A stretch of DNA of 64,000 nucleotides from Halioglobus sp. (GTDB lineage: Bacteria; Pseudomonadota; Gammaproteobacteria; Pseudomonadales; Halieaceae): positions 124,001 to 188,000 of the forward strand of contig JAQWNG010000015.1 of assembly GCA_029246385.1 (NCBI GenBank). Direction: 5' to 3'. Position 1 is the stretch's first letter. Every line of letters starts with the position of its first letter. The translations under genes were made by a program, and so were the position numbers. The notes beneath the pieces were generated by a model, which was not told the origin of the DNA, did no database searches, and saw only the letters and a list, made by a program, of their open reading frames with translations. Below are positions 1-64,000 of the stretch, one piece after another.

Positions 1-86
1 CTTGCAGACACAGCCTAAATCAGCAGAGAAGTCTAGCAAATGAAGAACCACTAGGCACCCACAAATCTAGAAGTTGGTGTATCTGC

Positions 87-470
87 CTATAGATAAGCCA
101 TAACATAGGGGATAAATATAACAAATCCGATAGTGGCTGCCCCGATAGCAGTCAACAAAACCGCACCTGCTGCCATATCTTTAGACTTCTTTACGAGGGG
201 ATGGAACTCTGGCGACACAACGTCACACAATAATTCAAAAGCCGTATTTAGTGTCTCTACTACCCACACGGCTGTGACAGCCATAATTAAAAAACACCAC
301 TGTGATATCGACACGTCACAAGCATACCCCGCAGCCAAAACACAAACAGTCGCTAATGCGTGCAGCCAAGCATTGTGCTGGCTGCGAATCACTTCGACAA
401 TGCCTTCGGAAGCGTGCACGCCCGATCTCAGCCTTGCGCTAATCGAAAAACTCTCCGAGTTATTATTCAT
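87..470 (-). CDS. dgkA: Diacylglycerol kinase / undecaprenol kinase family protein (DgkA-like)
   Basis: Small integral membrane lipid kinase of 127 residues, close to the usual length of about 120. It would phosphorylate diacylglycerol, or undecaprenol, with ATP in the inner membrane. The family signature is visible at residues 72-104: E72 and N75 in ETLNTAFE, E79, then HP (90-91) and the KSKDMAAGAVLL stretch with D98. E72 and E79 correspond to the catalytic and metal-binding acidic residues of the family. Three hydrophobic segments (about 38-50, 57-72, 101-127) fit the three-helix fold. The HPLxKxxKDxAAGAVL wording resembles the undecaprenol kinase branch more than E. coli DgkA, so the lipid substrate is uncertain. 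It is divergent from the globin gene downstream. Confidence 0.88.
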   Translation of the reverse strand: MNNNSESFSISARLRSGVHASEGIVEVIRSQHNAWLHALATVCVLAAGYACDVSISQWCFLIMAVTAVWVVETLNTAFELLCDVVSPEFHPLVKKSKDMAAGAVLLTAIGAATIGFVIFIPYVMAYL

Positions 471-532
471 ATCTATACCCCTATTCAGGCAAAAGGCGCG
501 GTAGAACCAGAATATCGCAGTGGTTTACCTGC

Positions 533-562
533 TTACAATGTGTAGTGGCTGCACACTATAAT
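533..562 (+). promoter_or_regulatory. Candidate sigma-70 promoter of the globin gene
   Basis: TTACAA at 533-538 and a perfect TATAAT at 557-562 are separated by 18 bases, about 48 bases before the globin start codon. Orientation and distance fit a housekeeping promoter. This is read by eye only. Confidence 0.45.
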
Positions 563-610
563 AGCGTGCGTGACCTTGGCTGAACATAATGACGAAAAGG
601 AAATACTTGC

Positions 611-1042
611 ATGAGCAACTCTGAACTAACCCCTTATCAGATTCTGGGCGCGGACGGCATACGACATCTGGCTAATAGATTCTATGACATCATGGACACT
701 ATACCTGAGGCTGCTGCCTTGCGTGCGATGCACGCCAGTGAACTGCAGCCTATGAAGATCAAGCTGGCAGAGTATCTCACGGGCTGGATGGGCGGCCCTC
801 CCCTGTATGCGAATAAATATAATACGGTCTGCATGACCACACCGCACGCGCCTTACCACATCGGACCAGCCGAGCGCGACCAGTGGCTGCTATGTATGGA
901 CAAGGCTCTGGAGCAAACAGGCGCAAGTGAAGAACTAGTAGACATGCTAAAAGTGCCCATGTTTCGCATTGCTGACGCTATACGCAACAAAGAGGGCCCC
1001 AGTAGCGCGGCCACCAATCCCAACATTATTGCCGCGGACTAA
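611..1042 (+). CDS. Group II truncated hemoglobin (TrHbO-like)
   Basis: A 143-residue heme protein of the group II truncated globin family, which binds O2 or NO and is linked to oxygen, NO or peroxide handling. Visible family features are the Phe24-Tyr25 pair (B9-B10), the Gly-Gly motif at 61-62 before PPLY, the likely proximal histidine His79 (F8) in PHAPYHIG, and Trp92 (G8) in ERDQWLLCM, which is nearly invariant in group II. The start ATG is preceded by AAAGGAAA about nine bases upstream, and a promoter-like TTACAA-TATAAT pair lies further upstream. It is monocistronic. The C-terminal 15 residues are low-complexity and not part of the fold. Confidence 0.9.
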   Translation: MSNSELTPYQILGADGIRHLANRFYDIMDTIPEAAALRAMHASELQPMKIKLAEYLTGWMGGPPLYANKYNTVCMTTPHAPYHIGPAERDQWLLCMDKALEQTGASEELVDMLKVPMFRIADAIRNKEGPSSAATNPNIIAAD

Positions 1043-1043
1043 G

Positions 1044-1067
1044 ATTGGCTGCCATTAATAAGCCAAT
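1044..1067. repeat. Inverted repeat just after the globin gene
   Basis: ATTGGCT (1044-1050) and AGCCAAT (1061-1067) can form a 7-bp stem with a 10-base loop two bases after the globin stop codon. No T-tract follows, so this is at best a weak terminator. Confidence 0.3.
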
Positions 1068-1116
1068 GCATGAATGGCCATGATGCCCTACAAGGCTAGG
1101 CTTTCAAACCTCTACC

Positions 1117-1236
1117 TCATGTTGATTTGTGGCGCTTAGCCTTAAGTTTGTTACCTGCTATCCGAGAGTAGAAAAAAACAAACAATACTGCCCAGACGAC
1201 GCCAAAAACTAACAACATTTGCATCCCGTCACCCAT
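1117..1236 (-). CDS. Small membrane protein, 39 residues
   Basis: An unrecognised small ORF on the minus strand. Its ATG (1234-1236) follows a near-consensus GGAGGA Shine-Dalgarno sequence (GGAGGACAGATT then ATG), the main reason to believe it is translated. The protein begins MGDGMQMLLVFGVVWAVLF, has one strongly hydrophobic helix at about residues 7-23, and ends in a basic tail (NKLKAKRHKST). This fits a single-pass inner-membrane peptide with its positive tail in the cytoplasm, like CydX or CcoQ-type accessory peptides in general form, but no family was recognised. It lies between the globin gene and a lipoprotein gene and could be independently transcribed. Confidence 0.6.
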   Translation of the reverse strand: MGDGMQMLLVFGVVWAVLFVFFYSRIAGNKLKAKRHKST

Positions 1237-1292
1237 AATCTGTCCTCCATTAGCGTCTACACCACAACTGGTTGCTTATCAGTACAATGCGT

Positions 1293-1985
1293 CTACTGCT
1301 CTTGCAACAAAATGGGCTGCACCAGTGGGTAACTAGCGCGGCCCTGCGCCCGCAACAAACCGCGGCGAATACTATTAGCCCAAGAGCGAAAAATCAGGTC
1401 AATAGCGGGATCGTCATTATCCACCTGATTGAACGCCCAAATGTCGTCGCTAGATTTCGTATCGATTGCACGCAAGATGACATTACCAGTGGCCGCGTTA
1501 ACTAGTGCAATGCTGGCGGTGATTGCGCCTCCTGGTTTCGCCCCGGCAGCAACCGCCTCGCGGGTAACATTAGGATAGATCGCAACCAATCTCGTCTGAA
1601 CGATTATCTCCGCCTGTTGTTGGCTGTCGACAATGTTAAACGCCGATTGAAAACTAAGTCCCGCGGAGAACTCCTCATGTATCGCATTTTGCAGGATTGC
1701 TTGTGCTGAGTCGGTAAACGCCCAACCTCCATCAAGAGTCGCACCGTCCGGCTTAATGACCAGAATATTAGCCAGATTCGCGGTCGCGATAAAAACATTC
1801 CGGAACATTTTTGCGCCAGGCTGCGGCAAGCTGTTCACGTAAAGCTCGTCAGCCTGGGTGTCTACACCTCGCAAAAAATCAGGGTTCCCTTGTTCTGGCG
1901 CAGTCGATGCCGTGGTGTCGAGTTGAGTACAAGCGCCGATAAACATCAATGCCACCATAAATGTAGCTAGACGTTTGTCTAACAT
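1293..1985 (-). CDS. DUF3313-like lipoprotein
   Basis: A 230-residue predicted lipoprotein. The N-terminus has a signal peptide ending in the lipobox FIGAC, with Cys19 as the lipidated residue. The mature part resembles DUF3313 lipoproteins: a conserved region around residues 55-75 (MFRNVFIATANLANILVIKPDG), a stretch about response to tips of beta strands, and a C-terminal amphipathic helix with W-A-N-x-I-R. Function is unknown; it probably sits at the periplasmic face of the outer membrane. It is transcribed alone, divergent from the TonB-dependent receptor. The family assignment is from memory of the pattern and is moderate. Confidence 0.7.
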   Translation of the reverse strand: MLDKRLATFMVALMFIGACTQLDTTASTAPEQGNPDFLRGVDTQADELYVNSLPQPGAKMFRNVFIATANLANILVIKPDGATLDGGWAFTDSAQAILQNAIHEEFSAGLSFQSAFNIVDSQQQAEIIVQTRLVAIYPNVTREAVAAGAKPGGAITASIALVNAATGNVILRAIDTKSSDDIWAFNQVDNDDPAIDLIFRSWANSIRRGLLRAQGRASYPLVQPILLQEQ

Positions 1986-2184
1986 AGGTCTTCCCCCTTA
2001 ACAAGATCGACAATGCGGTTTAGCGACGAAGTCCTACCAAACGTCTGAGAGTTAAGGCAGAGTATACCGCATAATCCAGCCTTGGGCACTTGTTCAATAG
2101 ACCCGGCAAAACGGAAATGGACTATTGGGATAAAGAATCTAATCAGCTACACTCTTGCCGCTGTTTTATCTAAGAGAACAATGC

Positions 2185-4269
2185 ATGCCCGCCACTATTC
2201 GAAGTTTTTCTCGCACACTCCTGTTGTCAGCGCTAATGTTGATGTCTATATCTTCCCCAGTAAAAAGTAATACTTTAGAAGAGAACATTCTTGTTACGGC
2301 CAGCCGAGTGAAAGAAAACGCCATGAAGCTCCCTCTCGCCTGGTCCACGGTGAACAGTGAAGCCTTGGCACTGATTGACGCAATTCATATTAACGAGATC
2401 ATGCAACGGGTACCGGGGGCCTGGATCAGTCGTGGCAATGGGCAAGAAAGCATCATTGCTCTTCGATCACCGGTGCTAACAGGGGCCGGCGGGTGTGGCG
2501 CTTTCTTCGCGGCTGCGGACGGTATCAGTCTGCGAGCCCCGGGATTTTGCAATGTGAACCAGCTGTTCGATACCAACTTCGAGCAGGCTGGCCGGATTGA
2601 AGTCATTAGAGGTCCAGCGACAGCACTGTATGGCTCCAACGCAATGCACGGCGTAGTCAACGTTGTCAGTGCAGCACCCACGGAATACGTCGATAATAGC
2701 CTGGCGCTGGAAGTGGGTCCTTATGATTACTACCGTGCCAAGTACCGTTATAGTAACACAGCGGGGAAGAACGGGATCAGCATCAGTGCCAATGGCACAT
2801 CCGACGGAGGCTATAAGGATGATTCCGGCTACGATCAAGAAAAAGCTACGGTCCGTCACGATTATGCTGGTGACCAATGGAATTTCCGCACCGTGCTGGA
2901 TGCAGCCAATCTAAACCAGAACACTGCGGGCTTCATTCAAGGTTATGATTCCTACAAAGACAAGGACAAGAAAAAGAGCAACCCCAACCCAAATGCCTAC
3001 AGGGATGCGTGGTCTGTGCGCCTATACAGCACTGCCACTTATGCGCTGAATGACAATAATGATCTCTCCATCACGCCGTACTTACGGGCCAATGATATGG
3101 AGTTCCTTCAGCACTACCTGCCTTGGCAATCGGTAGAAAAAAATGGTCACGACAGTCTGGGCCTGCGCACCTCGCTTGAGACAGATGCCGAAGCAGTGCG
3201 CTGGATAAGCGGCATCGACCTGGAGTACACCAACGCGACTCTCAAAGAAACCCAAGACGCCGACTTTAGCCCCAACCAACCTGCCGGCGTCCACTACGAC
3301 TATGAAGTAGGCGCAACAGTCGGTGCACTCTATAGCCAGTTGCGGACGCAAGGCGACTCCCCGTGGGAATTAGGCGGCGGCGTGCGTCTCGAATATACCA
3401 ACTACGACTACGACAATAAAACACGAGGCGGTTCTGCCTGCGGACCCGCAGCGACCAACTGCCGCTTTTACAGACCGTCTGACCGTGAGAACGACTTTAG
3501 TAATTGGTCAATTAACGCTGGAGCCAGCTACAGTATCAATGAAGATCATGTTGCCTATCTGCGGTTAGCGCGCGGTTTTCGTGCGCCACAGGCCACAGAA
3601 CTTTATCGACTGCAGGGAGGCCAAGAAGCTGCCAATCTGGACTCGGAAAAAATCGATAATATCGAGCTAGGACTTCGCGGTGATTGGCTGGGTACCGCAC
3701 GTTATGATGTCGCAGTCTATTACATGCACAAGGACGACGTGATCTTTCAGGATGCCAACCGCTTTAATGTAAGTGGCGCGCGCACTCGCCACTACGGGGC
3801 AGAGGTAAGCGTGGATTACCAATTTAATGATCACTGGTCTGCCAGCGTAGACGCCAACGTTGCAAGCCACACCTACGATAGCAATGTTGAATTACTAGGC
3901 GGCAGCGGTAACATCAAAGGCAATGATATCGACACCGCACCAAGAACTTTCGGTAGCGCTCGCCTGAACTGGGACCTATCAGCATTGACAGGACGTAAAA
4001 GTCGCGCAGAGCTAGAATGGGTGTATATGGATTCTTATTATTTAGAACCAGAAAATGATTATCAATACGACGGGCACTCCTTAATCAACCTGCGCATTAC
4101 CGGTGACCTAACGCCACGATGGTCGGCCGGGTTGCGCCTGACTAATCTGTTAGATGAAGATTATGCGGAAAGGGCAGATTATGGCTTTGGAGAGTATCGC
4201 TATTTTGTCGGTCAGCCGCGCGGCGCATATCTCCAAATAAACTATCAGTTCGGCGTGACGCGGGGTTAG
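2185..4269 (+). CDS. TonB-dependent outer-membrane receptor
   Basis: A 694-residue outer-membrane transporter that would import a bulky ligand (siderophore, heme, cobalamin or similar) using TonB energy. The ATG at 2185 is chosen over the upstream TTG at 2155 because it gives a clean signal peptide (MPATIRSFSRTLLLSALML onward) and has an AAGAGA ribosome site. A TonB-box-like ENILVTA follows the signal peptide, then a plug domain with the hallmark RIEVIRGPATALYGSNAMHG, and a C-terminal barrel with typical segments such as RGFRAPQATELY and LTNLLDEDYAERADYG. The barrel ends in YLQINYQFGVTRG, slightly beyond the usual terminal aromatic. No Fur box or riboswitch was seen upstream, and the substrate cannot be named. 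Confidence 0.9.
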   Translation: MPATIRSFSRTLLLSALMLMSISSPVKSNTLEENILVTASRVKENAMKLPLAWSTVNSEALALIDAIHINEIMQRVPGAWISRGNGQESIIALRSPVLTGAGGCGAFFAAADGISLRAPGFCNVNQLFDTNFEQAGRIEVIRGPATALYGSNAMHGVVNVVSAAPTEYVDNSLALEVGPYDYYRAKYRYSNTAGKNGISISANGTSDGGYKDDSGYDQEKATVRHDYAGDQWNFRTVLDAANLNQNTAGFIQGYDSYKDKDKKKSNPNPNAYRDAWSVRLYSTATYALNDNNDLSITPYLRANDMEFLQHYLPWQSVEKNGHDSLGLRTSLETDAEAVRWISGIDLEYTNATLKETQDADFSPNQPAGVHYDYEVGATVGALYSQLRTQGDSPWELGGGVRLEYTNYDYDNKTRGGSACGPAATNCRFYRPSDRENDFSNWSINAGASYSINEDHVAYLRLARGFRAPQATELYRLQGGQEAANLDSEKIDNIELGLRGDWLGTARYDVAVYYMHKDDVIFQDANRFNVSGARTRHYGAEVSVDYQFNDHWSASVDANVASHTYDSNVELLGGSGNIKGNDIDTAPRTFGSARLNWDLSALTGRKSRAELEWVYMDSYYLEPENDYQYDGHSLINLRITGDLTPRWSAGLRLTNLLDEDYAERADYGFGEYRYFVGQPRGAYLQINYQFGVTRG

Positions 4270-4332
4270 CGCTAACAGGTGAACCTACAATAGAGGATTT
4301 AATCGATACGCGTCACGCACGATAGAGACGTA

Positions 4333-5226
4333 TCAACCGAGCCAGGAGTAGCCACGGCGGCCCTGCAGACCCCCAGTATGTATCGCCAGCACCGATGCCC
4401 CCTCGTGCCAGACACCACACGCACGCAGCTGGTGGATGGCAAGCAGCATCTTGCCCGTGTAAACGGGATCGAGTTCGACACCATGAATAGTTTCGAATGC
4501 CAGCATGAACTCCCGCAACAAGACATTTACGCGGGCGAACCCTCCGCAGTGATAATCGTGCAAAATTCTCCAGTGCGCGCGGCTATTGCGCGCCGACCGC
4601 GGGAGCAGCGCCTTTACCCGCTGTGTCAGATCATGCGCACCCTTGAGAGCAGAGATGCCATCGATTTCAAAGCTTTCATCTAAACCCGCCACCAGTCCTG
4701 CCATGGTTGTACCGGTGCCCACTGGCACCACAATATGCCTCGCGAGGGGTGCTTTGCGCCGGATAATGTCGGCAACAGCCATACAGCCACGGGCACCTGC
4801 GCGGCTAGCCCCCCCCTCTGGAATTAACACACTCGGTGCAAATCGCTCGATAAACTTTTGCTGATAAGCCGCTTCATTGCGCTGCCTATAATCCTCTCGA
4901 CTTACATAGACAATGTGCATACCCCAGCGCCGCGCGTCAGACAACATAGCGGAGTTTTCTTCACGCAATTCGCCCCGAACAATCCCCACCGTCTCAACAC
5001 CCAACTGGCAACCCATTGCCGCTAGCGCATGCAGGTGGTTTGACCAAGGCCCTCCAAATGAAATAAGGCGTGCAGCGCCCAAACGCTTTGCCTCAAAAAA
5101 ATAGTGTCGCAGCTTAAAGGCTTTATTGCCCGGTGCGAGGCCTCCTGTCTGGTCTAGCCGCAGCAGGGACACATGGTCAAACGACACGCCAAGAACCGGC
5201 GTATCGCTCAACTCATGCACCAACAA
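4333..5226 (-). CDS. PLP-dependent ACC deaminase / D-cysteine desulfhydrase family enzyme
   Basis: A 297-residue fold-type II PLP enzyme of the 1-aminocyclopropane-1-carboxylate deaminase / D-cysteine desulfhydrase family. Key sites are the PLP lysine Lys35 in GNKAFKLR, the SNH triad (62-64) in FGGPWSNHLHA that contacts the substrate, and the phosphate-binding VPVGTGTTMAG loop. The length is slightly short for the family (usually 310-340). The start is unclear: there is no ATG, and TTG at 5226 or GTG at 5220 lies 15-20 bases after the lipA stop on the same strand, so translation may be coupled to lipA. Substrate (D-cysteine, ACC or other) cannot be decided from sequence. Confidence 0.82.
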   Translation of the reverse strand: MLVHELSDTPVLGVSFDHVSLLRLDQTGGLAPGNKAFKLRHYFFEAKRLGAARLISFGGPWSNHLHALAAMGCQLGVETVGIVRGELREENSAMLSDARRWGMHIVYVSREDYRQRNEAAYQQKFIERFAPSVLIPEGGASRAGARGCMAVADIIRRKAPLARHIVVPVGTGTTMAGLVAGLDESFEIDGISALKGAHDLTQRVKALLPRSARNSRAHWRILHDYHCGGFARVNVLLREFMLAFETIHGVELDPVYTGKMLLAIHQLRACGVWHEGASVLAIHTGGLQGRRGYSWLG

Positions 5227-5240
5227 TTTTTTAGAAACGC

Positions 5241-6230
5241 CTATAACAGCCCAACGTTATTTTTTGCAAGCACTTGCTCGGCACGATAACTAGAACGCAC
5301 AAACACGCCAGACACGACCTCCAGAAATCCTTTTTCCAGCCCAAATTGCCTATAACGCTCGAACTCTTCCGGGCTAACATACCGAGCGATAGGATGGTGA
5401 TTAAGCGTCGGCTGCAGATACTGACCAAGAGTTAGAATATCGACCCGTGCCGCACGCAGATCATCCATACACTCAATTATTTCGGCCTCGGTTTCACCCA
5501 AACCCAGCATAAGGCTGGTCTTGGTCAGCACGCTGGGGCGAAAAGCTTTTGCGTGTGCCAGCACATCGAGTGTCTGCTGGTAACCCGCGCGAGGATCACG
5601 CACCGGATGGGTCAGGCGTCGGACTGTCTCGACATTTTGCGCAAACACCGCGATACCCGAGTCAACCACCTGTTCGACATCTTCCAGCACGCCCATGAAG
5701 TCTGGCGCAAGCGTTTCGACCGCAGTACCGGGATTTACCTCTTTGACCCGCCTCACGCAAGCAGCATAATGCTCTGCACCGCCATCAGGCAGGTCGTCGC
5801 GGTTAACCGAAGTCAGGACTACATACTTCAAATTCATGAGTTGCACAGAACGAGCAGCATTATCCGGCTCATCAGCATCTAACCAGCCTTTGGGGTTACC
5901 CGTATTCACAGCACAAAATCGACAGGCACGGGTGCACACATCGCCCATCAGCATAATGGTCGCCGTACCGGCGCTCCAGCACTCGCTCATGTTAGGGCAT
6001 TTTGCCTCCTCGCAGACGGTGGCGAGTTTGTGCTGGTGAACGATACCTTGAACCTTCTCGAAAGTAGCGCCGCCACGAGCACGGATGCGCAACCAACCGG
6101 GTTTTTTTAAGCGCAGATGATCTGCGCCAGAAGCCTTAATACCGTCTTTGATCGCTGCAATACCCGCGTCATTAACAAATTTTTCTCCACTTCCAATCTG
6201 TATGGCTGGAATGCGGTCATTTTCGGCCAT
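5241..6230 (-). CDS. lipA: Lipoyl synthase
   Basis: Radical-SAM enzyme that inserts two sulfurs into octanoyl groups on lipoyl domains, making the lipoate cofactor of pyruvate and 2-oxoglutarate dehydrogenases. With the start at MAENDR (329 residues) the auxiliary cluster cysteines are C73, C78 and C84 ([12 protein letters not shown]) and the radical-SAM cysteines are C99, C103 and C106 (CTRACRFC). The C-terminal RSSYRAEQ contains the conserved serine that ligates the auxiliary cluster. GTG/ATG codons at 6293/6290 would add 20-21 residues, but MAENDR aligns better with gammaproteobacterial LipA N-termini. The usual partner lipB is not nearby; the next gene is the PLP enzyme. Confidence 0.96.
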
Positions 6231-6409
6231 GTCTTCTAACCTTAGTCCGTAATACGCGTGCAACAAGTATAGCGGATTGAGGCTGCTCATCACAGGCGCA
6301 GCCCCAGTAGTGCCTAATGTGCCTCATATTGCACCGGACCATAGTAGTTTAAAAACATCTTGGATTGCGTTATTTTAGAAAGTCTAATTTACCATGTGAG
6401 TTGAGGAAA

Positions 6410-6778
6410 ATGCATAAATCTATACTGCTAATCGTCCTAGTAGTCTGTGCCAGCTTACTGGGAGCGTGCGCCCAGTTCGAGAGTAAACGTGGCGTGGAGG
6501 TCAATTGGCAAGACACTGTCACCAATGAACTGGTCAATGGCACTAGTACGCGAAAAGATGTTCTAGCGTTACTCGGTCCACCGTCGCAGATCATCGCGCT
6601 AGGGGACGAGACGGCTTTATATTATTTGTTCGAGCACTCCGAGGGCGAAGGTCTAGTCTTAATTGTCTATAATCGCATGCAAATCAATACCCGCTATGAC
6701 CGCGCGATATTCTTCTTCGATGAGAACGACACGTTGTCCGAATTCGCAACACGTGTATACGGCGCCGATGAAAGCTAG
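6410..6778 (+). CDS. BamE/SmpA-like lipoprotein (first of a pair)
   Basis: A 122-residue predicted lipoprotein. The ATG at 6410 has a GAGG Shine-Dalgarno sequence four bases upstream and begins a signal peptide ending in LLGAC (Cys20). The mature part carries a BamE/OmlA-like motif, NGTSTRKDVLALLGPP, followed by beta strands. BamE-fold domains bind partners in outer-membrane assembly, but this protein is not a clear BamE orthologue. It overlaps the next lipoprotein gene by 11 bases, so the two are translationally coupled and probably act together. Confidence 0.72.
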   Translation: MHKSILLIVLVVCASLLGACAQFESKRGVEVNWQDTVTNELVNGTSTRKDVLALLGPPSQIIALGDETALYYLFEHSEGEGLVLIVYNRMQINTRYDRAIFFFDENDTLSEFATRVYGADES

Positions 6779-7367
6779 TTTCATCACCCTACTTTACCTT
6801 CTGCTTAGCCACTCGCTGCTAACGGGTTGCTCCCAATGGCGCTATGACTTGGGCGTCCCGATTTCAGGCAACAACCTTCCAGCGCAAAGAACATCACTAA
6901 ATGAAGTATTGCAATCGCTTGGTCCGCCGCTGCGAATGTCTGCCAGCCACACAGGGTTTATTATGGCCTGGGAGCACTGGGACATCCGCGAAAACTCGCT
7001 TGGTATAACGCTAGGCGCGCTGGGCGCTGACTTTTTTTCAGCGGACTGGGGCGAAATGCGGATCAAAGGCGAGTTTTTATTAGTGACCTTTGACCATAAG
7101 CATTTAGTAACCAGTGCCACCCATTCAGACTGGGACAACGACGGCGGCGGCGGTCAAGCCATCCAACCCTTTTTTAGCTTTGTCTCCGTGGTGGATGTCG
7201 AAGATCTGATCGATGCAATGCCACAGCATGACTGGGGCAGCCTACTGCTGCAGGCCGACCTGCCGTCAGCTCTGAACAGTGGCTCGAGTTCCGACACAGG
7301 ACAGCAAGGACTGCAGCAACGTGCAACTCCCAAAGCCGTTGGGCAGCAATCTCTCGAAATGGACTAA
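6768..7367 (+). CDS. Lipoprotein of unknown function (second of a pair)
   Basis: A 199-residue predicted lipoprotein whose start overlaps the end of the preceding gene. The signal peptide ends in LLTGC (Cys21). Residues 40-55 (TSLNEVLQSLGPPLRM) repeat the SmpA/BamE-like 'V-x-x-x-L-G-P-P' pattern of the upstream gene, so both may descend from one domain. A central LGITLGALGADFF segment is glycine-rich and hydrophobic and could contact the membrane. The C-terminus is Gln/Ser-rich and likely disordered. No function is assigned. Confidence 0.68.
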   Translation: MKASFITLLYLLLSHSLLTGCSQWRYDLGVPISGNNLPAQRTSLNEVLQSLGPPLRMSASHTGFIMAWEHWDIRENSLGITLGALGADFFSADWGEMRIKGEFLLVTFDHKHLVTSATHSDWDNDGGGGQAIQPFFSFVSVVDVEDLIDAMPQHDWGSLLLQADLPSALNSGSSSDTGQQGLQQRATPKAVGQQSLEMD

Positions 7368-7506
7368 TCAAGACAACATCGCACTCCCTATATTCCACTG
7401 GCGTCGCTCTCTTAAACGATCTTAAGTGTCAGAATATTTTACACTCGGGGTTTTGGGGACAATTTTGTATTAACTTAAGGTATTGAAACTATGAATTTTT
7501 TTGATT

Positions 7507-7522
7507 CGGCACGATAAATGCG
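7507..7522 (+). promoter_or_regulatory. Candidate sigma-54 (RpoN) -24/-12 promoter before a VPxPA-CTERM gene
   Basis: CGGCACGATAAATGCG matches the sigma-54 consensus TGGCACG-N4-TTGCA except at outer positions, with the required GG (7508-7509) and GC (7520-7521) separated by exactly ten bases. Transcription would start near 7533, upstream of the exported-protein gene. Sigma-54 control of PEP-CTERM genes is known from other proteobacteria, which adds weight. Confidence 0.55.
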
Positions 7523-7606
7523 TTAACCACTAGATGCAATTCACCAGAGAAGCACCAAGCCATTAATAAGCAGACATCCTATAAAGCGGCCATAACTCAA
7601 TCACTT

Positions 7607-7765
7607 ATGCTCTTTGCAACTATAATGCTGGTGACTACTACCAGCGCACAGGCAAAATCAGTAATCTATAAATTCACAGCGGAGTTGGGCGCTAGCGATA
7701 TTACCTACAAGAAGGTCGACAGCGCTGACTATGATTTTATATCTTATCGGCTAGGGTGTTCATAG
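7607..7765 (+). pseudogene. N-terminal signal-peptide fragment of the frameshifted VPxPA-CTERM protein
   Basis: This frame encodes MLFATIMLVTTTSAQAKSV, a signal peptide with an AxA-type cleavage site, then about 35 mature residues, and stops at TAG 7763-7765. The following ORF continues the same kind of protein in another frame. The two frames can be joined only between the stop at 7732-7734 in the downstream frame and 7763 in this one, so an indel lies in that window. In-frame sequence is open upstream to 7505 without another ATG, so the true start may be a rare codon or may also be damaged. Confidence 0.5.
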
Positions 7766-8277
7766 ACTCTGAGCAGCTTGATCTTGACTCTGACCCTGAA
7801 AAAGGTGAGTTTGAGAATGCAACGCTTGACCTGAGTTTCACAATCACCAGCGCCAGCGCCAGCGGAACGATGATCTATTCCAGTCTCGCCGCGACGAATC
7901 AGGATACCGTGCTCAAGCTCAAAAAAAATTACAACGGCAACAACGACAAGATAGAGGTGACTGACGAAAGTGTTCGCGCGACTCTTTACGGGGGCAGCGA
8001 CGTACTTGATTTCGACAAATTCAAACTGAAGCTAGAGGATGACACAATGAATGCTCTTGCGAGTGCCGCTCCGCTTGTAGACGAGTTTATGGTTATCGGA
8101 AACTGGAGTGACAAGAATGAGTATGAAATCAAATGGAAAGATGGCGGCGACTATGTCAAATTGAGAGGGGAATTTGATTCACTAAAGGTAGTGCCGATCC
8201 CCGCTGCGGCGTGGCTATTTGGTTCAGCCATCTTCGGGCTATTTACGGTAGCACGGCGCAAGCACAAGACTGGCTAG
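7756..8277 (+). CDS. VPxPA/PEP-CTERM sorting-signal protein, C-terminal frame of a frameshifted gene
   Basis: A 173-residue frame ending in a textbook exosortase-type sorting signal: VPIPA (146-150), hydrophobic AAWLFGSAIFGLFTV, then ARRKHK. The body is acidic and rich in beta-strand-like alternation, as in exported matrix proteins of this class. As written it starts at GTG 7756 and lacks an export signal; the signal peptide is in the upstream frame (7607-7765), so the intact protein would be about 220 residues. A sigma-54-like promoter lies at 7507. Either the gene is inactivated or there is a sequencing indel. The exosortase itself is not in this window. Confidence 0.6.
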   Translation: MFIDSEQLDLDSDPEKGEFENATLDLSFTITSASASGTMIYSSLAATNQDTVLKLKKNYNGNNDKIEVTDESVRATLYGGSDVLDFDKFKLKLEDDTMNALASAAPLVDEFMVIGNWSDKNEYEIKWKDGGDYVKLRGEFDSLKVVPIPAAAWLFGSAIFGLFTVARRKHKTG

Positions 8278-8348
8278 CCGCAAAGAGCAATCGCGCGCTC
8301 GCAATAAAAGCAATTAGAGTTCTATTTTTCGTTCGGCACCGCAGACAA

Positions 8349-9230
8349 TTATGGCCAACCTGCTTTGGGACGGTCCACTCGAACCACTTCAATCTTCCCG
8401 GTTTTTTCCGCAGCTGCCAGTGCGCTATCAGCTGATATCGCCGTCATAGCGAACAAGGTTTTTCCATCTATGCCGCCCAGCATGCAAGCATAACAGGGCT
8501 GACTAGTTTTTATTCGCCTTATAACCTCACCTCCCTTTGCAACCAGTATCACCTCAGGGCCGAGAGCGTTCGCCACCCAAATCTGACCTTCATCGTTAAG
8601 ACAAATACCATCAGGCGCAACATCATCAAGGGTAGCCCAAATTCGACGGTCGCTAAGAGACTTATCGGCATTGATGGTGAAGGCAGTCAGACGACTCGCT
8701 AATGTTTCAGCCACAATAAGCGTGCTCCCATCAGGCGTAATAACACTACCATTTGGAAAGTGCATATCGGCTGCGGCTAGATAAACCGTTCCATCGGCAT
8801 CGATACGCACTAGGTTTGTAGAAGGATGATTGCTAATCACGTCGGCACCACGCTCGTGCAACTCCGCGTCAAGGTCAAAACCAAAGTTGCCCACCCAGGC
8901 ACTGCCGTCCGCATCGACCACCATATCGTTACACAAATGCGCCGTCAGATGACTGACATCAGCGTGCAGTGTCAAACCTGTCGGCCCTGCGCGCTTGACT
9001 ACCCGCTCCTTCATCGCAACAACCAATAAACACCCATCTGGCAACCAACCAATCCCGGACGGCTGGTCGTCCAGTGTTAATTCGGTACGCACCTCCCCTA
9101 GTTCATCCACCGACCTCACAGCATGCGCATAAAAGTCGCTGAACCATAAGCGCCCCGCGCGCCAGCGCGGGCCTTCACCAAAATGCAGCCCCTCCAATAA
9201 AACCGCTGTATCTGTCATCCTAATATCCAT
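8349..9230 (-). CDS. SMP-30/gluconolactonase-like hydrolase
   Basis: A 293-residue six-bladed beta-propeller of the SMP-30/gluconolaconase/LRE family, calcium- or zinc-dependent lactone hydrolases. Metal-site motifs are visible: GEGPRW with Glu19, the CNDMVVDADGSAWVGN segment carrying the Asn and Asp ligands, and APDGICLNDEGQIWVAN with the second Asp. The first ATG (9228-9230) and a second at residue 5 are both possible. The gene stands alone between the CTERM gene and the M13 peptidase. Substrate is unknown; a lactone made by the nearby Baeyer-Villiger-type monooxygenase is a speculative option. Confidence 0.85.
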   Translation of the reverse strand: MDIRMTDTAVLLEGLHFGEGPRWRAGRLWFSDFYAHAVRSVDELGEVRTELTLDDQPSGIGWLPDGCLLVVAMKERVVKRAGPTGLTLHADVSHLTAHLCNDMVVDADGSAWVGNFGFDLDAELHERGADVISNHPSTNLVRIDADGTVYLAAADMHFPNGSVITPDGSTLIVAETLASRLTAFTINADKSLSDRRIWATLDDVAPDGICLNDEGQIWVANALGPEVILVAKGGEVIRRIKTSQPCYACMLGGIDGKTLFAMTAISADSALAAAEKTGKIEVVRVDRPKAGWP

Positions 9231-9426
9231 CTGATATCTATTATGGTGTCCCGAGTATAGCGGAGTTTATAGAGTTAGATTGCATCGTAGAAATGACGGT
9301 GTCAAAAAAGCGGTAAAACCAATACCCCCAACGTGTAGAGATTAGTACCGCGCATGTATGATTTAACGCATAATGGATAAAGATATTATGCAGCCCACCA
9401 CCTATGACATATTTCGAGGTAAAGTC

Positions 9427-11472
9427 ATGCGCACATCGTTTCTGCTAGCGGTTTATGCGGTTAATTGTATGATTACTTTTATACCCTGTGCTGCAGCAGC
9501 CCCGTCTACCTCACCAACGGCCGCGCTAGGTACATTTGGCATCGACACCCTCCAAATGGACCGCAGCATCGAGCCAGGTGATGACTTCTACCGCTACGTT
9601 AACGGCAGATGGCTGGAGAATACGCCCATTCCCGCCGATAAATCGCGCTACGGCAGCTTCGACGTGTTGCGCGATAAATCAGAAACAGACTTGCATGTTC
9701 TGCTCAATGAGCACATTAAGTCGCCACAGATTGACCCGACGTTAAAAAAAGTTGTCGACCTGTATATCTCTTGGATGGACGAGGCGACCATCGAGAAGCG
9801 CGGCATAGAACCTTTAAAGCCAGACCTCGATCGCATCGCAGCAGTAAAAAACAAAGCGGATTTAATGGAGCTGATCGGCAGTCCGCAGATGAGCGCTCCG
9901 TTTGGCTTCGGCATACAGCCGGATCCCGCTGACACGACACGCTACAAGGTATTCATCGGCCAAGCGGGGTTGGGTATGGGGCGTGACTATTACCTTAACA
10001 AAGGCGCAGAGTACGATGCATTTCGCGCCGCCTATCAGAACCACATTGCTACGATTTTACAACTGACAGGTGATGCAGATTCACGTAATAGCGCGGCAGC
10101 AGTTTTCGAGCTTGAGATGACACTTGCGCCGCTGCAGTGGAGCCCGGCTCGACAGCGTGATGTTCAGGCAACATATAATCCGATGAGCCGTGAGGGCCTC
10201 ACACAGCTGGCCCCTAATGTCGACTGGCCAGTCGTTTTAGAGGCTTCCGGACTCGGGGACATCCAGCATGTGGTCGTTGGCGAGGTCTCTGCCATTGCTG
10301 ATGGTGCCTCCCTACTCGATTCAGTTCCTTTGAGCACCTGGAAAAAATACCTAACGTTCCATCGCGCAAGCGACACAGCAAGCCTACTACCGAAAGACTT
10401 CGATCAAGCCAATTTCGATTTCAACAGTCGGATCATGCGCGGCGTGAAAGAACAGCGTGACCGCTGGAAGCGTGGCGTCACTCTGGTTGACCGCAACATG
10501 GGCGACGGCCTCGGAAAGGCTTACGTAAAGAAACATTTTCCGCCAAAGCACAAAGCGCAAATGGAACAGCTGGTAAATAATCTACTCACGGCATTAAAAA
10601 CTCGTATCGACACACTAACTTGGATGGATAATGCGACGCGCATTGAAGCCTTGAAAAAATTAGCCACCTTCGATCCACGTATTGGTTATCCCGCAACATG
10701 GCGTGACTATTCAGGGCTGATCATTAAGCCAAATACGCTATTTGAAAACGTTCAAAATGCCCGACAATTCGAATGGGAGCGGCGCGTTAGCCGGCTAAAG
10801 GAACCGGTAGACCGAGACGAGTGGCATATGACGCCATCGACTGTAAACGCCTATTACTCACCGCTCATGAATCAGATTACCTTTCCCGCTGCCATATTGC
10901 AGCCACCATTTTTCGACGCTAATGCAGATCCGGCGGTCAACTATGGAGGCATTGGCGCAGTGATCGGCCATGAGATCGGTCACGGCTTTGACGACCAAGG
11001 CCGTGAATTTGACGAGAACGGTCGAATTCGCAACTGGTGGACACCTGCAACGCTTAAGCGTTTTTCAGCTGCTACGAAAGAACTGGGAGAGCAATACAGT
11101 GCCTACTGCCCCATCCCCGGAGACGACAAAACTTGTGTTAACGGCGCCCTCACGATGGGCGAAAATATCGGTGACCTAGGCGGCATGCAGATGGCCCATA
11201 CGGCCTACAGAGTATCCCTGCTGGGACGCGAAGCGCCAGTGATCGAAGGCTTCACCGGCGATCAACGTTTCTTTATGGCTTGGGCGCAGGTCTGGCGGGG
11301 TAAGTCTCGCAATGACGCACTGCTTAATTTGCTGCTCACCAATCCACACGCTCCAGAAATGGTGCGTGGTCAAAATCCCCAGCGCAATATTGACGCATGG
11401 TATGAGGCCTTCGACGTCACCGAAGATGACGCTATGTACCTGCACCCAGACAGTCGCGTGCGTATTTGGTAA
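9427..11472 (+). CDS. M13 family (neprilysin/PepO-type) metallopeptidase
   Basis: A 681-residue exported zinc endopeptidase that cleaves oligopeptides in the periplasm. The ATG at 9427 is preferred to 9373: GAGG sits seven bases upstream and it begins a signal peptide (MRTSFLLAVYAVNCMITF...CAAAA). The HEIGH zinc motif is at 515-519 within VIGHEIGHGFDDQG, the third ligand Glu579 is in GENIGDLGG, and the M13 NAYYSPLMNQITFPAAIL block precedes the zinc site. The C-terminus ends in RVRIW, like the usual CxVW of the family. Length and domain order are normal and the gene is monocistronic. Confidence 0.95.
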   Translation: MRTSFLLAVYAVNCMITFIPCAAAAPSTSPTAALGTFGIDTLQMDRSIEPGDDFYRYVNGRWLENTPIPADKSRYGSFDVLRDKSETDLHVLLNEHIKSPQIDPTLKKVVDLYISWMDEATIEKRGIEPLKPDLDRIAAVKNKADLMELIGSPQMSAPFGFGIQPDPADTTRYKVFIGQAGLGMGRDYYLNKGAEYDAFRAAYQNHIATILQLTGDADSRNSAAAVFELEMTLAPLQWSPARQRDVQATYNPMSREGLTQLAPNVDWPVVLEASGLGDIQHVVVGEVSAIADGASLLDSVPLSTWKKYLTFHRASDTASLLPKDFDQANFDFNSRIMRGVKEQRDRWKRGVTLVDRNMGDGLGKAYVKKHFPPKHKAQMEQLVNNLLTALKTRIDTLTWMDNATRIEALKKLATFDPRIGYPATWRDYSGLIIKPNTLFENVQNARQFEWERRVSRLKEPVDRDEWHMTPSTVNAYYSPLMNQITFPAAILQPPFFDANADPAVNYGGIGAVIGHEIGHGFDDQGREFDENGRIRNWWTPATLKRFSAATKELGEQYSAYCPIPGDDKTCVNGALTMGENIGDLGGMQMAHTAYRVSLLGREAPVIEGFTGDQRFFMAWAQVWRGKSRNDALLNLLLTNPHAPEMVRGQNPQRNIDAWYEAFDVTEDDAMYLHPDSRVRIW

Positions 11473-11605
11473 CATACACTGCCAGTGCGCGGACCATCGT
11501 TGACAGCCCAGAGCGATCACCGTTACTTCGCAGAGTGTTCGGTAAGCTTATCGCTGCCCCTGATACACGCGGCGTGATACCGTCAGGCAGTAACTATTCC
11601 ATTGA

Positions 11606-13045
11606 TCAGGCGACATCATATTCCTGCAACCCCGTCGCCTCATGCAGGCGCTTATACTCTTTGAAATTTCCGGCAAAAAGAAAAGAGGCATGCCCTGAGT
11701 CATTCGTGTAATAGCTGTTGCAGTCAGGCGAGCCCCAGCTAAATTTGGCATACTTTTCATCCATCGTATTATTGTAGCTTTGAAACTCTTCCCTCTTCAC
11801 ATCTAGGGATTGCTTGCCAGCAGCGCGCAGATCTGACAACAAACCCACTATAGTTTGGACGTTGCGTTCAGCAGTAATGAAGTAAGAGACATTCAATACC
11901 AAACCGTTTGGACCCACAGCGAAAAAGAAATTGGGAAAGTCGGGCACTGAAATACCCTTGTGAGCTCGCGGCTCATCTCCCATCACAGCACCGAGGTTTG
12001 CGCCGTTACGCCCAATTACATCAAAACGGTCATAATCCAATATCTTATACCCGGTACAGTAGATAATCACGTCGGCCTCGATCTCTCGGCCGCCGCTGGT
12101 GACGATCCCCGAGGGCGTTATTTGATCAAGCCCTTCTCCTATCAATTCGACGTTGTCTCGGTTCAATGCCGGATAAAAGTCATCTGATACCAGGCCTCGC
12201 TTGCAACCGTAACGCGTATCCGGCGTCAGCACCTTGCGCAGTGCGGGATCATCAATGGCTCGATTGATAAACTTCTCTACCATACCCTCAAACTGACTCA
12301 TGCGCTTGTGGCCATTGGTCACCGCATACTCTACTTGACCCATGAGAAGACTCTGCACCCAACGAGTCAGCTTAATCAGCGTTGGAAAATGGCGAAACCG
12401 CCAGCGCTGTCCAGCGCTATACTCTTTGCGCCCTCGAGGCATAATCCAATTAGCGGAGCGCTGTAATACTGTCAGTTGCCCCGCCTTTTTGGCCACCTCC
12501 GGAACAATCTGCACTGCGCTGGCGGCAGAGCCGACCACCACCACACGTTTGCCTTTGAGATCCACATCGTGATTCCAGCGCGTCGCGTGCCAACTATCGC
12601 CCTTGAAACTGTCGATGCCTTCGACGCTAGGGTATAGGGCCGTATGCTGGTTACCCATTGCATTGATGAGAATATCAAAGGCACCGAGCGGACCCGTCTC
12701 AGACTCCAATTGCCATTGACCTGATTGTTCATATTCAGCACGAACAATACGGGTATTGAACTCCATATGCGGATCAAGGCCAAACTCTGTTGCACATTTC
12801 GCGAGATAAGCCTGTATCTCGGCGAAGCCCACGAAGCTCGCACTCCAGTCCGGATTAGGCGCATAAGAAAAAGAGTAGGAGTGGGCCCAGACGTCACAGG
12901 CCAAGCCGGGATAAGAATGTAGACGCCATGTTCCGCCCGGAGCGTCGAGTACGTCGAAGATAGTAAAGTTTGAAAATCCTTGCTTCAGCAGTTCACGACC
13001 CGCGGCAATACCCGCAGGCCCAGACCCTATTATAGCGATACGCAT
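11606..13045 (-). CDS. FAD-dependent monooxygenase, Baeyer-Villiger type
   Basis: A 479-residue flavoprotein monooxygenase using NADPH and O2. The FAD Rossmann motif is GSGPAG at residues 7-12. The Baeyer-Villiger signature FxGxxxHxxxW is exact at 147-157 (FKGDSWHATRW), and a second dinucleotide motif GSAASA lies at 172-177. Such enzymes convert ketones to esters or lactones, or oxidise heteroatoms; plain flavin-containing monooxygenases share part of the motif. It precedes a VOC protein gene on the opposite end of a 170-base gap. A role with ketone intermediates such as steroids is possible but unsupported by linkage. Confidence 0.88.
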   Translation of the reverse strand: MRIAIIGSGPAGIAAGRELLKQGFSNFTIFDVLDAPGGTWRLHSYPGLACDVWAHSYSFSYAPNPDWSASFVGFAEIQAYLAKCATEFGLDPHMEFNTRIVRAEYEQSGQWQLESETGPLGAFDILINAMGNQHTALYPSVEGIDSFKGDSWHATRWNHDVDLKGKRVVVVGSAASAVQIVPEVAKKAGQLTVLQRSANWIMPRGRKEYSAGQRWRFRHFPTLIKLTRWVQSLLMGQVEYAVTNGHKRMSQFEGMVEKFINRAIDDPALRKVLTPDTRYGCKRGLVSDDFYPALNRDNVELIGEGLDQITPSGIVTSGGREIEADVIIYCTGYKILDYDRFDVIGRNGANLGAVMGDEPRAHKGISVPDFPNFFFAVGPNGLVLNVSYFITAERNVQTIVGLLSDLRAAGKQSLDVKREEFQSYNNTMDEKYAKFSWGSPDCNSYYTNDSGHASFLFAGNFKEYKRLHEATGLQEYDVA

Positions 13046-13218
13046 TTTGGAGCAACCTGTAATAGTTTAAGATTAATTCAGTCATCATAATACTGAACAA
13101 CCCTACGCAGGCCTACTCATGCGTATCAATAATCCGTACCGGACGGGAAGTTGTTTTCTTCCCGGCGCGAACAAAACAACACCGGCGATGTTGCGCGTCA
13201 AGAAACGACAATAGATGC

Positions 13219-13677
13219 CTAGCGATACACCCAGCGTTTCTTTGGCTCGGTTCCGGGTTCATATTCTACTATCTGCACGTCGAACCAGATCGGCAGCAGG
13301 TATTGCACATAAAATGCATGCGTCGTTGTAGGAGCAATGACCAGGTCGTCGTACTCCTTTATGCGCAAACGATCGTCTTTTGCCTGCCACTGCTTACATT
13401 TCGCTAACAGGTCATCAACCTCCGAACGGCTTTCATATAAAAAACCTAGATGATCATAACCAGGCGAGTGCAGATACTCGTCCTGCTCCATCAACAGCAG
13501 GAACTGACTGACCTCATCGTCTGTCGCTAACAGTAAACCTGCGGTATCGAATAAAGGAACGTCTATCGCGTTAAAATCGAATACCTCACTGTAAAAAGTC
13601 ACAATGGCGTCTCTATCGCGCTCAAGAGCACCTGGCGGAAAGGTCAATTCCATATGATTAAAGCGTAATGCAGGCAT
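13219..13677 (-). CDS. VOC superfamily protein
   Basis: A 152-residue single protein of the vicinal oxygen chelate (glyoxalase/bleomycin resistance/dioxygenase) superfamily. It opens with RFNHMELTFPPG, the first beta strand carrying the likely metal His, followed by a helix with FYSEVFDF, and later YDHLGFLYESRSEVDDLL, the second half with another His. Two beta-alpha-beta-beta-beta modules fit the length. The C-terminal 40 residues (IWFDVQIVEYEPGTEPKKRWVYR) complete the fold. Same strand as the flavin monooxygenase but about 170 bases upstream of it, so co-transcription is possible. Substrate unknown. Confidence 0.75.
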   Translation of the reverse strand: MPALRFNHMELTFPPGALERDRDAIVTFYSEVFDFNAIDVPLFDTAGLLLATDDEVSQFLLLMEQDEYLHSPGYDHLGFLYESRSEVDDLLAKCKQWQAKDDRLRIKEYDDLVIAPTTTHAFYVQYLLPIWFDVQIVEYEPGTEPKKRWVYR

Positions 13678-13833
13678 ACGATATTTCCCCTCAATTTTCT
13701 GTTTTAGGTAACAGATGCTTACCTTTCATCATGGTGCGTATTTAAGACAAACCTGCAATAGGCGAGCGCTGGCAGACTGCCCTATCACCCTCATACTCAG
13801 GGGCAACGTACGCACAATAACGGAAACGTTGCA

Positions 13834-14958
13834 TTAATCAAACAACATGGTCACGTAAGCACCAAAAAGAACCAAATGGACAACGCCGTGAATAACATTC
13901 GTCTTTTGGCTGGAAAATGTCACTACGGAGACGAGAATCGTGGTTAGAAGCAAAACGCTGTCAACAGGTTCTAATCCAAGAATAACTTTGTTTCCGGTTG
14001 TCAGGCTGATCATCATGATAACCGGAACAGTCAGGCCAATAGTAGCAACAGCTGAGCCAAGGCAAATGTTAATTGAACGCTGCAGTCGATTATCTACCGC
14101 CGATTTAAGCGCCGCCAAGCCTTCTGGCGCCAGAACGAGAAGTGCGATGATAACCCCCCCAAGTGCGACAGGTGCGCTAAAGGTCATCACCTGATAGTCG
14201 ATGATTTTGGCCATACTCTTAGACAGCAGAACGATAGGCAGCATATTAGCCAGAAGAAACACGACATGAAAGCCGACGGATTTCACTACAAGATCGCCAT
14301 GGCCCTGTACATCGTCAATTGACTCTCCCGGACCAACAAAGAATCCTCGGTGACGAAGCGTCTGCATAATCAGAAAAGCACCATAAAGCCCGGCCGATGC
14401 GGCGAGAGCAAATACCATCTGCGCAGCAGAATATGTACCCAATGCGCTAGATACAGTGAAGTTGGGGAGAATCAGGCTGAGAACGGCCAACGGTATCAAT
14501 ACCACTAGAAAGGTATTAGCACCCTGCAGGTTGTGCGCCTGCTCCACATGAGGAAGTCCGCCAAATAATAATGAGAGTCCGACGAGTCCGTTGAGTGCTA
14601 TCATTAAAACAGCAAACATCATGTCCCTGCCAAGCCCCGGGTTCTGGTCACCGTTAAGCATAACAGCCGAGATCATAACGACTTCGATACTAATCACCGA
14701 AAGCGTCAGAATAAGCGTGCCATAGGGTTCGCCAAGCTTAACTGCCAAGCAGTCAGCGTGGTGGACAACACCAAACGATAACCACAGCATGACGGGGAAC
14801 AACCAGGCAAATAACAATAAAGGAGCAGTCCAGCCCGACAGCTTGGACAGCCATTCGCCACCCAGCATCAGAAATACGACCAGCGTGATCAGGCCCACAA
14901 CAAGTCCCGATTCCCGCCTAATGATTTCCACTGGGACGTATGATTGCGATTTTTCCAT
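13834..14958 (-). CDS. chaA: Calcium/sodium:proton antiporter, ChaA type
   Basis: A 374-residue cation/proton exchanger of the CaCA superfamily in the inner membrane, with about eleven transmembrane segments. The first alpha-repeat is recognisable as KLGEPYGTLILTLSVISIEV with the acidic residue needed for ion binding, and the second repeat appears near APVALGGVIIALLVLAPEG. Family members export Ca2+, Na+ or K+ under salt or alkaline stress. Length is normal. It is transcribed alone. A small inverted repeat (GCAACGT/ACGTTGC) lies just after the stop codon. Confidence 0.9.
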   Translation of the reverse strand: MEKSQSYVPVEIIRRESGLVVGLITLVVFLMLGGEWLSKLSGWTAPLLLFAWLFPVMLWLSFGVVHHADCLAVKLGEPYGTLILTLSVISIEVVMISAVMLNGDQNPGLGRDMMFAVLMIALNGLVGLSLLFGGLPHVEQAHNLQGANTFLVVLIPLAVLSLILPNFTVSSALGTYSAAQMVFALAASAGLYGAFLIMQTLRHRGFFVGPGESIDDVQGHGDLVVKSVGFHVVFLLANMLPIVLLSKSMAKIIDYQVMTFSAPVALGGVIIALLVLAPEGLAALKSAVDNRLQRSINICLGSAVATIGLTVPVIMMISLTTGNKVILGLEPVDSVLLLTTILVSVVTFSSQKTNVIHGVVHLVLFGAYVTMLFD

Positions 14959-15094
14959 TTTCCTATTTGCCGATTACTAGTCTATGGATGCATTGTATAA
15001 ATTAATGGTGGTAGTTCCAGATTGCAGCTTTTTCTCAAGTCAGGCAGAGTGCCACCCTCATCGAACCTGATAATACGATACTACCGTATAAAAG

Positions 15095-15116
15095 CTTTTT
15101 GGCCGACACCAAAAAG
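15095..15116. terminator. Candidate bidirectional hairpin between LysM-protein and chaA genes
   Basis: CTTTTTGG (15095-15102) and CCAAAAAG (15109-15116) form an 8-bp stem with a six-base loop, flanked by A/T-rich sequence. It lies between the upstream region of chaA and the end of the LysM gene, so its use as a terminator is uncertain. Confidence 0.3.
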
Positions 15117-15243
15117 ATCAACCACTTTTTAGACGATGTGTAACTGCCGATCACTGTTATGTCGCATCATCCAATAGAGGCTTTTTTTGACAGCATGCAG
15201 GCAAACCGTGCGAGATTATCTAACGACTGCGAAAGCACTGTCT

Positions 15244-16167
15244 CTAGCCCTTGGAAATTTTTAGCACTTGGCCGATCTTGAGAAAATCATTGATGCGACC
15301 GTTTGTCTGACGTAAATGTTGAACACTGGTACCATAGCGAATTGCAATATCCCAGAGCGTATCGCCACGATTAACGCGATACATCATTTCGTTGCTGGCA
15401 AGCCGCTCCGCCCCGCCAGCATCATTGGCCAATAGGTTTGTATCGGGCAACTGCAGTTTCTGGCCAACCTTTATCAGATTTGAGCGCAGCCCATTTGTCG
15501 CACGCAGTTGCGCCACGCGAACACCCGTTCGGGCAGCAATACCTGATAGGGTGTCACCCCGACGGACTATATACCCTTGACCGCGTTCGCCCGCTTGCAT
15601 AGATCTTGACATCCCTGCTAGCCTAGTTTCGTAACGCTCGACAAATACGGCGACATGGTAATGAGGAGGACGCCGCTCACGAGTAACGTCGATAACTCGA
15701 TCCTTTTCAAGGGCAAGCAGCGTTTTTTCGAGCCAGGAATGACACTTTCGTTCCCTTGGAATCCTCAGATCAATTGCCATACCCGCCGGGTGCACAGATT
15801 TTCTCGCAGAGTTGGCCGGCTGTCGATTTACAGGCCTCAACAAACTGGTTACCGTAAGCTTCTCGCCACAGGCTCTATGATATTGAGCGCTGAGCCTATC
15901 CAAAAATATGCTGGCGCCGGGTACGACATATGGAAATGAGACATCATGTAATACCAAGTGACTGTCTGTATTCACTCTGACTAGTCGGCCGGTATCGACC
16001 ATGCCACGGACCGACCTTGAACTCTTCACAAAGGTATAACCGTAGGCATGCGCTGCGCGATACTGGTTCTCGATGGAAGCGGGTGAGCCCTTTAGAGATT
16101 GTGCCTGCGCTGAGCCGACGCTCAGTGGGGCTAGGAGGACGAGTGCCGTGGCAATTAGATTTTTCAC
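15244..16167 (-). CDS. Exported M15-like (DUF5715) protein with two LysM domains
   Basis: A 307-residue envelope protein. It has a signal peptide (1-22, ending SAQAQ), then a domain with the D,D-peptidase zinc signature S-x-H-x2-G-x-A-x-D (S124, H126, G129, A131, D133 in SVHPAGMAIDL) and HYH at 169-171. Two LysM repeats follow (about 198-243 and 260-305; YIVRRGDTLSGIAARTG and YRVNRGDTLWDIAIRYG) that bind peptidoglycan. It is probably a periplasmic peptidoglycan carboxypeptidase or a catalytically altered relative. The gene is isolated, with 285 bases to chaA and 360 bases upstream. Confidence 0.82.
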   Translation of the reverse strand: MKNLIATALVLLAPLSVGSAQAQSLKGSPASIENQYRAAHAYGYTFVKSSRSVRGMVDTGRLVRVNTDSHLVLHDVSFPYVVPGASIFLDRLSAQYHRACGEKLTVTSLLRPVNRQPANSARKSVHPAGMAIDLRIPRERKCHSWLEKTLLALEKDRVIDVTRERRPPHYHVAVFVERYETRLAGMSRSMQAGERGQGYIVRRGDTLSGIAARTGVRVAQLRATNGLRSNLIKVGQKLQLPDTNLLANDAGGAERLASNEMMYRVNRGDTLWDIAIRYGTSVQHLRQTNGRINDFLKIGQVLKISKG

Positions 16168-16527
16168 CTTGTTCCCCGCGTAAAGCTAAATTCTAGTAGT
16201 CACGTCAAGCGTTTATAATTTGCTTGGACTCAGTTAGAGCTTGATACTCTCGTGAATTGTCACGATTGTCCAGTATCTTATTGTATTTATTACCAATAAA
16301 TTTATTTTAGAGCTGTTTGAGGCAGCTTCTTCAGACCATACTTATGTCTGTGCCGGTGAAAAAGTCCGCATTTCTGCTTACCGCCTCATTAATGCGCCTT
16401 AAATGCTGCGCAATTACTACTTTTTGCGCTACAATATTGGGCTCGGTGACTTTTGCGCCTGTAGACTAGTGTTTAAGTCGCGTGTAAAACGCATGGACAA
16501 CGCAGTACACTAAAAATAGATGCCATA
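16168..16527. other. Intergenic region between divergent LysM and VPxPA-CTERM genes
   Basis: About 360 bases with no convincing ORF. It is AT-rich around 16270-16320 and must carry promoters for both divergent genes. A GG-N10-GC arrangement near 16442-16456 was examined for sigma-54 but does not match the rest of the consensus. Confidence 0.5.
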
Positions 16528-16899
16528 ATGACAATAAAACCAGCACAAAAATTCTTCAGACGTTTAGGCGCCTGGGCTTTGATTGCCTTTGCTTTCACAG
16601 CATTTAACACCAGAGCGACCGTTGTCGATCCCAAGGCGGGAAATAGCGAGTTCGGCGGCAGCCTTACACAGGTGAACCGCGGTACAATAGAGACTGAACT
16701 AAATACTAGCGCTGTAAGCACTGCTGCAAGAGATGTGGATGGCGTTTACACCAGTGAATTAGAGCCACTTGGGCAACCCATTAACGCGAACCCAGTCAAC
16801 ACCTCAGCAGTCCCCCTCCCCGCAGCAGCATGGATGTTTTTAGCTGCACTGCTGGGATTAGTGAGCGTCGCCAGGCGCAAACAGAAAAACGAGTCCTAA
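16528..16899 (+). CDS. Short VPLPA-CTERM exported protein
   Basis: A 123-residue protein that is little more than a signal peptide (1-30, ending NTRA), a 64-residue polar linker, and an exosortase-type sorting signal: VPLPA at 95-99, the hydrophobic AAWMFLAALLGLVSV, and ARRKQK. No domain is visible in the linker, which is rich in Asn, Ser, Thr and Asp. Its sorting signal closely parallels that of the frameshifted gene at 7756, so both are likely cargo of one exosortase encoded elsewhere. It may be a secreted matrix or surface polymer component, but function is unknown. Confidence 0.7.
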   Translation: MTIKPAQKFFRRLGAWALIAFAFTAFNTRATVVDPKAGNSEFGGSLTQVNRGTIETELNTSAVSTAARDVDGVYTSELEPLGQPINANPVNTSAVPLPAAAWMFLAALLGLVSVARRKQKNES

Positions 16900-17047
16900 A
16901 ACATACAGGCCCTAATCGCGGTGCAGTCAACCTTATAGGCTTGTCTGTCTAATTTTGGTATCGGCAAGGCGGTGGCTCCCATTGGTGGCTCACCGATTCT
17001 GTGGTCTGTATGATAATGTTGCGAGCCGCAAAGTGTCCTGATATATT

Positions 17048-17076
17048 TTTAAAGTGCGACGTTGGCTCTTTATAAT
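17048..17076 (+). promoter_or_regulatory. Candidate sigma-70 promoter of the acyl-CoA side-chain operon
   Basis: TTTAAA (17048-17053) and a perfect TATAAT (17071-17076) are 17 bases apart, about 95 bases before the likely start of the first operon gene. Read by eye; no operator for a steroid regulator was identified. Confidence 0.4.
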
Positions 17077-17172
17077 TGCATACATCAAAAGCATAGAAAT
17101 CGAATCCTCACCTTTTCGTAAGACTTTGTAGTGGTTGCGAATGGGGCAAGTACATCGCTCGGAGAAAACAAA

Positions 17173-17745
17173 TTGAGCAGACAAACTGAACCCCTTAGCG
17201 AATCGGAACTGCATGAAATTTCAGCTCTGGAAGAAAATCTGTTAACGTGCATAGGCGCCGAAGCTGGCCCATTTTTAGCTTGGGACACAGTTAATCGGTC
17301 AATGATTCGCCATTGGTGCGAAGCGATTGGCGATCAAAACCTCGCCTACAGTGATCCCACAATAGCAGAAACCCTAGGCGCGCCGAAAAACGCCGTCATT
17401 GCTCCGCCGACAATGATGCAGGCATGGACCATGACCGGATTTGGGGGACAGCATCCTTTAGGATCAGATACTCGTGAACAAAATCCCGCCATGCCATACC
17501 TCGACAAATACGGCTACTTAGCCGTTGTCGCGACAAACTGCGAGCAAGAATATCATGAGCCAATTTGCGAAGGAGATAACATCAGCAGCCACTCAATCAT
17601 TGAAACCATTTCCGAGCGCAAAAAAACTGCATTAGGGATTGGCTACTTTGTCACTCAGCTAACTGAATATCAAAACCAGCATGGTGCTACGGTTGGCACT
17701 ATGCGTTTTCGTATTCTCAAATACAAGCCGCTTCTATCCTCTTAA
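17173..17745 (+). CDS. MaoC-type hot-dog hydratase subunit (FAS1-like/ChsH2 N-domain-like)
   Basis: A 190-residue protein of the N-terminal MaoC/FAS1-like dehydratase family, similar to the MaoC half of ChsH2, which with ChsH1 hydrates the enoyl-CoA of a three-carbon steroid side chain. It carries NRSMIRHWCEAIGDQNLAYSDP and APPTMMQAW, typical of this subunit class. TTG at 17173 is preferred because GGAG lies eight bases upstream; GTG at 17131 would add 14 residues. Unlike actinobacterial ChsH2 it lacks the C-terminal DUF35 domain, which is encoded separately at 20672. First gene of the operon. Confidence 0.8.
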   Translation: MSRQTEPLSESELHEISALEENLLTCIGAEAGPFLAWDTVNRSMIRHWCEAIGDQNLAYSDPTIAETLGAPKNAVIAPPTMMQAWTMTGFGGQHPLGSDTREQNPAMPYLDKYGYLAVVATNCEQEYHEPICEGDNISSHSIIETISERKKTALGIGYFVTQLTEYQNQHGATVGTMRFRILKYKPLLSS

Positions 17746-17801
17746 AACCGCTCAAGCCGCAACAGACAAAAAAACAGATAGATTTGAGCAGAGAAAAATT
17801 T

Positions 17802-18917
17802 ATGGATTTTGAAAAAACAGAAACACACCGTTCGATTGAAACACTGTCGCAGCAGGTTTTTTTTGACAAAGTAAACGACGGTTATCACAAAGCAAACCGC
17901 TCCAAAACGGAAGGATTTGACGCTGAGCTTTGGCGTGTACTGGCCGACGCAGGACTGCTTGGTGCAATAGTCAGTGAGGATTTCGGCGGCAGCGGTCTAA
18001 ATTTTTTAGAGGCCAGCGCTATACTCAAAGCTCAAGGGACTGTGCTGGCAAGACTGCCAGTTTGGCAAAGTATTGTTGCAGCGATGACCATTGACACATT
18101 CGGCTCTGTCGCGCAAAAGCAATGGTTGCTGCCTGAGTTGACGGCTGGCGACTCTCATTTTTCAATCGCCCTAGCTGAAGCCGCTCGAAGCGAGATGGCG
18201 TCTGTTCTGTCTATCGCCGACGGTAAAGTCTCAGGCTGCGTCAATGACGTTGCGTTTGCTAAAGATGCCGCGGTCATCCTATTGCCATTAGAAAGCGACC
18301 AAGGCATCGTGTTTTATCTCCTTGACCTCGAGCGTGATGCTGCAGCGATTGAGCTACAAGTCACCAGTAACAATGAGCCACATTACCAGTTAAATTTTCA
18401 TACCATGGACATAGACCCAGCTCGCATTATTAGCGCTTCCTCTGGCTTAGATATGCTTGAATGGGTATTGCAGCGAAGTTATGTCGCAATAGCCACGCTG
18501 CAGTTGGGGGTTGTTGAAGAAGCGATAAAGCGAACCGCTGTCTATGTGAATGGGCGTCATCAATTTAACAAGCCGCTGGCAAGCTTCCAAGCTGTTAGTC
18601 ACCGAGCAGCAAATGGCTATATAGACTATTCGTCATTGCAAGCTTGCATCTGGCTTGCAGCCTATAAGATCAGTGATAACCAGGATGCAACCACTGAATC
18701 GCGCGCGGCAAAATGGTGGGCGTGCGAGGCTGGCCACAGGATAGGACACACGGGACAGCACCTTCATGGTGGTATGGGTGCAGATATCGATTATCCGATT
18801 CATCGATATTTCTTGTGGGCAAAACAGCTCGAATACACGCTGGGCGGCGCTCAGGAGCAACTCGCACAGCTTGGAAAAAATCTGGCGAACAACGAAAATC
18901 TAGGAATTTTTGTATGA
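17802..18917 (+). CDS. Acyl-CoA dehydrogenase, FadE28/ChsE1-like subunit
   Basis: A 371-residue flavoprotein of the acyl-CoA dehydrogenase family. Helical N-domain, central beta domain and C-terminal bundle are complete. GRHQFNKPLASFQAVSH is the FAD/dimer motif, and QHLHGGMGADIDYPIHRYFLWAKQLEYTLGG is the C-terminal block. The wording of the last block resembles FadE28-type subunits, which pair with a second dehydrogenase in alpha2-beta2 enzymes acting on steroid side-chain CoA esters. The ATG at 17802 is preferred to the TTG at 17784. The stop overlaps the next start (ATGA), showing tight coupling. Confidence 0.85.
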   Translation: MDFEKTETHRSIETLSQQVFFDKVNDGYHKANRSKTEGFDAELWRVLADAGLLGAIVSEDFGGSGLNFLEASAILKAQGTVLARLPVWQSIVAAMTIDTFGSVAQKQWLLPELTAGDSHFSIALAEAARSEMASVLSIADGKVSGCVNDVAFAKDAAVILLPLESDQGIVFYLLDLERDAAAIELQVTSNNEPHYQLNFHTMDIDPARIISASSGLDMLEWVLQRSYVAIATLQLGVVEEAIKRTAVYVNGRHQFNKPLASFQAVSHRAANGYIDYSSLQACIWLAAYKISDNQDATTESRAAKWWACEAGHRIGHTGQHLHGGMGADIDYPIHRYFLWAKQLEYTLGGAQEQLAQLGKNLANNENLGIFV

Positions 18918-19324
18918 ATAACGTCGACTTCAGCAGTGTTCAAGTCGGTGATCTGCTGCCGGAATTGAGCATTGATATTACCTCAAAACTGATCACAGGT
19001 GCGGCCATTGCATCACGTGATTATCAAAATGTGCATCATGATCAAGATGCTGCACGAGCGCTTGGATCGCCCAACATTTTTATGAATATACTGACCACTA
19101 ATGGTTTTGTTGGCCGCTATATTACTGACTGGACGGGGCCATCTGGTATTGTCAAGAAAGTATCGATTAGACTGGGCGCGCCGAATTATCCAGGCGATGC
19201 AATGGTGATGATTGGCGAGGTTATCGGCAAAGACGATTCAGATCAGTCCATTGAACTGAAGGTGACAGGTACAAACGCTATTGGTGATCATGTGGTGGGC
19301 AACGTTACAGTACGTCTGAGCTGA
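18914..19324 (+). CDS. MaoC-type hot-dog hydratase subunit (ChsH1-like)
   Basis: A 136-residue hot-dog protein starting within the stop of the preceding gene. It holds the hydratase-2 style catalytic pattern SRDYQNVHHDQDAAR, with the Asp and His expected for water addition to an enoyl-CoA, followed by NIFMNILTTNGFVGRYITDW. This matches ChsH1, the catalytic partner of ChsH2, in size and motif. With the protein encoded at 17173 it should form the heteromeric hydratase of the pathway. Translation is coupled to the dehydrogenase upstream. Confidence 0.82.
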   Translation: MNNVDFSSVQVGDLLPELSIDITSKLITGAAIASRDYQNVHHDQDAARALGSPNIFMNILTTNGFVGRYITDWTGPSGIVKKVSIRLGAPNYPGDAMVMIGEVIGKDDSDQSIELKVTGTNAIGDHVVGNVTVRLS

Positions 19325-19392
19325 TCTTTCGATGCTTAAGAAGGTACCGCCCACCGTCTGTTACAGACTGAGTTAAAGCGAGTTAGATTACT

Positions 19393-20568
19393 ATGTTTCT
19401 TGAACAGAGTGAAAAGCAAGTCGCGCTGCGCGCAGAGATACGATCCTATTTTTCAAAATTAATGACTCCGAAAAACAAGGAAGCGGTGCGTAACAAAGAG
19501 GCGGGGGACGACTATAAAGACATCATTCGTCAGATTGGAAGAGATGGCTGGCTAACGGTCGGCTGGCCCGAAGAGTACGGCGGCAAGGGTTATGGCGCTC
19601 AAGAGTCGCTAATATTTTTTGAAGAGACCCGCATCTCCGGCGCGCCGTTTCCTTTTGTCACCGTCAATACGGTCGGGCCTGCCTTGATCGCGCATGGCGC
19701 CGAAGAGCATAAGTCGTATTTTTTGCCGAAAATAGCAACCGGTGAACTGCATTTTTCTATTGGTTATACCGAACCAACTGCTGGGACTGATCTAGCCTCT
19801 CTGACTACTAGCGCGGTGCTTCAGGGCGATGATTATCTGATTAATGGCAGCAAAATTTACACCACTAGCGCAGAGGCGGCAGATTATGTCTGGCTGGCGG
19901 CACGCACTGACCCTGATGTTACTAAGCGACATAAAGGAATCACCATCTTTATGGTATCCACGGATCAAGCGGGCTACTCGTTTTCGCCTATTAACACCGT
20001 AGGCGGTGCTAGGACAAATGTGACTTATTATGACAACATGCGTTGCCCCGCTAACATGATTGCTGGCGGCTTAAATGAAGGATGGAAACTCGTCACATCA
20101 CAGCTCAATCATGAACGAGTAGGTTTAGCAGCGTGCGGCATCAATGCGCTCGCGATGTACAGCCGCGTTTTAGGTTGGGCACGAGAGGAACAACCTAATG
20201 GTTGCCGCCCGATCGATGTACCTTGGGTTCAGCTCGCTCTGGCTGAATCTCATAATATCCTAGAGGCCATGCGCATAATGAATTGGCAAGCCGCTTGGCA
20301 AAATGATCAGGGCGAGCCTGATCCAGCGTTTTCCTCTGCCATTAAAGCCGGAAGCTCGGAGGCGGTTATCGAAGTTTATCGTTTATTGATGGACGTGTTG
20401 GGAGCGCAGGGCATGCTGCAGCGTGGCAGTGCTGGCGCAATACTGCAAGGAGATCTAGAGAACGAGTACCGCAGCTGGCAAATTAACACCTTTGGTGGTG
20501 GCGTGGCAGAAGTCATGCGCGACCTCGTCGCTCGCTTTGGACTAGACATGATGGCCTACAAGCGCTAG
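19393..20568 (+). CDS. Acyl-CoA dehydrogenase, FadE29/ChsE2-like subunit
   Basis: A 391-residue acyl-CoA dehydrogenase. The FAD-contact segment GYTEPTAGTDLASLTT and the C-terminal YRSWQINTFGGGVAEVMRDLVA are typical of FadE29-like subunits. Together with the FadE28-like protein it probably forms a heterotetramer, as in the actinobacterial igr operon, where only one subunit carries the catalytic base. Spacing to the upstream hydratase gene is 68 bases, so it is likely in the same transcript. Domain content and length are normal. Confidence 0.87.
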   Translation: MFLEQSEKQVALRAEIRSYFSKLMTPKNKEAVRNKEAGDDYKDIIRQIGRDGWLTVGWPEEYGGKGYGAQESLIFFEETRISGAPFPFVTVNTVGPALIAHGAEEHKSYFLPKIATGELHFSIGYTEPTAGTDLASLTTSAVLQGDDYLINGSKIYTTSAEAADYVWLAARTDPDVTKRHKGITIFMVSTDQAGYSFSPINTVGGARTNVTYYDNMRCPANMIAGGLNEGWKLVTSQLNHERVGLAACGINALAMYSRVLGWAREEQPNGCRPIDVPWVQLALAESHNILEAMRIMNWQAAWQNDQGEPDPAFSSAIKAGSSEAVIEVYRLLMDVLGAQGMLQRGSAGAILQGDLENEYRSWQINTFGGGVAEVMRDLVARFGLDMMAYKR

Positions 20569-20671
20569 CAACTCAGTATACCGAGTCTCGCAGCTAGACC
20601 TCTTGGATCTGCCGCAGCTAGCATGCGTTAGAGTCGCGAAAATTATTAAAAGTAAAAAACGAGAGAGTGAC

Positions 20672-21073
20672 ATGGAACAAGCATTACGCCCAAGAATTGG
20701 CATTAACAAGGATACTAAATTTTTCTGGGATGGCTTAGAAGGTGGCCAGTTGCTGATACAGCATTGCCAGAACTGTGATCAGCTACAGCACCCCCCTGGT
20801 GCCTGCTGCAAGTACTGCCAATCGTTCGACTTAGATGCGATAGAATCATGTGGCCTCGGAGAGATTCATAGCTATGTGCGGATGCATCACCCCATTCAAC
20901 CGCCCTTTGAAGCGGGGCACCCCATCATTCTAGTTCAACTCGAAGAAGGCACACGAATCATCGCCGGATTCATTAACAGTGCACCAGAACAATTGAGGAT
21001 CGGTGAGAAAGTGAAGCTCGCTATCACACGATGTGACGACGAAGTAACATTGGCACTGTTTGAGCCGGCCTAG
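20672..21073 (+). CDS. DUF35 OB-fold/zinc-ribbon protein (ChsH2 C-domain-like)
   Basis: A 133-residue protein with a rubredoxin-like zinc ribbon (CQNC at about 32-35 and CKYC at about 47-50) and a C-terminal OB fold. DUF35 proteins partner with SCP2-type thiolases and with Ltp2-type aldolases, where the DUF35 domain of ChsH2 is needed for activity. Here the domain is a stand-alone gene directly before the thiolase/aldolase gene, which fits that partnership. The start at 20672 follows a GAGAGTGAC ribosome site; upstream extension to 20603 is not supported. Confidence 0.85.
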   Translation: MEQALRPRIGINKDTKFFWDGLEGGQLLIQHCQNCDQLQHPPGACCKYCQSFDLDAIESCGLGEIHSYVRMHHPIQPPFEAGHPIILVQLEEGTRIIAGFINSAPEQLRIGEKVKLAITRCDDEVTLALFEPA

Positions 21074-21195
21074 GTGGCCCAGCGATCAAGAGTCGGTAAA
21101 CGCAATCTTATTTTGCGTTATAGACGACTTTTGAGACGGCACTTTGGCGTCCGATTTTCGCCTAATTTCGATGTGATTTAAAACGAAGGCATAAT

Positions 21196-22377
21196 ATGAG
21201 TGATAGAACGATTAGTGGTAAGACGGCTATTGTAGGCATCGGTGCAACAGAATTCTCAAAAAAATCTGGGCGCAGTGAGATGCGGTTGGCGGTTGAGGCC
21301 GTTTTAGCCGCATGCGCAGACGCCGGTATCGCGCCGGCTGAAGTCGATGGCATTAGTACCTATACGATGGATAATAATCCTGAGATGGAAGTGCATCGAC
21401 TAATCGGCGGCAAAGCGCTGAAAATGTTTTCTCGCATTGACTATGGCGGTGGCGCGGCCTGCGGCCCTCTCTTGCAAGCAGCTATGGCTATTTCTACTGG
21501 TATTTGCGACTGCGTGCTGGTTTACCGTGCCATGAACGAGCGTTCAGAATATCGATTTGGTACTGGCGTTGCAGATCGTGGCGCTGACCCTACTCATGAA
21601 ACAGCCGCATTCGGCTGGCATAGTCCTCATGGGCTGATTACACCTGCATCATGGGTCGCGATGGCCGCCACGGCATACTTAGAAAAATATAATGCTACAA
21701 CTATGGATTTAGGGAGAGTGTCCGTTGGCGGTCGCGCAATGGCGGCAAATAACCCAAACGCGTGGTTTTACCAAAAACCTATTACCTTAGAAGATCACCA
21801 AAATAGCCGCTGGATATGCGAGCCACTTCGTCTGCTTGATTGCTGTCAAGAGTCTGATGGCGCCGTCGCCTGCATCGTAGTATCTGCTGAGCGCGCTAAA
21901 GACTTAAAGCAAAAACCGGCCTATATTCGTGGGGCTGCGCAGGGTTCTTGCGATGATCAACAATCAATGACCTCGTATTACAGAGACGATATGACACGTT
22001 TAACGGAATGCGCGTTAGTAGCCGAGCAGCTGTATCGGCAGGCTGAAGTTGGGCCAAACGATATTCAAACCGCGGTTATTTACGATCATTTTACCCCTTA
22101 TGTGTTAATGCAACTGGAGGAATACGGTTTTTGTGGCCGCGGAGAAGCCAAGGATTTCGTTCGTGGTGGAGAGCACCTTATGTCCGGAAAGTTGCCTATT
22201 AATGGCCACGGTGGACAACTGGGAGAAGCTTATATACATGGTATGAACGGCGTTGCAGAGGGCGTTCGCCAAATTCGAGGGCAGTCCGTCAATCAAGTCA
22301 ATAATGTAAAGCATGTTGTCGTTACCGCAGGAACAGGCGTGCCTACCAGCGGCTTACTGCTAGGCGCGGAAAACTAA
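21196..22377 (+). CDS. SCP2-type thiolase-like protein, Ltp2-like side-chain aldolase
   Basis: A 393-residue thiolase-fold protein of the lipid-transfer-protein (SCP-x) class. It has GATEFSKKSG at the N-terminus, a YGGGAACGPLLQAA segment at the usual nucleophile position, YDHFTPYVLMQLEEYGF in the middle and NGHGGQLGEAYIHGMNGV near the end. Relatives called Ltp2 are retro-aldolases that release propionyl-CoA from 17-hydroxy steroid CoA esters, using tyrosines rather than a classical thiolase cysteine. The preceding DUF35 gene supports the aldolase reading. The 3-prime end overlaps the convergent ligase gene by four bases. Confidence 0.84.
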   Translation: MSDRTISGKTAIVGIGATEFSKKSGRSEMRLAVEAVLAACADAGIAPAEVDGISTYTMDNNPEMEVHRLIGGKALKMFSRIDYGGGAACGPLLQAAMAISTGICDCVLVYRAMNERSEYRFGTGVADRGADPTHETAAFGWHSPHGLITPASWVAMAATAYLEKYNATTMDLGRVSVGGRAMAANNPNAWFYQKPITLEDHQNSRWICEPLRLLDCCQESDGAVACIVVSAERAKDLKQKPAYIRGAAQGSCDDQQSMTSYYRDDMTRLTECALVAEQLYRQAEVGPNDIQTAVIYDHFTPYVLMQLEEYGFCGRGEAKDFVRGGEHLMSGKLPINGHGGQLGEAYIHGMNGVAEGVRQIRGQSVNQVNNVKHVVVTAGTGVPTSGLLLGAEN

Positions 22378-23990
22378 CGCTTGATTGTGTATTTAGACGA
22401 CTTTAAATCCCAGGTAGACGTACCAACACCTGCCTCTCTTAGCTTAAATTTCTGCACTTTATTTGTTGGCGTCATGGGCAATGAATCGACAAAATCCATA
22501 TACCTAGGCACGAAATAATACGGCGCGTTGTCATTGATGAAACCCGCCAAGTCCTCATAGCTTATATCTGCTTCGCTTTGCAGTACTATGTTTAGCTTCA
22601 GCTCATGCTCACCCTCAACGGTTGCTAACGCCACACCAAAAGCAGCGACCTCTCTAACAGCTGGATGCCGTATAGCAACGCTCTCCACTTCCATCGTTGA
22701 AATATTTCTGCCCGCGTATCGAATAGCATCTTTCTTGCGATCGACAAAAAATAAAGCGCCGGTTTTAGGATCTTTTCGACCAAGGTCGCCGGTCCGATAC
22801 CATTGCCCAAAAAAGGCCTCCTGAGTAGCGAAGGCGTCGTCAAAATACCCATTAAAAACAACATGCGGCTCTAAGGGCTTGACACATATCTCGCCAATAG
22901 TTTCATCAGCCACTGGCAACCCGGCGTCATCCATAAGACAAACTTCGCTGTCAGCAACGGAGAAGCCTAACGCGTGCAGAGGAATATCCTCACGCTCTTC
23001 TAACTGATTGCATACCAAAAGGCACTCGCTTTGGCCTAAGCCACCACGGGTAATTTTAAGCCCAAAGCGGTGCTCAAACTGCTGCCTTTGTTCTGCCGAA
23101 AGGGGGACAACGCCTGCTGTTTTAAGCGTATTCTTCGCGTCATCAGCCTTCTCTGGTGCATTGAGTAAAAAAACACCCATCGCACCTAACACAAACGTTT
23201 GCGTCGCTTTAAACTCACTAATTCGATCCCAAAAAGATGTCACAGAAAATTTTTGCTCAATCACACAAGGTATACCTTCCAACAGCGCACGATAGATACC
23301 GGTTATCCAGGCGGCTGAATGATATAATGGCAGTGTGTTATAAATGACATCTCCACCCTGAGAGTTGTACTGCTTACTGGCGCCGTATACTATTGCGCGA
23401 ATCCAGCAATTGTAGCTTTGCATAACCCCCTTAGATTTACCCGTCGTTCCAGAGGTCCATAAGATGGAGCAGGTATCACCATAGCTAATATCAGTATGTG
23501 TGACCGTAATGGCCTCTGTTGCCAACAGGCTATTATATGTAATGAAGTTGCGAAGCGCGGGGCTCTCGCTATCACCAACTAGCACAATGGGGTCACTTGG
23601 CAGTTTATCTTGCACTTCTGCCACACGAAGTTCGAGTGAGGCGTCAACCAGCAACACTTTGTAGCGGCAGCGTAGTAAATTATCTAGTAACCAGTCGCCT
23701 TTATACTCAGAGTTAATGGGCGTCCATATCGCGCCCAACTTGTTGACCGCTAAGGCAAGTAACACCATTTCAATATCATTGCCAAGCATCAATGCGACAC
23801 GGTCACTCGCTTCTACGCCAAGGCTGCGCAAGCCACCCGCTAAGTGGTCGGTCAGTGCCTCGACGTCTGAAAAGGTCAATCGCCGCTGGTCCGTCACAAG
23901 GAATTCAGTAGAGCCATTTTCTAGCGACTGCTTATGCAGTATCGCAGGGAACGTTCGACTTCCCACATCGCTTAAATCAACTTGATTCAT
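22374..23990 (-). CDS. Acyl-CoA ligase (AMP-forming)
   Basis: A 538-residue adenylate-forming ligase that would activate a carboxylic acid to its CoA thioester. The P-loop-like TSGTTGKSKGVMQS, the YRTGDLGRKDPKTGALFFVDRKKDAIRYAGRN-type hinge region (read in parts) and the C-terminal MTPTNKVQKFKLRE with the catalytic lysine are all present. It is transcribed convergently toward the dehydrogenase-aldolase operon and is a good candidate for activating its substrate, for example a steroid side-chain acid. Similarity to CaiC-type ligases is also possible. Confidence 0.88.
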   Translation of the reverse strand: MNQVDLSDVGSRTFPAILHKQSLENGSTEFLVTDQRRLTFSDVEALTDHLAGGLRSLGVEASDRVALMLGNDIEMVLLALAVNKLGAIWTPINSEYKGDWLLDNLLRCRYKVLLVDASLELRVAEVQDKLPSDPIVLVGDSESPALRNFITYNSLLATEAITVTHTDISYGDTCSILWTSGTTGKSKGVMQSYNCWIRAIVYGASKQYNSQGGDVIYNTLPLYHSAAWITGIYRALLEGIPCVIEQKFSVTSFWDRISEFKATQTFVLGAMGVFLLNAPEKADDAKNTLKTAGVVPLSAEQRQQFEHRFGLKITRGGLGQSECLLVCNQLEEREDIPLHALGFSVADSEVCLMDDAGLPVADETIGEICVKPLEPHVVFNGYFDDAFATQEAFFGQWYRTGDLGRKDPKTGALFFVDRKKDAIRYAGRNISTMEVESVAIRHPAVREVAAFGVALATVEGEHELKLNIVLQSEADISYEDLAGFINDNAPYYFVPRYMDFVDSLPMTPTNKVQKFKLREAGVGTSTWDLKSSKYTIKR

Positions 23991-24497
23991 ACTTTATGCT
24001 CAATAATTATTAACTTCGGAGCCGACCTGATAACGCATCAACCGTGCGCCCATATAGGCATCGGATAGTTCACTATCAGGTTAACACTGTATCACACTGA
24101 TATACTGGCAAATCACATCTTCCCTGTCCGCCCTGCAGAGAAGTGACATTTATTCTGACACTTATATCGGTGCCCTCTTTACTTCGCACGCTTTTTGCTC
24201 TGTACGTCTAAACTTAAAGATCATAAGTGTGCAAGCAACTTTTCAGGCTGACGGTAAATCCTACTACAGCCAATGGCAATAAACGCGGGCACCTATGATT
24301 ACCGGTGTGGCGCTACGTGAAATGTAGGAATTTTCGGCAGGGCAAGGGCGCTATGGCAACTCGCCCTTGCGACCTAATCGCTGTGTGAAAAGATATGGGC
24401 CTCTGCGCATGGCGCAGAAGCGTCCAAGGCAAGGTGTCGACAGAGGACAATCTAACCCTATCGATGGCTGCCCACTGCCCCCCTGTATCGTAAAACT
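23991..24497. other. Intergenic region between ligase and katG
   Basis: About 507 bases without a credible gene. It contains a 9-bp perfect inverted repeat, GCAAGGGCG (24342-24350) with CGCCCTTGC (24362-24370), and a shorter CTGCGC-ATG-GCGCAG hairpin near 24401-24415. Neither has a following T-tract. Confidence 0.5.
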
Positions 24498-26663
<2,166 letters not shown>

Positions 26664-26823
26664 TTATTCCTCATTCAATTGTCTAAATGGATTCTGTGTC
26701 CACTAGTCTTGGAGCTCGGCAGCTGAATCCTCAAACCCGCTTGGAGACAAACCTTTTGGGACTAGATTATACCGACATTACAGTGTATTGGAGTCAAACT
26801 CTAAATACAAAATTGCAGTGCAG

Positions 26824-27933
26824 ATGCGCAGTCTTGCCGCTATAATATCGTCCGTGCATTCATCAACTGCAAACTCAACCGTACGAAACGCTGTAATCGC
26901 CGGATTTTTATGTTTTATCGTGGGCTGCTCTGATATGACGATTGCCGACCAGCATGACACCATGGCATCGGGCGCGCCAAAATCTAAAAATGGACGATTT
27001 ACTAACCTCACTGGGGACATAGGGCACGGCCCAGTCGCGGTTCGTTTTCCATTTATGTTGCGTCGACTTGGGACGTATTTTAGAGACAGTGAGGGCAGGC
27101 CAAATCGTGTGTCCAACGATGGGTTATGGCTGCGGGAAAACACAGGCCAAAGTCGGCCTAGCGTGACCTGGATAGGCCACGCGAGTGTGCTGGTGCAAAT
27201 GGATCATGTCTCCTTTCTTACTGACCCGATATGGTCTAATCGACCTAGCCCGGTTCCGTTTGTTGGCCCGAGTCGTTTTGTCGAGCCCGGCCTAGAGATA
27301 GATGATCTTCCTCCTATCGACTTTGTGCTCATCTCTCACAACCACTATGACCACCTTGATCTGCCAACGCTGCGAGCGCTAGCCGACCGTAATCCAGCAA
27401 CGGTCTTCTACGTCCCACTGGGAAACGGTGCGCTTCTAAATCAGCAGGGAATTTCCAATGTAGAAGAACTTGATTGGGGACAAACTCATGTCCATAAAGA
27501 AGTTACTATTGCCTGCCTCCCGGCTCAGCATTGGAGCAAACGCAGCCTTACGGACGAGCGGAAGGCACTTTGGTCATCGTGGGCTGTGATTGGCAAGGAG
27601 CGACGCTTTTACTTCGCCGGCGATACCGGCTATTTTGAGGGGTTTAAACTGATTGGCGAGGCACTAGGCCCTTTTGATCTAGCGGCAGTGCCTGTTGGAG
27701 CCTATGAACCTCGAGCAATGATGCGTCAGTCACATATGAATCCAGAAGAAGCGGTGCGGGCTGCAATCGACCTGCGCGCAAACAGTGCTCTGGCGATTCA
27801 TTTTGGCACTTTTGACCTGTCCGATGAACCGCTAGCAGAACCGCCGCAGCGTTTCAACGAGGCAGCGAAAAAGACCGAACTCGGTAGCAACGCAGCATGG
27901 GTTCTTGATATTGGCGAAACGCGCGCTTTCTGA
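26824..27933 (+). CDS. MBL-fold metallo-hydrolase, NAPE-PLD/UlaG-like, predicted lipoprotein
   Basis: A metallo-beta-lactamase-fold hydrolase of the NAPE-PLD-like branch. It shows TWIGHASVLVQ, the metal motif SHNHYDHLD (HxHxDH), AGDTGYFEGF and a late HFGTFDLSDEP, which together provide two zinc sites. N-terminal residues contain a hydrophobic stretch and a lipobox-like FIVGC, so it is probably an outer- or inner-membrane-anchored periplasmic enzyme. The start is uncertain: TTG 26788, ATG 26824 or GTG 26854 are in frame and none has a good ribosome site. Family members hydrolyse phospholipid head groups or phosphodiesters; substrate unknown. Confidence 0.82.
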   Translation: MRSLAAIISSVHSSTANSTVRNAVIAGFLCFIVGCSDMTIADQHDTMASGAPKSKNGRFTNLTGDIGHGPVAVRFPFMLRRLGTYFRDSEGRPNRVSNDGLWLRENTGQSRPSVTWIGHASVLVQMDHVSFLTDPIWSNRPSPVPFVGPSRFVEPGLEIDDLPPIDFVLISHNHYDHLDLPTLRALADRNPATVFYVPLGNGALLNQQGISNVEELDWGQTHVHKEVTIACLPAQHWSKRSLTDERKALWSSWAVIGKERRFYFAGDTGYFEGFKLIGEALGPFDLAAVPVGAYEPRAMMRQSHMNPEEAVRAAIDLRANSALAIHFGTFDLSDEPLAEPPQRFNEAAKKTELGSNAAWVLDIGETRAF

Positions 27934-27972
27934 GTCAAGCCAAAACCGCTAAACCTCCAGAGCACGCCTTAC

Positions 27973-28947
27973 TTACGCCCGAACAGCCGCATCAATTCGC
28001 TGCATCACGGATGGATCTAGAGCGGGCAATGCCTCGGCCGTCAAACACTCTGCCAACTCCTCCCGATTTTTAACCCCTAGAACCAACGTCTCAACCCCTG
28101 GCATCGACAAGGCGTATTGATGCGCAAGTTGCGCCGGGGAGATCCCCATCTCAACAGCAATTAAACGAAACGGTGCGGCGCGCTCAAAATCAACCTGTTC
28201 TGCTGAATTCGCTGCGACGGGCCTGTCAATGACACTGGTTAGCGAGCCTGCCGCAACCGCTCTAACACCCATCACGCCAACAGAGTGCTGCCTTGCGTGC
28301 TGGATGACGGCTCGAGGGTCAGGTTTTTCTGCGGCAATTGCCATGCTACCCGCTGAATCCAGCAAATTGCTCACACATTGAACAACATCAGGAGGTTTTT
28401 GCGCACTGATAATATCCAGATTGGTTACCTGCGTACTGACAGCCGTCACACCCCAAGCCCTAATTCGTCCGCTCTGCTTAAGCTTTTCAAAGGCCGGAAT
28501 AACATGGTTATTGAAGACGGACAGGGTAACTGCAATTTTTGATAACAATGCTTGCGGAATGTTCGTTTGCCAATTGTCGGGCACAACATAACCATGCAAG
28601 ATGAACATATCCACATAGTCCCTTTTTAGCAATACCAAGCTTTGCTGTAGGGACCTCGATAGTATGCGTTCAATATCTTCGCCATTTGCTGCGCCTAACA
28701 AGCATTTGGTGGTTAATAAAATATTATCCGGATAACCATTAGGAAAAGCCAAGCCCATCACTTTTTCTGCCTCACCATTGCCATACAAGGGCGCCGTATC
28801 AAACAGATTGATACCGGCTTCATACGCGGCCTTGACCGTCTTTATTGCCTCGCCCTGAGACGTTGAGCCCCAGACTTGCCCTATACCTCCGCCACCTAAG
28901 GTGCAGCGACTGACGTCGAATAGCTGCCCTAATTGTTTTTTTTTCAT
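27973..28947 (-). CDS. Aldo/keto reductase
   Basis: An NADPH-dependent aldo/keto reductase with a TIM-barrel fold, about 324 residues. It has GINLFDTAPLYGNGEAE (catalytic Asp and Tyr), VDMFILHG with the His region, and a long C-terminal cofactor segment. The start at 28947 has GAGG seven bases upstream; ATG 28962 would add five residues. Codons 2-4 are an uninterrupted run of nine A residues (T9 at 28936-28944 on the plus strand), a slip-prone tract directly after the start. It is similar to L-fucose/D-arabinose dehydrogenase-like branches. It lies next to a decayed gene pair. Confidence 0.85.
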   Translation of the reverse strand: MKKKQLGQLFDVSRCTLGGGGIGQVWGSTSQGEAIKTVKAAYEAGINLFDTAPLYGNGEAEKVMGLAFPNGYPDNILLTTKCLLGAANGEDIERILSRSLQQSLVLLKRDYVDMFILHGYVVPDNWQTNIPQALLSKIAVTLSVFNNHVIPAFEKLKQSGRIRAWGVTAVSTQVTNLDIISAQKPPDVVQCVSNLLDSAGSMAIAAEKPDPRAVIQHARQHSVGVMGVRAVAAGSLTSVIDRPVAANSAEQVDFERAAPFRLIAVEMGISPAQLAHQYALSMPGVETLVLGVKNREELAECLTAEALPALDPSVMQRIDAAVRA

Positions 28948-29010
28948 GACTGCCTCACTCATTCATAACGCCTAGATCACTGCCTCTCGATGGCTACACC
29001 CGCAGCGTCT

Positions 29011-29495
29011 TTACACATTCTGTGCTATCCAGCATAACAGCTCTCTGGTCTGAATATGTTCATCAGAGGACGTTGCAAAAATCGACGCCGCATAATCCGT
29101 CCCTCCGGACTCCATCAGTTTCGCTAGGCCATCTTCTACTTCGTTGGCACTACCAACCAACGCGAGGTCGCCCGGTTCGCTCACCCCTTCTTTCTCAAAC
29201 ATTGCCTTGTAGGATGGCATAAGACGGCCATTGGTAGCAGTCTGCGTTGTCAGCGCCCGACCCGCCATTACCATAGGATACCGCGGCAAAGTCGGAACAA
29301 TCGCTGTTCCCAACTGAATATCGGGCACTGCCTGAGCAACCATCGATAACACCGTTAGCGCGTCAACCCCCCAGTTGGATGTTCCGCTAACCAGCAGCTT
29401 GAAAATCCGCCGATAAATGCAGACAGCGCATCTTCGGTAATGGCTTCAATGGAGGCCTTTAGCACCAGCCCTGTTCCATTAATGCCAATCCCCAT
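29011..29495 (-). pseudogene. LLM-class (F420-dependent type) oxidoreductase pseudogene
   Basis: A broken luciferase-like flavin/F420 oxidoreductase. The N-terminal piece starts at ATG 29495 (MGIGINGTGLVLKASIEA...) and ends SCWLAEHPTGG, then runs out of frame to a stop at 29355. The break is at a run of six G on the minus strand (29367-29372); seven would restore the frame. The next frame continues DALTVLSMVAQ...LGTAIVPTLPRYP...TNGRL and then jumps directly to MPSYKAMFEKEGV...LALVGSANEVEDGL. Family members have about 140-150 residues between those two blocks, so there is an internal deletion as well. Both lesions make it non-functional. Confidence 0.8.
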
Positions 29496-29499
29496 AACG

Positions 29500-29661
29500 T
29501 CACTCTTGTTGGTTCTTTGTTGCTCGCTCACTCGCGACCGATGTCACACCTGCCATGTAAAGCAAGCCTGCCATGATGACCATATTCTTGATGAAGTTCT
29601 GCAGTTCATGCGCCAATTGGAGCGTGCTTTGGGAATCGGGTGAGTTGCTGTTCGTGATTAG
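29500..29661 (-). pseudogene. C-terminal remnant of a DoxX-family membrane protein
   Basis: An open frame without a start codon encodes SQSTLQLAHELQNFIKNMV followed by IMAGLLYMAGVTSV, which resembles the last helix of DoxX proteins (FxKNxxIxGGLLLLA). It ends at TGA 29500-29502, four bases before the ATG of the LLM pseudogene, an operon-like spacing. The upstream part of the gene is missing; a stop codon at 29662-29664 closes the frame. The pair looks like a former DoxX-LLM operon that has decayed. Confidence 0.55.
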
Positions 29662-29871
29662 TTATCGCTCTTATTATTACAGTGTACACAGTACAGCCGC
29701 ACTGGCTCAGGGAAGACATCTGACACATGATGCGGATGCACAGTCGGTTGGCACAGTTCTTCGCGCATGCTACTCCCCTGTATTTATTGCGTAATTTATA
29801 ATGAATCATTACCACAATGACTTTTTCGTCTACACTGATTATTACGTTCATTAGAAGAGGGGTGACAGCGG

Positions 29872-30024
29872 ATGTTCCGATTGATTTGGCAGATCTACAC
29901 GACAGGGATTGTGATATTTTTCTTGGTTTTCTTGATTGCTGAAGGTCAGCCGTTTGCTCCAGCATTGATGAACGCGATTTTTTGGCCAGGCGGCATCTAC
30001 AATACCTACATAGCCGGTGGCTGA
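29872..30024 (+). CDS. Small membrane protein, 50 residues
   Basis: An unrecognised small ORF. ATG 29872 is preceded by AGAGGGG at a workable spacing of about nine bases. The product begins MFRLIWQIYTTGIVIFFLV and has one strong transmembrane helix at about 10-23, followed by a short, Pro/Gly/aromatic-rich tail (FWPGGIYNTYIAGG). The aromatic tail suggests interfacial packing against another membrane protein. It lies on the opposite strand to the decayed DoxX-LLM region and upstream of the convergent COQ4-like gene. Confidence 0.5.
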   Translation: MFRLIWQIYTTGIVIFFLVFLIAEGQPFAPALMNAIFWPGGIYNTYIAGG

Positions 30025-30235
30025 GCGATGGGTATGCACCCTTGACGCTTAATCACTTTGGCATTCATACTCGGTCCCATGTGAAGAACGAACTGCCTAC
30101 CAAAGAAAGATAAAGCTTAGTCGAAATTAGATATCGCTTGAACCAAAGGAATCCAGCGTCTCAGCTCGATATACCGTCGCCAGCGCCATCATTGTATAAA
30201 CCAACAGACACCCACGCGGATGTGTCTTACACCTA

Positions 30236-31273
30236 TTAAATGGCCAACTGATTCTGCGGAACCGGTGGATCCTGCCGAAGACGCAAACTAAAGCGCAGTA
30301 ACTTCAGCATCAGTATGGCTTTGCGCCAGAAAGGCGCCTCTTCTACTTGTTCCAGCACGTCGGACGGGAAAACACTCTGATAGTGAGGAATATTATATTT
30401 TTGTCGAATCTCTTCAAGTGGCGTATGCCACTCATCTTCCCACTGAATGTCCATCATCACTGGCGCTTCACGCCCGTGACGCCAGCCTTCATTAATAATT
30501 TGCATCAGGATACCAAAACCCGCTGGCTCCTTGAATGTGCTAATCGCCATTACAGCAGCAAGGAACATCGAAGAATAGTTGTGGCCAAACTGCGCCAGTT
30601 GAAATCCAGAAATTGCAATCTCGCCAGACGACGTCGTTCTATATCCGGCCACTAAATGCCAAACCTCATGCATTTGCAAAATACGTGCATTAAGGTAGTG
30701 CAACACGTGGGGCAATTGATTCAATTGTATGGCGTCGCGGCTTAATACTTCAGGGTCATAACCGTTATCTTCAACGAGTCGAAAAAGCGCATAACCCAGA
30801 CTGTTGGTGGGACATTGACTCAGTGATTCTATGTCCGTATAGCCTGGAATATCGCATATTTGCGCAGCGGCTGCACCTGAGTGGTTAAGCGCATGCTGTT
30901 CTGAAATTGGCCCCATATCTTCGTGCAGCGCTTCGCCCAGTGAAGCCACCGCTGCCGTAATTTCTATCGCGTCATAGCCCTCATCGTGGCCATCAACCAC
31001 TGCCCAAAATGCTTTCCAAAAACTGTCTGGCATGGGCGCCGCAGCTTCATTCCTAGGCACCTCTGGGGTCGGGCCACTGCCCAACCATGCCGAGGCTATA
31101 TTGTCGCACACAGCCGGACAGGCGTCTGGGCATGAATAAGCTACCCAAGCCATCGTCGCCGTCAACTGCAGGCGACCTTTTCCGCTACCGCGTTTGGCTG
31201 CTACGACAGCGTGCCTGATGGTCTTTGCGTCGGTATAGCAGGCGAGATGTTGGAGCTTTTCTCGACGGTTCAT
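30236..31273 (-). CDS. COQ4-like protein with an extra N-terminal domain
   Basis: A 345-residue protein whose C-terminal half (about 165-335) is a COQ4-like domain. The metal motif reads MHEVWHLVAGYRTTSSGE, i.e. H-E-x2-H-x11-E; usual COQ4 proteins have HD at the first pair, so the second ligand is Glu here. Later conserved blocks are INEGWRHGREAP and WEDEWHTPLEEIRQKY. COQ4 takes part in ubiquinone head-group modification in eukaryotes; bacterial homologues are poorly studied. The N-terminal 160 residues are unrecognised and contain several Cys. ATG 31273 follows an excellent AAGGAG site. Confidence 0.75.
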   Translation of the reverse strand: MNRREKLQHLACYTDAKTIRHAVVAAKRGSGKGRLQLTATMAWVAYSCPDACPAVCDNIASAWLGSGPTPEVPRNEAAAPMPDSFWKAFWAVVDGHDEGYDAIEITAAVASLGEALHEDMGPISEQHALNHSGAAAAQICDIPGYTDIESLSQCPTNSLGYALFRLVEDNGYDPEVLSRDAIQLNQLPHVLHYLNARILQMHEVWHLVAGYRTTSSGEIAISGFQLAQFGHNYSSMFLAAVMAISTFKEPAGFGILMQIINEGWRHGREAPVMMDIQWEDEWHTPLEEIRQKYNIPHYQSVFPSDVLEQVEEAPFWRKAILMLKLLRFSLRLRQDPPVPQNQLAI

Positions 31274-31389
31274 CCTTATCTCCTTGGCGCCCAGCACGCC
31301 ATTTTTGGGGCTCGCGCACTCTACAAATCGATCTAATAAAAGTACACCTGCTTACTAGTATAGGACAATTATAGGCAGTTGAACATAAC

Positions 31390-31950
31390 CTAACCTAGGG
31401 GCATAGCTAACTCATTTTTGTGCGACTCGTCAGTGGTATACCAGCTTGGCATGGTATATCTCTGACCTGCGGTCACAACCTTTACACCGTGCTCATGTTC
31501 TGGACCTGATGAAAAAATCACCAGCATACCGGTGGTGGGTTTCAACACCTCGTTGAGACGGGGAAAGAAAATTTCTCCTCCTTCAAAGCCTTGATTTAAA
31601 TACACTAGTGAGCTGTAGGTTCTCCATGGGGTACTGTATTCGTGGGAATCCTGATTGTCGATATGCGGGGTCAGCTGTTTTCCAACATCCCATCGGCACA
31701 GCATAATACTATCGCTGAATATTGCTTTAGGCTTATAACGGTCCATGATGACTTCTCGCGTGCGGGTACTGGCATTTATCATCAACGCAAGAATATCGCG
31801 ATCTGTAATTTTGGCCGGATAAACGATCATGTTGTCCCAAAAGCCGTTCGCTGAATTTGTAAGCGCAGTATTTTCAAAGGCTTCGACTAAAATTGCACAC
31901 TCCTCATCTGAGATGAAGCCGGGTATTTTTATAATATCTAACGAATTCAT
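31390..31950 (-). CDS. 2-oxoglutarate/Fe(II) dioxygenase, prolyl-4-hydroxylase-like
   Basis: A 186-residue double-stranded beta-helix dioxygenase. The iron ligands His96 and Asp98 (TPHID) and His154 (EHEHGV), and the 2-oxoglutarate-binding Arg164 (RYT), are all present with the right spacing. The 2OG-FeII family with a P4H-like arrangement hydroxylates peptides or small molecules; the substrate here is unknown. The opening IIKIPGFISDEECAILVEAF is typical of the family. It is upstream of and on the same strand as the COQ4-like gene (117 bases apart) and divergent from the histidine kinase. Confidence 0.87.
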   Translation of the reverse strand: MNSLDIIKIPGFISDEECAILVEAFENTALTNSANGFWDNMIVYPAKITDRDILALMINASTRTREVIMDRYKPKAIFSDSIMLCRWDVGKQLTPHIDNQDSHEYSTPWRTYSSLVYLNQGFEGGEIFFPRLNEVLKPTTGMLVIFSSGPEHEHGVKVVTAGQRYTMPSWYTTDESHKNELAMPLG

Positions 31951-32233
31951 GTCCTGAGACTCTGAGGCTGGTGTTAGCGGTATATACAGGACAACAATGT
32001 CCTGAAACCAGTGTTTGCGACTAAGTGTTTCACAACTTAGGCGAAAAGATCAATGTGGAAAAACTCCGTTCCGCATCTCGGTGCCTCCCACAGAAAAATG
32101 AATGCCACAGCCTGGCGTGTCACAGCATCAGTTGCCTGCTAGCGTAACTCTCGGCTGGCTACTTTTGAGCTCAAGTTTATGGCATGATCTAGGTGTCAAT
32201 TTTTAAATTTATACGTCACAGCTGGATTGATTT

Positions 32234-34813
32234 ATGTCCCAAGCCCAAATCGCAACGTTACTTGGGATCGTTCTATTGGTGGCGATGTCTACGCACGTTT
32301 TCTACCGACGCCCACCTGCAGCGCTGTGGCCAGCGCTTCCCATAGTCTTCTTCTCGGCGCTCATCTTCTCCGTCGGCGACATCTTTGCTTCCATTTGGCA
32401 TGACGATCCAGAACTGCATTGGATTGGAATGCTTGCGGTCTACACTGGACTACTGATGATCGCGCCAGGCTGGTGGTTATTTACCACACGTTTTGCGCAG
32501 ATGTTGGGACATCAAAAAATCCCCTTCCAGTCGGCCCTTCCTGTACTTGTGGCGATTAATGTCCTACTCTGGATCAGCCTAATCACGAATCCCTGGCACG
32601 GGCAATTCATCGAAACTCGGCCCATTGGGAGAAGCGACTATGGCCCGCTTTGGTACGCTACAGCTATTATTAACTACGCCGCCCTCTGCGCCACAGTGTT
32701 TGTTCATGCGCGAGAAGGCTATTGTGCACAAAACCCAACGATTCGCGCGCAATGCTGGATTCTCGTCGCCGCCGTTTCCATTCCGCTGTCGATGTCGATG
32801 TACTACGTGTCCAGTCCCGTGGCACTCTCATTCGACCCGACGGCGCTAGGCTACGCATTTAGTTGCCTCCTCTTCTTATTTGCAGTCGAGCGCCGCGATC
32901 TCTTCGTGCTGGAATCCGTATCGCTTCCCGGCGTTCTCGACCATGATGCAGACCCTATCCTGATCGTCACCCGTCACCACCAGCTAATTTACGCAAACCC
33001 AAATGCACACAAACTCTTCGGCCATGGAACATTAAACGCGGGTTCTCCGGTTGATGAAATTCTCGCGCTTGCTGTGCCGACCTTTTCACTCGCAGGCTCT
33101 GACAAAAATGCGCCGCACTCACAAGAGCATCGCTTCACATCGCCGTCAGGAATAGAGAGCTTCGTCTTAATAGAAGTTTCCATGGTTGAGCGAAGTCACG
33201 GTAATGAAATAGGTCTGTGTTTGCGACTGAGAGACCGGACGGCACTTCGAAATGCACTGAATAAGTCTGAGGAGAATTTCGCATTACTGGAGGCTCTCGA
33301 CCTCGCGATGGGCGAGGGGCTGCTCTACAAAGAACAAAACGGTGAGGTTCGTTATATCAACGAAGCGTTTGCAGCAATGTGGGGTGTGCCGGCTCGGGAG
33401 ATGTTCGATCTTGGCGATCAGCTTCAGGATTATTTAGGCACGATACTCCTTGAACTCCCACCAGAAAAAATGCAGCAGATGTGGAACCCCAAGGGCGAGT
33501 CATTCAAATCAAACCGGCGAGAGTCGTGCGATCTTTCGATGCGCGACGGCAGGATTCTCGAGGTAAGAACATTACCCATCGAAACCAAACAAGGTTTTCA
33601 GGGAAGAGCTTGGCGACTATCCGATGTTACACAGACGCGGCAAGAGTCGCAGGCCATGATTCAAGCTCAAAAACTAGAAGGTCTGGGCCTGTTAGCCGGC
33701 GGTATAGCCCATGACTTCAACAATCTGCTCATGACGGTCCTAGGCAATACAGAGGTCGCTCGCAGAGGCACCCACACCGCTGACCCAATTCAGGAAGCGC
33801 TAGCCGATATTGAGACGGCTGCCACGACCGCCGCGGAACTCACCAGTCAACTCCTCGCCTACGCAGGCAAGACAACCTTTGTGACAGAAAGCCTAGATTT
33901 ATCGCTGCTCATCCGCGAAGTTGCCAACTTAGCGTCTGTAACAATTCCTAAAAATATTGAGGTTCAGTTTCGTCTTGAGGACAATCTTCCGCTCATTCGC
34001 GGCGGACCTGCTCAGATTCGACAGGTATTGATGAACTTGATTACGAATGCGGTCGACGCCATCGCCAACGCCAGCGGTACTATTGAAATTGTCACGGGCA
34101 GCGGGCGACCTCCAAGGATGAGAAACGGGGCTGCATGCCTCGAGCATGGAAAGATATCGACAGACGTTGTCTATGTTTCAGTTTGCGACAATGGTGCGGG
34201 CATGGACGCCGCAACATTGGCGAAGATTTTCGACCCGTTTTTCACCACGAAGTTTGCAGGCCATGGCCTAGGGCTAGCCGCCACGCGCGGCATCCTCGAT
34301 AGCCATGCTGGCCAGCTTAGAATCGAAACCAGCGAGGGTCAGGGAAGCACCTTTACTTTTATACTCCCAACTCATAGGGGCGCCCGCCCCATCTTACCGA
34401 AAACCGCTGTCTCGACTTCCCCAGAAAGGTTTGTGAATAAGAACGTCCTCGTTGTCGACGACGAGGAGCCAATTCGCGCTATTCTTGCGAAGCACCTTAC
34501 CGCGGCTGGATTCAATGTTCACCTTGCTGCGAATGGAACACAAGCAATCGCTGCGATTGAAAAGAGCCAGACCCCATTGCACTTAGTAATCATGGATATC
34601 ACGATGCCGGGCATCAGTGGCATCGAAACATGGTCGATATTGAGAAAAAAACATACGGAACTGCCAATCATAATGTCAAGCGGCCACCCGCAAGAGGCAC
34701 TTCAAGATCTGGAGGGTTGGAACAGTGCTTATGACGGCTTTATTCAGAAGCCCTATCGGAGTCAATCACTGCTTCTTGCGATCGCGGTGCTGTTGAATCC
34801 CGGCGAGACTTAA
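32234..34813 (+). CDS. Hybrid sensor histidine kinase with 7TM input and receiver domain
   Basis: An 859-residue membrane sensor kinase. Residues about 1-220 form a seven-helix input domain of the histidine-kinase N-terminal 7TM type. Two PAS-like regions follow (about 230-340 and 350-470), then a HisKA domain with phospho-acceptor His493 in GGIAHDFNNLL, a HATPase domain with VCDNGAGMDAA and HGLGLAATRG, and a C-terminal receiver domain with phospho-acceptor Asp788 in VIMDITMPG. No separate response regulator is adjacent, so signalling may pass through the attached receiver or an unlinked partner. The signal is unknown. No operon neighbours are seen. Confidence 0.93.
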   Translation: MSQAQIATLLGIVLLVAMSTHVFYRRPPAALWPALPIVFFSALIFSVGDIFASIWHDDPELHWIGMLAVYTGLLMIAPGWWLFTTRFAQMLGHQKIPFQSALPVLVAINVLLWISLITNPWHGQFIETRPIGRSDYGPLWYATAIINYAALCATVFVHAREGYCAQNPTIRAQCWILVAAVSIPLSMSMYYVSSPVALSFDPTALGYAFSCLLFLFAVERRDLFVLESVSLPGVLDHDADPILIVTRHHQLIYANPNAHKLFGHGTLNAGSPVDEILALAVPTFSLAGSDKNAPHSQEHRFTSPSGIESFVLIEVSMVERSHGNEIGLCLRLRDRTALRNALNKSEENFALLEALDLAMGEGLLYKEQNGEVRYINEAFAAMWGVPAREMFDLGDQLQDYLGTILLELPPEKMQQMWNPKGESFKSNRRESCDLSMRDGRILEVRTLPIETKQGFQGRAWRLSDVTQTRQESQAMIQAQKLEGLGLLAGGIAHDFNNLLMTVLGNTEVARRGTHTADPIQEALADIETAATTAAELTSQLLAYAGKTTFVTESLDLSLLIREVANLASVTIPKNIEVQFRLEDNLPLIRGGPAQIRQVLMNLITNAVDAIANASGTIEIVTGSGRPPRMRNGAACLEHGKISTDVVYVSVCDNGAGMDAATLAKIFDPFFTTKFAGHGLGLAATRGILDSHAGQLRIETSEGQGSTFTFILPTHRGARPILPKTAVSTSPERFVNKNVLVVDDEEPIRAILAKHLTAAGFNVHLAANGTQAIAAIEKSQTPLHLVIMDITMPGISGIETWSILRKKHTELPIIMSSGHPQEALQDLEGWNSAYDGFIQKPYRSQSLLLAIAVLLNPGET

Positions 34814-35184
34814 GCATGCATTATTGGAGCCGCCTGTACGACGCTCCGATAAAGGAAGAGCGGGCAATATACCTGAGCACCGATAGCAAATTACGTCCTG
34901 CATACGCTAGTCACCGCACCCGATGAATTCTTTATCGCGTTCCCCGGTGATATATCGCACTGCGCTCGCAAATAGCACCGCCCTAAGGCTATTTAGAATG
35001 AAAATACACTGTTTTACTCTTATGTTTATCAGGCCAACGTACGTTTAAGCCCATCTGTGCATTGGTCTCGCGATATCGGTTTTTAAGCATACTCGTAGGG
35101 ACAAATCGACGGCGGAAGCCGGCGCCGTCATTACAGTGCTCTCGCTTGACTCTGACAGTTGCCGCCAATCAAGTCGGCGGGAAC
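34814..35184. other. Intergenic region after the histidine kinase
   Basis: About 371 bases between convergent genes with no credible ORF. It holds two imperfect inverted repeats, one at 34823-34850 (GGAGC/GCTCC) just after the kinase stop and AAATAGC/GCTATTT at 34970-34994. Neither has a clear T-tract. Confidence 0.45.
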
Positions 35185-35844
35185 CTACTTCGGCGCAGAA
35201 ATATACGCCATAAACTCCGCTGCGTTTGCCTCCTGATCAGCATCAATTTTTTTAGCAATTTCGGTGCTCGCCATCATAGCATCCCACTCGGCAAGCCCCG
35301 GCACTGCGTCCATAATATCCCAGTGTAGCTTAGCCGGGCCAACCATCTTTGGAATTGCTAGAGCATAACGCAGATAAATATCAGCAAGTGTTAGCTCTGA
35401 TCCAACAAGAAAGGGCCCGAATTCGGCCAGAGTCGCCAAGGCATGTGCTCCGCGCTCCATAACCGATTTTACTTCATCTAAAGTCGCCTGAGGAAACTCT
35501 ATATTGCCCAAAACTGCTGGCAGCAAACGTCTGGCAGCGAGTTCAAGGTAGAGCTCAGACACCTTCATTAACTGTCGGACTTTGCCTCTAACTTCAACAT
35601 CTTGAGGAAACAGCGAATGCTCTGGATAGGCATCTTCCAGATACTCGACTAGAACACTGGACTCAGATAACTGCGTGCCTTTTTCGGTGGTCATGGCCGG
35701 CGCCTTCCCGGTGGGATTTACAGCCAGCATTGCAGGCGTATTGGGGTATACAATATGCTCGTCAAAGGATACGCCCTTTTGCATTAGCGCATGTTTTACA
35801 ATGTTATGATAATTTGAAAATGGGAATCCATGTAGTGTCAGCAT
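35185..35844 (-). CDS. Glutathione S-transferase family protein
   Basis: A 219-residue cytosolic GST. The thioredoxin-like N-domain starts MLTLHGFPFSNYHNIVKHAL and contains the cis-Pro and glutathione contact NPTGKAPAM followed by LSESSVLVEYLEDAYPE, where the ES pair binds the gamma-glutamyl group. The all-helical C-domain carries LTLADIYLRYAL. It would conjugate or reduce electrophiles with glutathione; the particular substrate cannot be told. The next gene on the same strand, an HD-domain protein, is about 100 bases away, so they may share a transcript. Confidence 0.88.
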   Translation of the reverse strand: MLTLHGFPFSNYHNIVKHALMQKGVSFDEHIVYPNTPAMLAVNPTGKAPAMTTEKGTQLSESSVLVEYLEDAYPEHSLFPQDVEVRGKVRQLMKVSELYLELAARRLLPAVLGNIEFPQATLDEVKSVMERGAHALATLAEFGPFLVGSELTLADIYLRYALAIPKMVGPAKLHWDIMDAVPGLAEWDAMMASTEIAKKIDADQEANAAEFMAYISAPK

Positions 35845-35946
35845 GCTGTAAATCTCGCGTGTCGTGTATTTATATTTTTCGGAGTATTCGCCAAGACATG
35901 CCGTATGCAGGTCGTCCCACAGGAATAGATTCAGGGTAAGATGGCG

Positions 35947-36489
35947 TCAAAGCACGCGTCCTGGCTGCGAAAAAATCTTTTGCAGCAGCGGCTCAAACGA
36001 CTCTAGGCTATCGACTTCAAATTCAGGGTCAAACGCGGGAGCATCCCATCGATCTACCAATTTTACCGCAAGGCCATACCAGCTCTTTTCGGTAAAATCG
36101 TCTCGCATATTCGGGTTTTCACCCATAAAGGTGTAATAGAATTTTCCTTGGAAGTGCTGATGGTTATAAATCACGTGATACGCATCGTCGGACACATAGG
36201 GTCGCAGTAATTCTGCCGCGATAGGTCCATGATTGGGAATGTTCACGGATTTGCCAACATCATGCAGTAAGGCAATAGCCACCTCCTCATCGGTAGCATC
36301 GTCGCGTCGCGCTAAGGTGCCTGTCATTAAGGAGTGTTGCAGCTGGTCGCAGGCGAACCCGGCGGTAATATTTTTAAGGCTACGCAGCATATCCATTAGA
36401 TGCGCCGGTGTCTTGTAGAAGTGCTCTTTGTGCGCGGCGCCAATTACGGCCCAATCCTCGGGGGTGCCATCTTGCATTCTGGTGAACAT
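35947..36489 (-). CDS. HD-domain protein with PhnZ-like metal ligands
   Basis: A 180-residue HD-superfamily protein. Candidate ligands are His52 (QHSLMTG), His76-Asp77 (LLHDVGK), His87 (NHGPIA), His112 (QHFQGK) and an Asp near 146-149 (DRWD). The His52-to-His76 interval of 24 and the His112-x3-Lys116 pattern match those of PhnZ, the mixed-valent diiron oxygenase that cleaves a phosphonate. It could therefore be an oxygenase rather than a phosphohydrolase; this is inference from memory of PhnZ numbering. No phosphonate genes are adjacent. It sits upstream of the GST gene on the same strand. Confidence 0.75.
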   Translation of the reverse strand: MFTRMQDGTPEDWAVIGAAHKEHFYKTPAHLMDMLRSLKNITAGFACDQLQHSLMTGTLARRDDATDEEVAIALLHDVGKSVNIPNHGPIAAELLRPYVSDDAYHVIYNHQHFQGKFYYTFMGENPNMRDDFTEKSWYGLAVKLVDRWDAPAFDPEFEVDSLESFEPLLQKIFSQPGRVL

Positions 36490-36717
36490 GAAATCCTCAT
36501 CCTGTTATTCTAAATTTTTGATCGTCACTTAACCTTCCGCACCAAAAGTATAGCAGTAATGACATTATATTGCAGACCCCGGGCATGCACCAACAAGCCC
36601 ATCTGGTAAGCGCTTGACATCCTTTCTGTTACGACTATCCAATAACGCAGTAGGCGCCCGCTGGGTAGCGCAGGTTGATTTTCCAGTACCTTGAATTTGG
36701 AACAGGCCGCCAGACTG

Positions 36718-38100
36718 CTAAAGCGGATTTTCATACCATATTAGGCCTAAACCCCTGGCGATAAAATATGATCCCGTATTACCGTTTTCTTCTGTGGTTA
36801 CTACATCTAGATCGCCATCACCATCAAGGTCGTTTAATAGCAGATTATCATGCTTGATGCCTTTGCGGGTGTTGTGCCCATCATCGGATATGACTTTGAG
36901 GTTGAGAGCCTGATCACCCAATATATCCTGCAAGTTCATCAATGCAAAAATACCATGCCCATAGCCGGTAGCTGATATCACTAGGTCAGTCTCTGGGTTG
37001 TCATCGATGTTTCCGCAAGCGATCCCTTTGATATCGTAGTCATGCATGTCTATATCGCTAGGCATAGATTGCAGCGAGCTCAATTTATTTTTAATCCACG
37101 TTCCTGACCACTTACCTGCTGCATCAAAATGTTTTTTAACCGAGTAAAGAATTGGGCCGCCTACTTCGACATGTTCTTTTGCAGTCACATTGCTCACGAT
37201 CAAATGGATTTTTGACGGGTCTTTCTTGTCCACTACACAATTTGCGAAGTTCGAATTTGCCTCGCTGCTGATAACATGCTTAGCCCAGATTGACTGGCTA
37301 TTTTCTAGAATAGCTTCAGGACCCGGATTCTCAAACCATGAGAGAGTAGCCCAGTCCGACATCAAGACATCATTATCGCCATCCTGATCTACATCTATGA
37401 TTAGAATTGTTGTGATCCAGTTAATGTCAGCAATTGGCCAGCCTGTCCACTGGTCCGAATTGGCATAATCCGGATTCTGAGGTGCTTGGTACCACAGCAG
37501 CTTACCGGGCTTGCTATCGTTCTTAGATCCGACCACGATATCATTGGCACCAGAACCGTCTATTTGCCCTATAGCAACCTTTAGAAAGGGTAATTGGCTG
37601 GCTGGAACAATCGATACACTTTTCCAGGAGTCATCATTGAAGATGTCAGTCCTATCTGAAAGCCAATGGATGCTGACCTTCTCATTGCGATTTTCGGTGG
37701 CGCTAACAACGGCATCAATTTTGCCGTCGCTATTAAAATCGGCAAATTGTGCATCTTCGATTTTCCGCACATCCAGTCCAGCACTGATGTCAGTCCGGCG
37801 CCAATCTCCCAAAACATTGCTTGCCCCGGGATTTTCATACAGTGCTGCCCGGCCAGATTCTTCCCAGCCGACAACCAGGTCTACGTCACCATCTCCGTCG
37901 ATATCATTCCCATCGACACCGTCGGCACCTTCGAACGTATTATCAATGGTATGCATCGGCCAATACGTATTACTGTCGTAACTAGACCCACAAGCACTCA
38001 CGGCAAACAGCGTTAAGATGGCTACCATCCAGACTGGCGCAAACTGAAGTTCAGCGGCGAGGGTTATGGGTGGCGAGTCATTAAACTTATCAGTTTTCAT
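36718..38100 (-). CDS. VCBS/FG-GAP repeat lipoprotein
   Basis: A roughly 460-residue exported protein made of beta-propeller FG-GAP/VCBS-like repeats. Calcium-type loops DIDGDGDVD, DVDQDGDND and DLDGDGDLD mark several blades. Starting at ATG 38100 (MKTDKF...) an N-terminal hydrophobic helix ends in the lipobox-like AVSAC, so it is likely a lipoprotein. No ribosome site supports any of the possible starts; an upstream extension to 38160 is less likely. Such proteins bind ligands or sit on the surface; the function is unknown. The SRPBCC gene follows upstream on the same strand. Confidence 0.8.
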   Translation of the reverse strand: MKTDKFNDSPPITLAAELQFAPVWMVAILTLFAVSACGSSYDSNTYWPMHTIDNTFEGADGVDGNDIDGDGDVDLVVGWEESGRAALYENPGASNVLGDWRRTDISAGLDVRKIEDAQFADFNSDGKIDAVVSATENRNEKVSIHWLSDRTDIFNDDSWKSVSIVPASQLPFLKVAIGQIDGSGANDIVVGSKNDSKPGKLLWYQAPQNPDYANSDQWTGWPIADINWITTILIIDVDQDGDNDVLMSDWATLSWFENPGPEAILENSQSIWAKHVISSEANSNFANCVVDKKDPSKIHLIVSNVTAKEHVEVGGPILYSVKKHFDAAGKWSGTWIKNKLSSLQSMPSDIDMHDYDIKGIACGNIDDNPETDLVISATGYGHGIFALMNLQDILGDQALNLKVISDDGHNTRKGIKHDNLLLNDLDGDGDLDVVTTEENGNTGSYFIARGLGLIWYENPL

Positions 38101-38197
38101 TAGCAAGTCGACGTGCACACCAGAATAAACGACCCGCAGTCTACTCCATCTTGAGATCAAACGCTCCGATAATTCAGGCGCACACGAGTAAAGTGGA

Positions 38198-38737
38198 TCA
38201 GCGGGCGGCTCCTTTCAAGCGCTGGTATAGCGCCGTATTCATCCGCTCGAAGGCAGCGCGAGTATATTCTGTCCGCTTGTCTCTGCGCGGCATAAGCGCA
38301 GGGATAAGTCCTCTAAATTCCTCGTAGTGGTGCAGATCTGTATTACCGTCATCACGTGGGTGAAGTTCAAATACATGCTTCGTATCGAACAGGCCCTGAA
38401 GGCCCAGTCGACCAGTCCAATAAAAACTTCTGTTAAGTGATATCTCTCCCAGTTCTGCGGTGAGGTCGAGCGGTTCAGCAAAGTTTTCGTCCACAAGCGT
38501 AAACGATACGTTTTCACCAGCAGCAAATTTACCTTCAACTCTGGGCAAATATGGATTCCAGTCGGGATAGTGTGCGAAATCACTCAATGCGTTCCAACTT
38601 TTCTCCAAACTGGCAGGCAGCATTAATTCTGTTCTGACCGTGTATAACGGAGGAACATGAGTGGAACCAAAAAAATGCAGAGTTGCAACGACTAGTCCAA
38701 TTGCAATTATGAAGATTTTTAACTTTTTCCGCTTCAT
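38198..38737 (-). CDS. SRPBCC/START-like domain protein with N-terminal membrane anchor
   Basis: A 179-residue protein with a single N-terminal hydrophobic helix (about 7-23) followed by a START/SRPBCC lipid-binding fold: PASLEKSWNALSDFAHYPDWNPYLPRVEG is the typical first helix-and-strand region and GLFDTKHVFELHPRDDGNTDL the later strands. It would be an inner-membrane-anchored or exported protein binding a hydrophobic ligand in its cavity. Function is unknown. Same strand as the VCBS lipoprotein gene, 97 bases apart. Confidence 0.78.
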   Translation of the reverse strand: MKRKKLKIFIIAIGLVVATLHFFGSTHVPPLYTVRTELMLPASLEKSWNALSDFAHYPDWNPYLPRVEGKFAAGENVSFTLVDENFAEPLDLTAELGEISLNRSFYWTGRLGLQGLFDTKHVFELHPRDDGNTDLHHYEEFRGLIPALMPRRDKRTEYTRAAFERMNTALYQRLKGAAR

Positions 38738-39035
38738 CTATAATCACCTTGGCGACACGCTATTTACACCCAAACTAGTTTCAAACAGGCATCAATCACT
38801 AATTCACCTCGGGGTATGCACATACACACGCTCTCTTCGACTTCGGCAGAACACTCGATATCTCAGACTCTTACGGTTATGTAGCTCACTCCCTACTCCG
38901 CAGCCTGAGAATACACGCACCTGCCTATGACCGGCAAGACCGCCGTGTCAAGCATCACCGATCAACTCGCAACCCGACACATCGGCGGACGCGACCGCTG
39001 CTAGCTTCTAAAGTGGTTCCTTAAACGCTAAGCAC

Positions 39036-39050
39036 GTACAATATTTGTAC
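39036..39050. promoter_or_regulatory. Short palindrome before the jelly-roll-like gene
   Basis: GTACAATATTTGTAC is a perfect 6-bp inverted repeat with a three-base centre, 16 bases before the likely start codon at 39066. The position and symmetry suit a small operator. Confidence 0.35.
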
Positions 39051-39065
39051 TTGGGTGCGGTGCAA

Positions 39066-39710
39066 ATGGTAATGACTAGAAAATTTTTCGCGTTGATGGT
39101 GGTTACCTTCCTGATATTTTTGAGTGCTTATTGGCTCAAGAGCTTGTGGGGGCTAAACATTTTCAACGATTTTAGTCTCAGCCGTTACCCGATGTTTGCT
39201 GCTTTAAACGCACAGGTCATTAACAACCAGCCCTTTCCCGGACCCATCGTCGCCGACTCTTTTGATGAAAAAGGTCTGCTAATCTCGCTCAAGAGCCAGT
39301 GGAAGTTTTATGGTTCCGCAATTGACATGACGACAGATTCACACACTCGTTCCAACAACATGATGATCATCCGGACAACGACCACTGAGCGTTGGAATGG
39401 AAATCTAACTCGGTATGTGCAAGTTCAAACAGACGAGCACTATCAATATTCGATCCGCGTAAAAATGACCGGAGCAGCCTCTTTTACTGGCGCTAGCGTA
39501 ATTACTTATGACGCTAATCGGAAGGCCCTGTCCTGGTCGAATTTTAAAACCAGGGTAGTCGAGCGAAATACCTGGCTGGAGCTGCAGCGTAAATTTTCTG
39601 TCCCAGCAGGGGTACACTACATTAAATTTAGAATTATCGGGGCCGGTATAGGCGAATATAGATTCGATGATTTTTTGTTGAAGAAGCTTCCAGCACCGTC
39701 GACGCATTAA
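39066..39710 (+). CDS. Membrane-anchored beta-sandwich protein of unknown function
   Basis: A 214-residue unrecognised protein. Residues 1-25 (MVMTRKFFALMVVTFLIFL) form a signal anchor, and the rest looks like an extracytoplasmic beta-sandwich similar to carbohydrate-binding jelly rolls: strands around SFDEKGLLISLKSQWKFYG, an internal WNGNLTRYVQVQTDEHYQYS, and a terminal IKFRIIGAGIGEYRFDDFLL, where the final 'YRFDDF' is common in CBM-like folds. ATG 39066 or 39072 are equally possible; both lack a strong ribosome site. A palindrome lies just upstream. Sugar or polysaccharide binding is only a guess. Confidence 0.55.
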   Translation: MVMTRKFFALMVVTFLIFLSAYWLKSLWGLNIFNDFSLSRYPMFAALNAQVINNQPFPGPIVADSFDEKGLLISLKSQWKFYGSAIDMTTDSHTRSNNMMIIRTTTTERWNGNLTRYVQVQTDEHYQYSIRVKMTGAASFTGASVITYDANRKALSWSNFKTRVVERNTWLELQRKFSVPAGVHYIKFRIIGAGIGEYRFDDFLLKKLPAPSTH

Positions 39711-40146
39711 AGTCAAAGCAGCTAAGGCGTGCCAAAAAATCTTATCGCAACACCAAGCCTCTGATCAAAATATGACCAGAACATGCACGGCAACAGCAGA
39801 AGCGAACCGTCCTTACATTGAAAAATATCATTATCTTGCCTAGCAGCGCTCACAATATTTATATCGTTGGACTCTGAATTGGTCTAAAACATTTTCAGCA
39901 TCCGTATTTCCGACAACCTAGTTATGCGTTCCAATCTGCGACCGCTATCGTTTAATTCAGCAACTCTGATCACATAAAGCCAATCGTGGGAAATCCTCTT
40001 TCCTTTCACGATCTGCCGGCCCGCGGCAAAAAGCATGGACTCAGCGTTTGGCCACGCAAAGCCGTACTAAAATAATTGACCCGGAAACCGATTTCTTTCG
40101 TATGTATTTCTGGAACAAGGAGTAAAGGAGTAAAGGAGTAAAGAAT
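39711..40146. other. Intergenic region before the sigma factor gene
   Basis: About 436 bases without a credible ORF, ending in the tandem Shine-Dalgarno repeat listed separately. No promoter could be assigned with confidence. Confidence 0.45.
40117..40140 (+). repeat. Triplicated Shine-Dalgarno octamer (AAGGAGTA)x3
   Basis: Three perfect head-to-tail copies of AAGGAGTA run from 40117 to 40140, followed by AAGAAT and the ATG at 40147. Each copy contains the ribosome-binding core AAGGAG, so the gene has three SD sites at different spacings (the nearest is about 8 bases from the start). The repeat is 24 bases and not a codon multiple, so gain or loss of a copy changes only spacing. Confidence 0.85.
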
Positions 40147-41457
40147 ATGAATCAGATTTCTAAAACATCAGGCCCTGAAGATCTCGAGTGGCTGTACGCG
40201 CATTCGCGTAACTATCCACTGCTTTCGGCTGAGCAAGAGAGAAACATTGACGAGGGGAAATGGCAAACACGGGACGTGCTGTTGGAGACGCTTCTTGCAG
40301 ACGCGCGCGGCCGCTTATTCCTTGCGCAGTGGGTAGAAAACCTACTATACAATCCGCCGAATCTTAAAGTGTTTTTAGATAAAGAGCACTATTATGTTTT
40401 GCGCCGCGAGCAATCTGATTTAGTAAAAGATGCAGAAAAGTTGAAGCTACTGAAACGTTTGCACAAGTTACTGGGCAAGACCCACAAGCTCGCCGGCAAG
40501 GACGACTCGCCGAGAATACTCGCGCAACTCGAATTGTCGCCATTGCTGGTGGCGGGCTTCGCAGATATTCAGTTAAGTAGCAGCGACTCTGGAGAGATCG
40601 TGGCGGCTTTGCGCTATTGGAGGAAATTCTGGACTGAAAGCAATACAGAGGAGGTTTCTGCCAAAGAACTACCTGTTTGCAACGAAAGTCGGCAAGTTAT
40701 TCGTCGTCAGTTAAAAGCATTTTTTAACGCACGGGAGCAATTGGTCAATCACAACCTGCGTCTCGTATTTGCTATCGCGGGCAAGATGAAAAGTACCGCT
40801 GTGCCTTACATGGATCGTGTGCAAAGCGGAATGTTAGGACTTATCAGAGCGGCGGAAAAGTATGATTCGCGAACGGGTCATCGCTTCAGCACCTACGCCT
40901 ACAATTGGATCAATCAGTCGTCTCGCCGAATGCTTGAAGACCAGCGGTCGATTGTACGCTTACCCTCGGACGTCAACGAGCAAGTCAACCGTTTATATCG
41001 CGAAAGCCTGGCCCACCTCAACGCCACTGGCGAGGATCCTAGTATAAATCTTCTCGCTGATCGCTTGCAGATAGAGCCGGATGCCGTGGCGCGACTGCAA
41101 CAAACCGGTAACTTGTCGATATCACTCGACAGCCCATTTAGCAGCGACCCAGACGGGTTAACGCTGGGGGATACATTAAGTGACATGACCTATTCCCCGC
41201 CGGCCGCAAAGGCAGAACAGGCATCACTTAATAGTTTCCTAATAAGTAGCCTGAAAGGGCTGGCCCCACAGGAGCGAAGCGTGGTTACATTGCGTTGGGG
41301 GTTAGACGATTCTCCACCGTTGAGTCGCAGGGAGCTCGCTGATTACCTAACGGTATCGACCGAGCGTATTCGGCAGTTAGAAATGTCCGCGCTAGGCAAA
41401 CTGCGCAACACTGATGGCGTGGCTGAGGCCTTTTCGGATTACCAGATGCGCGATTGA
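40147..41457 (+). CDS. RNA polymerase sigma-70 family factor, divergent
   Basis: A 436-residue sigma-70 factor. Region 1.2-like sequence is near 12-35 (DLEWLYAHSRNYPLLSAEQE). A long, non-conserved, Lys/Leu-rich stretch follows (about 45-185), then region 2 (NHNLRLVFAIAGKM, VQSGMLGLIRAAEKYD, FSTYAYNWINQSSRRML), region 3 (NLLADRLQIEPDAV) and region 4 (LAPQERSVVTLRWGLD, STERIRQLEMSALGKLR). The DNA-binding determinants are intact. It is shorter than RpoD and longer than RpoS, and the middle stretch has no recognisable motif, so it is an alternative sigma factor of uncertain regulon. Translation starts after three SD copies. Confidence 0.87.
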   Translation: MNQISKTSGPEDLEWLYAHSRNYPLLSAEQERNIDEGKWQTRDVLLETLLADARGRLFLAQWVENLLYNPPNLKVFLDKEHYYVLRREQSDLVKDAEKLKLLKRLHKLLGKTHKLAGKDDSPRILAQLELSPLLVAGFADIQLSSSDSGEIVAALRYWRKFWTESNTEEVSAKELPVCNESRQVIRRQLKAFFNAREQLVNHNLRLVFAIAGKMKSTAVPYMDRVQSGMLGLIRAAEKYDSRTGHRFSTYAYNWINQSSRRMLEDQRSIVRLPSDVNEQVNRLYRESLAHLNATGEDPSINLLADRLQIEPDAVARLQQTGNLSISLDSPFSSDPDGLTLGDTLSDMTYSPPAAKAEQASLNSFLISSLKGLAPQERSVVTLRWGLDDSPPLSRRELADYLTVSTERIRQLEMSALGKLRNTDGVAEAFSDYQMRD

Positions 41458-41648
41458 GCTAGCTATAAACGTGAGTATATGGCCGATCTAACGCCTATAG
41501 AAACAGGTGGAGCTGCGCACTGCATCAGATAAACTCTAGTATCTGCTGGTCAGATCTAGCACAGACTAGGCAGGCAATGGTTTCAACTGAAGCCGCTATG
41601 CAGAGACTCACAGCGACGTAAACGTTGCGGTCAGATATGAGAGATTGG

Positions 41649-42584
41649 CTAGAAACGGCTCTTGAAGGTGACACCAAACACCAGTGCAGTGTCTATATCC
41701 GCTTTGGAAAGCCGCTGGCCGTTGCCATCCTCCAAAGACAGTGTGCCACCAATATCAGCGCCTGCTAGCGCTGTTACACTGGTCATTGGCCACGGACTGT
41801 AACTAGCAACGATATAAAGTGGAGTGCTAGAGTCCTCTCCCACCGCAGCACTGCGACCCTCTCGCTCCTTGAGCGAAAATCGTATCTTTTCATATCTAGC
41901 GCTCAATCCTAGCGTCCACTTTGGGTTTACCGCGTAATTGAGTGATAACCCTGGGCCCTGAGACGCAGCCAACCCTCGTCCTGTATTGAGGCTTAATGAC
42001 TCGGTAATCTTCCAATCAACTAGCACGATAGGAAATACGTTGCTTTCATCGCCGACATCAGAAAACCAGCCAAACCCCGGGCCAATGGACAGCGTATTCG
42101 AAAACTTCCAACTAAAGCCTCCAAGCAACCCCTCGGTGCGACCATCGCGAAGACTGGCGCCAGATTCTGCATAAGTGCGAATACTAGGAATGGCAATGAC
42201 GCTCATTTTCTCAAAGGGAGCAAAGCGGACAGGCATTGACAGTCGATAGTCACGGATACGTCCCCAAGGCTTACGGCCCTCGATTAGGGCTGCAGATGAA
42301 AAGTCATAATCAGTGGTACCAGCACCCAAAGATGCGGACACGCTGGTGTCACGATCCCAAGCATACCCTAGCCCGCCGCTCAGGTAACCGCGTGTTATAG
42401 CCACGTCACCTGGCCCGTCGCTCAGGTTCGCAGAGGACTGATTGACAGCACCACCTGCGGCACTCCACACCCATTGTTCATCTACTCGACGGTCTCCCTG
42501 TGCGTATACAGCGCTTGAGGATAGATGAAATACAGCACATAAACCGAAAAAAGCTTTATTTAAACGAGCAAGGCATCTTAGCAT
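41649..42584 (-). CDS. Outer-membrane beta-barrel protein
   Basis: A 311-residue exported protein with a signal peptide (about 1-29, ending in AVYAQ) and alternating amphipathic strands ending in a terminal aromatic (VFGVTFKSRF), the signal for barrel insertion. The strands such as GGLGYAWDRDTSVSASLGAGTTDY and TPLYIVASYSPWPMTSVTALAGADIGG fit a barrel of roughly 12 strands. It resembles DUF6268-type outer-membrane proteins, but this is uncertain. It may be a porin or an adhesin-like barrel. Monocistronic. Confidence 0.8.
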   Translation of the reverse strand: MLRCLARLNKAFFGLCAVFHLSSSAVYAQGDRRVDEQWVWSAAGGAVNQSSANLSDGPGDVAITRGYLSGGLGYAWDRDTSVSASLGAGTTDYDFSSAALIEGRKPWGRIRDYRLSMPVRFAPFEKMSVIAIPSIRTYAESGASLRDGRTEGLLGGFSWKFSNTLSIGPGFGWFSDVGDESNVFPIVLVDWKITESLSLNTGRGLAASQGPGLSLNYAVNPKWTLGLSARYEKIRFSLKEREGRSAAVGEDSSTPLYIVASYSPWPMTSVTALAGADIGGTLSLEDGNGQRLSKADIDTALVFGVTFKSRF

Positions 42585-43086
42585 CCGCGGGTAATTCCTA
42601 ATAAAAACTGTCGGCAGAGTTATACACAGATGAAATCAAAAATGGTGGTCTTTAATTTGTGAATATTGCATTGACGGGGTCAAAGGAATGCATAGACCAA
42701 TCCCTGCGAGCACTCTAAAGGCGTAACATACACGGATAAGAGAGTGTATCTTTCAGGCAGCAAATCAAGCCACATGCTGCCGTCGTGTTGCGAATACACC
42801 AATTAAAAGAACAGGACTATCCGCAAAATAAATTCACTGAGACGCGATCACGGCGACACCTCGATCGATTCCTCAACCGTATAACAGTTACGCTGAAAAC
42901 GCATTCAACCGGGATTCGCACCCGTATAATGATGTCCAAACAGCCGTACCAAACAACGGCATATACAGCGCCCCCTGAGGCGTTCATTTGAAAAGTAAGG
43001 CCCTAAATTATCAGCAAGATTTATTTCTTCAGCAGCCTTATTTGGCCTATACTTTTACAAATGAGAAGGTTACCAAGGACTAAAGC
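42585..43086. other. Intergenic region between divergent beta-barrel and COQ4-like genes
   Basis: About 502 bases. A 68-codon frame at 42785-42991 has no ribosome site and an unnatural composition, and is not accepted as a gene. A TATACT at 43048-43053 could be a -10 box for the COQ4-like gene but has no matching -35. Confidence 0.45.
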
Positions 43087-43758
43087 GTGTCGCATCCTAT
43101 ATCACCCAAACTCGACCCCGAACTGATCTCAGAACTCCTTACGTCACTTGCAAGTTGGGACCCACGCGCGTCTGTGCCTCTCGCTCATACGTTCATGCGA
43201 GTGGGCGACGAGGATGCGCTCAAGGCATTCGATGAAATGGCGCTCGCAAGTCCTATCGCAGATGCGATGCTAAAAGATCGCTACCTTAGTCCAACACCTG
43301 ATGTTACGTATTTAGCCAATTTGCCCGATGGCACACTTGGAAAGGAATTCGAGCGCTATTTAACTTCAAACCAGCTTGATGCCAACCTACTCCGTGAGTC
43401 CGCGTTTATCGAGGCGCATCACAAGCGAGGTGATGACGTGGGTTATCTGGCTGAGCGCGGTTTTCAGCTTCATGATCTATTCCATGTACTTACCGGCTAT
43501 GACACGACGCCGCTAGGTGAGGTCCGTGTCGTCAGTTTTACTGTGGCTCAAGCCCCTGCGCCCTACCCCGCAATGATTATTGCGAGTCGACCGCTGCAAA
43601 TTTTATTGTATCGTCCACAGTTGCTGCCATTCATTATGGATGCAATTACTGAGGGCTGGATGCTGGGACGCAAGGCTAAGCCCCTGCTGGCGGTTCGCTG
43701 GGAAGAATATTGGGAGCGACCCCTGACTCAGCTACGCGAGGACTATGACCTGCTGTAA
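43087..43758 (+). CDS. COQ4-like protein, single-domain form
   Basis: A 223-residue COQ4-like protein. The ligand motif is canonical, HDLFHVLTGYDTTPLGE (H-D-x2-H-x11-E), followed by ITEGWMLGRKA and VRWEEYWERPLTQLREDY. It has the usual COQ4 length of about 220-250. It starts at GTG, 7 bases after an AAGGA site. This is the second COQ4-like gene in the window and differs from the first at the first ligand pair (HD rather than HE) and in lacking the large N-terminal extension. Role in ubiquinone or another quinone pathway is inferred only. Confidence 0.8.
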   Translation: MSHPISPKLDPELISELLTSLASWDPRASVPLAHTFMRVGDEDALKAFDEMALASPIADAMLKDRYLSPTPDVTYLANLPDGTLGKEFERYLTSNQLDANLLRESAFIEAHHKRGDDVGYLAERGFQLHDLFHVLTGYDTTPLGEVRVVSFTVAQAPAPYPAMIIASRPLQILLYRPQLLPFIMDAITEGWMLGRKAKPLLAVRWEEYWERPLTQLREDYDLL

Positions 43759-43842
43759 AGAGAAATCTATCATTTTCGATGGCTTCCTTATGATAAACCT
43801 CTATCCTCAAAGAGGCACCGATCCGAAAGTGTTAACCGACAA

Positions 43843-43872
43843 GGCAAGCTACCCGGGGGGGGTATGCTTGCC
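43843..43872. repeat. Inverted repeat around a run of eight G
   Basis: GGCAAGC (43843-43849) and GCTTGCC (43866-43872) enclose TACCC followed by eight consecutive G (43855-43862). The stem could act as a weak transcription terminator for the COQ4-like gene. Confidence 0.4.
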
Positions 43873-44001
43873 ATTGGGCAAGCGAGTGTTAGTTACTGCG
43901 CCCGTATCCAGATGATAGAAATCTGCAAAAGTTTTTTTAAAAAATACTTTATATAAATTTACGAGCATTTTAATCAACGCCCTCTACATTCTTCGGAGTG
44001 A

Positions 44002-44118
44002 CAAGGCTGCGGGCGCCAGCCAAAGCAGCCGAAGGCACGGCCAAGGTTAAGTCATATTATTATTTTCTTATTGGCTTACTAGGCATCGGCTACGGCCTTT
44101 GGCTGGCGCCTGGCCTTG
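44002..44118. repeat. Long interrupted palindrome, 26 base pairs in three stems
   Basis: CAAGGC (44002-44007) pairs with GCCTTG (44113-44118), the perfect 14-mer GGCGCCAGCCAAAG (44012-44025) pairs with its complement at 44097-44110, and AGCCGA (44027-44032) pairs with TCGGCT (44086-44091). The small asymmetric internal loops give an extended bulged hairpin with a roughly 53-base apical region. It could be a mobile-element end, a structured RNA or a recombination site. Confidence 0.6.
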
Positions 44119-44190
44119 CCTCGCCTGGGAGGAATTCAGTGGGTTCAGCGTCTTAATGCAGTGCATGTCTATTAACTCATGGAGTGATAC

Positions 44191-44256
44191 ATGGTGGAAC
44201 ATCAGATGCGGTATCGGGAGCATCACCTGCGTAATGGCTGGCTTAAAAAAGTCTGA
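44191..44256 (+). CDS. Short leader frame before the transposase, possibly part of it
   Basis: A 21-codon frame (MVEHQMRYREHHLRNGWLKK plus one residue, then TGA 44254-44256) starts 94 bases before the transposase ATG. It ends at a run of six A (44245-44250). In the +1 frame after that run the sequence continues as SDWPGCDLGRRMM into the transposase, so a single continuous N-terminus may have been split by a one-base change or by programmed frameshifting. Confidence 0.35.
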   Translation: MVEHQMRYREHHLRNGWLKKV

Positions 44257-44284
44257 CTGGCCAGGGTGTGATCTTGGACGACGA

Positions 44285-45265
44285 ATGATGCGCACCGCAT
44301 CGGAAAAGCTGGCCATCATCCGCTTGGTGGAGGACTCAGAACTGTCTGTGCGCCGGACTCTGGATGAGATCAAGATCAGTCGCACCAGCTTCTATCGTTG
44401 GTACAGTGCCTACGAGCAAGGTGGGCTGGATGGCCTCGCGAATCAGGGCCGGTCCTTGCGACGTCACTGGAACCGGATACCCGACTCGGTTCGCAACATG
44501 ATCGTGGAAGTGGCGCTGGACCGGCCCGATCTGACACCCAGAGAACTGGCCTGGCACATTACCGATACCCACGACTACTTTGTGTCGGAATCCAGCGTCT
44601 ATCGCATCCTGAAGGCCCACGATCTGATCACCAGCCCACAGTTTACGGTGATGCGTGCATCAGACAAGTTCCAGCACCCGACCGGTCGGGTGCATGAGCT
44701 ATGGCAAACGGACTTCACCTATTTCAGGGTGATTGGCTGGGGTTGGTACTTCCTGTCGACGATCCTGGATGATTACTCTCGCTACATCATCACCTGGCGC
44801 TTGACAACAAGCATGGCCGCTGCTGATGTCACTGGCACCCTGGAAGATGCACTGGAGGCGACAGGTTTGTCCGAGGCCCGAGTAAAACACAAGCCAAGAC
44901 TACTGTCGGATAACGGGCCCTGTTACATCAGTGGTGAGCTCAAGGATTGGCTAAAAAAGCAGGACATGGAGCATACGCGTGGTGCGCCGTATCACCCGCA
45001 GACCCAGGGCAAGATTGAACGCTATCACCGTTCAATGAAGAACGTGGTCAAGCTGGAACATTACTACTATCCGTGGGAACTGGAAAAGGCTATTGCTGAG
45101 TGGGTCGAACATTACAACCACGAGCGATACCATGAGTCGTTGGACAATGTGACGCCCGCAGATGTTTATGACGGACGGAGAAACGAGATTCTAGATCAAC
45201 GCGCTGTGGTGAAGGCTAGGACGATGACGAAGCGAAAAGTACACAACCTGCGATTAGCAGGCTAG
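44285..45265 (+). CDS. DDE-type transposase (IS3/IS481-like)
   Basis: A 327-residue transposase of the rve integrase-core type. An N-terminal helix-turn-helix (SVRRTLDEIKISRTSFYRWY) is followed by the catalytic core: the first Asp in WQTDFTYF, the second in LLSDNGPCYISG and the Glu in GKIERYHRSMKN. HPQTQGKIERYHRS is typical of this group. The chosen ATG (44285) begins MMRTASEKLAIIRLVE; longer in-frame starts back to 44099 overlap the palindrome and look spurious. It moves DNA by cut-and-paste or copy-paste. No accessory or resistance genes are seen. Confidence 0.85.
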   Translation: MMRTASEKLAIIRLVEDSELSVRRTLDEIKISRTSFYRWYSAYEQGGLDGLANQGRSLRRHWNRIPDSVRNMIVEVALDRPDLTPRELAWHITDTHDYFVSESSVYRILKAHDLITSPQFTVMRASDKFQHPTGRVHELWQTDFTYFRVIGWGWYFLSTILDDYSRYIITWRLTTSMAAADVTGTLEDALEATGLSEARVKHKPRLLSDNGPCYISGELKDWLKKQDMEHTRGAPYHPQTQGKIERYHRSMKNVVKLEHYYYPWELEKAIAEWVEHYNHERYHESLDNVTPADVYDGRRNEILDQRAVVKARTMTKRKVHNLRLAG

Positions 45266-45365
45266 ACTGGAGAAGTGACTGGCAGAAAAGTGTCTCTTAG
45301 AAAACGGGCTGATTGGTCCCAAATGGTCTGACGACGTACACTAATCAATTACTTACAGAATTATA

Positions 45366-45442
45366 TGGCGGAGCGGACGGGACTCGAACCCGCGACCCCC
45401 GGCGTGACAGGCCGGTATTCTAACCAACTGAACTACCGCTCC
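45366..45442 (-). tRNA. tRNA-Asp (GTC)
   Basis: A 77-base cloverleaf on the minus strand. The acceptor stem GGAGCGG pairs with CCGCTCC, the anticodon loop CTGTCAC gives anticodon GTC, and the T-loop reads GGTTCGAGTC. CCA is encoded. It lies 27 bases from tRNA-Val, so both are probably co-transcribed. Confidence 0.97.
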
Positions 45443-45469
45443 ACGGCAGACTTACTTTCTCAGTAATAA

Positions 45470-45545
45470 TGGTGGGTGATGACGGGATCGAACCGCCGAC
45501 CCTCTGCTTGTAAGGCAGATGCTCTACCAGCTGAGCTAATCACCC
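45470..45545 (-). tRNA. tRNA-Val (TAC)
   Basis: A 76-base cloverleaf on the minus strand with acceptor GGGTGAT, anticodon loop CTTACAA (anticodon TAC) and encoded CCA. The D arm (AGCTCAGCTGGTAGAGC) and T arm (GGCGGTTCGATCCCGTC) are canonical. It is upstream of tRNA-Asp in the same direction. Confidence 0.97.
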
Positions 45546-45731
45546 CGATTCCGAGAAGCAGCATTATAGAGATTCTAGTTCAGCGGTCAATGCCTCGTCG
45601 GAGATATTGCGAAATAATCGGATGTTAAAACTCGAGGGCATTAGTAGTAACATCTGTGTGTTGGCCAGACGCCTGCTGCGATGTCCACAAAAGCAGACGT
45701 GAATTCGATCCACACACCACAACCAGAGTAC

Positions 45732-46100
45732 ATGGACACAGTCATGGAAATTTATAAAGAGTTTCACTTTGAGGCAGCCCATCGCTTACCCAATGTCCCA
45801 GAGGGACATAAATGTGCGCGTCTGCATGGCCACTCGTTTCATGTACGCTTAACACTTACCGGTGATGCTCCCGAGCCTGCAGGCTGGGTGATGGACTTTG
45901 CAGAACTGAAGGGCAGCTTTAAACCTGTCTATGATTTGCTGGATCATCACTACCTTAACGACATCCCTGGACTGGAAAATCCGACCAGCGAGAATATTGC
46001 GCGCTGGATTTGGAAAAACTTAAAGCCCCAGGTCCCTTTGTTAAGTCAGGTAGAACTTCGAGAGACCTGTACCAGCGGATGTATTTATCGTGGTGAGTAA
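45732..46100 (+). CDS. queD: 6-carboxy-5,6,7,8-tetrahydropterin synthase
   Basis: A 122-residue (from ATG 45732) enzyme of queuosine biosynthesis that converts 7,8-dihydroneopterin triphosphate to 6-carboxytetrahydropterin. Zinc ligands His17, His32 and His34 ([14 protein letters not shown]) and the catalytic Cys28 are visible, as are [14 protein letters not shown] and the very conserved C-terminus [12 protein letters not shown]. The first in-frame ATG at 45681 would add 17 residues without similarity. It closely follows E. coli QueD in length and sequence. No preQ1 riboswitch was seen upstream. Confidence 0.95.
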
Positions 46101-46546
46101 TGTTATCAGCGCTGCGGTAACCTGTGGTAACACGTACAAAAAAAACTTGACGAATACAGATATGCTACCCACGCAGCAGTTACAGAAAAACCTGCGCAAT
46201 AGCTCCCGGTGATAACACTCTTTAATGTGTCGACGACAATCGTAAAGGTTACTTCAGGTAGCGGGACAAAATGTTATACACACATACTGGGACACAAGAG
46301 CGTTTCACATAGTTACCTTTTTATTTGCACTCAAATACTCAAGTAAACATCTTAAGCTATTGTTTTTTAAGGTTAATATATTATTGTATATTTTTTGATC
46401 AATTTGTAGAGAAGCGAGTATTACAGCATCAAAAGACTAGCTAAACAATTTGCTCACATAGTTATGCACAGAATTTGTGGAAAAATGATGGGTAGGATTT
46501 CCGCCATGTCTTTCGACCGCAAAACCGACGGCCCAATAAGTTCGCC
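46101..46546. other. AT-rich intergenic region after queD
   Basis: About 446 bases between convergent queD and tetR with no credible ORF. It contains a strongly AT-rich block near 46340-46420 and nothing else identified. Confidence 0.45.
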
Positions 46547-47149
46547 CTAAAGTGCCGGCCCCAAACCCCGGCTAACCATTTGCTGTAAATAATCTCGCAG
46601 GGCACTCCGCGTGTTCAATTGCACCCCCATCCGAGGGAACATAACCAGTGACACAACTAAGCGCATAATAAGGTCTGTTGCAATGACAATATCCAATTCT
46701 GCGCTAACCTCTCCGGCCTCCTGCGCCATTCGCACGTGCGGCGGCCAGAAGGATAAGCTCCTCTGATAAAATCGTGGATCAAGGAACATCATCGCAACAG
46801 TCTCTGGCTCGATTTCAGCCAGTGCGGCAAAGAGACCCTCCTCCATATCTTTGCGTCCCGATAGCACCGACTGAGTGAGCTTATCGACCAGCGTGGCCTC
46901 GTTTTCTAAGCGTCCCTCTGTACGATTAAGAAAGCTCTCTTGACGTCGGCGGATAATCCCCTCGATTAGCGCCTCCTTGTCATTGAAGTGATTATAAATA
47001 GATCCGCGTGACAACTTACCCACCCGAGCCACCTCACCCATGGAGGTGCGACGTATACCGAACCGATGAATACACTGCTCGCCAGCATCAAGAATCCGCG
47101 CGACCATCGGATCGCTATAGTGCAGAGCATTAAACTGTTCGTTCGACAT
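46547..47149 (-). CDS. TetR family transcriptional regulator
   Basis: A 200-residue repressor-like protein. The N-terminal HTH is clear: TSMGEVARVGKLSRGSIYNHF with the recognition helix, preceded by CIHRFGIRR. The C-terminal ligand-binding domain is helical and divergent, with no assigned ligand. ATG 47149 is preferred over the TTG at 47197. It is divergent from the GMC oxidase-aldehyde dehydrogenase operon and a strong inverted repeat lies between them, so it probably represses that operon and itself. Confidence 0.9.
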   Translation of the reverse strand: MSNEQFNALHYSDPMVARILDAGEQCIHRFGIRRTSMGEVARVGKLSRGSIYNHFNDKEALIEGIIRRRQESFLNRTEGRLENEATLVDKLTQSVLSGRKDMEEGLFAALAEIEPETVAMMFLDPRFYQRSLSFWPPHVRMAQEAGEVSAELDIVIATDLIMRLVVSLVMFPRMGVQLNTRSALRDYLQQMVSRGLGPAL

Positions 47150-47178
47150 TTGAAAGGTTGCTATCTTGACCCGCGACT

Positions 47179-47213
47179 GACAATGAACAATAATCAATTT
47201 CTGTTCATTTGTC
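47179..47213. promoter_or_regulatory. Operator-like palindrome for the TetR regulator
   Basis: GACAATGAACA (47179-47189) and TGTTCATTTGTC (47202-47213) form an almost perfect inverted repeat with a 12-base centre, lying between the divergent start codons of tetR and the GMC oxidase gene. This is the expected place for autoregulatory TetR binding. Confidence 0.6.
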
Positions 47214-47288
47214 TATGATGCCCTCGCGACTTTGCGCAGGAGCAGATGCAAACTTGCAAACAAGCCGTTAAATAGAAGGTTATGCACC

Positions 47289-48995
47289 ATGGTCGAAAAC
47301 ACTACCCCATATGACTACATCATTGTAGGTGCCGGCTCCGCTGGATGTGCACTAGCCTACCGTCTATCACGCGAGTCTAGCCGGCGTGTACTGCTTCTTG
47401 AAGCCGGTGGCAACGACAGTTTTCCGCTCATCCATATCCCACTGGGCTTCGCTTTTCTGATGAAGAACCCCAAGGTTAACTGGTGCTACGAGACCGAAGC
47501 GGACCCCAATATGCATCACCGCCGTATTTCTTGGCCTCGTGGCAAGGTAGTGGGCGGCACCAGTTGCATCAACGGTATGGTGTACATCCGAGGACAGCGC
47601 GAAGACTACGACCACTGGAGTGAAATGGGCAACGCCGGCTGGTCTTATGATGAGGTTCTGCCGTACTTCAAGCGCTCAGAGCACAAAGCGGAAGGTGCCA
47701 ATGAGTGGCACGGTTACGGCGGGCCACTCTGGGTTGAGGACTTTGCCAATGACCAAAAAATGGATTTGGCTGACATCTTCATCGAAGCATCCATTCAGTG
47801 CGACATTCCCTACAATGCAGATTTCAACGGCGCAAGTCAGGAGGGTGCTGGGTATTATCAGACCAACATTCGGAAAGGGAGACGCCAGAGTTCTGCTCGC
47901 ACTTTTCTAAAAGCGTGCAAGAGTCGACCCAATCTCACCGTGGTGACCGGCGCATTGTGTGAACGCATTCTTATCGAAGATGGTGAGGCTGTCGGCGTCG
48001 AATACCGGCTGCATGCAAAAAAAGGTGCACCTACTGAGCGCGCTTATGCTCGCCGTGAGACCATACTCTGCGGCGGCGTCATTAACTCACCACAGTTGTT
48101 GGAATTATCAGGCGTTGGTGATCAACAGCACTTGAACTCGGTGGGCATAGAGACCACACATCATCTCCCCGGAGTAGGCGAAAACCTGCAGGATCATCTG
48201 ACCGTCAATATTCAGCAAGGACTTAACGGCGTAACGACGTTCTATGAGGAAACCCGCCCGTTGGCCATGGCTAAGAATTTTCTCAAGTACCTACTTAAAG
48301 GGACGGGCTTGCTGGCTCACCCAGCAGCACAGGTTGGCGTGTTTTTTCGCAGCACAAATGATGCCGCTAGGGCCGACTCGCAGATCCATTTCGCACCGGC
48401 GGCCAGTGAACCCGACCGCAAGGGCAACCTAAAACCGGCACCCGGGACAACTGCCACTGTGTGCTACCTCCGACCGGAGAGTCGCGGCAGCGTGCACATC
48501 CGTAGCAAAGACCCGCTTGTTCACCCAAGCATTCACGCTAACTATCTCGACACCGAAAGCGACCGAAAAGCGATTATTGCTGCCTTTCGTAGAGTGAGAG
48601 ATATCTTTCTGGCGCCCGCCTTGAAACAATATCGTGGTGAAGAATTTAGGCCCGGTGCGCTCACGGAAACAGATGAGCAGATCCTCGACTATGTCCGTGC
48701 CGAGGCAGAGTCGGTCTATCATCCCGTAGGAACCTGCAAGATGGGCTCTGATGGGATGGCGGTGGTGGACGACCGCCTGCGCGTGCATGGTATCAAGCGA
48801 CTGCGCGTTGCCGACGCGTCAATCATGCCCAAAATTACGTCAGGCAACACGAATGCACCGGCTGTCATGATCGCCGAGAAATGCGCAGACATGCTGCTGC
48901 AGGACGCGGGAGTGAAGACCACCTTGCCCCGAGGGTTAAGCGAAAGATCGAAACAAAACAAAGCACAGCAAACCGCAGCCGTCGCCACAGTATAA
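47289..48995 (+). CDS. GMC family alcohol oxidoreductase (choline-dehydrogenase-like)
   Basis: A 568-residue FAD enzyme that oxidises an alcohol to an aldehyde. The ADP-binding IVGAGSAGC, the GMC signatures [20 protein letters not shown] and [16 protein letters not shown], and the catalytic His region [11 protein letters not shown] are present. ATG 47289 is chosen because AGAAGG lies upstream; the frame is open to 47232. It resembles choline/PEG/long-chain alcohol dehydrogenases; the substrate is not determined. It is followed without a gap by an aldehyde dehydrogenase, so the pair probably takes an alcohol to its acid under TetR control. Confidence 0.9.
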
Positions 48996-49016
48996 ATGTC
49001 TTTAAAGGGATCGAAC

Positions 49017-50465
49017 ATGAACGCGTCATTAAAGGAAAGTCCAGTAGCTGCCGAGTTGCAAGCCGTTTTGAACAATCAGCGGCATGCATTTCAATCAGAA
49101 GGCCCTGTCGCGCTCGCCACGCGCATTGACCGCATCGATCGCTGTATCGCGCTATTGGTAGACAACAAAGAGGTAATCTGTGAGGCCGTTAACAAGGACT
49201 TTGGCGGTCGTTCAAAATACGTCACTCTAATGACTGATATCATGACATCTGTGGGCAGTCTCAAATTCGTGAAGAAAAATCTGAAGAAGTGGATGAAGCC
49301 GGAAAAACGGACTCCGTTTATGCCGATGAATTTCCTTGGTGCAAAGGCGCAGGTGCACCATCAGCCTAAGGGCGTGATTGGCATCATGACGCCGTGGAAT
49401 GTACCGGTGAATATGATTTTCAGCCCACTTGCGGATGTACTGGGCGCTGGAAATCGTGCCATGATTAAGCCTTCGGAGTACACGCCGCATACCGCTGACA
49501 TCATGCAGACGTTGTTCGCGCAGTATTTTGAAGAGTCGGAAATCACCGTTATCGCGGGTGGACCGGAAGTCGGAGCCACCTTTTCTGCCCTGCCGCTGGA
49601 TCACCTGATCTTTACCGGTGCCACCAGCATTGGCCGACTGGTGATGCGCGCCGCCTCGGAAAACATGGTTCCCGTTACGCTGGAGCTGGGCGGCAAGTCA
49701 CCCGTAATTGTTGGCGAGGATTGTGACATTCACCTAGCTGCAGAACGCATCATAACAGGCAAAGCTATGAACGGCGGTCAACTCTGCGTCAGTCCGGATT
49801 ACTGCTTTGTACCGCACAGCCGCATGGAGGCCTTTATTAATCGCTGCAAAGCGGTAATAGCAGAACAGTACCCGACCATTCAGGATAACCCTGACTTTGT
49901 AGCGTGCATCAATGAACGCCACTACGATCGCGTGAAAGGCTACATTGATGAGGCGTCTAGCAAAGGTGCTAGGGTCATTCCTCTATGCCCGCCCGGCGAA
50001 GCCTTTTCCGAGCGCGACGAGCATAAGATTGCCCTACACCTAGTGGTCAACCCTGACGATGATCTTACCTGCATGCAGGATGAAATTTTTGGCGCCATAC
50101 TGAACATCAAAGCCTATGAAAAGTTGGAGGACGTCATTGACTTCATCAATGCTCGGGAACGACCGCTGGCTTTGTATTACTTCGGAAAAGATAAAGCGGA
50201 ACAGGACAAAGTCATTAATAACACACTCTCCGGCGGCGTTGCCGTTAATGCTATCGCCCTGCAGGTGGGCTGCGACGACCTACCATTCGGCGGTATCGGT
50301 CATAGTGGCATGGGGAACTATCGTGGCCGTGACGGTTTCCGAACCTTTAGCCACGCTCGCGGCGTCTACCGAGAAGGGTTTGTGGATATGGCAAAACTGG
50401 CTGGCACCTTGCCCCCCTATGGGCAAAAAGTGGCAAACATGCTGGAGTCACAGATTAAAAAATAA
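49017..50465 (+). CDS. Coniferyl-type aldehyde dehydrogenase
   Basis: A 482-residue NAD(P)-dependent aldehyde dehydrogenase. Catalytic Glu223 is in LELGGKSPV and catalytic Cys257 in [11 protein letters not shown]. The wording [11 protein letters not shown] is typical of coniferyl aldehyde dehydrogenases and related aryl/alkyl ALDHs. The ATG at 49017 has AAAGGGA just upstream; another ATG at 48996 touches the GMC stop. It completes oxidation of the aldehyde produced by the GMC enzyme in the same operon. Confidence 0.9.
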
Positions 50466-50474
50466 GCGCTAATG

Positions 50475-50810
50475 CTAATGCAGTGTCGGAAGTCTCTCCG
50501 ACACTATAATAGACTGCAATTGCTTCCCCAGCATGATAACAAAACCCTGGCGTCGCTCCACGCCCTCGTAGGTATAGTCAAAGCGATATTGGCGCCAGAT
50601 GCGCCAACGACCCATAGCATCGCGGCTAAGAGACACGCGCTGCACGTGCACTGATTGATCCAATAATTGAAACTCATCGCGTTTACTGGCTCGGGCAACC
50701 GCCTGCAGAGCAAGTTCTCGAACGCGGACAGCCGATAAAAAATACATGCACAGCAAACCAAATGCCAGCAGGCTTACAACCTCTCCCAAATTAAAATACA
50801 CCCCGTTCAA
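50475..50810 (-). CDS. DUF3301 family membrane protein
   Basis: A 111-residue protein of the DUF3301 family, common in gammaproteobacteria. It has one N-terminal transmembrane helix (about 9-28) and the characteristic motif LDQSVHVQRVSLSRDAMGRWRIWRQYRFDYTYEG. Its function is unknown. It lies downstream of the YbfF-like esterase on the same strand, 12 bases away, and the two probably share a transcript. A hairpin with the convergent aldehyde dehydrogenase gene lies within its last codons. Confidence 0.88.
   Translation of the reverse strand: MNGVYFNLGEVVSLLAFGLLCMYFLSAVRVRELALQAVARASKRDEFQLLDQSVHVQRVSLSRDAMGRWRIWRQYRFDYTYEGVERRQGFVIMLGKQLQSIIVSERLPTLH
50482..50505. terminator. Hairpin between convergent ALDH and DUF3301 genes
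   Basis: AGTGTCGG (50482-50489) and CCGACACT (50498-50505) form a perfect 8-bp stem with an 8-base loop, located between the convergent genes and overlapping the 3-prime end of the DUF3301 gene. No T-tract follows in either direction. Confidence 0.4.
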
Positions 50811-50822
50811 TCTCTCGTAGCT

Positions 50823-51623
50823 TTATCTCTCAGGCGTCAGCATACTTGGCTTTAATGTCCCAAGAAAGCGTTGCACAATGCTATTGAATAATTTTGGCTT
50901 TTCTACGTGTAACCAATGGCTGCAGCCCGGTAGAACCTTAAGCGTCGCCTGCGGAAAAATCCTTTGAATCATAGGCCAGTGTTCCTCTAAAATATAGTGC
51001 GATGTACCACCTTTGATAAACAAGGTCGGCCCAGAATACAACAGTCCCGCTGACGGCGCTGCGAGCATTGAGGCATAACAGAGCCTTAAACCCTTATAGT
51101 CAAAACGCCAGCGGAATATTCCTGTGCTATCACGCTGCAGGCTCATCATTAAAAACTGTATCAGTGCTTCGTCCTTTAAACATTTTGCCATTACGCGTGA
51201 CGCTTGCTTCCGGCTGGTGCAATGTGCAGCATTTACCTCAGCAAGTGCAGCAAAAACAGTATCGTGATGGGACGAATACTCCACTGGCGCGATGTCAGCA
51301 ATGACAAGCGACTCAACACGCTGCGGATACCGCAGCGCAAATTGCATCGCGACTTTGCCACCTAAAGAGTGCCCTAAAAAATGCGCTCGGGGTAACCTTT
51401 CAGCATCCATCCACTGCTGCAAACTCGCAGCCATTGTAGCCAAATCCGGATTTTTCAGCCACGCCGATCGCCCATGGTTAGGTAGGTCTATACTAAACAC
51501 CGTGAACCTGTCCTGCAGGGCCTGCGCTAGAACGCCCAAGTTGCTTCCCGCACCGAACAGGCCATGCAATAGCACGACTGCAGAGCCTTCTCCTAACCGC
51601 TTCACATGCAAACTAATACTCAT
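50823..51623 (-). CDS. ybfF: YbfF-like alpha/beta-hydrolase esterase
   Basis: A 266-residue alpha/beta-hydrolase. The oxyanion and nucleophile elbow regions are LHGLFGAGSNLG and FLGHSLGGKVAM, with Ser in GHSLG, and a late GCSHWLHVEKP contains the catalytic His. The DLPNHGRS and AIAPVEY-type blocks (here ADIAPVEYSSHHD) match YbfF, an acyl-CoA/short-chain ester hydrolase. It is on the same strand as DUF3301. Substrate is not known beyond small esters. Confidence 0.85.
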   Translation of the reverse strand: MSISLHVKRLGEGSAVVLLHGLFGAGSNLGVLAQALQDRFTVFSIDLPNHGRSAWLKNPDLATMAASLQQWMDAERLPRAHFLGHSLGGKVAMQFALRYPQRVESLVIADIAPVEYSSHHDTVFAALAEVNAAHCTSRKQASRVMAKCLKDEALIQFLMMSLQRDSTGIFRWRFDYKGLRLCYASMLAAPSAGLLYSGPTLFIKGGTSHYILEEHWPMIQRIFPQATLKVLPGCSHWLHVEKPKLFNSIVQRFLGTLKPSMLTPER

Positions 51624-51780
51624 GTAATAACGTCTCCTGCGAAAACGTCTTTGTCTGCCTAAAGACTATCATGCATCGTAGTATCGACCACTTCGCCGGT
51701 TTGCTTTTTTTGTCCATGATGCTGTGTCCTTCAGCGTATTTTGGTATCATCCATTGATCCATAACAATAGGGAATAAAGC

Positions 51781-52569
51781 ATGCGACTGTCCCAAACCCT
51801 CTGCCGATACAGCATTTTTTTCGCCTATGCTGCGCTACTTAGCGCCTGCAGTGCAACGCCAGCCTATAATCCTACGGTCTTTTCTGCCGAGACCGATCAG
51901 CCCCGCCTCGATGCGAACCCGATGAAAACCGTTGTTATCGCCCATGTTGATTTAGGTTCGCAGTCGCGTAACTACCTAGACAAAGAAGCGCCCCGCATCG
52001 ATGCACAAATCTCTGAATATCTGCAAGAAAATGGGTTTAAGGTACTTCCCCAGCGCGAGTTTGAGCAGCAGTGGAATAGCGCGGTGCGGGCCTTTGGCAA
52101 TCCGGTAGACCCCACCAGTGGCAAGATCAACGCGAAGACGTTTGCACAGATCATGTACCAAGTGCGCGATAAATTAGTCGCTAGTTCAAACGTCGATGGA
52201 TTCATATTCACCGACCTTGTAGAGCGCCAGGAATCGTTTAGCGGCGGCATGAAACATCTAGCGCGCTGGGATGGCGTCGCCCGCGCACCGACGATGCAAG
52301 GGCCCGGTGATGGCGTCAGTGCCAATTTCGACTGGAGCATGATGGCGGCGGTTGTCTCCTTAAACGTCACCATCTACGACGCGGAATTAAAACCCGTGTT
52401 TCATGGACGTGGAGGCCTAGATGCCACCGACGCAATAGATAGCCGCTCAACCAAAGGGCGTTATGTACGACGCCGCAATGTTCTGGAAAACGACAGTAAT
52501 ATAATGGAGGGTATACAACTCGCCTTCTACCCGCTGATCGACATGGAAGACTGGCCTGGCAATCCTTAA
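51781..52569 (+). CDS. Predicted lipoprotein, possibly CsgG/LpoB-like fold
   Basis: A 262-residue protein with a signal peptide ending in LLSAC (about Cys23). The mature region has TVVIAHVDLGSQ, then an EAPRIDAQISEYLQENGFKVLP segment, which fits the helix-strand pattern of CsgG/LpoB/GNA1162-type envelope lipoproteins that sense or form periplasmic assemblies. That fold link is inference. It is directly upstream of the carboxylesterase, 30 bases apart, and probably co-transcribed with it. No function is assigned. Confidence 0.65.
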   Translation: MRLSQTLCRYSIFFAYAALLSACSATPAYNPTVFSAETDQPRLDANPMKTVVIAHVDLGSQSRNYLDKEAPRIDAQISEYLQENGFKVLPQREFEQQWNSAVRAFGNPVDPTSGKINAKTFAQIMYQVRDKLVASSNVDGFIFTDLVERQESFSGGMKHLARWDGVARAPTMQGPGDGVSANFDWSMMAAVVSLNVTIYDAELKPVFHGRGGLDATDAIDSRSTKGRYVRRRNVLENDSNIMEGIQLAFYPLIDMEDWPGNP

Positions 52570-52599
52570 TGATAACGCCATGATTAGCGGAGCATCGCC

Positions 52600-54441
52600 A
52601 TGAAAAAAACTGTTGTTCTAATATTAGTAGTTTTACTGGCAGTACTCACTGTCTATTTTTGGCCTTCATCGCCAGAGTCCATAACGAAAATTCCAAACGC
52701 GGGTGCCGAACGTACCCTCCAAAGCGGCACAGTAATCGGCAGTGAAGATGCAGGCAAGACCTACGTGTGGTTAGGCATTCCATTTGCCGCGCCACCAATC
52801 GCAGATCTGCGCTGGCGTTCGCCGCAGCCGGTAGAACCGTGGACAGAAGCCCTAAACGCAACGATGTTTCGAGATGCCTGCGTACAGTTATCGGGCCCAC
52901 TCGATGGACTCCCTGGCGACAGCGGTGCCGTGGTCGGCAGCGAAGACTGCCTCTATCTCAACGTGTGGGCACCCCGTGAACACAGCAGCGTAAACGCAGA
53001 CAAGCTTCCAGTTATGTTCTGGATTCATGGTGGCGGTAACACCATCGGTACAGCAAACACCTATGACGGCAGTCTACTAGCCAGTGGCGAACAGGTCGTC
53101 GTAGTCACGATCAACTACCGTCTGGGGTTTTTTGGCTGGATGAGTCATCCCGCATTGCGGACGTCCGACCGAGACGCCTTGGATGCTAGCGGCAACTATG
53201 CCAACCTCGACATGATCGCGGCACTGCAGTGGGTAGCCGATAACATTGCCCACTTTGGCGGCGACCGTAACAACATCACCATCTTCGGGGAGTCCGCTGG
53301 AGGCCGCAATGTATTCTCACTGATGGCATCCCCTCTGGCGAAGGGACTCTTTCATCGAGCCATTGCACAAAGTGGATCAGTGGGGACTGTACCACTGTGG
53401 CGCGCTGAAAACTTTCATGACGACACACCACCGGGACAAGCACTCAGTTCGCGCGAATGGCTGTCGCTGCAGCTGCAAAATTCGGGTCGCGCTAAAGACA
53501 GCAAGGCTGCCCGCGCCGCGCAGCTACTGATGTCTGATGAAGAAACGCGTGATTTCATGTACTCCCGCAGTGCACAAGAGATCCTCGAGGGTGTATCGGG
53601 TGGTGCAGGTATGTATCGAGCACCGCAAAGTTTTCGCGATGGCACAGTGCTGCCTACAAGCACCCTATATCAATTGTTCAGTGATCCCTCACGCTATAAT
53701 AGTGTTCCCCTGATCACGGGAACCAATCGAGACGAGGCAAAATTATTTTTGGCGCAAGACCCTGAGTTCGTGGAACTTCGCTTCGGTGTTCTGCCGCGGG
53801 TCAAGGATATACAAAGCTATAACGAGTTTAGCGCCTACCTCAGTGACGGCTGGAAGGCGATGGCGGTAGACGGCGTCGCGGACATCATTGCCACTAACGG
53901 TTCAGAGCCGGTTTTTGCTTATCGTTGGGACTGGGATGAGGGCGGAAAAAACTGGCTGATCGATTACAGCGAATTGCTCGGCGCAGCACACGGCCTTGAA
54001 GTCGCCTATATTTTTGGTGAATTCGACGGAGCCATCGGAGCACCGGGCCTCTATACCGACAACAACAGTGCAGATCGTGACCTATTGGCCCAAGAGATGC
54101 GCAGCTACTGGTCTGAGTTTGCCAGAACAGGCACGCCAGCAACTGGCCGCAGCGGGCTTTTGCCGCAGTGGCGCCCTTGGGGCAACGCTGGTCCTAATCT
54201 CATGCTGCTTGACACTGCCAGCGGTGGAGGCCTGCGCATGGTAAAGGAACCTATGACTGTGGCAATGCTGAAAGAACGCATAGCGCAGGATCAAAACATC
54301 ACGGATCTGCAATCGCGCTGTGCCCTGCATGTACAAATGTTCCTCCTCGCTAACGCCGGCGACGACGTCTGGGATGAGGCAGGCTACAACGCATTGGGGT
54401 GTTCCGGCTTCTACCCATGGGAACTTGCAGTAGAACGTTAG
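52600..54441 (+). CDS. Type-B carboxylesterase/lipase
   Basis: A 613-residue serine esterase of the cholinesterase/type-B carboxylesterase family, with an N-terminal signal anchor (MKKTVVLILVVLLAVLTVY). Nucleophile Ser232 is in GESAGG, the oxyanion hole is HGGGNTIG, and His464 in GAAHGLEVAYIF is a plausible catalytic His. The usual FAAPPIADLRWRSPQP and EDCLYLNVWAP motifs are present. It would hydrolyse esters in the periplasm. GGAG lies 13 bases before ATG 52600. It follows the lipoprotein gene closely. Confidence 0.93.
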   Translation: MKKTVVLILVVLLAVLTVYFWPSSPESITKIPNAGAERTLQSGTVIGSEDAGKTYVWLGIPFAAPPIADLRWRSPQPVEPWTEALNATMFRDACVQLSGPLDGLPGDSGAVVGSEDCLYLNVWAPREHSSVNADKLPVMFWIHGGGNTIGTANTYDGSLLASGEQVVVVTINYRLGFFGWMSHPALRTSDRDALDASGNYANLDMIAALQWVADNIAHFGGDRNNITIFGESAGGRNVFSLMASPLAKGLFHRAIAQSGSVGTVPLWRAENFHDDTPPGQALSSREWLSLQLQNSGRAKDSKAARAAQLLMSDEETRDFMYSRSAQEILEGVSGGAGMYRAPQSFRDGTVLPTSTLYQLFSDPSRYNSVPLITGTNRDEAKLFLAQDPEFVELRFGVLPRVKDIQSYNEFSAYLSDGWKAMAVDGVADIIATNGSEPVFAYRWDWDEGGKNWLIDYSELLGAAHGLEVAYIFGEFDGAIGAPGLYTDNNSADRDLLAQEMRSYWSEFARTGTPATGRSGLLPQWRPWGNAGPNLMLLDTASGGGLRMVKEPMTVAMLKERIAQDQNITDLQSRCALHVQMFLLANAGDDVWDEAGYNALGCSGFYPWELAVER

Positions 54442-54453
54442 TGAAACCCTTGA

Positions 54454-55581
54454 TCAATCCTGCGGCTTGATTAGATATTTCTCTCCCGTCGCTTGCTTGC
54501 CATAAACCGCCATTGCCTCTAACGACAGCGCCTCTGCAAGTGACACTTCCCTCGTATAGTGACTGGCAAACGTTGTTTTTATTTCTGCCGCCACTTTAGC
54601 CCGCATTTGAATACTCTTCTCAATGCCCACCTTCTGCAAAAACGGTGTCAGCAGGAAGCCTGACAGGCTCCACGAAAATCCGAAATTGCGTGTCAACGTC
54701 GTTGGGTTTCGGTCGAGACCGCCGTAGATATACACCTGTTTAAATACGTCACTGCCATAACCGTTGTACTCCGTCATACTGCGTAACGCCGCTGCTTCCA
54801 TACAGGAGAGGATCTGCCCGGCCAGTTTGCCACCGCCGGTCGCATCGAAAGCTAGTGTCGCACCCGTTTCGGCGAGCGCGTCTGTCAGGTCATCGTAATA
54901 ACTGTCACTCGCTGTATTCACGATGTATTTGGCACCCATAGCTTTGAGTAGCGCTTCCTGCTCCACCTTGCGGACGATATTCACCAACGCAACGTCTTCG
55001 TTCATGCAAATACGGTTTAACATCTGACCAAGATTAGACGCCGCTGCCGTGTGCACCAACGCGGTATGATTCTCCATGCGCATAGTCTCAACCATGGCCA
55101 ACGCAGTAAGCGGGTTAACAAAGCAGGACGCGCCCTCTGCCGCTGTGGTGCCCTCTTCTAGCTCGAGGCACATAAAGGCATTGACACAGCGGTACTGACT
55201 GTACATCGCCCCACCAATGATGCCGACTCGTTTACCGATCAATGCCTGCGCAGCATCAGATCCGCCAGCGCCGATGACCGTTCCTGCAGCCTCATTACCC
55301 ACCGGCATCGACTGACCGATGCGCCCAGCGACCATCTTCATCATAGCTGCGGGAATATCAGCGCTGACCACTGGGTGCTCTGCCGTCCCCGACACCCTTA
55401 CCGTGGTTAAATCCGCAGGGCCGAACAGCAAGGCTAAATCAGATGGGTTCAACGGCGAGGCTTCAACCTGCACCAGGACCTCGTCAGGACCAGGCTCAGG
55501 AACCGCCACATCGACGAGTGTTATCTCTAGCGTGTTATCGTCTGTAACAGTGGAGCGAAGTTGTAATCCGGTCTTGGTCAT
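54454..55581 (-). CDS. MDR-superfamily reductase (quinone-oxidoreductase-like)
   Basis: A 375-residue medium-chain dehydrogenase/reductase. It has the GroES-like N-domain (PEPGPDEVLVQVEASPLNPSD) and a Rossmann domain with the nucleotide segment HTAAASNLGQML. The usual Cys/His zinc ligands are not evident, so it is more like zinc-free quinone oxidoreductases or trans-2-enoyl-CoA reductases than alcohol dehydrogenases. Its C-terminal region is complete. It is transcribed alone, convergent with the carboxylesterase. The substrate is unknown. Confidence 0.82.
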   Translation of the reverse strand: MTKTGLQLRSTVTDDNTLEITLVDVAVPEPGPDEVLVQVEASPLNPSDLALLFGPADLTTVRVSGTAEHPVVSADIPAAMMKMVAGRIGQSMPVGNEAAGTVIGAGGSDAAQALIGKRVGIIGGAMYSQYRCVNAFMCLELEEGTTAAEGASCFVNPLTALAMVETMRMENHTALVHTAAASNLGQMLNRICMNEDVALVNIVRKVEQEALLKAMGAKYIVNTASDSYYDDLTDALAETGATLAFDATGGGKLAGQILSCMEAAALRSMTEYNGYGSDVFKQVYIYGGLDRNPTTLTRNFGFSWSLSGFLLTPFLQKVGIEKSIQMRAKVAAEIKTTFASHYTREVSLAEALSLEAMAVYGKQATGEKYLIKPQD

Positions 55582-55693
55582 TTAAATTTCCTTTTCTTTA
55601 TTAGAGTGATTATGAACGTTAAATAGTGAATCTACCCCACCGCTATCCGTTGGGATACGCACTATGCTGATAATCTTGTGTACATGCTAACGG

Positions 55694-56698
55694 TTAACTC
55701 AGCAGCGCAGCTAGCCCTCGCTCAATGGACCACATTGCGGATAAAGAACCCAATATATAAACAGGTATCGGAAACAGCCTGCCCTGCCACGGCGCTAATG
55801 GCTTTCTAATCACAAGCCAGATAGCCCACACCAAAAAGATAAATGCGAGTTGCCCCGCTTCGATTCCAATGTTGAAAAACAGTAGCGCCAACGGGACATT
55901 ATCCTGAGGCAAACCGGTTTCAGCCAGTGCGCCCGCAAATCCCATCCCATGCAGAATACCAAACCCACCGGCCAACCACCAAGGATGGCGCCAAAGCAAA
56001 TCATGCTTCGCTTTTCGCGTCAATTCCACTGCAAGCGCAAAGATACTTAGTGCGATCGCAAATTCAACCAATGCCACTGGATAATCTAAATAACCCAGTG
56101 TAACAAGCGACAATGTGATGCTGTGCCCAACCGTAAATGCGGTAATCGTCCAAAAGAGGCGACTTCCACCACCCACTAGCAATAGCAGGCCAAATACAAA
56201 CATCAGATGATCGAAACCCGTCCAGATATGCTCAATACCTAGACGGGTATAGTTGCCAACCACATTGCCAGCGGTCGATTCAGCAGGCACGACAAATTCT
56301 GGACGATCTGCATTAAGCACCTCTTGATATTGGCGTCCGTCAAGCAAACTAACCATCGCCATTGCCGATGCTTGGCTAGCAGCAAGCCCTGACACACCGA
56401 GGATCTCGCCTACCAATCCGTCTTCGCCCAAGGTCGAACACTGTAACTGCCAGCTGGTCACAACGCCTGTGTCTTCGAGCTGCGGCGGACTTGCATTTAT
56501 GACCTCGCAAGCTTCTGGCCACACCGGCTCTAATGGCACGCTGCTAACCCCCTGAGCCGGAGTTTTCCACACCATATTGTACTGTTGAGGGGCGGTCTCA
56601 TTAACCTTGAGTAAAGAAGGCGCGAAACGGTGACCATGAGAAACTTGTATCGCACACACACCAAGAATAAGAGCCAATAGGATTCGCACGTTCTTCAT
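55694..56698 (-). CDS. HupE/UreJ family membrane protein
   Basis: A 334-residue inner-membrane protein with a signal peptide (about 1-22), an extracytoplasmic N-terminal half and C-terminal helices of HupE/UreJ type: GIEHIWTGFDHLMFVFGLLL, TAFTVGHSITLSLVTLGY and GFGILHGMGFAGAL with the family histidines. HupE/UreJ proteins are linked to nickel or other metal handling; the exact ion is unknown here. Its start overlaps the stop of the PPIase gene upstream on the same strand, so they are translationally coupled. The large N-terminal domain is unassigned. Confidence 0.85.
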   Translation of the reverse strand: MKNVRILLALILGVCAIQVSHGHRFAPSLLKVNETAPQQYNMVWKTPAQGVSSVPLEPVWPEACEVINASPPQLEDTGVVTSWQLQCSTLGEDGLVGEILGVSGLAASQASAMAMVSLLDGRQYQEVLNADRPEFVVPAESTAGNVVGNYTRLGIEHIWTGFDHLMFVFGLLLLVGGGSRLFWTITAFTVGHSITLSLVTLGYLDYPVALVEFAIALSIFALAVELTRKAKHDLLWRHPWWLAGGFGILHGMGFAGALAETGLPQDNVPLALLFFNIGIEAGQLAFIFLVWAIWLVIRKPLAPWQGRLFPIPVYILGSLSAMWSIERGLAALLS

Positions 56699-57630
56699 CG
56701 CCTGATCTCATAGTTTTCGCGCGTGGCAGTAACGCTTTCACGTAATGCAGTCTGTTTAGCACGGGACTCCAGGTCGCGCTGCAGTTGCAACCGAACCTCG
56801 TCGAGCGTGGCCTCTCTCGAAGGCTCTAGCGCACTAATCCACACGTAGTGGAGCCCATAGGTGGATCGCACCGGACCGACCCAATGTCCCGGTTTGGGAT
56901 CGGTTTTTTGCAGATTTTCAACGAAAGAGGCACCAAAATGACGCGCCAACTGATCGGGGCTTTGTCCAGTGAACTGGTAGCCGGGCAGAAAAGGTGAACT
57001 TAATTCTCGCGCCTGACTTGGGGTGAGCTTTTGCTCATTGATTTTTGTAATGACCGCATCAGCCTCAGCCTCGCGTTCCCTGTTAAAATAGATATGCTCT
57101 ATAGAATAGCGCTCCGGCCTGCGTAATTCCTCTACACGCTGATCAAACTCCGCGATAATTTCGGATTCTGTTGGCGGGCTCGGTGGGTTCGCGGCTAATA
57201 GGAGCTGCTCCATTACTTGGATCATTCGGCGCTTGATCACCTCGTCACCAAGATGCAGGCGCATCTCAAGCGCAGCCTCATAGCGTTCTTGATCCGTTTT
57301 GCCTTCGGACATTTGTAGAAAACGCATATTGAGTAACAGGCGCTGGTATACCACCGTATCATAAAGATGAAGATCGAGATCAATCGCGCGCTGAAACAAC
57401 ATGTCCCTATCCAGTTCCGCCTCCAACATTCGCGTCTGCTGTTCCGGCGTGGGCAACTGACCGACACTGGCGAACCATTGCTGCCGTAATGCGTCGGCGC
57501 GCGACTCGCTCAGCGGGCCAACCACGGGCTTAGGCTCAGGTAAGAGCACACCCTGTAAATAAAACAACACTATGCCCAACACAATAAAATGAAGCCAAGG
57601 GCGGTTAAGCCGGGCAAAAAAAGTCATCAA
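56695..57630 (-). CDS. Peptidyl-prolyl cis-trans isomerase, PpiC-like, membrane-anchored
   Basis: A 311-residue periplasmic chaperone-like protein. A short N-terminal helix (about 10-28) anchors it, a helical SurA-like domain follows, and the parvulin domain lies at about 170-290 with RYSIEHIYFNRE and WVGPVRSTYGLHYVWI. The final 30 residues are helical. It starts upstream of and overlaps the HupE gene, so it may help fold or stabilise that membrane protein. No other PPIase substrates can be named. Confidence 0.85.
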   Translation of the reverse strand: MMTFFARLNRPWLHFIVLGIVLFYLQGVLLPEPKPVVGPLSESRADALRQQWFASVGQLPTPEQQTRMLEAELDRDMLFQRAIDLDLHLYDTVVYQRLLLNMRFLQMSEGKTDQERYEAALEMRLHLGDEVIKRRMIQVMEQLLLAANPPSPPTESEIIAEFDQRVEELRRPERYSIEHIYFNREREAEADAVITKINEQKLTPSQARELSSPFLPGYQFTGQSPDQLARHFGASFVENLQKTDPKPGHWVGPVRSTYGLHYVWISALEPSREATLDEVRLQLQRDLESRAKQTALRESVTATRENYEIRR

Positions 57631-57683
57631 CTACTCTCCAAAAACGACAGCATAGTAAAAGCTGATTGCCGGCCTGCTCGTCG

Positions 57684-58496
57684 TTAGTCTTCGTATATGG
57701 CCTTTGTCTTATTCATTTGCGCTTGAATGCCAACCTCTAAATCCACTTGGCTCATCATGCCAGAATTCCATGTCGCAATGTAATTGAGGCCTTCAGAGAC
57801 ACTGTGGTCGCGAGAATAGAGCATCATTTCCTTCGTGCCGCGCATTGCCAGTGGTGATTTCGCCGCGATCGCCCTGGCGATAGCCATGACTTCACGGAGC
57901 AGGGTCTCCTTATCCTCAAAAACCTTATTGACAAATCCCACTTCTTTAGCCTCTTGTGCGCCCATATTACGGCCGGTATACGCCAGCTCTCGGACTACCC
58001 CATCCGGAATAATTTTGGGTAGACGTTGCAAAGTCCCGACATCCGCAGTCATTCCTAGGTCAATCTCCCGGATAGAGAAAAAAGCGTCCTGCGTGGCATA
58101 CCGCATATCCGCACAGCAGGTCATATCAACACCGCCGCCAATACACGTATTATGAATCGCTGCCAACACGGGCACGCGACATTTCTCTATGGCCGTAAGA
58201 TTAGCCTGCAGTCGTAAAATAGTGCGTCGTAGCGCCTCCGCGCGACGCGCGGCCTCTGACGATTGCCCATGCAAGTTACCAAACACACTCAGATCTAACC
58301 CTGCACAGAAATGTTTACCATTGCCTGCTAAAATAACCACGCGCACAGTAGGCTCGTCATCCAACCACTCGAAACACGCTTGCAGCTCGTTCCACATGGC
58401 CCCGTTCATGGCATTGGCCTTGCCCGGTCGATTGAGCTTAACGGTGGCAACCTGTTCTTCGATCGAGACTTCTAGCGTTTCAAAACTAGGCAGCAT
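57684..58496 (-). CDS. Enoyl-CoA hydratase/isomerase, delta(3,5)-delta(2,4)-dienoyl-CoA isomerase-like
   Basis: A 270-residue crotonase. The oxyanion hole lies in HFCAGLDLS and NTCIGGGVDM. The candidate acidic residues Asp124, Glu144 and Asp152 keep the exact spacing (20 and 8) of the three catalytic acids known in ECH1-type dienoyl-CoA isomerase, in the block IREIDLGMTADVGTLQRLP. This supports isomerase of unsaturated fatty acid beta-oxidation over a plain hydratase. A G9 tract lies about 27 bases before its start. Monocistronic or first of a short unit. Confidence 0.87.
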   Translation of the reverse strand: MLPSFETLEVSIEEQVATVKLNRPGKANAMNGAMWNELQACFEWLDDEPTVRVVILAGNGKHFCAGLDLSVFGNLHGQSSEAARRAEALRRTILRLQANLTAIEKCRVPVLAAIHNTCIGGGVDMTCCADMRYATQDAFFSIREIDLGMTADVGTLQRLPKIIPDGVVRELAYTGRNMGAQEAKEVGFVNKVFEDKETLLREVMAIARAIAAKSPLAMRGTKEMMLYSRDHSVSEGLNYIATWNSGMMSQVDLEVGIQAQMNKTKAIYED

Positions 58497-58522
58497 AGGT
58501 CACTTTCTCATAGTAAGTTTTA

Positions 58523-58531
58523 GGGGGGGGG
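58523..58531. repeat. Homopolymer of nine G
   Basis: Nine consecutive G (C on the coding strand) lie about 27 bases upstream of the crotonase start codon. Such tracts can change length and alter expression, and are also a common assembly error site. Confidence 0.5.
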
Positions 58532-58545
58532 AGGAAGAACATCCG

Positions 58546-59103
58546 CTACCAAGTAGATACGAATTGCGTAATGTCCAGTGGGGATATTACTTTAGCAGCA
58601 CCATTGCGCGAACCGATATAGAGAAAACCAATGATCTCTTCATCTTCAGCTAGGCCGAGTCCGGTCATCACCGCGCGATCGAATGCCGCTGCACCAGTGC
58701 GCCAGATGCCGGCAAAACCAGATGCTTCGGCGGCCAACAAAACAGCTTGCGCGGCACACGCACCGGAAAATCGCTGCTCGATAGGCGGCACTTTAGGATG
58801 CAAAGTGATCTTGACAACAACCACTACCAGCAGCGGCGCTCTTAATGGCGAATTGCGCGCTCTGGACAGCGTTGCCTCGTCCGCGTCAGGGTTACGCGAC
58901 AACAAACACTGCTCCAATAATATCCCAAACGCCGCACGGCGATCTTGCGTAATGGTAATAAAACGTGACGGTCGCAGCTGAGCATGATCGGGCGCTCGCA
59001 ACGCGGCGCGAAAGATATGCTCCATGTCATCGTCGGAAGGGCCAGGGGTTGTCAGCTTAGGAGAGGAATTACGCTGCTGTAAAAACTCAAGGACGTTACT
59101 CAT
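58546..59103 (-). CDS. Nitroreductase family protein (YdjA-like)
   Basis: A 185-residue FMN-dependent nitroreductase-fold protein. RNSSPKLTTPGPSDDDM is the first FMN-contact region, LRAPDHAQLRPSRF the second and GSRNGAAK the last. The small size and single-subunit-type sequence match YdjA rather than NfsA/NfsB. It would reduce nitro compounds or quinones with NAD(P)H. It is on the same strand as the crotonase and 50 bases from it, so co-transcription is possible. Confidence 0.88.
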   Translation of the reverse strand: MSNVLEFLQQRNSSPKLTTPGPSDDDMEHIFRAALRAPDHAQLRPSRFITITQDRRAAFGILLEQCLLSRNPDADEATLSRARNSPLRAPLLVVVVVKITLHPKVPPIEQRFSGACAAQAVLLAAEASGFAGIWRTGAAAFDRAVMTGLGLAEDEEIIGFLYIGSRNGAAKVISPLDITQFVSTW

Positions 59104-59172
59104 GGGAATACACTGCCGACCGGTGAAGTTGGAAATTATAACAGCATTTTTATTGTCTGTAGTACCTCGATC

Positions 59173-59979
59173 TCAGTCAATTGCGCCCACTAGTATATTG
59201 ACAAAACCACGCGACTCTTCGACCTCATCCCAATTATCACACCACACGGCTAGCGCCTCAGAGTTACTCGCAAGAAGATGGTGTCCAACATGATCAATCA
59301 TCCAAAAAGGTTGGCCCAACGTTTCCAGCAGTTCCATAAGCATCCGGCCACTGGCGCCTGCCTGGCGCAATGAATGGGGCGTCAATTCAATGATGATTCT
59401 GGGCTTGTTCTCTAGGGAAAGTAGCAGCGGCATTAATCCTTCAATGACTTGAAACTCCGAACCCTGCGTATCAATTTTTAGCAGGTCAAGCTGGTCCAAG
59501 CGTGTCATAAGATAATCGCTGCCTCTGTGGAATTCTATAGACACGCTTTTACGGTCTTCATCCCCGACGTACACTTGATGATCGCCAAGGTTATCCTCGC
59601 TGAGAAACAGCTGCCCTTCACCTCCGGTGTTTGATAAGGCGACTTCAACTGCATTAATATTATCATCAAAGCCGTTGAGTTCGGCATTGGCACGCAGCAG
59701 ACGGTAGTTATTCGGATCAGGCTCAAAAGCAAATACGGCACCCTGCGCACCCACAACACTCGCGGCGAGTACAGAGAAGTAACCGATGTTGGCACCCACA
59801 TCGACAAACACATCACCGGGGCGCAGGAATCGCAGCAGCAGGGAAGTTTCGTAAGGCTCCCATAGTCCGTCTTCCCGGATGCGGCGCGACACATGCTGGT
59901 CCTGTGAGCCGTGAACGTACAACTGCAAAGAGTGGGACAATCCAGGGATACGCAGGTCTATTGGAGCGCTACAGCTCAA
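59173..59979 (-). CDS. FkbM family SAM-dependent methyltransferase
   Basis: A 268-residue methyltransferase of the FkbM type. Motif I is FVDVGANIGYFSVLA, the acidic residue follows in FEPDPNNYRLLRAN, and a later LLKIDTQGSEFQVIEG is the FkbM-characteristic segment. Family members methylate hydroxyls of sugars, lipids or polyketides. No biosynthetic cluster is visible around it. It lies upstream of the nitroreductase on the same strand and downstream of fabY (23 bases apart). Confidence 0.87.
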   Translation of the reverse strand: MSCSAPIDLRIPGLSHSLQLYVHGSQDQHVSRRIREDGLWEPYETSLLLRFLRPGDVFVDVGANIGYFSVLAASVVGAQGAVFAFEPDPNNYRLLRANAELNGFDDNINAVEVALSNTGGEGQLFLSEDNLGDHQVYVGDEDRKSVSIEFHRGSDYLMTRLDQLDLLKIDTQGSEFQVIEGLMPLLLSLENKPRIIIELTPHSLRQAGASGRMLMELLETLGQPFWMIDHVGHHLLASNSEALAVWCDNWDEVEESRGFVNILVGAID

Positions 59980-60002
59980 TAGGAAATACCTGAAAAGTAC
60001 GT

Positions 60003-61862
60003 TTAGCCAATTTTCATGTCATCATAGGGAGATTGTTGATCAAGCCGCACAGCATGTCGACCAATGGTCAACTGCTGCATGCCTACCTCGACATCACTGT
60101 CGTTAAAGACGCCGTGGTCGAACTTGTAAACGGGCCTAACAGTGCCGGCAATCATACCGTCATCATACCCCTGTTGTCGCTCCCGGACGCACTCATTGGC
60201 CTGCTCCCACTTATTCCATGCCTGCCTTGGATACCGAGCCTGCAACATCTGTCGAGTTGCCGTGGGGCTCATCAGACACGCCGAGGCATTATTGCCACCA
60301 AAGCCTTTGGAATTAATCACCGCATACTTCTGTTCCGCAATATCGACCTCGCGATGCTCAATAGAAAAAGCCAGATTCTCCTGCCGCACATCTGCCGCAA
60401 TGGCATCAATCGTCGTAATACCCGGAAGAATACCGTGATGCCAGATACCCAGCGTAGTACTGATCTGATCACCCGCTGCGGAACCGATAGAATGCCCTAA
60501 ATAACACTTGGCAGCAATTACCGGCCATTCCTCTATGCCGAACGCCTGCGCAGTGCGACTCAAGATTTCAGCCTCGGAGACACGGTTCTGCGGTGTCCCG
60601 GTACCGTGTGCCTGCACGAGTCCGCCTCGCCGCAATGCCTTATCTCCGACAATCGCCCGGGCCGCCGCTACCGACTTGGCCATGGTAATGTAGTTGCCAA
60701 CCCCCGGACCGGAAATAGATTTTTTGTGTCCGTCGGCATTCACAAACACATCGACAGCCGACCCAAAAATCGTGGCACCTAACGCCATGGCAAGTTCGTC
60801 ATCAAACAGCACCACCATCTGTGAGGACTCAGCGATGGTAAAGCCACAGTTTTCAGCAAAGGGCCGACAGGCACGTCGAAAGTCGCACCCCTCACCCATC
60901 TCGAGTCCATCCAGATTGCGCAAGCCTTTTTCCGTTGCCAGGGCACCCATAGCAGAGTAGCCCTCCATAATTTCTGGCGTAATGGGTGCCTCCGCTGCAC
61001 CGACAAATACTACACGCGCGCGACCGCTGCGAATGTCATGAATACCGTGTCGCAAGTTGTAGAGGAAAGAGGCACAGGCACCCAAGCTAGCGCCTGTAGA
61101 GCCTAGGCTGCCGAGAACATAGGCATTAATAAAATCAGCGGGCATCTCTGCGAAGCTAAGCGGGCAATATTTTGAGGTCACGCGCTGACCGTTATATCGC
61201 GATTTGATCATTCCACCTGCGCCCGCCCCGTCGAGTTGTCCCATGGCGCTGCCGGCATAGACACTGATCTGGTCAGGAGGTACCCGACTACTGATGGCGT
61301 CCCAGTCCAATCCGATACTGCCCAGCGCGTCAGAAGCGGCGTAAATTGTCATCTGCAGACCTCGCGGATGATTGCGCGAAGGATACAGCATGCCAGGCTC
61401 AAAGCCGGTAGGTAACTGGCCCGCGGACTTCACTTCAAACTCACGGGACGTGGGCAGCAGGAAGTCCTGCTGACCAGTGACCTGTACATTGACATGGGTC
61501 ACGGAAGTAGCCGTTATCGACCAATGAGGCGGAATAACATCAGGCAGATATTTCCGCTCAAGATCAAAGCTTGCAGGCTGACTGTCACCGTCTGTAGGCA
61601 AGCGCTGATTCCAACCCACGGCGTTAACATCAAAGTGCCGGGCTTCAATGCGGCGCACCAATGTGTGATCGAGGATAAACTGTTGCTGTTGCTCGCCTCC
61701 TTCTGCACCCATTAGCGCTGCCAAGGAGTCCAAGGTACGACTTTGCTGTGTCATTGAAAGCGCAGAGTGGGTCATACGAGCATAGGCATGGTGCCCTGAG
61801 GCTCTTCCCGCGGCATTGATGCCGCCGAAACCCACAATAACCGGTAAACGCTGTATGGCCAT
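60003..61862 (-). CDS. fabY: Beta-ketoacyl-ACP synthase, FabY type
   Basis: A 619-residue condensing enzyme. It begins RLPVIVGFGGINAAGR, like Pseudomonas FabY (PA5174), which makes acetoacetyl-ACP and can replace FabH in starting fatty acid synthesis. Catalytic Cys263 (LGACASF), His419 (QAHGTGTP) and His457 (YLGHSIGSAAG) form the usual triad. The length, about 200 residues over FabB/FabF, matches FabY. It is divergent from a GlxA-type regulator. A polyketide or PUFA role is less likely because there are no partner domains. Confidence 0.88.
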   Translation of the reverse strand: MAIQRLPVIVGFGGINAAGRASGHHAYARMTHSALSMTQQSRTLDSLAALMGAEGGEQQQQFILDHTLVRRIEARHFDVNAVGWNQRLPTDGDSQPASFDLERKYLPDVIPPHWSITATSVTHVNVQVTGQQDFLLPTSREFEVKSAGQLPTGFEPGMLYPSRNHPRGLQMTIYAASDALGSIGLDWDAISSRVPPDQISVYAGSAMGQLDGAGAGGMIKSRYNGQRVTSKYCPLSFAEMPADFINAYVLGSLGSTGASLGACASFLYNLRHGIHDIRSGRARVVFVGAAEAPITPEIMEGYSAMGALATEKGLRNLDGLEMGEGCDFRRACRPFAENCGFTIAESSQMVVLFDDELAMALGATIFGSAVDVFVNADGHKKSISGPGVGNYITMAKSVAAARAIVGDKALRRGGLVQAHGTGTPQNRVSEAEILSRTAQAFGIEEWPVIAAKCYLGHSIGSAAGDQISTTLGIWHHGILPGITTIDAIAADVRQENLAFSIEHREVDIAEQKYAVINSKGFGGNNASACLMSPTATRQMLQARYPRQAWNKWEQANECVRERQQGYDDGMIAGTVRPVYKFDHGVFNDSDVEVGMQQLTIGRHAVRLDQQSPYDDMKIG

Positions 61863-61992
61863 CGATAATTGATCTCTTAATCGTCAAACAACCATTAGTT
61901 TACGTAGGCTCCTTCATATTAACCATGCCTTTGAAGCCAATTTTTGTGGTATTTTAGACTTCAACCTCTTGTCTTAGTATTAGGATATATCC

Positions 61993-62994
61993 ATGTATAC
62001 GGCAGCGGCAGCACTTTACCCACAAGCACTTGCGACCAGCATCACGCTGCCGATGGAAATTCTTCAGGCGGCCAGTCAGATGGCGAGTGTCAGGAAACAT
62101 GGCGCATCGCAAGTGCACTTCCTACTAGCCGCGGAGTCCAGTGAACCGATAACATTGAGTAGCGGTATCACTCTGCAGCCCGACAGATCCTTTGCTGATC
62201 TTCCTCCGCTAGACCTATTATTACTGCCTGCAATTTGGCGCAATCCACTGCCCGCGGTCAATGCTGCTAGAGACTGGACCGGTCTATTGCAAGCAGAGGC
62301 CGCTAAAGGAACGCGCATCTGCAGCGTCGGAACAGGTAGCTTTCTATTAGCAGAAGCGGACCTGCTAGACGGGAGGCCGGCAACCACTCATTGGAACTAC
62401 TTCGCGCAGTTCAGCCGGCGATACCCTGCCGTAGACCTAAAGAATCATCACCTGATCACCCAGAGTGATAATATATACTGCGTGGGCAGTGTAAATTCCA
62501 TTGCCGACCTAATGGTGCACATCGTAGAAGAGTGGTTTGGCAGTCCCATCGCTCGCGCCATAGAGAACCAATTTTCCCCGGAAATTCGTCGCAGCTTTCG
62601 CGCTGCAGCCTACCAGAATGAAGCAGACAGTTCGCATCACGACGAGGACATTGCACAAGCGCAACAGTGGCTGCAGTCGCATCTCTGTTCCCCCATATCC
62701 ATAGACCTGCTGGCAAACCACTTGCAGCTAAGCCCGCGGACGCTTAACCGACGGTTCAAACGCGCAACGGGTATGACACCTCTGTCTTACTTACAGAGCC
62801 TGCGAATGGCATCTGCTAAAGACCTACTACGCCACAGCAACCTGACTGTGGGTGATATCGCTTGGCAGCAAGGGATACAGGACGTAAGCTATTTTTCCCA
62901 GTTATTTCGCAAGCACTGTGGCGTAAGTCCGCTCAAATATCGCGCAGCCGCGCGCGGTAAGCTGTTTAACCCCGAAGTGCCGGGACGGCCTTGA
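61993..62994 (+). CDS. GlxA-type AraC family regulator
   Basis: A 333-residue transcription factor. Residues about 1-180 form a DJ-1/PfpI-like domain (GTRICSVGTGSFLLAEADLLDGRPATTHW), and about 220-325 the AraC double helix-turn-helix with LANHLQLSPRTLNRRFKRATG and VGDIAWQQGIQDVSYFSQLFRKHCGVSP. The DJ-1-like domain usually binds a metabolite and lacks peptidase activity. It is divergent from fabY, so it may regulate that gene; the intergenic region is 130 bases. Start at ATG 61993. Confidence 0.92.
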   Translation: MYTAAAALYPQALATSITLPMEILQAASQMASVRKHGASQVHFLLAAESSEPITLSSGITLQPDRSFADLPPLDLLLLPAIWRNPLPAVNAARDWTGLLQAEAAKGTRICSVGTGSFLLAEADLLDGRPATTHWNYFAQFSRRYPAVDLKNHHLITQSDNIYCVGSVNSIADLMVHIVEEWFGSPIARAIENQFSPEIRRSFRAAAYQNEADSSHHDEDIAQAQQWLQSHLCSPISIDLLANHLQLSPRTLNRRFKRATGMTPLSYLQSLRMASAKDLLRHSNLTVGDIAWQQGIQDVSYFSQLFRKHCGVSPLKYRAAARGKLFNPEVPGRP

Positions 62995-63097
62995 GAAAAA
63001 TCGCCTTCTATGGCTAAATTAGCGCCCCTTGACGACGGTGCAGAACATAGTTTTACCTTTCGCTGTCGCTTGCAATCGCAACAAAGGAACCATCATC

Positions 63098-63437
63098 ATG
63101 GCTAATGACTCGGTGGCCATTATTTACGGTGCACGCACGCCGATAGGCGGGGTATTTTGGGCGCTCTGGCTACGGTACCTGCACCTGTCTTGGCCGCCAC
63201 CGCAATCGCTGCAGCACTTGAGCGCAGCAATGTGAAGACATCTGATGTCAATGAAGTGTCCATGGGATGCGTATTGCCTGCAGCACTGAAGCAATGCCCC
63301 GCCCGCCAAGCGGCAATAGGTGCAGGAATTTCCGCGTCTGCAGGTGCAGGTACAGTCAACAAGGCATGCGGCGCGGTTTAGCTGCACTGTGCGTCGGTGG
63401 CGACGAGGCCACTGCTGTTGCCATTGAAATAGTATAA
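63098..63437 (+). pseudogene. Acetyl-CoA acetyltransferase (thiolase) remnant with internal deletion
   Basis: The start encodes MANDSVAIIYGARTPIGG, a thiolase N-terminus, then shifts frame in the TATTTTGGG region. The next frame (from 63157) continues GALATVPAPVLAATAIAAAL...AIGAGISASAGAGTVNKACG. Immediately after, yet another frame gives [19 protein letters not shown] followed by a stop at 63435-63437, which is a thiolase C-terminus. About 300 internal residues, including the catalytic Cys/His/Cys regions, are therefore missing. The ATG has AAAGGA upstream. Confidence 0.75.
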
Positions 63438-63517
63438 ATCATCGCAGCGACAAGCGACACACCCAGCAACACCATCACCGCGGCTCGATCCGCGATACGC
63501 CCACTGGAGGCAGCAAC

Positions 63518-64000
63518 ATGGCACTGAGTAGCGTTCCGGATATCCTTGACGACATACGCGCCGGCAAAATGGTGATTCTCATGGACGATGAGGATCGGGA
63601 AAATGAAGGCGATTTAATTATCGCTGCAGAATCGGTGACACCGGAAATTATCACCTTTTTTTCAAGTGAAGCCTGCGGCCTAATTTGCATGCCGATCACG
63701 GTAGAGCGCGCTCGCCAACTGCAGCTTCCACTGATGGTTAGAGACAACCGTTCTCAGCATGAAACTAACTTCACAGTCTCTATCGATGCTGCCGAACGCA
63801 AAGGACCCGGCATAAGCTCTATCCAACGCGCACACACGGTACTTCAGGCAGTTGCGCTCAGTGCGAAATCATCTGACATTGCACAGCCCGGTCACATCTT
63901 CCCGCTAGTCGCCAAGCCTGGCGGCGTGCTGCGACGAGCAGGACATACCGAGGCCGGTGTTGACCTCGCTCGCATGGCCGGTTTCGAACCCGCGGCGCTC
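63518..64000 (+). CDS. ribB: 3,4-dihydroxy-2-butanone-4-phosphate synthase (5-prime part, cut by window end)
   Basis: The first 161 codons of a RibB/RibBA protein that converts ribulose 5-phosphate to the riboflavin precursor. [12 protein letters not shown] holds the catalytic acidic cluster, and [13 protein letters not shown] the later catalytic motif. SD TGGAGG lies eight bases before the ATG. The sequence runs off the window, so whether a GTP cyclohydrolase domain follows (RibBA) is unknown. No FMN riboswitch is visible in the short upstream gap. Confidence 0.9.

What the first reader, a model, noticed from the sequence alone, without database searches (positions are those of the whole stretch)
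17173..23990. Gammaproteobacterial igr-like steroid side-chain operon with ChsH2 split into two genes
Seen: hot-dog hydratase subunit, FadE28-like, ChsH1-like, FadE29-like, DUF35, SCP2-type thiolase/aldolase and a convergent CoA ligase in one tight block, some with overlapping codons. Established: in actinobacteria this set (ChsE1/E2, ChsH1/H2, Ltp2) removes the last three carbons of the steroid side chain, and ChsH2 is one MaoC-DUF35 fusion; its DUF35 part activates Ltp2. Inference: here the MaoC half (17173) and DUF35 half (20672) are separate genes, each next to its partner.
Basis: partly seen in the sequence, partly recalled or inferred. Interest (0 to 1): 0.78.

Follow-up and report, generated by a model that had tools for sequence, protein, structure and literature searches.

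The report
Steroid side-chain operon with split ChsH2
A marine bacterium carries the known gene set that cuts the last three carbons off a steroid side chain, but the protein that normally ties two of its enzymes together is made as two separate proteins, which offers a natural test of whether that tie is needed.

Summary
At 17131-22377 (+) lie six genes whose best solved-structure matches are the parts of the C3 side-chain system: ChsH2 (MaoC half), ChsE1, ChsH1, ChsE2, ChsH2 (DUF35 half) and Ltp2, with a convergent CoA ligase at 22374-23990. Key residues fit: aldolase YDHF plus second Tyr, ChsH1 Asp/His dyad, inert ChsH2 MaoC (His to Tyr), C4 zinc DUF35. The genome has homologs of steroid-nucleus genes. 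The split is real: of 116 non-redundant YDHF-type aldolase loci (chosen by similarity, not at random), 98 have a fused MaoC-DUF35, 9 have both halves as separate genes, 6 show only a lone DUF35, 3 show neither. It looks like a derived fission in one small clade (MAG titles: Haliea, Halioglobus), plus a case in a myxobacterial MAG; three same-genus genomes hold a fused form. Corrections: the MaoC half is not beside ChsH1 (ChsE1 lies between); only DUF35 sits beside its partner; and the genome has a second, fused set with a YDAF aldolase. Artificially separated halves are already published as working. New variant of a known kind.

The parts
17131..17745 (+). ChsH2 MaoC half (H2M) as a separate gene; catalytically inert, steroid-binding hydratase subunit; likely start TTG 17173
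   Evidence: PDB hits 4w78_A and 4wnb_A, E 7e-32 (the table names 4wnb_A ChsH2 and 4w78_A ChsH1, a swap between the two entries; the long chain is taken as ChsH2); Tyr59 in place of the catalytic His; model pLDDT 93.3, Foldseek top 4w78
17802..18917 (+). ChsE1/FadE28-like acyl-CoA dehydrogenase subunit
   Evidence: PDB best hits 6wy8_A and 4x28_D (E 3e-63, 3e-59); the names ChsE1/ChsE2 for these chains are recalled
18914..19324 (+). ChsH1-like catalytic hydratase subunit; ATGA overlap with E1
   Evidence: PDB best hits 4w78_B and 4wnb_B, E 2e-32 (4wnb_B named ChsH1, 4w78_B named ChsH2, swap as above); dyad Asp36 and His41, counted from ATG 18914 (35 and 40, whose query lacks the first residue)
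19393..20568 (+). ChsE2/FadE29-like acyl-CoA dehydrogenase subunit
   Evidence: PDB best hits 6wy8_B and 4x28_A (E 6e-116, 1e-114)
20672..21073 (+). ChsH2 DUF35 half (zinc ribbon plus OB fold) as a separate gene, the presumed aldolase partner
   Evidence: PDB best hit 6ok1_B ChsH2(DUF35), E 6.5e-34; Pfam zf-ChsH2 and OB_ChsH2_C above cut-off; zinc cysteines 32, 35, 46, 49; model pLDDT 90.5, Foldseek top 6ok1_B
21196..22377 (+). Ltp2-type steroid aldolase
   Evidence: NCBIfam PRK07855 642 bits, cut-off 469; PDB 6ok1_A E 6.5e-157; YDHF at 296-299 and Tyr346
22374..23990 (-). Acyl-CoA ligase, convergent, overlapping the aldolase gene by 4 bases; specificity unknown
   Evidence: Pfam AMP-binding; best NCBIfam PRK06155, below cut-off; beside the set in L047-L049, L085-L087 and L176-L180, not seen in L050-L052
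17048..17076 (+). Promoter-like site upstream of the operon (weak evidence)
   Evidence: 10 of 12 consensus matches; 8 sites found in the region against a mean of 8.9 in shuffles

Best explanation
This is a working module for removing the last C3 (propionyl) side chain of a steroid-CoA ester. The ligase may make the CoA ester; ChsE1-ChsE2 introduces the C17-C20 double bond; ChsH1 with the free ChsH2 MaoC subunit adds water at C17; Ltp2 with the free DUF35 subunit cleaves off propionyl-CoA by retro-aldol reaction and leaves a 17-keto steroid. Its ancestor had a fused MaoC-DUF35 ChsH2. In this lineage the gene broke at the linker and the DUF35 gene came to stand directly before its aldolase partner. 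So hydratase and aldolase are no longer covalently tied and probably work as two separate heteromers, the aldolase pulling the unfavourable hydration forward by removing its product. Shown here: the genes, their homology, intact key residues, the split and its conservation. Supported by trees: its direction. Inferred: substrate, complexes, untethered coupling.
For: Matches to the ChsH2, ChsE-type, ChsH1, ChsH2(DUF35) and Ltp2 structures; Ltp2 curated model above cut-off; YDHF/Tyr346 and C4 zinc finger, unlike Sal/Shy. Fission: separate genes conserved in the clade. DUF35 tree: 11 lone window-type DUF35 rows group together (SH-aLRT 89), next to fused L053 (92) and then fused rows of three same-genus genomes (91), apart from the other 11 lone DUF35 rows (quick tree, few columns). 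Aldolase tree: 9 split rows and fused L053 form a clade (100/98) inside fused Proteobacteria. Both halves fold alone with confidence and match ChsH2 chains. Genome: homologs of KshA, KstD, HsaC, HsaD/E/F/G, IpdA and FadA5. Precedent: in Comamonas testosteroni TA441 separately expressed MaoC and DUF35 halves kept both activities (PMC12502768, abstract and passages); one Halieaceae isolate grew on cholesterol (PMC5790920 passages).
Against: The genome has a second igr-like set with fused ChsH2 (C22:59413-65151) next to a FadA5-like thiolase and a P450, so the window set may not be the main cholesterol route. No substrate can be read from sequence. No complex was modelled; the subunits may still form one non-covalent assembly. 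The KstD-, HsaC- and HsaD-like hits lie below curated cut-offs, HsaA was not searched, and HsaB gave only a sub-threshold hit. The TA441 paper adds that efficient removal seems to depend on proper complexes. In one congener (G776, L179) ChsE1 and ChsE2 are missing from the locus. Direction of change depends on the root, which is not inferred.
Confidence: 0.77

Rival explanations
1. The module acts on another steroid or terpenoid CoA ester (a different ring system or side chain), while the fused set on C22 does the usual sterol C3 step. Two parallel sets are known in Rhodococcus jostii (chs for cholesterol, cas for bile acid).
For: Two complete sets in one genome; the C22 set sits with a FadA5-like thiolase and a P450; 17 of the 18 same-genus genomes listed have an Ltp2-like match at E<=1e-100, but only 6 of 18 the window type. 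RHA1 double set: PMC12502768 Introduction, figure legend.
Against: The window aldolase is 63-66% identical to Comamonas and Pseudomonas homologs and has all Ltp2 residues, while the C22 aldolase is the deviant one (YDAF).
Confidence: 0.3
2. The split makes no difference to assembly: H2M and DUF35 still associate non-covalently, so the usual hydratase-aldolase super-complex forms.
For: The halves are co-encoded in one gene block and conserved together.
Against: In published complexes the DUF35 domain of the ChsH2 chain is what links the hydratase to Ltp2 (passages of PMC11321319 and PMC12329534); no H2M-DUF35 contact was tested here.
Confidence: 0.25
3. The lone DUF35 is not a fission product but a recruited stand-alone DUF35, like those paired with other aldolases.
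For: Lone DUF35-aldolase pairs exist in another clade (L073, L075, L077, L078, L080), and M. neoaurum ChsH4 is a lone DUF35 paired with aldolase Atf1 (PMC10398937 passages).
Against: In the DUF35 tree the window type groups with fused ChsH2 of L053 and of same-genus genomes, apart from those lone DUF35s.
Confidence: 0.05
4. Assembly or annotation artefact: a frameshift in a normal fused gene.
For: Some relatives are fragmented MAGs.
Against: The halves lie 2.9 kb apart with three intact genes between; the same arrangement is seen in other genomes; dN/dS against L085 is low for both halves.
Confidence: 0.01

Closest known systems
igr operon ChsE1E2-ChsH1H2-Ltp2 of Mycobacterium tuberculosis, and the Thermomonospora curvata enzymes
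   Same: Same six functions by homology, same diagnostic residues, best structure matches
   Different: ChsH2 is two genes here; gene order H2M-E1-H1-E2-DUF35-Ltp2; convergent CoA ligase
ORF40-44 of Comamonas testosteroni TA441 (PMC12502768)
   Same: Proteobacterial homolog set; Comamonas relatives fetched here have the order H2-E1-H1-Ltp2-E2, so H2M-E1-H1 is shared
   Different: ORF40 is a natural MaoC-DUF35 fusion; the separation there was made by the experimenter
Shy-Sal of C. testosteroni (PMC11321319, PMC12329534)
   Same: Steroid hydratase and aldolase linked through a DUF35
   Different: Shy is one DUF35-MaoC protein with its own catalytic dyad; Sal has YDCY; zinc ligand set C3H1; C5 side chain
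Atf1-ChsH4 of Mycolicibacterium neoaurum (PMC10398937)
   Same: Stand-alone DUF35 protein (138 aa) with a steroid aldolase
   Different: Different branch of the pathway; no ChsH1/H2 genes named in that operon in the passages read

Membership tests
igr-type C3 steroid side-chain module | Ltp2 aldolase with YDHF motif and second catalytic Tyr | tested here: met
   YDHF at 296-299 and Tyr346; residue roles from PMC12329534 passages
igr-type C3 steroid side-chain module | ChsH1 with Asp/His dyad and ChsH2 MaoC with the His replaced | tested here: met
   H1 Asp36 and His41 (35 and 40 in the query); H2M Tyr59 in place of His, Asp54 kept
igr-type C3 steroid side-chain module | Two ChsE-type dehydrogenase subunits | tested here: met
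   Best PDB hits are the two different chains of 6wy8 and of 4x28
igr-type C3 steroid side-chain module | ChsH2 as one MaoC-DUF35 polypeptide | tested here: not met
   Two genes 2.9 kb apart
igr-type C3 steroid side-chain module | DUF35 with C4 zinc finger Cx2Cx10Cx2C | tested here: met
   C32, C35, C46, C49
igr-type C3 steroid side-chain module | Host degrades the steroid nucleus | tested here: inconclusive
   Homologs present: KshA, KstD-like, HsaC-like, HsaD/E/F/G-like, IpdA-like, several below curated cut-offs, HsaA not searched; growth not testable
igr-type C3 steroid side-chain module | Heteromeric complexes and activity on C3-side-chain steroid-CoA | not testable with these tools
   No complex prediction or assay available
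Shy-Sal (C5) module | Single DUF35-MaoC hydratase with dyad; aldolase YDCY; C3H1 zinc site | tested here: not met
   Separate inert MaoC and C4 DUF35, YDHF
Atf1-ChsH4 pair | Lone DUF35 partnered with an aldolase of that lineage | not tested
   Sequence of Atf1/ChsH4 not fetched; only paper passages read

The most novel reading that the evidence does not exclude
Fission has freed both halves of ChsH2 as exchangeable subunits: the free DUF35 and free MaoC subunit can also partner with the second (fused ChsH2, YDAF aldolase) set in the same cell, so that hydratase and aldolase work as a mix-and-match pair of untethered enzymes with a broadened substrate range.
Probability: 0.1. Interest if true: 0.65.

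Novelty: new variant of a known kind. Interest (0 to 1): 0.42.

Why it matters
Whether the hydratase passes its product directly to the aldolase in ChsH1-ChsH2-Ltp2 is left open in print (PMC12329534 passages). Here nature has cut the tie, kept both halves, and left three genomes of the same genus with a fused form: a ready-made comparison for kinetics and for structural work on aldolases of interest for making steroid drugs.

Tried and rejected
Rate decoupling after fission: pairwise identities suggested that the MaoC half diverges 1.4-2.4 times faster than DUF35 in split genomes against about 1.0 in fused ones (medians in three bands). Clade by clade the effect is not specific: the split clade ranks first of 15 clades at 1.91, but the fused clade of the same genus has 1.83 and Mycobacterium 1.67. 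Dropped.

Horizontal transfer by base composition: operon GC 0.487 against 0.505 for the window, within the range of 6.9-kb windows (0.479-0.527). No signal.

Promoter and terminator scan: promoter-like count at chance level; not used.

Recruited stand-alone DUF35: disfavoured by the DUF35 tree. Assembly artefact: excluded by gene order and conservation.

Number of fissions is not settled: 2 changes of split/fused on the careful aldolase tree, 3 on the later quick tree with more rows; fused L053 sits unresolved at the base of the split clade. Rows were thinned: one search used 95 of 121 collected sequences; one search dropped L074 and L079 and the repeats L176 and L180 (104 rows left).

Class survey: 2 of 369 genomes at E<=1e-140, the own genome and G514, which is fused.

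Ring genes, results against or weak: NCBIfam gave no hit at E<=1e-20 for the IpdA- and IpdB-like proteins, and none at E<=1e-30 for the C21:177098 KshA-family protein; PF01144 found one gene only; the C22 KshA also matched a 4beta-methylsterol monooxygenase model weakly (79 bits, cut-off 600). In the 14 control genomes HsaB rang in 9, HsaD in 13, HsaC (TIGR03213) in 5, PF01144 in 6 and KshA_C in 1.

Literature: searches list no paper whose listed title, abstract start or read passages describe a natural split of ChsH2. One legend in PMC12502768 (Fig 1B, note 5) mentions a DUF35 gene in some compared organism; the figure is not held, so I cannot tell which. Most subscription papers are not in the library, so absence from print is not shown. 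The two papers disagree on DUF35: PMC11321319 says it does not seem important for activity, PMC12502768 finds it indispensable for the aldolase.
Full report
The observation. Searches show six genes on the plus strand at 17131-22377 and a convergent ligase at 22374-23990. Searched one at a time against solved structures, the six match the parts of the C3 side-chain system: ChsH2 MaoC, ChsH1, ChsH2 DUF35, Ltp2 and the two chains of the ChsE-type dehydrogenases 6wy8 and 4x28 (the names ChsE1/ChsE2 for these chains are recalled). The molecule names of the two ChsH1-ChsH2 entries are swapped between 4w78 and 4wnb in the tables; I take the long chain as ChsH2, as in 4wnb. NCBIfam gives the aldolase as PRK07855 lipid-transfer protein, 642 bits over a cut-off of 469; no hit shown for the other six proteins of the block reaches its cut-off (the ligase list is cut at 25 of 105). 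Pfam finds the ChsH2 zinc ribbon and OB fold in the lone 133-residue protein and only the hot-dog region in the other half.

Residues. Papers read in passages give the diagnostic residues. The window aldolase has YDHF at 296-299 and Tyr346, as in TcLtp2 and unlike Sal (YDCY, Gln). In one search (window row and some repeats included) the ChsH1 dyad is kept in 111 of 111 rows (window Asp36, His41); the His position of H2M is Tyr in 99 of 104 rows (4 gaps, 1 His); each of the four DUF35 zinc cysteines is kept in 106 of 114 rows.

The split. The MaoC and DUF35 genes are 2.9 kb apart with ChsE1, ChsH1 and ChsE2 between them. Among 116 non-redundant loci with a YDHF-type aldolase, collected by similarity to the window aldolase and so not a random sample, 98 have a gene that matches both MaoC and DUF35 within 7 kb, 9 have both halves as separate genes, 6 show a lone DUF35 with no MaoC half in view (L049, L050, L052, L074, L096, L134; L096 begins at the contig end), and 3 show neither (L140, L156, L177). 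In 7 of the 9 the DUF35 gene lies directly before the aldolase gene (window, L047, L048, L085, L086, L178, L179); in L051 and the Myxococcales MAG L153 the two halves are neighbours, in the order MaoC, DUF35, ChsH1, Ltp2. The aldolase tree of 95 rows places 9 window-type split rows with one fused row, L053, in a clade of support 100/98, nested among fused Proteobacteria. The DUF35 tree (quick, few columns) groups the 11 window-type lone DUF35s (SH-aLRT 89), then fused L053 (92), then fused rows of three genomes of the same genus (91), and keeps the other 11 lone DUF35s apart. With the root outside, the split is thus a fission of a fused ancestor. It is shared by the window genome, congeners, and MAGs titled Haliea, Halioglobus and Cellvibrionales.

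The window's gene order can be compared with the order H2(fused)-E1-H1-Ltp2-E2 of Comamonas and others: H2M-E1-H1 is unchanged; DUF35 and Ltp2 stand together after E2. In G776 (L179) the block is H2M-H1-DUF35-Ltp2 with both dehydrogenase genes absent from the locus.

Both halves look like functional genes: against L085, dN/dS is 0.18 (H2M), 0.05 (DUF35), 0.02-0.12 for the other five (dS was saturated against the other eight relatives). Both fold alone with confidence (pLDDT 93.3 and 90.5), and the top Foldseek hits are ChsH1-ChsH2 chains of 4w78 and 6ok1_B.

The genome. G000 (3.3 Mb, 45 contigs) has three KshA-family genes over the Pfam cut-off (the C22 one matches KshA structures, E 3e-55), KstD-like genes at C22:35024 and C42:111999 (below cut-off), an HsaC-like dioxygenase at C42:198991 (below cut-off), a block of HsaD/E/F/G-like genes near C42:13-17 kb (4-hydroxy-2-oxovalerate aldolase and acetaldehyde dehydrogenase above cut-off, the hydratase and the hydrolase below), and a CoA-transferase-like gene at C4:28037 whose best PDB hits are 6co6 and 6con (E 2e-68; the name IpdA is recalled). 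Its neighbours read as IpdB-, IpdC- and IpdE-like; IpdB has no family hit, IpdC only FabK and IpdE2 its own model, both below cut-off. HsaA was not searched; HsaB gave one sub-threshold hit. The 9,10-seco route is thus likely, not shown. One Halieaceae isolate that grew on cholesterol is reported (PMC5790920 passages).

A second set. C22:59413-65151 holds aldolase, ChsH1, fused ChsH2, ChsE2 and ChsE1 homologs, beside a FadA5-like steroid thiolase over its curated cut-off (606 against 515 bits) and a P450. Its aldolase has YDAF in place of YDHF. Of the 18 same-genus genomes listed (own included; 66 genomes of the family without a match are not listed), 17 have at least one Ltp2-like match at E<=1e-100; 6 carry the window type (90% identity or more), and three others carry a 64-65% type that is fused.

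How it works. The chemistry follows from the known families; what differs is the link. In published systems the DUF35 part of the ChsH2 chain ties hydratase to aldolase, and removal of the product by the aldolase pulls an unfavourable hydration (PMC11321319 and PMC8399759 passages). In TA441, expressing the two halves separately kept both activities, though the author adds that efficient removal seems to depend on proper complexes (PMC12502768 abstract). So the split set most likely works as two untethered heteromers. This is inference: no complex or activity was tested.

Verdict. Observation confirmed; interpretation right in the main but with corrections. A new architecture of a known module, most useful as a natural control for the tethering question.

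Noticed in passing
L038:19413-20000 and L039:1-5151 (G000 C22:59413-65151): A second full igr-like set with fused ChsH2 whose aldolase has YDAF, neither Ltp2 (YDHF) nor Sal (YDCY); YDAF aldolases (12 non-redundant loci, this one not counted) form their own clade with the YDPF row, including a myxobacterial MAG.
   Followed up: partly
L073:5467-7052, L075:9129-10747, L077:1579-3164, L078:2280-3887, L080:8902-10511: YDAF-type aldolases each directly preceded by a lone DUF35 gene, a further natural stand-alone DUF35-aldolase pair.
   Followed up: partly
L153:5295-7894: Myxococcales MAG with separate neighbouring MaoC (190 aa) and DUF35 (137 aa) genes, a probable independent fission.
   Followed up: partly
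L179:6592-9470: Same-genus genome G776 has the split set without ChsE1 and ChsE2 between the genes.
   Followed up: no
L045:3388-11896 (G000 C42:191388-199896): Another catabolic cluster 43-52 kb downstream of the operon: enoyl-CoA hydratase-like genes, CoA ligase, two thiolase-like and two DUF35-like genes (read by eye), and the genome's only TIGR03213/HsaC-like hit.
   Followed up: no
window 16528-16899 and 7756-8277: Two small proteins ending in VPLPAAAWMF/VPIPAAAWLF plus hydrophobic stretch plus RRK, which look like VPLPA/PEP-type C-terminal sorting signals (recalled motif; no Pfam hit).
   Followed up: no
window 44099-45265: Transposase/integrase-core gene (Pfam rve, HTH_32) next to two tRNA genes at 45366-45545.
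   Followed up: no
window 11606-13045: Flavin monooxygenase (Pfam FMO-like; possible Baeyer-Villiger type) 4 kb upstream of the operon on the other strand.
   Followed up: no
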